NCBI GenBank assembly: GCA_964035545.1
Contig: OZ037768.1
Coordinates: 16,213,375 to 16,277,374 of the forward strand
Source of the DNA: Bugula neritina
Taxonomy: Eukaryota > Bryozoa > Gymnolaemata > Cheilostomatida > Bugulidae
DNA length: 64,000 nt
Reading direction: 5' to 3'
The position numbers and the translations under genes were made by a program. The notes beneath the pieces were generated by a model that searched no databases, was not told the origin of the DNA, and saw nothing but the letters and a program-made list of their open reading frames with translations. Positions 1-64,000 of the stretch are shown in pieces; positions within the stretch are counted from its first letter, which is position 1, and the number at the start of each line of letters is the position of its first letter.

Positions 1-570
1 AAAAGTGCAGTGCTGGACTGTATGTGCCACTCAAAGTTAATTGGCATAGTCTCAAGTATTTATTAAATTGATCACCTTTATTTAGTGATGTGTGGGAGGT
101 CAGGCCTTGCCATTGTTATGAGGAGATGATACACGTTACATGAAGTATTGTCCTTGTTTAGTCACCAAGTGCAATTTACTTTCCCTCTGCTAAATCTAAG
201 GCTTCCACATACATCTAGTTGTATTGCTGTATCAATTCTTGCTATAACAAATTTTTCTAAAGAAAACTTGACAAAGGGAGATAAAAATAGATGTTGTCTT
301 TATGAATCATGTTTACTCTTGCTTTTTTCATAATGAATCAGTGACGGCCAAATAAGTCAACACATGAACTTTCGGATGACTTAACAGTATAACTATGTGT
401 GTGTGTGTGCTAAGTCCTGAGTTTACTGCTATTCCTGCACATTAAAATTTGTATTCCTTATAATATTTTGCTCATCAACTACAATAAAAAAGCAGCATAA
501 AGTTCTCATAACTTAAGCAGACCAAAAACTGATGCCCAAAATGTTTTCTACTATCCAATCATCATACAGA

Positions 571-706
571 AATTCTCAGCAATACAGAGCAGCAGGTCAA
601 TAGAACAACATATATTGGCAACAGTATGTTAAGAGATGGTGGTGTATCTTCTACTGTAGAGTTATAATTATTAGTTACTAACTAGTCAGGATGGTGGTCA
701 TAGCAA
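571..706 (+). repeat. Dispersed repeat, copy A
   Basis: Matches the reverse complement of 49397-49531 over about 135 bp with small indels: shared blocks include ATTCTCAGCAAT, AGATGGTGGTGTATCTTCTA (allowing changes) and TCTACTGTAGAGTTATAATTA. Weaker similarity extends left to about 482. Element type unknown. Confidence 0.7.
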
Positions 707-903
707 CCTATCTAACAATATTAATTTTAATTAAATTGTTTATTTCTAGAGTAAAACCATAATTGCATAGTGTTGGGATATGTTAGAGTAATAGAGTTCA
801 CCAATATAACCTACGAAAGTATTAGTTTATATGACTTACAAGGGAGTCACACACACACAGGCTACATATATAATATAATATATATTATGAATATTTACTT
901 ATA

Positions 904-3900
904 GGAAGAGAGAACACAGGTGATGAAAACAAACAACTGGATAAGAATGGTAAGTTTATTTAGCATTGCTATAACCACTATTTATCTTTTACTATTATAT
1001 CTGTTCACAATATGCTCTGTTAATTGTTAAATTCAGTTGCAAAAGTTTGACATCAGTTCTATGTAATTGTTCAATAATTTCAACACTTCAGAATGTCTCA
1101 ACTGCATGTTTAAATACACTTATTGAATTTAAGATGTAAATCTATTTCTTGTAGTCGTGGAGTGACTATCAGCTACAATGGCAGCCAGAAGATTACGGAG
1201 GGATAACTCAGATTAGGTTACCGTGCACACAAGTATGGAAACCTGACATCGTGTTGCTAAACAAGTTAGTTATTGTTGAATTTTGATAATTGATAAACGT
1301 GACTTCATCTGCAGTATTGCAACAAGATGTTCAATGATTAGATAATTTGCATTCTGACTTTTTACAAAACCTCAACTAATGCTGTTTTTAGCACATGTTC
1401 CATCAATGTGTTCACAATAAGAAACAACAAAAAGAACAATATGCACACAACAACATAGCAATAATATAGTCTCTTAAATCAATAGTAATAATAAAGAGCT
1501 GAGAGGCAGTCAATTATTTCATCGTTATTTCTCTTATTGTACTTCTACTTATGCAATCAATATGAATAGTAAATAGAAATAGTTGTAAAAACATGGATAG
1601 GCAGCTACTGAAAGTGAACTAAAATTATAATGATATGTGCTGCATAATTACCATCTTTTCACTCTATGAGATAGAGCCCTGCTACTTCAAAAAGAAAAAT
1701 TTCTTCTGCTCAGTGTAATACTCATAGAATATTAAAATGATAATAGCAGCATTGATGTTGATAGTTTGGGCATTCAGTGCTCAAAGACTCTCTCCTAATT
1801 ATTTGATAATTGCCTTCCCTAAACCGAAAGTTTTATAATTATGTCTGGGAACAACTTGAAACAACTTGATTGGTTGAAATAGTCCTATCAGTGCTCAAGA
1901 CTTTACAGACAACAAGACCTTGCTGAATATTTTCCGGTACACAATTTACTTATTTTCAAACTGAAACATTTTCAAGAATGTTTGAAATTAGTGTTAGTGG
2001 AGCCCCACTTGAAGTGGTTGCTACAAACACTGCTATGCGCTATGCACAAGATTTGAAATTTTTTAACTGAGGTTTTGCTAAATTGAGACGAAATAGTACG
2101 AGAATGTCAACAATGAAGGAGTAGCACGAGAACACAGCAGCAATGGCAACAGTTATTTGTTTGTTCCGAGTTTCAATCTATGTAAAAATCTCTGCAGATG
2201 AAAGTGCTCTATTTATGGTTTAGAAGACCTTTGTTGTTCCAAGGAAGCAATTATGATTGAATGCTTTATGTCACATCACTAATAGCTTTGACCTGAACTC
2301 AAACCCATGGCACGTGTCTTTTACTCACTAGACCAGAATAGCTTCTTAGCAATGGCAGGGGTCTGTGACACCAGGTACTTGGCTATGCATACTCCAAGCT
2401 GATAAGCCTGCAGCACAATTAGATGCATGTCTACTTAAATATGGCGCAAGCGACACATTAGTCTGGCATATTAGTCTGCAATAGGTATGCAGTTTGTTAG
2501 GCTTTTTATGGAGAATCTTATAACTTTTTCATAGAGTGTAGATAGTTTTACATAAATGCATATTCAAAGCCATATTTAAGGTAATTTTTTAGGTTGCAAT
2601 TACTGTGGTTCCATGACTGTGCATTATGTGAATGGTTTGCATTAACTTATGGTTGTGGTTTTCTTCAATGTAACTATTTCCATTAGGGAATGGAAAATCC
2701 ATTCGCATAATGATGATGGAAACGCAATGTGTTCTGGTCGTATTATTCAAGGTTATGTTCAAGGTCATATTCAAGGCCACAACTGTCTGCATGAGCAGCA
2801 GGGGTATCAATAGCAGGTGTAGATAAACTAGCAGAAATATATTTACTAATAGCCTACCTACTTTTCTATGTGCGTACTGTTTTGTTATTTTTAGTGCGGA
2901 TGGAAAATATGAACAATCTTTCTGTTGTCATACGGTGATAGATAACAATGGAACAGTTATGTGGATTCCTCCTTCAATCTACAAGAGCTCGTGCACAATC
3001 GATGTGCGATATTTCCCTTTCGACGAGCAAGAGTGCAAGATGATATTTGGATCATGGACATTCAGTGCTAGTCAAGTAAAACTTAACTTGTTTGGCGGTG
3101 TTATGAAGTGTGACTTGAGTAACTATGTCTCCAGTGGCACTTGGGACTTGGTTAGCTGTCCAGCAGAGCTCTCAGATCCTTCAAAAAAGTACAGTGAGAT
3201 TCACTACACGATAATTCTCAGACGAAAGACTTTATTTTACACTGTAAACTTACTAACTCCTTGCATTTTGATATCATTTCTCAGCGTACTAACTTTCTAT
3301 CTTCCGGCAGATGCACAGGAGAAGGTAACTCTGTGTATCTCTATTCTACTGGCTCTTGTTGTGTTTCTCTTACTAGTGTCTAAAAGTTTACCACCAACTT
3401 CCGTCACTATGCCACTTATATCAAAATACTTATTTTTCACATTCATAATGAACATAGTGACAGTTATAGTATCAGTGGCAATTATTAATATAAACTTTCG
3501 CTCTCCTCGGACATATAAAATGCCTCGATGGATTAGAGTTATCTTCCTCAACTGGCTTCCTATTATAATGTTCATGAAAAGACCTGATCATAAAGAAAAG
3601 TACGCTCGTTGGCAAGAGAGAAAGCTAGAAGCAACAGTGGAGAGTCAAACTAACGGAACTAGTGTGAATCAAAACAGAAAACAGGGTGACCACACATACC
3701 CATCTGTGCCATGTGAACCCATTGTGATGTCTACTAAGGCTAAGAAAGCAATAGAAGCAATAGAATTTATTACAGAACATTTAAAATCTGTAGATGATTA
3801 TGATGAGGTAGGTCGTTGACAAGTATAGTTTGTTTATTGAGATTCTACACTTTCTTTTTATTTGGTACGAATACAGGTCTACTACTTATTGCCTTTCATT

Positions 3901-4418
3901 GCATGTTCATACAGAGTGCTGTTTTTTATGGCTCATAATTGTAAAATAGACAACTTCAAGTTTGAGTGACTCTTTTCTAAGGGAGTAACTACGAAGGTGC
4001 AATCTCTTTAATAGTGTGAGTTTTAAAGAATATTTATAGCACAAAAAGTTGTCTGCGTTAAAATAAAGCAATCACATTATAGACTCCAAAATAAAAATTA
4101 AGCGCCTAATTTTAACAAAACATGCATTTCTGCACCCAGCAGCCTGATGGAAGGGTTATGGAACTTTTTTACGTGTTTCAATATTGTCAAGAAAATTAAT
4201 AGTTATCTATAGTAAAACTAGCATCCAATAGGTTACAAACTGTTTCATAGTTTGAGATTTTAAAATGCTTTGATTTGTAGATATGTAATGACTGGAGGTA
4301 TGTGGCCGGAGTGATTGATAGATTTCTACTCTATATCTTTCTCATTATCACTATCACAGGCACCATCAGTATTATTGTTGATGCTCCCCATATCTTCACC
4401 AAAGTTGGTCCCATATGA
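904..4418 (+). CDS. Nicotinic acetylcholine receptor-like subunit, non-alpha type (5' partial)
   Basis: Cys-loop ligand-gated ion channel subunit of the cell membrane. Exons: 904-948, 1155-1264, 2895-3807, 4281-4418; phases agree and give 401 codons plus stop. Seen: loop D Trp (NNWIRM), loop [10 protein letters not shown], a 13-residue Cys-loop ([15 protein letters not shown]), loop B GSWTF, M1-M3 in one exon, a cytoplasmic loop with a KAIEAIEFI amphipathic helix, and M4 in the last exon. The pore segment starts QEKVTL, with Glu at -1', which is known to favour cations. Odd: loop A has Leu where alpha subunits have Tyr, loop C lacks the vicinal Cys pair, and position 20' of M2 is Lys. It is therefore a non-alpha subunit that could offer only a complementary binding face (inference). 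The signal peptide and exon 2 must lie left of the window; I found no counterpart in 1-903. First member of a same-strand cluster of three. Confidence 0.9.
2240..2420 (-). mobile_element. tRNA-derived SINE, decayed copy 3
   Basis: Shares GAAGCAATTATGATTGAATGC, CTCAAACCCATG and a degenerate CTAGACCA block with the better copies. In an intron of the first receptor gene; the A box is eroded. Confidence 0.55.
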
Positions 4419-7192
4419 ACACATTAATGCTTATCTTGCAACTATCATATGGAATAGCTAACAGGCCTGGTAATATGTCATAGTGCCTGGGTGCATTAAG
4501 CCTTCCCAATCTGTTTCAAGTGCCGAGCAATGTAAGAAGAGGATATCCGCCGCATATACTGAGGGTTATATAATTCATCTAATCCCTTCCGCAAGAGTCT
4601 CAATCAATACCCCTGGCTAATAATCACTCCCCGAAATGGTGATATCTCTAATACCAGCTGCCTGCTGCTGTAAACTGCATAAAGTTATGATAATCATCAC
4701 GGCTTTAGTTTTTACCAACACACTGCCTAACACAATCATTTTAAGCTAAATTTGACAAAGCATAGAATTACTGAAATCATCAGATGCTGTTATGTAATAT
4801 ATTGCCTAATATCCAACAACTGTTAATAAATACAAATGATTTTATGCTATTTACTTTAGTGACTTTGAACTGATGTATAACAGTGTTATCGGTGTCAATA
4901 TTTATTGTACATATAAAAATTATATTTTTCCATAATTTATTTTGATATACTTATTCTAACTTTTTTATCTCAGATTTTACAATTTTTGGTTTAAACAAAG
5001 CATATTGTAACTAATCCATAGTAATCAAAATTTTAACTCTGAAATAAAAAATATGTTAAATGCAGTTATAGTATGTGTTCATAGGTGTGTGCTGATATAT
5101 ATGTTTAATGTTTATTTATATACATACACAACAGTGTAAAGTTAAACACATGATTATATTTATTAGCAGAAATACTAACTCTGTACACTAAAGCTTAGTT
5201 TCCGAGCAGACATTACTTGCTATGTTTGCATCAGTTTTCACTGCCCTGACAATGTTTTAAATATTTTTGGCTCTTCTATAACCAGTACTATTATATTAGT
5301 GGTAATATTATTCAGTCAATAATTTCAGCAATGCAAATTTACTCTCATAGTTACATTTGGATTATTATCACATGCCCAGTGCATTGCATTGCAGTCATGT
5401 TGGAGTATATATGTAGATTGCGCTGTAACTTTCACTAAGCTCTAGCACTACTTTGACTTTTGCGGCACTTAAAAGTAGACAACTTTGAATCTCATTGTTT
5501 GTCAAGAATTACTTTTTACACGGACTATGCAGTCAAATTTTTGAATCCAGACTTTGATGAACATAAACTAAATATATATAAGAATATTTAATCTTTAACT
5601 GAAATTAATTTAATCTTTCTCTGATGACACATAGCAAGTGTTTGTATGCTTGGAAAGTAGCCATCATCAGTAGTTATCTTACCAATTCGCAATTGCTGAC
5701 AGTGATGCATGTTTTTACTAATCAATTTACTCTTTAAATGAAAAGGTTGAGCGTTTTTCGTGGATTTTTTTAAACATGCAACAATATTCAAAGGTGTAAA
5801 AAATTATATTTTGCTTTGGGTAACTACTGTTATAGGCCTATGCTTGTGTATAAGATGCTAATACAGCGCGCAATGACAAGTTTACAAAAGGTAAGACAAC
5901 TCTTATTTTATTTAAAGCAAGTGCGAAGTTTGCTTTTATTCAAAACTTGGCATGTTTATTAAATATAAAACTTAAAGCAAGGCGATTTAGCTATAACTTT
6001 AGTTACCATGTTTTGGAAATGGTTTTGTTGCAAGTTAATGCATCATATATGATACTTGTGTGTTCAACCACAGAAAAAGTTGTTGTGGAAAATGTTTTTA
6101 GATTTTTATTAATATTTAAGTGGCTGAAAGCAAAGCAGCGCATGAACATTGGTGTTAGAAATGCAGATGTACTTGTAAGTAAAGTGCTAACATATGCCAA
6201 TGCATTAGAAGAACATTTCTAGCAAGTTTATACTTGAAATTGTTGCCAATTTATTGACCAGCACTTCATCAAATCACTAGGGTATAGAAGCGTGTTTGTG
6301 TAACCAATAAGCTTAAAGATAGTATCAGCCATGTACGCATTGCATACGTATTCGGTGAGTAGAAGGTAAGAGGCATGTACTGTGTAGATGTCATATAAGA
6401 ATATATACAGCAGAGCAAAGCTATATATAGAAACTATATCACTTTAGACAGCTAGGAAGAGCCACATAGGGAAGGAGGAAGGGGGTAAGAGTGAATATGC
6501 CTAATGCTTTTTTGCTCATTTTAGTGAGTTATGGGTATTCAGTAGCATACAATGGTACTGTGCAATTATAGTTGCTTTTGTTACATTCTTATTGTTTTGT
6601 CATAACTATAATCCTCGACATGTGAATAATCATGTTAAATGCAATTCATGGTAAACCATGAAGTACAGCATTCAAACTAAAACTTCTTGAGCTATTTTAT
6701 TTTCATGTTGGTGATTTTTATTATATTTATAGTTAGGAAGAATCTCAGCAATTATTTATTAAAACTAATTATTATTCAGTGAATTATGTTTTTGAGATCT
6801 AGTTAGGATTTGCTTTGTTCATCTCATTGATGCTTTGATGTGTTTATCCAGTCTGTAACTTAAAAGAAAATAACTGATAGCACAGTTTAAATTCATTTTC
6901 TGATTATAGTATTATAAAACCTTCAACTTGATTATTTTGTTTTAATTAGTTTATGACAAACTAAAAAGATTGAATAATTTGTTAATGTTTACAATATGTT
7001 CAGTGTTTGATATGTATAGAAAGTTCTTTTATAAGTATACTTTTAAATTTCACTTTTATTTATAAAGATTCACCTATATCCTACGATAGAACGCACTATG
7101 ACACAGCTGGGCTGTCATCTATTGATTTCTTGTAAAATTTCAGATTGTTTTCTTCTGTTCATTTAAAGTGAAGAGAAGTTCTAAAGGATAGA
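4419..7192. other. Intergenic spacer between first and second receptor genes
   Basis: Holds the 3' untranslated region of the first gene and the promoter of the second. AT-rich; short open frames such as 5947-6222 have no recognisable product. No repeat element identified. Confidence 0.6.
4825..4830 (+). terminator. Candidate poly(A) signal, first receptor gene
   Basis: AATAAA about 410 nt after the stop codon. Other AT-rich hexamers nearby make the exact site uncertain. Confidence 0.4.
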
Positions 7193-19195
<12,003 letters not shown>

Positions 19196-20548
19196 TAGAA
19201 TTATACTAAGGGACTATAAATAGTAAAATGTGTTAAACAAATGTTTGCAGTTTTTATTTTGTGCATGTGCTTTTATTTTATATGCACAGTTATGATTTTA
19301 ATAATAATTATTAATATTATTGTTAGTCAATTATAATGATGTTCTCAAAATGTTGACTACATTATAAGGAAAGTTCATTATACATTATTATATAGTTCAG
19401 TTGTGGTGTTTGTATTAGTTGACTGTTTTTGTGTTTATGTGATGTTGAGTAAGTCATAATATAAAATAAAATGTGAAGGGATATATGTACCTCACTCACT
19501 TCTATTTTGATCTTATATGACTATATATTCACTTAACCATAAGTGGCAGCATTGGCCTTTCATCAATATTGATCTGTATTTTATACCTTACACTCTGTCC
19601 TTGAAATAGTAGATGTAACCCAATCAGCAACTTCTGATTAAGGATCATATAGCCGCAAACCAAACACTAATAGTGTTAGTCAAGGGCCATCCATTAACAG
19701 ATTGTATCATTTATATCTATACAGTCATATTATTGGAGTGTCTAATTGACGTTCTGTAGCAAATGCATCGCACTTGCTGTCAAACAGCAGCGTTATGTCT
19801 CACCAGTTTGTTATCTAACTTTGTTATTCACATTTGAATCATTTTAATAGCTTTAAGCACTCGGGCAGCCATTGGTAGTGAGACCTTTCTGCAGGTGAGT
19901 GTTGAATATCTTTTCAGTAAAAGCTTCTCTGTCAAGTTTTATATTAATTTAATTAATAACAGAAAAAAGTAAATAAGAATAGAGAGCTAGTAGTGGCACA
20001 CATAATTTATTAGTATGCAACTCATTGATAGTGTTTATAAGTTTACCAAATGCTTCACTTCAAGTAATAATGTATGCATATATAGTGTCAGCAATCACCA
20101 TAAGTTAATGTTGGCTTACTTTCAAGAAATATTGCAAAATTCAAAGCTAAATCTGATAGGTGCAATATGAACTCATGTTTTTGTATGTTGCTCCATGTCC
20201 AGCCTAAACCACTCATTATTATATGAGAAGAAAAAGAAACATATAATAGGAGTTTTCCTGATTGATCTCAACTGAATTATTTATTAGTTATACTTGGATT
20301 TCATTCAGTGACCCAATATCATGAACCATCCCAATTAGAAGATCCGTAACACGTGGAACTAGAGCTATTATGACGAAATGGTTGGAAAACACGAGTCTAT
20401 CAAGTTTGGTGCCACAAAACACCTTCTGTTGTCCAAAGAGTTTTGCTTATGATTTACTATTTTAGGCAATAAATGATACTCTTTGGTTTATCCTGTGGAT
20501 ATCTCAGACAGAACTTGGTGTGTGCAGACAATACTATACAGCAAAGCA
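19196..20548. other. Intergenic spacer between second and third receptor genes
   Basis: About 1.35 kb including the 3' end of one paralogue and the presumed promoter of the next. No exon, repeat array or clear core promoter motif recognised. Confidence 0.6.
19465..19470 (+). terminator. Candidate poly(A) signal, second receptor gene
   Basis: AATAAA about 270 nt after the stop codon at 19193-19195, followed by a GT-rich stretch. Confidence 0.45.
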
Positions 20549-23500
20549 ATGCATCTTAATAGATACATACGGATATTACTAGTGGGTGAGTTGGACATAC
20601 TGAACTTATACTTATATGTTCACTACTTTCTATTACTACTTTATTAGTTATTACCCTTTTAATTTTTATAAGGATATTATTATTGTAAATTTTGTTATAA
20701 CCTTATACTGCATTGCTATACAGTTCAATTTTGTTGTATATAAATTGTCCTTCCACTGTTTTATTTACAATACAGCTTAAATAGATTAAACCAACTAGAC
20801 TTCTTTATTAATTTTAAATTAGATCAAATGGAGTAAAAACAATAATCTCACAATAAACATTTTTAAAATATTTTATATAGTCAAAATTGCAAGCTTCCTT
20901 ACTGAAGGTATTGAATAAAAGCTAAACTTGATGGAAATAAAAAAAATTGTAGATTATGAAACTAGGCCTATATAGTATTTTAAACTTGAGTACCATGTTT
21001 TATAGAGCTACCTCACTAGCTTTTCACTCTGCATGCTAGTTTGTCTAATATTGATATAAAGTTATTAGCACAGTTTTGTTAACTTGTTAACACTGCATAT
21101 TGTATTAAACCATTTGAAGCGATGCATCTACATTTTATCTAAACACAACTATGATGTACCAAATTATGCTTTGTATATAAAAGTCCTTAAGAAATAATGT
21201 CTGTAAAGCCATTTATTTTGTTGAAATATTTTTAGAAATAATCTAGTTTTCAGAATTAACTTTTATGAGGTTGATTATGTAACTTTTAATAGTATTGATA
21301 GTAGGTACTATTTATTTTATATAGTATTCTTTTTATAAAGCTGGTGGCAGTAAAAGTAGATGCTTCAAATAATATAATATAATATAAATGTGGAACAATA
21401 GAAGCAATGAAATTCCGATGCTCTTCTATTGCACAATTTTTTGACTAGAAGCTCATGTTACTGGTTGGTAATTTTTTAATAGCTCAAAAGCCTTTCCCAA
21501 ACATGATACAATTCTTCCTTTAAGAGTCTTGCATATCTTACACTGTCAAAGTGTCACACTATTTCAGTAGCTGCAGACTTAGTAGGCCTCGCCCAGTCTA
21601 ACCCAGATGCTAAGATACTCTACAACGACTTGCTGAAACTCAGTGGATACAACAAACTCATACGTCCTGTAGTCAATAACACAGATATACTCACTGTCAA
21701 AGTCGGTCTCAAGCTTTCACAACTCATTGACATTGTAAGTGATTAATTTTTTTAACTTGTCCATTCTTGATACCAGTGAAACGTTGGCCCTATATTTTTT
21801 CACTTTTAGTGCAATTCACTCATGTATTGGATCATAAGTTTTATTGTAAACGTTTTTTCCAAAGCGAAACAGTAAAAAATTAGAACAGTAGCACAGCTGA
21901 AACACAAATTTTGCATCATTTTATCAAGTAACAATTAGGAGTTTTTCTTTATTGCCTACTATAACAGATTGAAAGCTCAAGAAGTAGACACTAAACTTTT
22001 TAGTTTCTGGTGTGTAAGGATATTTTCTGGTATGAAAAAATCCATTAAGCTGAATTTTTCTCTTTTTGTGTTTTATACTCTTACATATAAAAATGAAAAG
22101 CTGCATTCAGTACTTCTAAAAAGCAGAAAACTATATACAAATGCTATACTAACATACAATGATGTTTCAGATGTTACCTAATTAATTATTAAGGCAGATG
22201 ATATATAGGAGTTGATATAACTTTATCATATACCTGTAGAACTACATATACTAGCTTCCTTCTAGCATGGGTCTAGCATATATGAGCTAGTAATTAGGAT
22301 GAATAGAGTTTTTAAGAACCAAGTCATGCAGACTATATTAAAAGCAAATACATTTGAGCAAAACACTGATCTGGTGATGCATAATTACATCCATTGTAAA
22401 ATATAGGCACGACAAGAATAAACTGCAAACGTTATAATATGATGTTCAGCTAGATACTGTGTCACCATGATATTTTAATTAAAAACAACTTATATTATAA
22501 TATTATGACTATATCTATAATTGTTTCAATTTTAGGATGAAAAAAATCAAATAATGACTACAAATGTATGGTTGAATCAGGTAAGCCATAATTACTAGCA
22601 TTTGCTTTGTATATAATATTATGGTAAAAACTGAGTCAGCTAGGTAATTAATGAGAATATCATTTCAAAAGTCAAATAGAATTTCTTTGTATAATTATTT
22701 TAATCACACAGCGTTCAATAAATAGTTGTTTTTGTGATCATTTAAATTTATATTATATTCTTGATGTTTTATTGAGCAGAGAAGTTTTCTTATCATGTAA
22801 AGCAAACTATTATCTGTTAGGAATTGTTTAGAACACTTATGTGGCATATATGGGTGAACCTTATAAGAGAAATAACAATGCAAATAAAATTATAAAAACA
22901 ATTGAGCAGGTTTTATTTTTAATTTTTGTGACTGAAGATGAAAACATCAGTATTTGTGTTTTCTATCTGAATGCATGCTAGTGAAATATGACATAATAAG
23001 TACAGCCTGACGTACTATTATTTAACTGTTGGTTTATTTGTGTCTAGTATTAATAATTATACCAAAGCTCACTTTTACAATACTTATGACCTGTGAATGT
23101 GAATAATCAAAGGAATGGGATGACTACATGCTAAAGTGGAACCCAGCTAAATACGGAGGGGTCAAGGTCTTGTACGTGCCATCAGAAAAAATATGGCTGC
23201 CGGACATAGTCCTATACAACAAGTCAGTCTAATCTTATTATTACTTCTTACCATATAACTCTGACCTTATATTACTTTAGCTACGTTCCAACACTTTTTT
23301 ATTCGATTAAAATTGAAACTAAATTTATTTGCAGTGCTGATGGAAATTATCAAGTGACTTTAATGACAAAAGCTACTGTACACTACACAGGGAAAGTGGT
23401 GTGGGAACCTCCAGCTATTTACAAAAGTTCTTGCACGATAGATGTAGAGTTCTTTCCATTTGATGAGCAGACTTGCTCTATGAAGTTTGGGTCATGGACC

Positions 23501-24804
23501 TACGACGGCTTCCAGGTTGACTTGAAGCATATTAAGCAGCCAGAAGGACAAATCGGAGAGGTATATATTCCTTTAGCAATAAACATGGCCGACTATTATC
23601 GCTCTTTTATATGGGAGGTATTGGCGGTGCCGGCTCAAAGGAATGAGGTTTACTACCCGTGTTGTCCGGAATCTTACCCAGACGTAACATTTCTCATAAC
23701 CATCAGAAGGAAGACATTGTTTTACACAGTAAATCTGATCATACCCTGCGTGGCCATCTCCTTCCTGACAGTGCTGGTCTTCTACTTACCCTCGGACAGT
23801 GGAGAGAAGATTTCTTTGTGCATTTCTATTCTCCTTTCCTTAACTGTCTTCTTCTTGCTACTGAGTGATTTAATACCACCAACCTCTCTGGTAGTACCTC
23901 TCATTGGGAAATACCTTCTTTTTACAATGATACTCGTGACACTCTCTATTCTCATTACAGTTATTGTATTAAATGTTCACTATCGGTCACTCACAACACA
24001 CGTTATGGCCCCCTGGGTTAGAAAAGTATTTCTTCATATTCTCCCGCGTTTGCTGATGATGAAACGACCAAAGTTCTCATACGAACAGCTGTCAAAGTCT
24101 ACTCAGATGTCATTTATTAGAAGTAGCAAAAAGCAAGAAAATGGTGGCATCGCAATAAAAAGCAGGTAATTTAATACAGATAACTCAATACAAATAAATG
24201 CAATAAATAATATTTTTATTAAAATATGAAAATTGGCTTTAAGCTGCAAATCTCCATATATTTATCATCATCAATTATGTAACTCATACATTCTAAATGC
24301 TGTGATTAGGTCAACAGAGTAATTTTAAAACATGCAATGTAGATGTTTTTGAAGCCCTTTTCTGCTCAAAAAGTTGTATTGTTATACTGTACTGGATATA
24401 TTAACTAGATGATATATTACAGTCTATTATATATGACATAAAATTATGTATTTATGTTTTACAAAGACTACAATTATTTTGCCCATATTATGTTCTATTG
24501 CATAATTATTCATGACAAATAACTACAGACGTCTAAATTGAATATTTTAGTAACTCTTCTCCCAAAGGAAAGAGAAGTAATATGGTGAGACAAGGTTCTC
24601 AAGGTTAGTGCTCTGTTTTATATACTTTTTATATTTCTAAATACCATCTCGATGAGCAGCGTGTATTTTTATACACGAAACATTATTGTAGGTAATTCTG
24701 TTATTTTATTCTACTAATAAACCTTCTAGTTATTAAAAGCTTCTACTTGGCATACAAGTCCCGTGTGTGTGCGTGTGCGTGTGCGTGTGCGTGTGCGTGT
24801 GCGT

Positions 24805-24837
<33 letters not shown>

Positions 24838-25520
24838 CAATATATTAACTAACAATACACTCATGCAAGCATGTGCATATTGCCAGTTAATAAATTGCAC
24901 ATGTTCTATGTCAGGCCTGCAAAGGTGTAGACAAAACTGCATATATAATTACAGGCACTGAAAAGACACCCTCTAATTATGTAATACACCCAGAGATACA
25001 AAAGTCAATGGAAGGAGTCAAGTTTATTGCTGATCATTTTAAAGAGGACAACCGGCTGATCCAGGTGAGAATTAGCTATGTAAAAGGCTCAGTTATTACA
25101 ACTTTTACTTTGAACTTTTTTTGCTATTTAGAAGATAGGATTCCCCAACTTGATATTCTATTTAAAGAAAACACTGTTTGTAACACTTTCCTGGTGTGTA
25201 CTCTCGTTAGTTGTGCTGTATGTTTCTATTTCCTGCCAATGCTCTAAAATAGTGCTTGCAACCAATCACCTTGCTATTTGCCATTTGAAGCTGGAATAAT
25301 ATACTTACAAATGCTATTTTATTTTATTGATCAGATAAAAGAGGACTGGAAGTACGTTGCCATGGTGATAGACAGACTATTTCTGTGGATATTCACAACA
25401 TCCTGCATTGTCGGCACATTCGGTATAATTCTGCAAGCCCCCACACTGTACGATACAAGAGCACCTCTTGCGCCTGCTGATTACACCTCAATTGGAGACT
25501 ACAATACTGATTTACTTTAG
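20549..25520 (+). CDS. Nicotinic acetylcholine receptor alpha-type subunit (alpha7-like), paralogue, complete
   Basis: Close paralogue of the subunit gene ending at 19195. Exons: 20549-20585, 21568-21734, 22536-22580, 23113-23222, 23335-24165, 24551-24603, 24955-25064, 25335-25520; the sum is 1539 nt, 512 aa plus stop. Exons 2, 3 and 4 have exactly the same lengths (167, 45, 110) as in the neighbour, which supports tandem duplication. The start at 20549 gives a short hydrophobic signal ([17 protein letters not shown]) and a donor GTGAGT in the phase exon 2 needs. Seen: [15 protein letters not shown], Cys-loop, GSWTYDG, YYPCC (about residues 229-230) with SYPD, M2 [12 protein letters not shown] with Asp at 20', and an intracellular amphipathic helix before M4. 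The C-terminal tail after M4 is about 20 residues longer than in the neighbour. A TG-rich array sits between exons 6 and 7. Confidence 0.9.
24762..24838 (+). repeat. (GTGTGC)n/(TG)n microsatellite
   Basis: Alternating purine-pyrimidine run in the intron between exons 6 and 7 of the third receptor gene, hexamer GTGTGC followed by pure TG. Confidence 0.95.
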
Positions 25521-25729
25521 CTGTGCTATTGGAGAGCTTGGCTATGCTATTGGAAAGCTAGTCGATCTGATATGTAGAAGGTTTCATGAGTGGTATTACA
25601 ATAATATATAAATAGTATCTACATTTAAACTATCAAACAGGAGGCATGAGAATTTGCAAGTTTTACCATTGGATTTGCTTTACTGTATAATTTTATAACT
25701 ATAAGAATGCTGAAACCTATGCTCTGGAC

Positions 25730-26010
25730 CAGGGCTGTCTAACAGGCAGCCCCAGGGCCGGATGATGTCTCCAACCTACTTTTATGTGCCTCCTCAAATG
25801 CCTATGAATAAAATTATTTTACACATATATATGAATTAGAGTGAAAAAACAACCTTTTAAATGTCTTATTTACACACATGGTACAAAACATGCAGCCTCC
25901 AGTAATTATTGGGACTTCATTGTGTAATTATTTATAGGAATTTGGAATAAAGTAACTTAAAATTTACTGGTGCTATGGCCCAATAGCTATGCACAGCGCC
26001 ATGCACTTTC
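25730..26010 (+). mobile_element. Possible decayed hAT-like transposon remnant
   Basis: CAGGGCTGTCTAACAGGCAG followed by CCCCAGGGCCGGATGATG resembles the terminal consensus of hAT (Charlie-type) elements, which start CAGGG and have GGCCC-rich subterminal sequence. The matching right end and an 8-bp target duplication were not found. Lies between the converging receptor and P450 genes. Confidence 0.3.
25807..25812 (+). terminator. Candidate poly(A) signal, third receptor gene
   Basis: AATAAA about 290 nt after the stop codon; a second AATAAA lies near 26024. Either would end the transcript before the opposing P450 3' end. Confidence 0.4.
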
Positions 26011-26318
26011 TATATAAGAACTCAATAAATATTTAGTCATAATTGTGATGTAGTATTATAATATAGCCTACTGGATAGCTAAAATTATATTTGCAAAAAC
26101 TTTAAATATAAACAGAAAATCGGTTGTAAACAACCAGGATATACAATCCTTGTTAGAATCAAACAGAAGCATTGTCAGAATGGGAAGAATAAAACTGGAG
26201 AGATAATGAAGATTGTATAATCAACTTAGTTTAGGTGCGAATATCAAAGTTATTGCTGACAGCATCAAAATAAGAGTATTAGGCCTTTGTATCTTTCTTT
26301 CTATCGTTGGCATAAATA

Positions 26319-26324
26319 TTTATT
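26319..26324 (-). terminator. Candidate poly(A) signal, P450 gene
   Basis: TTTATT on the + strand (AATAAA on the gene strand), about 160 nt past the stop codon at 26484-26486. Confidence 0.45.
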
Positions 26325-26483
26325 TTTAATACCTATGCTTATGTGTTAATAAATGACATAAATAAAAAGTTAAATGAAATAATTCCCATTTAATTTATCA
26401 CAAGTGGACTTACTAAATATAATAGATATTGCTGCTGTTGATGCTGCATACAAATCATATTATTGTAGCCAAATGGCCCAGTG

Positions 26484-29400
26484 TTATGCAGCTTCCAATT
26501 GTGACCTTTCCATGAACTTCATAGACATGGGCTTAGCTGTTGTCATCACAGTGTGTAACACAGGGTCTGGCTCGGCAGTGTTTGGGTAAAACACTTGGAA
26601 TCTGGAGATAATCTAAAATAGAACACACAAAAAGTCACAAGTTCAACATCTTCATAGTTATGAGATCAAGGTATAGGTTCGGTTTAGAGAGTAACCACTA
26701 AAAGAAAAGAATCTCGAAAAAAAATTTTTTTTAGTAAATAATTAAAAAGTATATTGCAGAGTAATATACTTTATCACATAAAAACATGTTTGATAGAAAT
26801 GTCAAATTGACTCAACTACAATAATATACACAAGCATGGTTATTCCAAACTCATTTCTAACAAATACAGTTTCGCATAATCTGTGAGATTGCAATGCATC
26901 TCAACTGTTAAACTTTGAGTTATACTGTCTTGCATATACAGCAAGTAAATTCAAGCTAAACAGTAATTTGCTATTAAGAGTCCCAATTACTACATCTGAT
27001 ATATAATAGGGAGTTGCATTACCCTGGCAAGACCTAGGTACATCTCTTGCTCAGCCAGTCTTCTACCGATACACATCCTTGCTCCGTGACCCCACACTAA
27101 GTTAGCTACTCCCATATCTTCATTTCTCACATTTAACCATCGCTCTGGAACAAAGCTCTTTGGGTCTGGAAACACAGTTTCATCTTGACAAAGACTTTTG
27201 ATGTTGGCTTGGACATGTGTCTAAAAGATATAGTTGTACTACAATATATATTGTGATTTTACTTTAGCACACTTGAATATATGAGATGTAACGTGTACAA
27301 GTATCTCGGTCCAATTTCAAGAACTATTCTGCGAAACGAATTTAATATGAAGTAAAAGATCAATAACCCCAACACCAGACTTCCATGCAGCGATCTCTAG
27401 GAGTGAAACTTACACCAGCAGGCAGGTGGTAGCCGAGGACATCAATATCTTCATTTAGTAATCTGCTGGTTGCAAATGTCACAGGATACAATCTGGTGAA
27501 ATAGGAAGATGTACCGTGGTGAGTTGAGTCACTAAGCAGCATGTTTTATACATGTTTGAATTATTCTCTCTCCTACTTCGTAAAAATCATGTGATGTGTA
27601 ACAAATTTCAAGTAATTGCTTCAAGTTTACCTAAGGGATTCCTTTATACACGCTTTTGTGTACTTGAGACGATTCATCATATCAGGAGTTATCTCATCGC
27701 AGTCATTTCCTATGACCTCTTTTATCTCATTGGAAAGTTTCTGTTGACACAGTGGATTCTTACACAAGAGATATAGAGTCCACATTAAGCAGTTTGAAGC
27801 CTAAATTAAACAAAGCACCACCCAGAATAAATGCAAAATTCAATTAGTAATATTTTGTTGCACATCCCACCACAAAGTATTTAGTTACATTTGGAGCTAC
27901 ACACACACATGCACGCACACACGTACTCACACTCACACGCACACCACACCACACCACACACACGCACGCATGCAAGCACACACGCACGCATGCACACGCA
28001 CGTGCACACATATTTATATGTATATAAATGTAATGAACAACAACTTACTGTCTCTACGGAGCCTACCATCAGCTCCATCATCGTCACACTTATCTCAAAG
28101 TTACTCAGTCCCTGAGCAGCCAGCAAATAAGAGACCAAACACTGCCTTTTATCAGTATCTATAGCTCCCTGTTCATTCAGCTCTTTCAATCTCTAACATG
28201 AGATTACACAGCACTGAGTTGGAGTTATTGACATTGTATTAGTTAGCCTTTCATGTACTTAAATGTTATAAATGTATAACTAACTCATGTCCTAAATGTA
28301 ATACTATTGTCAAAATCTTGATTAGAATTAATTGCATACAGCTTTTTGCTTTAATGTACAAAATAATAAAATCTATGCTATAACTTTTAATAATTTGTTG
28401 AAAGGCTATACATTTGAATAAAAACTGCAGTTTTTCAATTGCCTTGCATTAGCAGAACTTTACAGTATAATATGTTGTTTGGCTATAAAATAAACAAACT
28501 AGATTTGGAACCTAAACGACAAACTAACAATTATAACCTCAAGGTAAGCAAAAGTCTGCATACGCACACCAAACAGTGAAAGTTATTTGAATGTAGAATC
28601 ATTGTCTTACCTCGTCAACTATTCTTAGGCTACATTGAACTGCTTTTTCACAGTATTTTTCAAATGTTTTCCACATGGGTGTACGGAACTTTTTATAAAG
28701 AGGTATGTCAAACATCAGCTTCTGCATACACCTAGCAAAACAAACCAGAATCGCTATCTCTGTGAGAAACCCCTGATGGAAGGGTTTTTGTTAGATCGTG
28801 CTTAGAACTTATTTAAAATGAGACACAGAAGCAATTATGACTGGATGCTCTTCCTAACATCACCAATGGTCTTTGTTGGGGCTCAAACCCATGACTCCCT
28901 GCTTACTATGCAAACGCTCTAACACCTAGACCACGGCTGCTCCCTATTCTCTGACTGAAATACACCAGGTATCAGTCTGCAGTCTGCAACTTATCAGCTT
29001 TTCTTCATTAGGTAGCATTGAATAATCGTTTTCTTCTCGAAAAGCAATATTCTATAATTTATTGTCTGGTTACATTAATATTATTACATTACTCTCACCT
29101 GAATACACCTACTATACTAGTGACTGTGTCCATAGCATCACCATCGCAGTCTCTATCTAGTGTCCCTAACCTTGTATCCAATAGAAATGTGTTTACCGCT
29201 ACAATTTATAGTTAGAACTATAAAATATATTTAATAGAACTATTAAGTATATTTTATAGTAATTTAGCAAAATATATATAAACTTTGTTGTATATAGTTG
29301 TTAACAAAGGACACTGTAAATATAGAAATGATGATGGAGATAAAAGCAATATGTACTGTAATCAGACTTTACCAATCCTGACTCAGTGTGATGTAACTAG

Positions 29401-32400
29401 TTTGATGGAGCTACATTGTATTGAGCATAGCATTAAAGTATCTTACCTATGACTATGTTTACCAGACTATGACTATGTTTACCAAACTATGACTATGTTT
29501 ACCAGACTATGACTATGTTTACCAGACTAGCTTTAAAGATTTATGAATCATAATACCCATGACTCATATAAATATTTCCAAAAGTTGTATTAGACCACTA
29601 CAACCTAGCTAGCACTAGTACACGAGCTAAAGCCAAGGCAAGCCAATGCAAACTTGCACAAATGACTAATCATACCAACAACCAACTTTAGTTTAAACTT
29701 AAATATGATGGTATAAGTTTCGGAATTTGTGCGCTCCAAGAAAACTTAAACCACTAACATTCCATTGACCATCTAAACAGCACATCATTGAGATCCTGTA
29801 CAATGCCTTGACTGTCCCTTGAGGATGCAATCAGTTTCACCGTGTCTTTAGCCACGTCATCCATCGCATCCATGTACTGCACTACCTGAAAACACCAGCC
29901 AAACAGTTATATTTTGAGAACAAATAAGTCTTATTAAGATTATCAAACTCTACCACAACTGTATTAGATCATGTTTGAGCAAGTAAGACAATACAAACCT
30001 CCTTTGGTTTTAGCATTTTCTTATTAACAGATGTTCGAAATTTATACCAAGTTTCACCATTTCTGCCAAAATATATAAGACAATACGAACAATGCCATAT
30101 TTCTACACTATAGTACATGTACCCATTGCATGTTGAATACCAAGTATCATGCATTTTTCAGTAAGGCTCTGCTGCTATAAAAATCAACTACAGTACTGTG
30201 GGCTGTCATGTTTTTAAAATAAAAGACAATGGTTTGCCAAAAGTGGTTATGTTTAGGGAGCTATCTGATGTGCATTAAACATGGATCTGTCTATAAAAAC
30301 ATTAAAAACCAACTTGAATGCCCTCCCCCCCTTGGGATGGGAGGCACCTATAAGGGCACGCTACAACAACTGACAGAACTAGCCTTCGATTGTGAGACAC
30401 CATATTAGTATCAGTATTGGAATTAAGGACAAACTGTAGAGCTCTTGCTATTAAAAAGATATATAGATTAGAGCTAGTTGTGTTTAGTGGTTTGAGCCTC
30501 TTCTACATAGACGATCATACATGGCTGAGTTTTACAGTAGATTCAAATTATACACCATTTGGGTTAGCACAAAGTCTTTTATTTGCTATTTAACCAAGGT
30601 ATCATGTTATTTATAAAGCAAATTAATTCATTGTGCCAGCAATAATAATCATGGTATCATATCTCTGGTTTTGACAATTCAAAAATCATTTTTATATAAC
30701 AAAATTAAGTGATCACAATATACCAAATGTACAATTTTCTTTACTTGTCTGCTAATATACATTTGTAGATTTTTTGTTATAATTTTACACTTATTGAAAA
30801 ACTATTAGTCTGTTGCTAATTTCTACATGCAAAATTAGATTGAGAGCGAAAGAACGTGTACTGAAAGCTGTATTGCTGGGCTTTACCTATGTACCAATGG
30901 CAATAACACTGCTAGAAAATTAGATTTTCTACAAAGTCAGCAAATAAAAGTCAATAATTAAGTTTTGCATATCACTGCACTATGAAGTAGTATTTCACAC
31001 ATTGCTGATTGTAACTCACCCATTGACCATGCCAGTCCCAAGGCCATTTCTCAGTCTGTAAGTCAGCAATGGCTCTAGTGGTATCCTGGAAGGCATTTTC
31101 CCATCTGCTCTGATGACTTTGTTATATCCCTTGTAGTCAGTCACAACCACCAAGGTAATATCTGGAGCATATTTCTCCTTGTATATTACACCATACTTCT
31201 CATATCGCTTCTGGTAGGCCTACAACCCATCAAATAGATTATTGATTATTGATATACACACATCACACATCACGCATGCAATCAATATACTTCAAGTTTT
31301 CAAAACGAAACAGACATGGCAGCTCATCTGAAATATATTGATGTGACAGAGATGCAGTAACAAGGCATCAGTTGTGACCAGATGAAAATTTATTAAAACA
31401 AGTTTATTATTATATACTGTATATTATAAAGTCATTGGGGATGTAATTTGAAAGATGATTATTGTTCTACTTGCAACTCTATATAAACAAATGTGCACAA
31501 CCTGTTTTACATAAAATGATAACAGTAATAATCGATTATTCATCATACGAGAACCCTATCCGCGTTGCTGCTGTTATACTAGTTAAAGAAGTATATGGCC
31601 TGTAAAAATACAGTTATTAGCATTAGCATTTGCATTTATATAAAATTATAAAATCGATTTTGGTCAGGAACTACTAAAAGAAATGGGGTAGAGCCATGTT
31701 TTTAAAAAGCCTGGCTAAATTATTAGCTGCGCACTTTGTGTTGAGTTATAGCTTGGCAATTATTGGCACACATCCAATAAGAGTAAAGTTTTGTTTATAC
31801 CTCTGCTGAAAAAATTACCAAGTTTCAGTTAATAGCCCTAACCACTTATTATTGTGAAATTAATATTTCCTGCAAGACAATATAGTATTATATTTGAATT
31901 TATCTATAGTAATAATTACAGATTGTTTATAAATGTGAACATAGCTACAGCAGCAGTATGTAGTATAGCAGAGTGCACATTATAGGACTGTGTTCATCTC
32001 CTTACTCTATCACTTGGATCTATAGGACACAAACGATGCATGATTTTATTATTATGTTTGTTAATTATCCAAGCCCTTATCTTTATATATCAACAATTGT
32101 TCTACTTATAGCACTGTATTTGTTATCTATATTATACTATTGAGTAGCCAAATCATAATTTAGTCCCCTTGCTTATTTTCATTGAAAGTTATTGCAGATT
32201 TGCAATAGATTTTAACTTTGTTGTGTCATAATTTTTATCCTAAAACTTTGAAATGATCATATAACATACAAGCTATTGACTAAATTTAAAGTTGTGAATA
32301 TATTTGTATAAATACAGCCTTAATAACTGAGTTGGTAGAAATAAGAGAGTTACACACACATTATACTGGTTGAAGTATTCCTATGTTGGCCTATAATCAT

Positions 32401-33414
32401 GATGAAAACTTATACTGCTAGATTTGTCATTACCATGGTTAGCTTAGAGATGAAACCAGACGATTATTGTTTAAATATTCAATTCTGGTTAACTAATGGG
32501 ATTTCATTTTATATTTCGTTATAACAACCTGAAAGCATACAGGGGGGGGGAGAGGGGGGGTAGGGGGGCTACAGTGCAGTTGCGATGATATTCAAAGATA
32601 TCGTAATGCTAAATACTAACAGGGTTTTAAAAAGTTTTCTTACAGGTTCCCGAGCCTGTAAAGAAAGATCTTGAGAATGACATTTAAACTGAAGACCGCA
32701 AAAGCGCATAGTCACACTCTGTTGAATTTAAAATGCACAGAGGCTTCCAGATACTTGGTTGGGCTGAGAGCTCATCACGTACATGAAAATAAATTTTACA
32801 GATATGTTTCTAGTTTAGAACTGTACATATATAACTATATGTATGTTGATACAGCAACTGTAACATTTTGGTATACATGTAGGTGTAGTAGTTGTAGAAT
32901 AGTTGTAAATATGTGTCGATACAGTAGTTGTAGATTAGCTGTATATATGTGTAGATACAGTAGTTGTAGAATAGCTGTATATATGTGTAGATACAGTAGT
33001 TGCTATTGTATAATTATACTCAACTAACATCAAACATCTTGTCGAAAGACAGTCCATTCCAGTGAAAAACATATTGCCACGCTGTACCAATAAATGGAAC
33101 TCCTCTTGGCCCTGGAATCTCATTGAAACCTTTTATTTCTCGACTCTGTAACCAAAGTATAATTACAATAAATATTTTATTAAAAATAAACTCTTGCCTT
33201 AAAATCTAAAGTATGTTAAAATACAACATAATTATGTATTATAATATTATTCTATTAATATTGCTGAGGTCTGCTAAAACTAGAATACTAACTATTTAAC
33301 AAAATAATACACTTATACCTGAGCTAACTCTACGTTAGCAGCCATATTAACGGCGCTGGAGTAAGTTCGTGTAATACCCTTCCATGTGCACATATTAACA
33401 GACCTGGAGAGCAT
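26484..33414 (-). CDS. Mitochondrial-clan cytochrome P450 (CYP10/CYP27/CYP24-like), complete
   Basis: Haem monooxygenase of the animal mitochondrial clan; it would take electrons from adrenodoxin in the inner membrane/matrix. Substrate unknown. Exons in transcript order: 33319-33414, 33029-33145, 31020-31219, 29999-30062, 29759-29885, 29099-29198, 28611-28731, 28049-28192, 27631-27800, 27414-27492, 27023-27220, 26484-26612; 1545 nt, 514 aa, all phases agree. Seen: an Arg/Ser-rich N-terminus without acidic residues (MLSRSVNMCTWKGITRTYSS), typical of a mitochondrial presequence, and no membrane anchor; IPGPRG; NGETWYKFR and MLKPKEV of the C-helix region; an I-helix GSVET in place of AGxDT (about 319-323); ExxR as ESLR (377-380); PERW; haem loop WGHGARMCIG with Cys near 456, followed by GRRLAEQEM, characteristic of mitochondrial P450s. 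Trp replaces the usual Phe of the haem loop. Family assignment needs a phylogeny. Confidence 0.92.
27899..28015 (+). repeat. CA-rich microsatellite in the P450 intron
   Basis: CACA and CACG mixed tract lying about 35-150 bp downstream of the donor (28048) of the I-helix exon on the - strand. Confidence 0.92.
28765..28985 (-). mobile_element. tRNA-derived SINE, copy 1
   Basis: On the - strand reads GTGGTCTAGGTGTTAGAGCG (A-box-like), then GGGTTTGAGCC (B-box-like), then a tRNA-unrelated region with TTGGTGATGTTAGGAAGAGC. Lies in a P450 intron, same orientation as the gene. Confidence 0.75.
29449..29528 (+). repeat. 20-bp tandem repeat, 4 copies
   Basis: Unit TATGACTATGTTTACCAGAC with single substitutions, in a P450 intron between exons 29759-29885 and 29099-29198. 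Confidence 0.9.
32542..32568 (+). repeat. Three G-runs, quadruplex-capable
   Basis: Runs of 9, 7 and 6 G with 2-3-base spacers in the second intron of the P450 gene; C-rich on the coding strand. A related G13 run lies at 33757-33769, about 340 bp upstream of the P450 start codon. Confidence 0.9.
32866..33010 (+). repeat. Tandem repeat of about 34-36 bp, 4 imperfect units
   Basis: Units contain GATACAGTAGTTGTAGA and a TGTATATATGT segment. The array ends within 20 bp of the donor at 33028 of the second P450 exon, so it abuts an exon-intron junction. Confidence 0.85.
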
Positions 33415-35297
33415 AGTGATGCTGCCCGAAGCTATTGGCAGCAATCAAATGACGACTAGTAAAATAACTGCAGACTAGAAATTGCTCCTTAAATATCGCA
33501 TTCAGTGTTTCGAAAAGTGCAATCAACGCAGGAGCTAGAGTTGACATTTCCTTTCTGATTGTAATTGAAATACCAACACATTATTTTCAAGCAGGCGCTG
33601 TTTCAATTTCTATGAAAATGACATAACTCGTGCTCTATTGTGGGCGGGTCTCTACAAGTACTTCTAATCTATTGTATACCTGGTTACTGAAATATTTTAA
33701 TTGTAGAGTAACTACAATATCAATATAATCTAACCATAATTAGACTTGGAGTCACAGGGGGGGGGGGGGACTGCATGCTATGGGTAATAGGACTATGTAA
33801 TAGCTTTATAAACATTAAGGCTGTAAAAGGTTCAATGGTATATATATAATTATGTAATATATAGTTGAAGCTTACAATTACTAGAAGTACTCCTTTAGAT
33901 CTACATACCTAACTCGATTTATATATACTAATAGGTATGAAAAAGTATGCAAGCGTGAGAGAATGCGACAGAGTGGTAATGAGCCATAAACTTAAGGGTT
34001 GGAAATTAAATGAGTTTATCTACCAGTTGAGTTGGTCCATTCACCTTACTTGGTCTTTGTTTATTCTAGCATCTACTTTCCTGCTTGGAATCAGATGATC
34101 ATATTTTGTGGACACAGTTAGAAGTTGTGGCGTTATATAGTATAAATAACTATTACTGCTTGATTTATTCTTTCCTTCCACTTGAAAACCATTAACAAGT
34201 ATTGAAAATTATAAACCATTATATGTTGAACTACAACAAAATAAGTGAGAAGTCCTTGGTAGTGAACTAAGAAATCTGTAGTAACGTTTGACTGAGCTAT
34301 ATTGAAACGTGATTAATGATTATTGAATGATTTTACTTTGGCAAAGAGAGGTTTTGCCCAAATAAAAAGGAGTTAAATTGAGGACTGAGAACTTTTCTGG
34401 CACAAAGATTGAACCAGGCTAGAGAGGTGTTACAATAGCCAGATGGGGCAGCCATGTTTGTATTGGTGGAAAGACTCGCTAAGTTTGGTTTAAGTTTGCC
34501 TAGTTTAATGTAATGTCTAGCTTAATGGTTATAATTCTGAAATTAAAAAATTAATTAAAAAGACCTTTAAGTAAGATGAATTTTTGGCAAAGCATCAAAA
34601 GATACAGTTGCAACATTACATGGAAGCATTTTTGCAGTTTACTATCTGTATTCACACAGATAGTGATGAAATAAATTATATAAACATGAATGTAGTATAA
34701 AAATGTCCGACACATTAATTACTGGTTACTGTATTAACAGATGTGGTGGAGAAGTAAAATAAACTATTTAAATTCAAATTTTGCAGACAAACAGATATGA
34801 TTTTACACAAAAGTTAATTATGTTGCTAGAATCCTTAATTTATAAACATAATTAAATGGCAACACATGCCATCTATTATGTTGGAAAAAATATTCTATAT
34901 GAAAGCAACATATAAGAGTAACATAAAAAACAGCATCTGAACTGAGTCAGTTGAATAGCACAAGGAATAAATTCATGGCATGATGAACAGTAAGGATACA
35001 AAACAGTACTATAATATATGAATCCTATGTAGAAAATATAAATTCAAACTACGACTCTTGAGTTAAACTAAATATTACAAGAGTGCAGTTAACTTCTACA
35101 GTAGATGAGTCATGGCACTCCATAACCCCCTGTGTTACTAATAGAGCAAAGGTAAGATGACTAAGTAACTGGACAGCAGGTAGACGTATCTGTGGTAGAC
35201 AAGAGAAACACAAAGGTTTAGTTGAAGCTGCACAGTAGCTGCTGGTGTAACTTCTTGGATCTCGTGTAAAGTTCCAGACAGCTCATGTAGAAAGGGA
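33415..35297. other. Intergenic spacer between P450 start and myosin IX stop
   Basis: Both genes are on the - strand, so this holds the myosin IX 3' untranslated region and the P450 promoter. Contains a G13 run at 33757-33769. No coding exon seen. Confidence 0.65.
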
Positions 35298-36495
35298 CTA
35301 CTCTATACCATCAAATGACTCAGCTGAACTTTCAATGTCATCAGCACTCAGCATGTCATCACCGTCTGAAGAGGTCAGTGTTAGCCTGGGTATGGTCTGC
35401 CGCAGTCTGAATCTAAAGGAGAGTATAGTGAGTTGTGTATAGTATACGGTGTATAGTGAGCTGTGTATAGTACACCTTATAGTGAACTGTGTATAGTAGC
35501 ACACTGTATAGTAAACTAAATAATAAACTGTATGTTGAATATCATAGTATACTGAATTGTACACTATAAATTATAAAAACTGCTATTGCTCAGCGCTCGT
35601 GCAATGCCTTCAAGTTTTTCCTTTGCAATCAACATATGAAAATTTAAACTTTCAGCCTTCTTATAATAAACAAAGGATAGAAGTATATTTCGGAGACTGG
35701 GAAAGCCAAATTAGCACAGCTCACTTTCTTTCTTGGACGGTTTTTATTTTAGCTGAAAGAGTGATGACCTCCTGCTCTGCCTTCTCAAGGTCGAGGGGAG
35801 TCTCAGATGCCGTAGACATGGTGTCTGACACAGAGGCTATCTCTGATAACGACCCTTCTTCCTGCTCAGTATCTCCTTCCATATGGGTTCTCATGCTAGC
35901 TTTCTTGGAATGGACTCGACTCTGCAGCAGAACAACTTTAAATATCAACTGACAGATTCCGTGGCAAATAACTTATAACAATAGAAAATGTGGATGTGAA
36001 ATAAGTCTGGATTCTAGCAAACTTTAGTAGGAAAATCATGACATTTGGTCATAAAACAATGAGGTGATGCAGTCAAGTAAAATAAGTTAGACGGGTAGAT
36101 ACTGGAGTTGCCATAGCTATTGATGTAGTTGTAGAAATTCTACTTCATACTGGTAACATTGCAAAATCCCATGAGTGCAGCTAATGGTATGCATTCATGA
36201 TGCAATCGGACTAGTAATATATCCGTCGGAAACCAGATTTATTTTTACCTGCATCAAGATTTTTTCTATAAACTAGCATAAATTAGGGAGAGGTTCCCAC
36301 TCAGAATATATACTACAAGTGGTAGAGCATACGTACCGAAGATCCATGCTTTCTCATGCTCTGTCTAACATCTGTCAGTCGATCTTCCAGATTTTGTTCC
36401 TCAGATTCCAGTTGATTAATATCACTGAGAGTCGTATTCAGTTTTCTTAGAGTAGCGTTGAGCATCAGCTCTATGGACCGGCATTGTTTATCAAC
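35298..36495 (-). CDS. MYO9: Myosin IX C-terminal coiled coil and acidic tail
   Basis: Domain-level entry for exons 36337-36495, 35725-35921 and 35298-35412. The first encodes a heptad-like helix ([16 protein letters not shown] and on), likely a short coiled coil as known after RhoGAP in class IX. The rest is Ser/Thr/Glu-rich with [16 protein letters not shown] as a second helix, ending in an acidic tail ([10 protein letters not shown]) and a stop at 35298-35300. No further domain recognised. Confidence 0.85.
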
Positions 36496-39400
36496 CTAAA
36501 ATTATATATTATATACTATACATTATATACTATATACTATACATTATATATTTTCATTACATATTCTAGGTTCTACGAATTGTATCACTGCATTGTTGAA
36601 TAAACTGTTGTACAAACACTGGTTGTCAGATTTAAATGTTGCTTTACATTCTACAATAACATAACAAAGCTAGTTATTCTCACTGATAACACACAAGTCG
36701 CTGGACTACAAAATTTTTATCTTAAAATAACTTTAGCAAATTAAATTTTGCTGATTAAATAAAATAAAGTTTGCAATTGGCCAAGTTGCTATTAATACAT
36801 ATCTCATCTACATCATGTTTACTGAAAGCAAACTAACAAACTTAAGTGTGTGCTGTACACATACCTGGGCCAGACTTTCTTGAGCAGTCATTGGTTTATT
36901 AGTTCTGAGCAGCCCAGGAGCGAATACAATAGCAAGAGAGTTAGGAGACATTCTATTGGTTGCTTCATTCTGTGCAACTCTAGAAAAAGCCAGCCAAAAA
37001 GATGGTAGATTGCCTCATTACTCCAACAGTTGAGAGGGGAATGAAACTATCTAACACAGATTATACTATAACTACCTGGCCAAATGAACCATTAGTCTAG
37101 AGATGATGTTGAAATTGACATGAGGCAGCTTTTCTACTGTGGCTCTCATAGCACCGATGGCCTCTTCCTGGTCAGCTATACCCGGGCAGCGAATAAACTC
37201 ATCATATAACTCAAATGTGAAGAGAGGTTCTGGCAGCTCTCGGAAGAAGTTCTTTAGTGTCTGACTCAGCACATGTACAGCGTAATCAGCCAGGTTGACA
37301 CTCTCCCAGTCTATATGACACAACATGAGATTAGTACAGCTCTAGTGAACTATAAGACTGACAATATGAAATCAGTACAGCTCTAGTGAACTAGGTACGC
37401 CATACGACATACCTGTATCTAAAGCTTTTTGTAATGCCCGGACTTTGCTAGCAATGCCAGCCTTTCTGTAGATACCATCTGCATAGACGCCGCGATTGTC
37501 CAGTTCGGCTATAAGCATCTCGAGTACACCAGGTACGGCATTGTCTTCTCCTGCCAAACGCTGAAGGGGAACTTTGAACACTGCATTAGGCCGTAATTCC
37601 TACGATAAGACAACAAGGCAATAGTTTTAAAACCTCTAAAAATTAATGTCATGAAAAAGTTGGACTCTTTCCTACTGCTGATACTTTGAGAAAAAACCAT
37701 ATGCTGTTGTTGGGCAAAGAGTTGACTTTGAATTTGTATTCTAAAACAACCACAAGAAGTTAGAGCAATGTCTCCCCTTTGCGATGTTATATAACTAATC
37801 AACAATAAAAGATAAATATCAGGTGATGCCTCCTCTCTCAATGGAGACACTTTCAGGAGATTAAATGACTCCAGCATGCCTCACTATTTCATGTTCATCA
37901 CCATCACAAGAACTTGTACTAAACTGAGTCACTCAGCTCTACTGAGTGACTGACCTCTACTGAGTGACTCAACTTTACTGAGTGACTCATCTCTACTGAG
38001 TGATTCACCTCTACTGAGTGACTCACCTCTACTGAGTGACTCACCTCTACTGAGTGACTCACCTCTACTGAGTGACTCACCTCTACTGAGTGACCGACCT
38101 CTACTAAGTGACTCACCTCTACTAAGTGTCTCACCTCTACTGAGTGAATCACCTCTACTGAGTGACTCACCTCTACTGAGTGACTCGCCTCTGCTGAGTG
38201 ACTCATCTCTACTGAGTGACTCATCTCTACTGAGTGACTCATCTCTACTGAGTGACTCATCTCTACTGAGTGACTCACCTCTACTAAGTGACTCACCTCT
38301 ACTGAGTGACTCATCTCTACTGAGTGACTCACCTCTACTGAGTGACTCACCTCTACTGAGTGACTCACCTCTACTGAGTGACTCACCTCTACTGAGTGAC
38401 CGACCTCTACTAAGTGACTCACCTCTACTAAGTGTCTCACCTCTACTGAGTGAATCACCTCTACTGAGTGACTCACCTCTACTGAGTGACTCGCCTCTGC
38501 TGAGTGACTCATCTCTACTGAGTGACTCACCTCTACTGAGTGACCGACCTCTACTAAGTGACTCATCTCTACTGAGTGACTCATCTCTACTAAGTGACTC
38601 GCCTCTACTAAGTGACTCACCTCTACTGAGTGACTCATCTCTACTGAGTGACTCACCTCTACTGAGTGACTCACCTCTACTGAGTGACTCACCTCTGCTG
38701 GTGTCTTCTGGCAATTGATATTAATTTGAGTTGAGCATTTCTTATGGCAAGAGAACTTGCAGTTCTCACACTCGAGGCCTGGTACTCGAATGTTCCAGAA
38801 CATCACCTTGCTACACACCTCACAATACGTGGGCATGGTAAACTGAGTGGAGATAAAACGGTGTCCCAAAATCTTGAGCAGCTAAAAACAGAAAACTCAT
38901 CTTTCAAGCCACTAGTTAATTACAATGTAGTGCATGTCATACTACTCAATATAAAGGGATTGAAGTACATATTATAACGTAGGGCAACTTCAAGCTATTC
39001 CATTATTTGATAAGTTGAGAGTTTAAACCTCAATTATATATCAACTAAAACAGTATCTATAATTATATTCAAATAACAGAAATAACCTGTGACAATGAAA
39101 AGTAACCAACCTCTTTATGCGGCTTTTTCTTGTGCTCTTTAGCTTTTACTTTGGCAGCTTTTCGCTTCAACGGTTTTCGTTTTTTCTGGTATTCATCTAA
39201 ATAACCTCTAAAGGCATTGATCGCTATAGTAGATGGAAAATCCTTGATATTCTCCTCAGAAACAACCTTTGCCACATTTCCTGCCACATAGTCTACAAAT
39301 TCATCCAGGTGCACATATAACAAGTTGGGGAGGATCACAAAAGCCATTTCACTAGACCACATAGCCTCAGGAACTTTAGTCAATATATTCTGATACTTCA

Positions 39401-42400
39401 ACTACTGGGTAAATGACAACGACTTCAAATAACGGTTATTTATTTCATTTATTTCAGATAAAATTGCTAAGAAGTAGCCGAGGAAACTGCTAGCTGATTA
39501 GCAAGGCTCACCGCTGAAGCTGGACATGAGATCTCGGAACTTTAGTGGTCGAAAGGTATACGGGTTGTTGTGTGATATTGCGCCTTGCGTATTCAGCTTT
39601 TTATTCATCTCCATCATAGCATCTCTGAACACTCTATCATAAACACTTGTGACTCCAACATCCTGATTAGACTTTCCATGGAAATCTAAATACTACAAGA
39701 TAACAAAATATAGCTTTGAAATAAAATGAACAGATATATAACATGCTCTGAGTGCAAATGCATCTAAAAGTGAAGAAAATCTTTTTTGTACAAACTCGAG
39801 GCTAGAATATGAATATCAATGAGTCCATACATAATATTATACAAAAGTAGTGAATAATGCTGATGGCTAATACAGCGAACATAACATAGAAAAACACACC
39901 CAAACTGCTGATCTCTACAAGAGAAAGGCAGACTAACCTTATCATGGATAAACCTGGCCAGTTCAGGGATTTCTTCACAGTCCATGATGGCCAAATCATC
40001 TGGATAGTTCCACTCACTAGTGCTACTCACAGTCCACTGGTTAAACTGGTGGTTAGGTTTAGCAACTTTCTTGCTGGTATTTGCTGGCCCAGTCAACTCA
40101 GCTACAAGTCAACATCAACTTGAAAACATGGAATAAATATAAGTGCAGCATATCTAATCAGGCTAACCCATGTTAATCACAGTGTGTCACTAAAGATTCC
40201 CAATATTAAAGTATCTTATAGGTAAGACATAGTTATGTCACACCTTTGTAAACCACATCAACGTGTTTTACTAAAAGATTTATTGACAGACAATCTTGGA
40301 AAGCAGTGTCTTACTGTATTGACATTATGTTCACATTTCAGTTTAAAATTGAATGCAACATCTTATAAAATTTACAACTCGACAATTAATATACATGCAT
40401 ATTTTGAACCCATTAAGATGCTATACAGCTAACATGTCAAAGAAATTTCTAATACTAGGTTAATAATATTATGTAGATATTCACTAAAATAATTATGCTT
40501 ATAAATGTAATGCTTCAACCATAAACATGAATAGACCAATGAGATAATACAGCCTTATCATATCATACAGCCAAGCAAATAGCTTGTAGACTAATCATCA
40601 CTTGAGAGAACATGTAATGGTATAACCACAAGTGTGGCTAGAGATGGTCAGGTTTGTACAAGTATGATCTGCATCCAAAGAAAGTCGTCAGTTTTAATGT
40701 TGACTGTCCAATAATTTCCTAGTTTAATCTGCCTTGTGTAGGTGAAACAATCTAGAAACATCATTTTGCCACAATTTTGGTATATCTGGTTGAAACTATC
40801 ACCTCGTTTCTTTTCAACAGAAGTGTCATGTGGCGCAGGTGCTGGAACTTTATAGAAACTTCCACTCAGTAGATCAGAATCGTCACTGTCTACCATCTCC
40901 TTGCTCCGTACTTTATTCATGGGGAGGTTTGATACGCCTAGCACTTTTCCATCTACCAATTTCAGTTACGGACATACCATCACACATTAAACTGGTTTAT
41001 ATCTAATGAATTGAACCAATGTATAAATACTGAACAATCAAGACGAAGAAATGAGGGAGTAGCAGTGATGGTGTATATATAATTACAGAGCCATCCATAC
41101 CTTCAAAGTGCTCCTTCTTTGATAAGTGATCGAAGGATTGGGACTTGACGGTAGACATATGTCGCCCATTTATAACTGATGGTTGTTTCTAGAAAAATGG
41201 TAAAATAGTATGTTTACGTCCAAAATGTTTCTTTTTATTATTAAGTTATATCATTTATCTAATATATTATTATAACTTATATTAATTATAATTATATTAA
41301 TATATAATGATTTTTATAAAACAACCAAGTGACATGTTCAGTTTAGAAGTCGGAGGGCATCAAATTCAGAAGGTTTGGTTAAATCTGGAGAGTTTGCAAT
41401 GAGTTCAAATTGGGAAATAATTATAAAACTCATTCATAAAGCATGTCAACAATTACATTATAATTGAATAAAAAGAAAATTGAAGAAACCATACCGACTA
41501 TTTAAATTTTTACTGGAAGGCGAGGAAAATAAAATAGACTAGAAATATATTACTCATGCAACAGCTAGTCATGCTATCAAAACACTGCATGCAACCCATT
41601 CATGGTGTGGTTTAAGAAAGTATAGTGGAAATAATTGATTAAATGATGAATGCAAATAAGTTTTCAATTGTAGCATTTGCAGTGAAATAACACTCATTGG
41701 CAGCATGCAGGCAAAGATTGAAAGATTTAAAGCTGTACAATAGTTGTTCTCTTATAATTCCGGATTCTATTCTGGCAACAAAGCAGGTTTATAAAGTTGA
41801 AAAACTGGACAGCATCCTGCTAAATAGCTGGATGTCTAGAACTGCTGGGTGCACAGTTTGCAAGAAAAGCTGATGCAAAGTGCAACGTTCTACAACATCA
41901 CGGCTGCTGATGCTTTTGTTACCAAACCAAAGCGCTGAAGGAAAATGCCACCAGAAAGTTCACTTGCACAGCAGTTATTTGATTGAAAGGCCACACTTTA
42001 AATCATTACAATACAATCATGCATCACAGATTACAGCATAACTTTATTGTGCATTTCCCAGTGTGAACTTCACTAAATACTAGATGAAACCGAGTTACTG
42101 CAATAAGTCTGTGAGCATGTTAAACTGTGTGGGTTACAGAGCAGCAACTATCAAACATAACTGGTACCATTTTCCTTCAAGCTTCCATTACAATCTACAG
42201 CAAGTGTTTCTGCCCTTTCTATGGGTTTCATCGGCTAACCTACCAGGTCAATATCATGTTCCTTGCTTGGCCCAAGAACAGAAAACGGTGCTAAATTATC
42301 AGCTGATTGTGATTTCCTTACTTGAACATTCTTACGTAAAATATGTGTCTGGAAAACATAACATGTAGCATAACAAATAACAAAAGCAGTGGAGGAGATG

Positions 42401-45400
42401 GAAATTTTTATTTTTGTTACAGCCAATGGCACCAAGACAACTTATGCTGAAGTGTTTTCATGAAAAATATATGATTTTGCTTCTGTAGAACAGATATTAG
42501 CTGAATTTTTCAAACACCAAAACAAACACGACTTTCCAACCCAAAGTTGGGTCATTTTACTTAATTCGGTGCACACTGGAAATCTCCAGTTTTTAGTTAT
42601 TTTTTACAAATTAGCTGCGAATGAACATGGGTTTTTGTCCCAAAACTAGTAAAATATCAATAAATACACCTAAAAAATCAAGGTTCTTTTTAATTTTGCT
42701 TGATTTCCCATGTTTTTTTCTTAATTATTCAGCCACTTTTGATTGCGAACTATTATGGTTTTTTCGTAACAGTCCGCAATACTAATTAGCTAAATAAATA
42801 GGAACAAACATGGGAAATCAAGCAAAATTAAAAAAAACCTTGATTAGTTACGTGTATTTATTGATATTTTACTAGTTTTGGGCAAAAAACTTGTTCATTA
42901 GCAGCTAAATTGTGAAAAATAGCTAAAAACTAGAGATTTCCAGTGCGTACTAAATAAAGTAAAATGACCCAGTTAAAAGCCTATCAAAAGTGGTCTATAA
43001 ATGCTTTATTCAGAAATTGCTGCTGTTTGATAGATAACAAGTGATTAGAAGGAGAACAAGGAGCAGCCTGGTGAATAATTCAATAAATTTATACCTAATG
43101 TCTACCATCACATTTAAAATGACTACACCAATTATATGAATGTTGCATTCACAAAGGACTTCATGAGAAGCATTTCTCTCAATATTTTCACAACCAGAGT
43201 CCATGGGATAACTCCCAAATACTTTAAATTTGTCATCAATACTGCCGCCATGCTTTACAATTTAGTGGCCATAACATTTCATATACCAAAGGTATAAATT
43301 TAGTGAAGACAGTTAGTAGCTGTAGCACACTGCTAGGGCAAACGCTACGCAGTTATGGTGTACACAATCACACTAACACATTACAAGGGTGATGGTTTGT
43401 AGGTGACAGGAATGAAGGTGTAAAATAAATGACTGAGAGTTAGCTTGCATTCACACAGTCAGATTTTACAAATTGTTCTTCAGCTGAGCAGCTCCTTTAC
43501 CCTGTTTACTTGAAATATAATTGTTACTTATTATATAATTATGACTGAGGTGATTTAGTTGGTACTGAGTATTGACCAATAAATAGTTATCATGTTTTAG
43601 TTTAATCGACTGTAAATACTTTGAATATGATATTTCTTTACGGATCAAAGTTATCGCCCACTGCCATTGCTTATGGTTAACATATCTTAGTGCCGAGCCA
43701 TTACCTTTTAATATTTTGGCTTTTATTTTCCGTAATATTTAAACATCTACATATTCAACAATAGTTATTATCAGTAGTATTAATTGATCTTTAGTGCCAA
43801 AAACTCCAATACCTACTATCCAAATGTAAGTACAAAATAGCAATGTGGTCCTCTTACTGTGTGCTGAAGATATGAAATTACTGGAGTAAATAAGGCTGAG
43901 TGTAAGTTGCAATCTGCTGTGTGAATACAAAGTTGTCAAAGAGTTGAGCAAGAGGCAATGGGTTTGTTTAACAACCAACTAATAGCAACTCAACAGCAAA
44001 CCAAACACTGGCTTCCTTACAAGAGATTTAAATAGTGACTTAGATAGACTCCTCTGTCTTCTCAAACAGGCAGCAGGTAAGCTTGTTGAGCAATTATATT
44101 GGTCGTCATCATTGACTAAATGAGCCTAGTATGAGTGGGAGGTTAAAACAAATAACAGTTAAAAGAAAGAGGACATGAAAGGCAGTAAAACAATTCAGCA
44201 GCCCAAATTGTTTTCCCTTTTACCACATTCATAGAAAGTGTGATAGCCACCAGAACATATGCATGCACATCATTATGACCTTTTGTCTATTAGCATTGAT
44301 AAAATATAATTTATGCCATGTATAAAAATGAGAAGGACAAAAATGAGTCAGCACAAGAATAACATAATACATTATCTGTATATTCCCCAACAATCACTAG
44401 TCATTTAAAAAATGAATTTTGTGAACTAAAAATTTCAGCTTAGGATTAAAATATTATTAACAGAGTATCAAACTTAATATTTTGATGTTAAATTAAATGA
44501 AGATGCATAAAGTGAGTTTGGAGATGCCATAAAATAATATTGCTGGGGTTTGACATGATCAGCAAAATGAAAGTAAGCTAATGGTAAACTTAACAAGCCC
44601 ATGTCTAACTATACAGTGTGTTATGACAAGAGTAGGCACTGCCTTACCCTAGTGAACTTGATAGCAGTATCGTCAAACTCTACAGATGAAGCATGAGATC
44701 CTTGTCTTGATATGGTTCTATCTGTTGGACTAAAAGCATCCTCCCTGTAAACATAATCATTTCCCAACTGTGGAATTGAGACCAAAACAATTCTCAAACT
44801 GAATAAAGAACTTGAAGCACAGCTGAAACAGTCTCACTCTTATACATAACAGTCTTTAAGAGAACCAACATATTTTTATAAATTCAGATGATTAGTTTCC
44901 TATTTCATATTAAAACAAAAAGAACATCACTTCTGCAAGCCTTACGGAGAGAGCAGACCAGATGCTCCTGGAGATGATTTGTCAGTCCTGGAACTTGCTC
45001 GCCGTAGAATCTCTGGATCATTACTGGACGTTCTTCTCACCGGTAACTTAGCAATCACAGGAGATTTAGCAAACACCTCCTTATTCTTAATCTCAGGCGC
45101 AGTGGTATTAACTAACGGTAGACTCATGGGGGGTTTGTGTGGTCTGTCAATAACAATCTCTGGCAGAGAGCTTGCAGGACTGCTTAGCTCTGTGGACCCT
45201 TTAGAATGTAAACGTGGGAATGGAGGTTGACTGTCAGGTGTGTAAAAGAAGCTCTCCGCATTATGTTCAAGAGGTTTATGTTTGAAAGTCAAAGATTCAA
45301 TAGAAGCGTTAGGCATGTTTCTTTTGACTGTCTCTGTTTTGTCACTAAATGACCTGGAATGCCTCAATATACTCTTAGTCTCTTTACTAGTTTCATCAAC

Positions 45401-48400
45401 TCCCACGGATTTTACTAAATCATTGTTGACTTTCTGGGGGAAAGGCTTGATAGGTGACTGAGGTGTGTATACCAAATCACTATCCTGAACGGAAGAGTTG
45501 GGTGAACTGTAGCTCTCCGTGCTGGTGATTGAAGGGCTGGGCGGGGACTTCTTCTGCACCACAGGAATGAGCTTATCGTCGTCTAAAATACCGCAGAATA
45601 AAATGTTGTAGTGTTGTCTGGAAGAATTGAAATGGCACATTGTATCAGGAAGGTGGCTGGTGCCCATGGAAAGAGACAAACAGCCAACTAATTAGTAAGT
45701 TTTCATATTAGTGCGGAAGATAACAGCAAAATGTGCAACTCCTTAACTTTTCTCATTCAAAGTAATAATCCACCAACAACAGGCACTCAAATCAACAAGC
45801 TGTGATAAGTTTGAAGTTGCTGTAAAAATGTAACGCCATAATGTTATATGGAGGGCAAAACTTATGGCCTTCGCAAGGTTTGAATGGCGCCAGGAAAAGC
45901 AGGTGAATTAGAAAGTGAAGTATTTACCATGCAAATGGAAAAGAAAACATATCTTACCTTTACAGCGAAACCATTTATAATCATTCAAATCTACCCATTC
46001 ATAACAAATATACAAATTTATGTAAGAAAGTTTAAAAGAGTAAAATTAATAGTGTACAACATAATATTACGATATTGTAGGTGTTGTGTACAACATAAAA
46101 TGTATTAGGACAATTCAAGGTTGTTGAAATCAAATCTATAACTTCAGTATTTTAGGAAAACGCTATTAATTTACATAAAGTTGAGCACTTTCAACAGTGT
46201 AGAAAAAGAGATAAAATAACAATAGACCCTTTTCAGAAGTCCTCAATGTCCCCCTTACAATTAAAAGTTGTATCTTCCCAAAATGAAAGTTGTTGAACAA
46301 AATAAACCTGAACTCATTTTAGTAGTTTTGGTTACTGAGCAATGCTGAAATGCCACTTCAGCATTACTCAGTAACCAACATCACAAAAATGCTTTCAAGT
46401 TTATTTTCTTCAAAATTATCCATGAAGAAATATTTTAAAAACTTTTTTGAACTGCTAATATGTGTGCTTATACCAGAATATCTATCTCCTAAAATAACAA
46501 TTCTATAGCATAATTAGAATTTTAAGTAGCAGCCAAACTTTAAATTTTTAATGAGTTTGCTCCTTATACAAAGGTTTAACCTATTCACTTTGGGAGGACA
46601 CAACTCTTAATTGTAAAGGGAATATCTGGGACCTCTGAAAAGGGTCCATTGTTATAAGAATAAGTTACCCAACATGTAACTCACATCATATGCTCAACTA
46701 CTATAGACATGGCTAGCTTGAATTACTGGTTCTACCAGAAATGGTGGTCAGTGTTAGACTCAGGAACAGCTGCAAGTGTAATGGCTGCTTACCTTTAGTA
46801 CTTCGTCTGCGGAAGGCACTCTTCCTTGTTATGCTAGTGCGGCGTTTCACAGCTTCTCCCTTATTTGTGGCAGCACCAGAAACATCTATAGACGAAACTT
46901 CATCTTTTGCTTCTTGCTGCGACGAGTAGAACAGCAAGTTAAATACAAAGCTAAAGTCTACACACCACCACCAAGCCATCACTTCTAGAGTCTATTATTC
47001 ACTCAAAATAATTTTGAAAATGAATGAAAATGGTTACCTTGTACTTTTCACTAGTGCTTTCTGACAATTGGCTGTCTTTGTCAACAGCAGGTGATTTAGT
47101 CGCCGGACTATGACCATTAATACTGGGTGATTTGGTGTCTATCCAAGACTCTATCATTACCTTAGTAGGAGAGGTTGGCGACTGAACAGCCCCATCCTCT
47201 ATGGACTGGGCAAGCTGGTCAATATCGGTGGTTGGCATAAGTTCAGTTGGCCGATTAGATAGCGTGGCAGCTCTATTCAAATCATACCAATATATCAATA
47301 CACCAATATGTCAATACACCAATATATCAATACACCAATATATCAATACACCAATATATCAATACACCAATATGTCAATACATCAATATATCAATACACC
47401 AATATATCAATACACCAATATGTCAATACACCAATATATCAATATACCAATATATCAATATACCAATATACCAACATCTTAATGAAGTGATATTGATATA
47501 TCAATACACCATTCATGGTATCAAAAAGATTAGAAAACTAGTTATTAAAATATAAATTCAGAATCTCAATCAAAATCTCAGAATCAAAATCGCATGTCAA
47601 AATAAAATATTCTAAGCTGCTTTACCAAGATATAAACTAAATGTGTTTCAAGTGAAAATTGTTTGATACAAATGAAGGTAAGTAAATCTCTTATTTCCCC
47701 CAATATAATGTATAAATTATATTACATCTAACCTTTGTTGAACTTTAGCATCCATAATACGCTTGTGCTTTTTATACCAGCGTTGAATGAGCGTAGCTGA
47801 CTTGTTCTGCAGATCTTCTCTTGCCTTCTGTATCTTCACAACTTTCTCCCTCGCAGCTAGCTCTTCCATTTTCTTGTCTTCTTCTACTCTGCGTTTCCTC
47901 TCCTGTTCCTCCAATTTCAGTCTCTGTTCCAGTTGTTCAGCTTCAATAACTCGCTGCCTTTCCTCCTCAAGTTTTTCCTCCTCTAACCGCTGCCTTTCCT
48001 CCTCAAGTTTTTCCTCCTCTAACCGCTGCCGCAACTTTTGACGGTGAAGCTCTAGTTGAGAGCTGACCACTTGTCTAGTAAGAAAGCCTCTAAAAAATTT
48101 CTAAAAAACACATCAAAGTTTTGCTAAAACATGCATCACAAAACAGTAATTCAGGCTTACAGGTCAGATGCGTCATCATGTGATGAGTCTAGCAGGAGTT
48201 GAGAGAAAGGGGCTGCTAGGTACAGCTGAAGGTACCTGTATTACAACAGCTGAATGCTTCATGTTGGTGTAGCGAGTTCGAGCCAACACTCTTCTAACCC
48301 AGCTCTGTATTCTCAGAATATGCCGGAGTAGAGTATGGTGCAGCGCGTCGTCAAGCAGCATTTTCAACGTCTCTCGTAAAAACACCTGCCAATATGCATG

Positions 48401-50841
48401 ATGTAATATATTTTCTAACTGCTGAACTTCAAAATAAACCTTTAGCCAAAAATGTACACATCTTTATACTTGAAACTCTGGAAGGACCCTGCATTGAGGT
48501 GCTGACAAAATGGTAAAAACGTGTCGGCATAAAACCGCCCTAATAGGGTTTAGCCCACCGGCTAAGCACATTATGTATAGTGTCAAGCAAGTGCCCCTTT
48601 TCCATGGGTCAGGGCTGCACAGAAAATACTAACATACATTAGTTTAATTATTAAAAGCTATATCATGCAATTTCATGTGACACCTGAAAGCAGGAAAGTT
48701 TATTAATCAAATACATTTCTTTGTATTGACCAATGGGAATGAGTGGCTGAGAATAACCTAAAGAAACCCAATGTTTTGAGAGTTGCTATAAGCAGCCCCG
48801 AGTTGGGGGTGACTGAGCGCAGTAGTCTGGGTTCTCAAGTTTGGAGTTAGGGTTTAGGTTGGAACTCGCACTCAGTCTCCCCTCCCCCAACATAGGGCTG
48901 CTTATAGCAACTTTCTAATGCCTTAGCCTCTTAGCCTAAGTGCCAGGAATCAACATGCAAAAGTCACCTTTTATGAAAATTAGTCAGCAGGCTAAGTTGA
49001 TTTTTCAGACAGTGATGGTGGTACGGCTTTCCAACAGCACAAGCTTGACATTAAAAACTTGAGGAAAATCATTAAGTTTTAGTTATAGTATTATATCATA
49101 ATCAACCCACAACAATTAGTGCTGCATTTAAACTTTATTTTAAGATTAAATAGCCCCAAAACTGACATATTATTATATTAACATCAAAACTGAAAAAATA
49201 TTACTCTCAATTATTCTTGCTATAGCCCTATTTAAAATTTGCTAAAATATCTGACACAGGCCTCGGTGTTTACCAACATAATAACAATGGATTGAATATA
49301 AAGTATATCTCATCACTTTTCACTCAATAGAATTAGAAAGTTATGGCAAGAACAAGATTTTGACTAAACTTATCGTACAGGCATGTTGGAGCTTTTGCTA
49401 TGACAGCGACCCTGACTAGTTAGTAACCGATAATTATAACTCTACAGTAGAAGATACACCACCATATCATAACATACTGTTACCAAGTATATGCTGTTCT
49501 CTCAACCTGCTGCTCTGCATTGCTGAGAATTCCTTTATATTGACTACATAGTTGATGCGAGGGAGCACTTTTGGTTTCAATTTACGATCTGCTTATGTGA
49601 TGACAATTTTGTACTGCCCATTTTATTGTAAGAAGTAAGGGTTTTTTTGCAGCCCTAATAATGATATAATACAGAAAAGCAACTGTGAATGAATCAACAG
49701 CTCCTTATTATCAACAGCAAAGCAAGGATACTGCATGTATGTGCATGAATAGGATTGCACTAGCATTATATACACATATTGTATAGCATTCTAAACATAC
49801 ACCAATATACTAGTTATTCACATTATAATATGTAATACGCAGTCCAATTCTCAATATACTTACTTGACTGAGGCCGAACTGAAAATTCTGCACAAAGTAA
49901 GAGAATAAGTATGTGTATAAGTATGACGATATTTATACATATGACAAAATAGATACAACTAGATCACATTTGAGCAATAGACGATGATGCACGGAAGGCT
50001 ACTTTCACATCACACCATGCTAACCTTAGTTCTTCCCACTTGGAAACTTGTTTGGATGTGATTATTGTCCATGGAAGTGAGGAAAGTGCTGACGTCTTCC
50101 TTTGTGCTTTTGGTGCCAGTTGGGAGAAGTGCCGCATAAGTTTGTACAAAATCCTGAAGAAAATATTGACATTTGACAGTTTACTATTATGCACGGTGGC
50201 TCATCGCATTCACAACAATTATCTAATTTTTTATAGTCTACACAACTACTTATTAATCTGAAGAAGCATAAAAGTTGACAACAGTGTTACAAGATTTCGA
50301 AATAACTACAAATGCACAAGGAATTATCTATGCTATCGTTCCATCAAAAAAAAATTACTAATAGCAATTTTCCCAACTGTACAGACATTGCAGTATAAGT
50401 AAATGTAAGGTAATAGCAAACCAGGCACACACTATCTGCCACTGAAAATATTAATACAAATAATTTCTGTTCCAATCAGTACAACTACTGATACAAACCT
50501 CTATTAAAACTCTGTAATTGTATCCTGATTGGCGTAACTTAACAGTAGCCAACATTCCAGTATACTGGAGTTGTCTATGCACCAACTTCTCATCAAACTT
50601 GCAGGCTGTTTTCTCCATGTTAGACTTGATACACCTGACAAAGTAAGGGTGAGATCTGTCCAGGGTCTCCAGCAACGACTGAAGTGATTTCTACAATAGA
50701 ATTATATCTATGTGGAACAGGCAGTGCGCACACAGCCACCAAACTACAGTTCTTCCATTCTTCCAGTCGGTCAGTGAGTCAGTCAGTAAGTACGTAAGTA
50801 AGTCAGTAAGTAAGTAAGTATGTAAGTAAGTACGTAAGTAC

Positions 50842-50886
<45 letters not shown>

Positions 50887-53800
50887 CAAGTAAGTAAGTA
50901 AGTAAGTAAGTCAGTAAGTCAGTGAGTGACTGAGTTAGTGAGTGAGTGAGACAGTCAGCCAGTTAGGTAAGAAACCACAGTCTACAATAAATTATAAAAC
51001 AAACCTGGAATTGCAGGCTAACACTGGGAGTTTTAGCTTTAGAAGTTTCTCTGTTTTTCACCTCTTGATGTGTCTTAAATTGCTTGTAATCCTACAAATA
51101 ATAGCTACTGATATATCACAGAATTACTGCAGAATTGGTGGTGAACTACACAGCTCTTACATCCATTCAACACACTCTGCTATACTCATTTCATGTTACC
51201 TCCAACAAAACAAGTGTTTTAAAGCAGAGTTTTGCAGACATTACGTTAGTGATAAATATAACTCATTTCATACTACATTTAACATATTAGATATCAAAAT
51301 ACATTTTTTTCATAGTAATAGTAAAATATGCTTCTTTATTGGTAAGCGATGTTTTCATAATACTTCAACAGAGCACATGGAGCAATGTATGCTAATCCAT
51401 ACTGCTGTCATTTCATGTATTATACGAGCAATAGGCCTAGTGGGGAAAAAATGCAAGCAACAAATAACGGTGAAAAAATATGTTTGCGATTAGGTTGTGG
51501 CATCATGTTTTAGCCAACTCACTTTAACAATAAGTTTAAAAGAGAAGACAATTCAGTATATACTGTGAGTCTGCCTGCAGGAATGTAAATTTAGAAGCCA
51601 ACATTATGTTACAGAATAGTACATACTAAACTAGTAGTAATATGTAAACTACCTTGTACATTTTCTGTCTACGTTTAGCACTATGTTTTCGCTTAGTTTT
51701 CTTTGCTGTGTTGTGAATAAATGAGTCTGTATCGTCCAACACTTTATCACCACCTTCATTCTCAGAGTTGTCTGACCATGGAAGATTCCTATTTGGGGTA
51801 AACAAAATAAATTTTATTTCTATAAACTATAGCATATATAGACACATACACGCACACTCTTGCACATATATAATTGCAATATCATATAATTACAATTTAT
51901 ACAAAAACAATATTATAAAATCTTACAAATGCTCTCTTGTCATTTGCTTCTGTGTAACCGAGGTTTTTCTTCTGATATTGCCAATTTTGTTCCCTGCAAA
52001 TGATATGAACTGTTTGAAACATTCTATTACACACATTTTAATAGAAAATTCAAGTACAAAAAACTACTGCAATTTAGTTTATTCATATTAACATTAAGAT
52101 GAGAAAATGGGAACAATATTGCTGTATTGAGTGGGAGTTGATAAGATTATTGGTTTACAAGAGAATCATTTTCAAGTGGAGGTTAATTATTCACTTTATT
52201 TCTTCAAGAGAATAATGAATACAGCTGTGTATTACATAATGAGCAACAACAGTTGAAGTAACATCTTAGGCGTTTCCCAATTTATAAGAATTCAGATATA
52301 AAATCAGTGTACAGCATTTCAATACCCCGATTTCCCATTAATCTTTAAAACAATTGCAACAGTGATTAATGTTAACCAAATAGTTGAGGGTTATTAGTTA
52401 GAAGGAAGAAAACAAGAAGATAAAGCACAGAAAGGGAATAGGAAGAGATAGGCATACATTAAAAGCAATATAGCAAAACTTTCACAATGGGGAAACAGGC
52501 AACTACTAGAAAATAATTAATCTTTCAAAGAATTGTAGAAAATTAGCAATCAAATAAAAATCGCACAATCACACAGTCAAGATCTGAAATTGGTAATAGA
52601 ATAAAACGGTGGGTAATACGCTGTCACTCGTACATTGCTGTATGAGATTTGATGCCCTCTCAGGGTTATCCTTCCTACCTGGTTACAGAAAATTCAACAC
52701 ATCATTATGACCAATACCAAACAAGTATTATTTAGTTCACAAGCATCTTCAAAATTTATACTTGCAAGTTAACAGAGGAAAATAACAGTGGCAGCCCGTA
52801 GCAATGAACAACTAGCTTGTTTATAAAATGCTATCAACATTTATCTAACTAGAAGCATTTGGAGCAGTTTAGTTTGTAAATCACGAGGATACTAGTTGAC
52901 GGTATCTGCTGACGTCACATGACCAGCTAAGCATGGACAAACAGCAAAACAGAGCCTCTGGTTCTAGAAAATGTTGAGAACGTATAGAACTCACCTCCGC
53001 GATCATGATATGTCTTCCCTGCCTGTATGAATGCATTGACACATTTCATACAGAGACGGACATAAGACCAGCGAAGCATTGCTACAGGGTCACATCCTAT
53101 AAATTCATTCAATGTATTTCTCATGGTTAGCTTTCCACTAAATGTTATGGTACTCGGTGCAGTATGAGAAATGTATTACTTCAGATCAACGCCAGGCAAA
53201 TGATGATTAGAGCATTTTAAAATAAGACAACCATTTAAAGCGTACATAACTGTACCTATGCAAAATAATATCGACTGCATCAACTTAAAAGGTAAAGAAA
53301 GAACAAAAGTAATACATTTCATTCATAACAAGGCATGCAATTAAAGAGAGTGCAAATCTCAGACTAGAACAGGTCAGTCAAAGGTGTGCAACTTGTCAAC
53401 TTTAATACAGCTGGAAGACTCCCAGCAGAACATAAACATGTGTGGCCAGTTATATGCCAATACTAATAAACGTTTTCTTGACAAGGTATAAAAGTTAACA
53501 TTGCTGACACTTATGACTTTAGGTGAAGTACATGGAACCACGAGTAAAAAGGAATAGTTAGCACAGTATATGCCCACTGGTGAGTAGTTCACAGGTGATA
53601 TGCTCACAGGTGAGTAGCCACAAGTGAGATGTCCAGAGATGAGGTACCCAGAGATAAAGTAGCCACAGATGATGTGAGCAGTAGTGAACGTTACAGCCAG
53701 TAGTAGCAAAAACTGACCCATGGCATGGTCACACATAGGTTACTAGGTTAACACATATCCGTATACTAACAATACCACAGTTAGGTGGGTTAGACTTATA

Positions 53801-56800
53801 GAACACACACCAGCCTACAGCCTAGAGGTGCTGTTGTTACCACTCACTTTTAGGTATACAGAGCCAGTATTTGCTATATACATACCGACTAACTCTCTGA
53901 CAAAACCAGTACCGCTGTTCTTCAACACCGACACTAAATCTGCATGAATCAAGTCACTGTTCTTCTCTCGGAAATACTAAAAGCGAAAGTCAACAAAATA
54001 CTAGTATTTGCACATTATAGGCCAGATAGAGTCTATCAACTTGTTAACTAAACTCGTTCAACACCAAACAACCTTTATTCTAGAATATAATGTAAATAAT
54101 GAGAAGACAACTTCATACTAATTTACAGCAATCAAAACATTTGCCTTTGTTAATTATTGGAGTTGTTCTAGCAGCTGTAAAAACGGATACAAAAACATGC
54201 CATTTTGATATAAAAGAATGACATAATAAGGTACTGGATTATTTCTATAAATTTAGAAATAACATCCTGTAGTCAGTTGTGCTATTAACAAATCCGCAAT
54301 CTATTTTTGGCGAAAAAAGTTGGCTCAAAGCATAAGATTCCTACTCTAGGAAATTAAAGCCGCAATTCTTACTTGAATGTTGTACTTTACTTTTCCAGCA
54401 TAATGCTTGATGGTGAATGTACTTTCTCGCCGAAGTGGCATCTCGTAGAAATCAGAGCTCTTATGATTTTGGTGAAACTTTGCCAGCAGAGTTTCATTTG
54501 TAGCACCAGGAAAACTAAAAGTCAAGAGAGAGTTTTACACAGAGTATGCTAAGAAGAACTATTAGATACATCCATTCTATAAAATAAAGCTTGGAAGAGT
54601 ATTTCTTATACAGTACTCCTCCATATCTAACGGTTTCATTTCTCACGAAATTTCATAGGTCACAGGAAGGGCCTGGGCCCTCGTTATACATTGACTTATG
54701 TATGTATGCATAGGAACTAAATGGTCAAATTGAAAGAATCCGTGAGTTGAATCCGGTATTCTACTATGTCACTGTTTGAGGTTTCGAGACCCACAGCTTA
54801 GTGAGATACGGAGAGAGCACTGTAGATCAAAGTCTATCCAACAGACAGTTAGTTCTTGACTTAGAAAATTAGCCTGAGAACTTACTTCCCCTCCTCATCA
54901 AGAAGGAAAAACAGCCCACTTGGCTTCTTAGCAAATAGATCCAGACACTTCCTGTTATCAATGAAGGAGATGTTCTGCCAATCAATCTTCTCCCTGCTAT
55001 ACTCCTCCTAACAACGTAGATGGCAGATGATAGAACAAGAAATATATACTATTTCATGCAGTAGCAATAAATTCCATAATATTACTCTCTAATAGTCATA
55101 GCATTTCTCACTAAGTTGCAGAAAAACATTAGTATTTATAGTCATAACTTAGGTTTAATGCGATATCTAATGAGAAAACAACTCTAACTATGTAGTTACA
55201 ACTGTGCTGCAAATAGTTGTTGGCATTCACCATTAATGTGCGTTACTCATATTAGAAATGAATTGACATTTAGGAAAATGAAATGGAAGCTTACTCATTG
55301 AATGACAGATTAACAAATAACCATGAGCATAGAATGAGTAGAATGAGCAGTGATTGCTCATCCTTTGAATCACCAATTAGTGTATGAGTCAGGCGTTGAA
55401 GACTCAGCTGCAAGTCTACAGGCTAATTGTTACCTGCTACGCAAACATTGCAGGTAAAAAGGCAATGACTTGGTGATCTTGTGATGTGGGCAAGGATATG
55501 GTATTATAAAGTACATAAACTTCAGCCTATTGGTAAGAAGAGGAGAAAATTCTCCCTTGGCATTTAGAAACTTGCTTTTGTGACCGATCTGTTGAACCAC
55601 TCAGAGTGCACCATTTGAGAAATGGCTTATTTAGCCAGAACGTGCATAGTGCACTAAATTGAATAAGCGAAAGTCATGTTTTAACGAGCGCATTTTAGAG
55701 CAGATGAACCTTAGAAGCAAAGGCAAGGTGTATTTACCTGCTCAAACTTGAAGATATGTTGGTTGAAGTAGAATTGTAGATGCTCATTGGCATAGTTGAT
55801 GCAGAACTGTTCAAAGCTATTCTGTAGAAAGTCCTCAAACCCAAATATATCAAGAACACCGATGGAGTTGCTCTACAATATAGAGACCAATAACGTGAGT
55901 GCACAAGCCTGTCAATAAGGAAAGATAGTATCTCTGACAGAGACATAAAACTAAGAAATTTCTACTGACTACAGTCTTACTAACATTATAGATCATTCAT
56001 ATAAAGTAAGCTAGGGACTGTAATAATACAATTAGTATAAAGCATGAATAACATCATGTCAGGTAAAGGAACATAATGTTAATAACTATGTAACAAATCA
56101 ATTATAAAGACTGCAGTATATTGATAGACTTATAGCCCTGATGCAATATATTGATAGTCACGAACTCGGCAGTAATGAAAAAAAAATCAGTTTTAACTAT
56201 AATACTGCTAGATCATTTTATCACTATAATACATTAAATATAGTATACTAATTACAGGTCTAGATATATCACACTTGCTATCAGTACTGTTGCTCAACAT
56301 TGTTTCTGTTTTTGAATCTTCAATCAATTGTTACACTACTTAACCATACAAAAGAGTATCAAAAACAAGCTACCCATTTATCTAACGGATAGAATACATA
56401 TCTAATAAATAACGACCAAAGGTATTATAATTTGTAAAACTTGTTATTTTCACTAACTTTTCCTAATATGCTCCATCGTTATCTTTTAATTTTAAGTTAA
56501 TTTTCAATAATATATGCCTTTTCATCATTTCAATAGAAGTATTTTTTTATAATTTATAGTATATAGTATAGTATATAACTTTTCATCATTGTATTATGTA
56601 CCTTGCTATTTTTGTGGTCCTGCTTTTGATACAGTGCATGGTTTATTTGCCATACCATCCAATCAAAAATAGCCCCATACAAACACTTGGCCATTGCATT
56701 ACGAGCTGATATCGCCTACAACATTAAACATTCAAACATTAATTAAAATCATACCTGCCTTGCATATTGAGGGCTAACCAGTCATTTCTCAATAGCCTTA

Positions 56801-59800
56801 TTATAGGCTATCCTCTCACCCCATCATCTCAATGATTTCTACGAAACATCTTCCGAGTTCAGCTCAAACTATTCATTTCCCAACTACATATACATCATCC
56901 CTAAATTAAAATTAAAACCAGTGGTTTTATTTGGCGTTGTTAACAAAGACCAAGTTGCACCATTCAGTGCAGTAGACCAACTGTTTACTCCAGTGAGAAG
57001 TAGGAGTATGAGAACATCACCATGTCACTTACATCTTCCAGCTTATATCGAACTACCACAGTTTCACCACCAGCTACAGTTCGCTTTGAGGTGAGAGCCT
57101 CAAGAAAAGATTCCTCTTTTACCTGTAAATAAATCAAACAGGTGAGTGAATATGATGTTTTCCTCAATCAGGCATGTGAAGGCTATCATATCAGGGAAAT
57201 CACTTTATCATTGTATTATGTCATTATTGATAACTCTATTTGTTTAATAAAATGATGAATCAAGTGCAATTGTGCATGACGGATAAAATAGATAGCCAAT
57301 AGTACTACAATATCATCTTACACTAGAACTAGCCTTGCTAACTATGTAACAGTACTACTATTATTATAGACATATATAGATTAAGTGTACTGCTATAACC
57401 CATGTTTACATAGAGAGTAACAAATTGTGGTAATGCTAAGTCACTCACATCTAGAAGTTTACAAATCTTGGCAACGAGATCTAAGTTTTTCACTTGTACA
57501 GCATCATCATGGTGGTAGGTGTGTTTCTACAGTTGAAACATTGTATTATTAGTAACATCTACCATAATCAAAAGTTGCAACATCTTTTCCTATGTCTAAA
57601 GGTTGAAAGCTCACTTAGTAGAGGGTCAGTTGTAAGCACAGGGCAATTCTACTATCAGTCATGCAGAATGAGCAGAATGAGTTGTGGTGAGTCATAGTCA
57701 TAAGGAGTGGAAAGAATCAGTGTGATGGAATGAAAGTGAGAATTAGCATGTAAATGTCTTTCAGTAGTTCTACATTAGATCACAGTAAGAGCGTAGGGTT
57801 GATAGACTTGTGAGTAATAATACAAATATATTATATACAGCTGTAGGGTGTAGCTCCTATGTTTATAAACGTTGTTTATAATAGAGATATGACATAGTTG
57901 CAGACTTGCCAAAGAGAAGCAAGTCAGGTGGCTTTCCTCAGCTGCTTTTAGTGGTCGTGATGCTATGACTAAGCTAGTCATACTCTATATAGAGTAGGTT
58001 ATTATCACATAAAGGCAATGTACATAGAATGATACGCATATCACAGTGTATATGTTATACAGTATAATATATACAGTATAATATGTACAGTATAATATAT
58101 ACAGTATAATATGTACAATATAATATATACAGTATAACATATACAGTATAATATATACAGTATAATATGTAATGTATAATATATACAGTATAATATGTAC
58201 AGTATAATATATACAGTATAATATGTACAATATAATATATACAGTATAACATATACAGTATAATATATACAGTATAATATGTAATGTATAATATATACAG
58301 TATAATATATACAGTATAATATGTACAGTATAATATGTACAGTATAATATATACAGTATATATACAGTATACCATATACAGCATATCATACACAGTATAT
58401 CATATACAGTATATACAGTGTACCATATACAGTATATGTAGTACATATACAGTAAAACATATACAGTATATGTAGTACATATACAGTAAAACATATATTG
58501 TATATATATTATACATATATGTACTGTATACATACAGTATATGTACTGTATACATACTGTATATATACTGTATACATACGTCATACAGTGTGATAAGGAG
58601 GCTTATGTAACATGTAACAAATGTGTACCTTAACAAACTCTACATTGCCCAGCAGAAGAATGGCAGATATCACAGCAAATATTCTTTTCTGAAGATCAGA
58701 TTTGAAGCCAACCATTTCCATGGAGCGCTTTAGTCTTTCAAACTCGTGTATTTCATCAACCCCGGGAGATGTATAACAGCCACTCTATGGTAGACATGCA
58801 TATGGAATTATGGTTATAGTGAGATATATACCCACAGAATTAACATGGGTACAGTCTTAACTAGAAGAGGCCTGTACTTATTGGGACATTTCAGTAACAA
58901 CACTTGATTGAAACCAGATATCACAAGCAACATATGGAGACAGAAGCATTTTTAATACACACATTTGTGTCTTAAAATGGAATAAAGGAATGTTTTGCAA
59001 GTGTTAAAATTACGCTTACATCACGTCTTGTAAATAAATGCTGAGCTTGCCCTTGAATGAATACATGTGATTAACTGCTCAGCCAATAGGAATACTCAAA
59101 TTAAAAAAAATGTTGGTCAATTCAGATGGTTTTTAAACATACAAAATAAACCTTAGTTAAAATACTATTGTTTGTTTTTCCAAAAGAATGAAGACTAAAA
59201 CTGCTGTCTTGTACCAAAATATCTTAATATAATATAATATAATGTAGTATAACAGGTCTTAACCTTAGTGATAGGAAATAGAAATTTTAAATGCTTTTAT
59301 TGCTTCTATGCAGCAGTAAGAGAGGAAATAAAAAAAGATAAGTTAGATAAGCCAACAGTGGTACTATAGTGTGTTATCACTTGATAAAATATTCAGCAAG
59401 TTATAAAACATGTGGAATTTCCTCGTAGACAAAACTTAAGTTTGCAGTTTCACGAAGATACAGAAAATAGCCAGCACATTGAGAGATGAGTAAAGCCCTA
59501 CCTGATTCAAATACTGATACTCTTGACTCTGGAGGAGGAACAAGTCCGAGGAAAGCTCCGGTGAAGCCCCATTCAGTAGGTAGTAAAACACGTGATAATT
59601 TCTACAATTTATCAGTTCATCAAGTGTTAAAATCAAAAATGCTAATTCAATAATATCATGCAACTTTTAACATCACTACTCAGAACTTACCCTAACAGCA
59701 TTTACCTTCTTCCTTTAAAGATATTACTCACCGCTAATATTTGAGGGTAAATTTTGTATAATATTTTAATTTATAATATAGTGTAATTGTATAATATTTT

Positions 59801-62164
59801 AACTAAAACATAATAATATATTGCATCATATAATTTGTATAACAGAATATTTGTATAACTAATATTTGAGAACTTCTTTCTGTTAGGAAGTGGGGCAACA
59901 TTACCAACTATTTACTGTCCAAATGTTGTGACATACTGTATAGCAGCACAGCGAACTACATCTAATAACATTTGGTACAATGAACTACTATACTATACTA
60001 TACAATACTATACTATACAATACTATACTATACAATACTCTACTATACAATACTATACAATACTATACTATACAATACTATACTATACAATACTATACAA
60101 TACTATACAATACTATACTATACTATACAATACTCTACTATACAATACTATACTTTACTATACGATACTACACAACATTATACTATACAATACTATACTG
60201 TACAATACTATACTATACAATACTATACTATACAATACTATACTATACAATACTATACTTTACTATACAATACTATACAATACTATACTATACAATACTA
60301 TACTATACAATACTATACTATACAATACTATACTATACAATACTATACTATACAATACTATACTATACAATACTATACTATACAATACTCTACTATACAA
60401 TACTATACAATACTATACTATACAATACTATACTATACAATACTATACAATACTATACAATACTATACTATACTATACTATACAATACTCTACTATACAA
60501 TACTATACTTTACTATACGATACTACACAACATTATACTATACAATACTATACTGTACAATACTATACTATACAATACTATACTATACAATACTATACTA
60601 TACAATACTATACTATACAATACTATACTGTACAATACTATACTATACAATACTGTACAATACTATACTGTACAATACTATACTATACAATACTATACTA
60701 TACAATACTATACAATACTATACTATACTATACAATACTATACAATACTATACAATACTATACTATACTATACTATACAATACTATACTATACAATACTA
60801 TACTATACAATACTATACTATACAATACTATACTATACAATACTATACAATACTATACTATACTATACTATACAATACTATACAATACTATACTATACAA
60901 TACTATACAATACTATACAATACTATACTATACAATACTATACTATACTATACTATACTATACTATACAATACTATACTATACAATATTATACTATACTA
61001 TACAATACTATACTATACTATACAATACTATACTATACAATACTATACAATACTATACAATACTATACTATACAATACTATACTATACTATACTATACAA
61101 TACTATACTATACAATACTATACTATACTATACAATACTATACTATACTATACAATACTATACTATACAATACTATACTATACTATACTATACTATACTA
61201 TACAATACCAGGTACTCTCACCTTTCGTTTGTAGACTGGGATACAATTCTGGACTTCTCTAGCAGGTATTTCTCTACACTTGCACTGAAACAACAAAGCA
61301 ATACATAATAATAAAGCTCAAAAGTCCATGGGGCCAGTCTACCTGAACATCCTTCTATTAGAACCCAAGATGAATACCCGTATATCATCAACTTCATCTC
61401 ACATGTAAATCCCTCAATTATATGTTTTCATCTGAGAGAATAAGGTTAAAATAAGTAGATAGGATGCATTCAACTAGTGATCCACTATTACTTTTCACTG
61501 CTCCATTTCAAGCACATTACAATTCAAATTTGGAATTTAAGCCCACAAATGAATGTGAACACAGTCTGAAGGGCACTGGTTGAATTTCCCCTTTATACTA
61601 CACAGGTTGTGCATATTTCATCTTTACATCAGAAACTTAATTAACAGTAAGCCCATGACTCATTTCAAGAACTAGTTTACAAGAATGGGCACTGTCTATA
61701 CCAAACCTACATACACTCATTGCAAGGTGTATGTGTCCCCTTCAAAAATCACAAAGAGGCTGGTTGTAGAGTTGGAGGTTGCATATAGACTATAGCAGAA
61801 TATATAGGTCAAGCAAATCATTTTTATGTCCTTCAAAGTTTAAACAACAAAGCAAATGCAGGAGAGCAGATGTGTAAAGTGCTATGTTGATGTATTAGAA
61901 ATGCATATTTGCCATTAGTAAAACCACAAGAAAGAGGGTACAATGATTAACCAGTAAAAACAAAGCAGCATGCTGGTGCTGCAGCCACAAACACTCATTA
62001 GATACAACCAAAGTTCAAGAGTCATATTTATGCAGTACTATGTAGTATGTAGTAGTATCAATGGCTCACCCGTGCACTGCTCCATTCTTTCTGAAATCTA
62101 CCAGTATAAATTTACCAAACCGACTGGAATTATCATTGTGCACTGTCTTTGCATTGCCAAATGC
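35298..62164 (-). CDS. MYO9: Unconventional myosin IX (motor, IQ, C1, RhoGAP), 5' partial
   Basis: Single-headed actin motor that carries a Rho-GTPase-activating tail. 34 exons in transcript order: 62070-62164, 61222-61284, 59502-59601, 58629-58784, 57449-57526, 57033-57122, 56602-56715, 55738-55872, 54886-55007, 54373-54514, 53886-53976, 52995-53096, 51927-51993, 51653-51788, 50499-50690, 50025-50153, 48236-48385, 47733-48100, 47038-47272, 46793-46916, 44946-45582, 44648-44744, 41101-41188, 40803-40937, 39938-40101, 39512-39692, 39111-39373, 38693-38881, 37413-37599, 37076-37310, 36865-36979, 36337-36495, 35725-35921, 35298-35412. The total of 5451 nt is 1816 codons plus stop. The order motor, IQ, C1, RhoGAP is known only from class IX. 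The weakest join is the 5' edge of 39111-39373. P-loop, N-terminal extension and start are outside the window. Confidence 0.93.
36865..37599 (-). CDS. MYO9: Myosin IX RhoGAP domain (3 exons)
   Basis: Domain-level entry for exons 37413-37599, 37076-37310 and 36865-36979. Stimulates GTP hydrolysis on Rho-family GTPases. The arginine finger is in GIYRKAG; the conserved Lys and Arg are in [13 protein letters not shown]; the conserved Asn is in [18 protein letters not shown]. All the residues usually needed for catalysis are present, so the domain should be active. Reading frame is continuous across the joins (LDT/DWES and HLAR/VAQN). Confidence 0.93.
37919..38692 (-). repeat. 18-bp minisatellite of 5' splice-site copies (about 43 units)
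   Basis: Immediately follows the C1 exon of the myosin IX gene. The unit on the - strand is GTGAGTCACTCAGTAGAG. About 20 units keep GTGAGT after AGAG, a consensus donor; others read ATGAGT, GTGATT, GTGAGA or GTCGGT. A block of about 11 units with the same variants in the same order occurs twice, 17 units (306 bp) apart, so the array also grew by segmental duplication. There is no stop in the gene's reading frame: translation gives repeats of VSHSVE and variants until a stop at 37919-37921. Confidence 0.95.
38693..38881 (-). CDS. MYO9: Myosin IX C1 zinc-finger exon
   Basis: Domain-level entry, 63 codons. The pattern is His, 12 residues, CEVC, 14 residues, CENC, 4 residues, His, 2 residues, Cys, 7 residues, Cys, which gives the full set of zinc ligands of a C1 domain. 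It lies directly upstream of RhoGAP, as in class IX tails. The exon ends CCAGCAGAG and then GTGAGT; this donor is the first unit of an 18-bp tandem array extending to 37919. Splicing there joins Glu of TPAE in phase 0 to ELRPNAV of the RhoGAP exon. Confidence 0.92.
38882..47272 (-). CDS. MYO9: Myosin IX mid-tail: disordered segment and pre-C1 helical region
   Basis: Domain-level entry for the ten exons between the neck and C1. The exon 44946-45582 (212 codons) is rich in Ser, Pro and Thr with several Arg-x-x-Ser and Ser-Pro sites (for example [10 protein letters not shown]), suggesting a phosphorylated disordered tail; 46793-46916 is basic ([17 protein letters not shown]). Exons 39512-39692 and 39111-39373 hold the helical region found before C1 in class IX ([17 protein letters not shown], then [14 protein letters not shown] and a Lys-rich run). 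The longest intron, 41189-44647, carries a fold-back element. Confidence 0.82.
42549..42970. mobile_element. Fold-back (MITE-like) element, about 422 bp, arms about 200 bp
   Basis: The two halves are inverted copies: outer ends GGGTCATTTTAC and GTAAAATGACCC, and matching inner blocks such as TTTTACTAGTTTTG and GATTTCCCATGTTT against their complements. A 4-bp direct repeat AGTT flanks it (42545-42548 and 42971-42974), consistent with a target-site duplication. No coding sequence. In the longest myosin IX intron. Confidence 0.88.
46216..46655. mobile_element. Fold-back (MITE-like) element, about 440 bp
   Basis: Ends ATAACAATAGACCCTTTTCA and, inverted, ATAACAATGGACCCTTTTCA, with similarity continuing inward for about 80 bp. 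A near-perfect central palindrome with 23-nt arms (GGTTACTGAGCAATGCTGAA and its complement) lies at about 46330-46376. Target duplication not resolved. In the myosin IX intron between 46793 and 45582. Confidence 0.82.
47285..47477 (+). repeat. 16-bp minisatellite, about 12 units
   Basis: Unit CAATACACCAATATAT with T/G variants, in the myosin IX intron directly upstream (on the - strand) of the acceptor of exon 47038-47272; the array ends about 12 bp from that acceptor. Confidence 0.92.
47733..48385 (-). CDS. MYO9: Myosin IX neck: IQ motifs and charged single-helix region
   Basis: Domain-level entry for exons 48236-48385 and 47733-48100. IQ-type calmodulin or light-chain sites are visible at [27 protein letters not shown] (spanning the splice) and, after a long charged helix, [12 protein letters not shown]. 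Between the second and third IQ lies a segment of about 70 residues dominated by Glu, Arg, Lys, Leu and Gln (for example [12 protein letters not shown], present twice in a row), which fits a stable single alpha helix or a coiled coil. The third IQ displaced beyond the charged helix is a notable arrangement. Known class IX myosins have 4-6 IQs; only three are evident here. Confidence 0.85.
48782..48912. mobile_element. Short inverted-repeat element, about 130 bp
   Basis: Begins GTTGCTATAAGCAGCCC and ends with its exact complement. Inner arms are G-rich on the left (GTTGGGGGTGACTGAG) and C-rich on the right. No coding sequence; in the myosin IX intron downstream of exon 50025-50153. Confidence 0.75.
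49397..49531 (-). repeat. Dispersed repeat, copy B
   Basis: Inverted partner of 571-706, in a myosin IX intron. Similarity continues weakly to about 49630. No open reading frame or clear terminal repeats. Confidence 0.7.
50025..62164 (-). CDS. MYO9: Myosin IX motor domain block, switch I to converter (16 exons)
   Basis: Domain-level entry within the myosin IX gene. In order: switch I with [18 protein letters not shown] (62070-62164); [11 protein letters not shown] and HVFYYLL; the upper 50-kDa region; switch II DIFGFE and the relay helix [16 protein letters not shown] (55738-55872); a class-IX-type stretch CDPVAMLRW (52995-53096); a loop-2 insertion of about 65 residues, rich in Lys/Arg and partly acidic (51653-51993), a known hallmark of class IX that contacts actin; the actin-binding [11 protein letters not shown] (50499-50690); and [12 protein letters not shown] at the converter/neck border, split between 50025-50153 and 48236-48385. 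Nucleotide-binding residues in view are intact, so an active ATPase is likely; the P-loop cannot be judged here. Confidence 0.93.
50772..50948 (+). repeat. (GTAA)n tetranucleotide array
   Basis: GTAAGTAAGTAAGT with CAGT and CGTA variants, in the myosin IX intron upstream of exon 50499-50690. On the + strand it spells donor-like GTAAGT repeatedly, but the gene runs on the - strand, where it reads as a pyrimidine-rich ACTT tract. Confidence 0.95.
58040..58575 (+). repeat. Dyad-rich TATACAGTATAATATG array
   Basis: About 0.5 kb of alternating ATATACAGTATA and ATGTACAGTATA units; the core TACTGTA/TACAGTA makes both strands alike, and the right end switches to the complementary TACTGTATA form. A block of about 110 bp is repeated (near 58080 and 58195). 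In the myosin IX intron between 57526 and 58629. Confidence 0.92.
59984..61206 (+). repeat. 1.2-kb pentanucleotide satellite (TATAC/TACAA) with higher-order copies
   Basis: Built from TACTA, TACAA and TATAC pentamers in the myosin IX intron upstream of exon 59502-59601. Rare variants mark a higher-order duplication: the string GATACTACACAACATTA occurs near 60164 and again near 60519, 355 bp apart (71 pentamers). Open frames of over 440 codons on the + strand are repeat artefacts. The array ends about 15 bp from exon 61222-61284. Confidence 0.96.
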
Positions 62165-64000
62165 CTGCAAAATACAAACAAGGAAACCTTAAAATAGAGA
62201 TGACATGGTTTGTTGTTGATACCTTTTCTCATTGTATTCAGCTGGCCGAGCCTTCCTGCACTAATCTAAAGTAAAGCTAGTATTGGCTTGAACTAGCTTG
62301 ACGTGAGGTCATCGATTTCTTGATAGCCCTTGATAGGAATGCGAACAGGAGATGGGAGGGAGTAAGTATGACCTCAACTACGCTGTGGGAGATGATAAGA
62401 CATACTCTTTCTATCATTTAGACAAATGTTCCGACTGTATTGAGAAAAGATATATTTTAACTCCTTAGAACAGCTGAGAAACATCAAATATGGGAACATA
62501 GTTTGTCAGCTGTTGGTATTCTGAAGGTCATGGCAGACAGCCCTCTGTGCTTTATTTACAACTAAGAGAGGCATCTGCATGGTATAGCAACATCTTTCAC
62601 TTATGTAGCAGACACATCTATAACTATGCACGTTTTATTGACAATAAACTCCTGACTGACTGCATCAACTTGAAAGATAAATTAGCTTGAAAATGAAAAT
62701 GTAGAGAGGTGGTAGGTGCAGTATTGGAGAAATAAAAAAAGCCTGTGTTCTAGATTAAAAATGTAGCAAAAGAAGTTGTGTTCACGCAAGAATTTCAACC
62801 TGCGCCCCAAACCAAAATTTAATAATAAAATGGAAGAAATTTGGCTATCTCAATTTCTCCATCACTGCTCCTAAAGTGGTGGAGAGCTGTTGCTGGTCTT
62901 CATACTGGCATGAATTAGGCAATAATTGCATAAAATAAACACTGAGACAACCGGAAGGGAAGAGGAGTAAAAACTGACTCAAATGGTGGTACTTCTTACT
63001 CTGCAGTAAAATATGTTTGTGTAGTGACTGTAGTCTATAGTTTATCTTCTTATCTATTTAGTTCCTTTCTCTACACTACCTCTGAACTGTCACTATACTA
63101 CCTCTATACTACCTCTATACTCCTCCTATACTAGCTGCCCTCCTAGCCACTTATCCTTGCTAATTTTAATTGAAATACTAGGCCAGGTTATTTGATTCTG
63201 ATCTGAAAGCAAGTGATAGGAATATGAAAATATTTAGTTACCAAAACTAGTAAAACACAAAACTAACTTCCAAAGTAGAAGAGTACTAAGTCATAGGCTC
63301 AGCTACTAATAATTCACCAACTTACATTATGGCCAACCTGGCTTTAAGAACGCCAGTGAAGTCCTGCTATAACCAACTGAATTGAGTTGGTAAATTTACA
63401 ATAGCCAAGGGAAAGCCATAATATAGACCTAAGGAAAGGAAGCAGAAATATTGTACACCTCACTTTTTACAGAGTGACTTTTCTAAACATTCCACAACCT
63501 AAAATGTGAGGTATAACGACAGTGTCATATGTGTCAGAATGTAGGTGTCACGAGCTGACACATATCAGCAGTACTTGCTGTGCATCACCAACTTGTGGAT
63601 AGTCAGTTACTGTCAAGCCAATGAGACAATATCTAGGCCACATTTGAACCAAAGCACCATGATAGCACAGGAATCCTTAACTTTAAACACCACACCAGCA
63701 CAACAAACACCACACCAGCACAACAAATGCCACACTAGCACAACAAACACCACACTAGTACAGTATTTGCTATGATTAAACCTAACTGCTGACAAATCCT
63801 TCAAACAGGAACCTGAAAAATATGCTGACATATGTGGTAATAGGTCAGCGTTGAACCTCATGAGAGTACACATTCTACCAACAGACAATACTACTACTAT
63901 AAGCTCACAGTGACTGGCACATGGGCAACAAGCATAGTGGTGACATATAGCTACAGGTGCTCTCACAGGCTCTGAGGAAATTGCCAGAGAATACACGAGG
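62165..64000. other. Presumed myosin IX intron at right edge
   Basis: Upstream of the switch I exon. I looked on the - strand for a P-loop exon (GESGSGKT type) and found none; only a 21-bp tandem repeat near 63.7 kb. Confidence 0.55.
63688..63760 (+). repeat. 21-bp tandem repeat, about 3.5 units
   Basis: Unit CACCACACCAGCACAACAAA with substitutions, in sequence with no recognised exon near the right edge. Confidence 0.88.

Follow-up and report, generated by a model that had tools for sequence, protein, structure and literature searches.

Tandem arrays of splice donor sequence in a myosin IX intron and elsewhere in the genome of Bugula neritina

Results

A donor minisatellite between the C1 and RhoGAP exons of myosin IX

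The window analysed here is a 64,000-nucleotide stretch of the genome of the bryozoan Bugula neritina (contig OZ037768.1 of assembly GCA_964035545.1). It contains a gene in which Pfam identifies a C1 domain, a RhoGAP domain, a motor fragment and an IQ motif (Table 1). Among PDB sequences the RhoGAP exons match myosin-IXb best (6.1e-29), and C1 and RhoGAP are matched strongly at this locus only, all other matches in the genome being 3.3e-11 or weaker. On the basis of homology, the gene is confirmed as myosin IX (MYO9). Protein database searches returned no transcripts of the same species among the matches listed, for which the best identities were 44-50%; one same-species search used a repeat-rich query that missed even the window's own open reading frame and is therefore a weak negative.

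Table 1. Features of the MYO9 locus and associated repeats. Positions are those of the window, except where a locus name precedes them. A slash marks an exon-intron boundary.
Feature	Position	Strand	Evidence and remarks
C1-domain exon	38693..38881	-	Pfam C1_1 2.1e-14; phase-0 end ...CCA GCA GAG/; acceptor TTTTTAG/CTG and donor in exon model
Final 8 nt of C1 exon (CAGCAGAG)	38693..38700	-	7/8 identical to unit end (CAGTAGAG)
Host intron	37600..38692	-	1093 nt, of which 774 nt are array; exon model; phase 0
Donor minisatellite	37919..38692	-	43 units of 18 bp, consensus GTGAGTCACTCAGTAGAG; 19 units with GAG/GTGAGT
Unit 1, exon-proximal donor of C1 exon	38675..38692	-	GAG/GTGAGT at 38692
Units 11-21, copy of internal 11-unit duplication	38315..38512	-	identical to units 28-38, offset 17 units
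Units 28-38, other copy of internal duplication	38009..38206	-	identical to units 11-21
In-frame TAG in degenerate unit 43	37919..37921	-	translation stop if array is retained
RhoGAP exon 1	37413..37599	-	Pfam RhoGAP 4.1e-6; exon model; phase-0 start GAA TTA CGG
RhoGAP exon 2	37076..37310	-	Pfam RhoGAP 1.2e-20; exon model
36-bp repeat	47947-48030		within coding exon of myosin gene
16-bp T-rich minisatellite	47286-47474	-	ends ~13 nt before probable acceptor of myosin gene (exon start near 47272, homology unconfirmed)
14/28-bp minisatellite with CTCAC and CTATAC	35423-35517		ends ~10 nt before probable acceptor (exon start near 35412)
Short repeat with CAGGTGAGTAG	53568-53643	+	antisense to myosin gene; donor motif away from known exons
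Several ORFs in tandem	2827-25517	+	resemble Cys-loop (nicotinic-type) receptor subunits (by eye)
Second repeat downstream of ankyrin-gene donor array	L055:2014-2400		in-frame open; reads CHVSTGSCHT repeatedly
Largest of the three acceptor-motif arrays	L081:1500-1680		other tandem repeats on both flanks

The original prediction placed an 18-bp minisatellite of 43 units downstream of the C1 exon, with the donor of that exon as its first unit. This is borne out by TRF, which reports 43.2 copies with 91% matches on the minus strand, between 38692 and 37919. The edge of the TRF array falls at 38700, inside the C1 exon, whose last nucleotides nearly repeat the end of the unit. The 18-bp unit spans the exon-intron junction of the C1 exon. 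Fifteen of the 43 units are identical to the consensus. The full donor context GAG/GTGAGT, predicted for about half of the units, is kept in 19, and GT is present in 28; the variant units with ATGAGT that had also been pointed out number ten. The identity of units 11-21 with units 28-38 is a sign of block duplication within the array. A search with a 26-base piece of the unit, allowing up to three mismatches, gave 42 matches in the 215.8-Mb genome (295 contigs), all of them inside the MYO9 array, and the flank of the array is single-copy in the genome. Confinement of the unit to this one array suggests that it probably arose there and is not a mobile element. The assembly holds no second haplotype copy of the MYO9 locus that could be used for sizing the array.

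Two other minisatellites in the window end shortly before probable acceptors, and one of these carries the motifs CTCAC and CTATAC, which we take to be branch-site-like.

The sequence TGAGTCA, an AP-1 motif, is present in 30 of the 43 MYO9 units, and an array of enhancer elements would account for this number. Among the 14 other arrays described below, however, A9 alone has the motif in its consensus unit and the common element is the donor, and the enhancer reading was rejected on that count; we give it next to no credence. The G1A variants in the MYO9 array retain an AP-1-like ATGAGTCA.

Frame, strength and spacing at the MYO9 donors

The frame of the MYO9 gene is open through the array (ORF 37919-38881) up to the TAG in unit 43; in the consensus unit the gene's frame and one other are open and the third has stops. 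All 18 of the other consensus donors lie in frame ahead of the TAG. With an open frame and a phase 0 intron, each of them would add whole hexapeptides, as had been predicted. The donor of unit 1 has a score of 11.5, the highest of the 14 modelled in MYO9 (the others range from 4.0 to 9.6, using textbook weights and excluding two junctions without a confident donor), and its exact copies score equally. The predicted U1 duplex is -10.8 kcal/mol for all 19 consensus donors, compared with -4.5 to -8.3 kcal/mol for 13 other MYO9 donors. The earlier expectation that the extra donors would match the real one in apparent strength is thus upheld at the level of prediction.

Joining donor 1 to the acceptor at 37599 places 47 amino acids between the last C1 cysteine and the RhoGAP motif. 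The same spacing was measurable in 92 of the 195 relatives listed (120 of 285 plus 75; several are isoforms of one species), and it was 45-53 amino acids in 84 of these and 65-93 amino acids in eight. Because 47 amino acids matches the spacing of the 84, the joining of donor 1 to 37599 is supported. The repeat peptide was found in none of the 195 relatives listed. Folding of the RNA was considered as a cause of first-donor choice and was rejected: whether donor 1 is predicted to be more or less accessible than the others depends on the folding window, and 30 shuffled spacers span a range that includes the real one. Where several strong 5' splice sites are occupied the intron-proximal site is often preferred, which is the opposite of first-donor use.

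Tandem donors are in excess across the genome

The genome was searched for three copies of AGGTRAGT separated by gaps of 3-30 bases, with the reversed pattern as a control. Triples of AGGTRAGT number 3202 against 85 for the reversed pattern, whilst single sites number 21087 against 11998 (1.76 times). The share of sites that start a triple is 15.2% for AGGTRAGT and 0.71% for the reversed control; as a background, 302 of 34305 (0.88%) of all 8-mers with 3-5 G/C in the window outside the MYO9 array start a triple. An acceptor 8-mer, TTTTCAGG, is found in 9319 copies (4548 reversed) and forms eight triples, in three arrays; here one fixed 8-mer is compared with a donor pattern that permits A or G at one place. 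Among the 100 sites listed for each motif, 44 donor sites and no acceptor sites are in arrays. Judged against the one acceptor motif used, the tandem excess is donor-specific.

Fourteen arrays (A1-A14; loci L047 to L080) were opened from the 100 matches listed of the 3202, all of them on one contig, C1 in our numbering, and in a listing that appears to be truncated for each strand, so that they are not a random sample. Scaling these 14 per 100 matches to all 3202 gives, as a rough figure by simple proportion, some 450 arrays genome-wide, and the MYO9 array is probably one of several hundred donor arrays in this genome.

Most opened arrays begin at the end of a coding exon

By translation, the array start coincides with the end of a same-strand open-frame exon in nine of the 14 cases, and homology supports seven of these nine upstream exons, one of them weakly. 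Pfam identifies an ankyrin gene (A4), a caspase (A8) and an OATP (A13), and PDB sequence matches identify PUF60 (A6), an IP3 receptor (A9), a monocarboxylate transporter (A10) and, weakly, a condensin subunit (A12, 2.3e-4). The remaining two are A1, with a sub-threshold Ig match in Pfam, and A3, which has an open frame alone. When eight upstream exons were submitted to Pfam by themselves there was no match in A3, A6, A9 and A12 and only the sub-threshold one in A1; the A6 exon by itself had no PDB match either, and the A3 protein joined to its next exon had none in Pfam. A7 and A14 adjoin exon-like frames of the opposite strand, and A2, A5 and A11 are without a clear exon at the array start. 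The units differ among the 14 arrays. That of the IP3 receptor array includes approximately the last 15 nt of the exon, where the MYO9 unit includes 8. Consensus donors are retained in 15 of ~15 units in A5 and 14 of ~14 in A11, and in 8 of ~17 in A8 and 9 of ~17 in A10. Judged from the DNA and its translations, most of the opened arrays appear to have expanded at the 5' splice site of the gene in which they lie.

These positions bear on the possibility that the DNA motif as such tends to duplicate in tandem, regardless of whether it functions as a donor. The five arrays that are not clearly at a same-strand donor are what this would predict, but the other nine start at a coding exon. Moreover, the small excess of single sites over the reversed control suggests that most single sites are not donors, and yet most of the opened arrays are. 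We consider a fragile motif of this kind unlikely.

First-donor use and the reading frame

Exons flanking three of the arrays were joined from the first donor, at boundaries where the DNA has GT and AG. The joined caspase exons align gap-free through the QAC motif (best 5.3e-20), those of the IP3 receptor align gap-free to ITPR2 over 108 residues (1.6e-45), and those of PUF60 align gap-free across the MC/R junction (1.3e-58). At the protein level, several arrays would therefore seem to need their first donor, the splice choice itself being deduced from these alignments. Of the eight arrays for which a phase could be assigned (for A3 by open frame only), seven have no later consensus donor that keeps the frame open (0/69); the exception is the IP3 receptor array, in which five of six later consensus donors are frame-keeping. 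The array period is divisible by three in four of the 14, as expected by chance. Taken together, the periods and the 0/69 indicate that frame tolerance is not what permits such arrays, and they lend no support to the in-frame period as an explanation for the MYO9 arrangement. Given the periods and frames of the sister arrays, the open frame in MYO9 is most simply, and probably, luck.

The same observations weigh on the suggestion, made in the original prediction, of a length-variable linker, in which MYO9 would use several donors and produce proteins whose C1-RhoGAP linker carries n-1 copies of VSHSVE. The frame tolerance on which this was built stands, all 18 later consensus donors being in frame ahead of the stop and the predicted U1 pairing being identical at all 19. 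The eight of 92 relatives with a spacing of at least 65 amino acids would also bring one to three extra units within the natural range, and a passage of PMC4526556 describes isoforms of human IFI6 that use two downstream units as donors. As an explanation of the array the linker fares badly. By chance alone, one array in three should have a period that is a multiple of three, seven of the eight sister arrays are unusable in this way, the 195 relatives listed lack the repeat peptide, and 24 of the 43 MYO9 units have departed from the consensus donor. A regulated variable linker in MYO9 is unlikely, and we regard the linker reading overall as very improbable.

A weaker form, in which the first donor is dominant and a few percent of MYO9 transcripts are spliced from unit 2, 3 or a later one, unpunished by the frame, deserves more credit and is possible, although we doubt it. 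Equal predicted donor strength and the open frame would both allow such slippage, for which the IFI6 isoforms in PMC4526556 offer, within the passage cited, a precedent; against it, the proteins of the caspase, IP3 receptor and PUF60 arrays require the first donor. As the later donors are frame-keeping in MYO9 (18/18) and in the IP3 receptor array (5/6), leakage at these two would go unseen.

Discussion

The MYO9 array is likely to be a donor-anchored minisatellite that grew at its own gene's 5' splice site, with the exon-proximal donor mainly used and the other copies removed as intron. A short segment across the junction, comprising the end of the C1 exon and the donor, would have been duplicated in tandem, and growth to 43 copies would have followed by duplication of units and of blocks, a history reconstructed from the present array. 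Splicing would proceed mainly from the exon-proximal donor, so that the rest would leave as intron and the protein would be unchanged. Provided that the exon-proximal donor is used, duplications at a 5' junction would do no harm and could then expand like other minisatellites. Arrays at a 3' junction would place extra AGs before the exon, and are rare.

A rate of 17-21 times background is more than tolerance alone would explain, and there must be a contribution from a fragile motif, from selection for extra U1 sites or from a mutational process specific to donors. More broadly, we propose that 5' splice sites specifically seed or select arrays, such that in hundreds of introns the junction is present at the start in three to about forty copies, as acceptors almost never are, and that the spliceosome reliably picks the exon-proximal site among equally strong donors. 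This wider proposal is tentative, and our doubt slightly exceeds our belief in it. To our knowledge, neither a donor-specific array process nor a strict first-donor rule has been described before.

Selection on U1 sites could take the form of a platform, in which the extra donors recruit U1 (and SR proteins) and strengthen definition of the upstream exon, and the arrays are kept for this reason. The donor-specific excess far over background and the retention of a consensus donor by nearly all units in A5 and A11 are in keeping with this, and in a passage of PMC8724738 a downstream 5' splice site is suggested to raise both splicing and double occupancy by U1. Conversely, about half of the units have lost the consensus in A8, A10 and MYO9, and the first donor of MYO9 is already the strongest of those modelled. 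The MYO9 variant types are also concentrated in the donor hexamer (8/11, p 0.009; 0.0026 in a neutral simulation), the opposite of constraint, in a test that is post hoc and gives 0.06 in its cell-count version; this is a hint that extra donors are selected against in MYO9. According to a passage of PMC5389562, poor splicing accompanies double occupancy where 3' splice sites compete. Between them, the passages from PMC8724738 and PMC5389562 make both a helpful and a slowing effect of extra sites possible. On balance we think it improbable that the arrays are kept as U1 platforms.

Several known systems resemble the donor arrays in part. A minisatellite with multiple splice donors in human IFI6 (6-16, G1P3) was reportedly described by Turri, Cuin and Porter in 1995, and its unit is said to be 12 bp and to be located at the exon end. 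The two minisatellites are alike in supplying several candidate donors, and that of MYO9 shares two traits of the IFI6 type: the repeat starts at the end of a coding exon and 19 of its 43 units are exact GAG/GTGAGT, predicted to be donors. They differ in that IFI6 is one human gene with a 12-bp unit, whereas here the unit is 18 bp, the gene is unrelated, and similar arrays occur genome-wide and are mostly out of frame. The original prediction knew of no described example of the arrangement; IFI6, whose minisatellite provides several donors and whose isoforms use two downstream units in the passage of PMC4526556, is a single-gene precedent. A genome-wide, donor-specific class is proposed here from sequence comparison; no description of one was found in the open-licence PMC literature. 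In DDX3Y, by contrast with these donors, the minisatellite described in a passage of PMC3039753 holds a transcription start.

In intron gain by tandem duplication, the duplicate brings a new acceptor as well as a new donor. The duplication of AGGT-containing segments, reportedly the subject of PMC4974935, is alike in duplicating splice-site sequence. MYO9 is unlike such intron gain, since its acceptor at 37599 is a sequence of its own, 319 nt beyond the array, and donors alone multiply. Introner elements, which share one sequence across many introns, likewise affect many introns of one genome, but were rejected because all 42 unit matches (up to three mismatches) lie in the MYO9 array and the units of the 14 opened arrays differ from one another. 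Recursive (ratchet) splice sites juxtapose AG and GT, as do the MYO9 consensus units; such sites show a pyrimidine at -3, with a polypyrimidine tract preceding the AG/GT. They were rejected because -3 is G in 42 of the 43 units and no pyrimidine tract precedes it.

How one of several competing 5' splice sites of equal strength comes to be chosen has long been asked, usually with built minigenes containing few sites. Natural substrates, several hundred of them, appear to exist in the genome of B. neritina as runs of three to about twenty consensus donors; for the majority of the arrays checked, a working protein would result only from choice of the first donor. If the wider proposal is true, there would be a donor-specific mutational or selective process together with a strict first-donor rule. 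The donor-only excess points to a process that acts at 5' and not at 3' splice sites, and bears on how introns grow.
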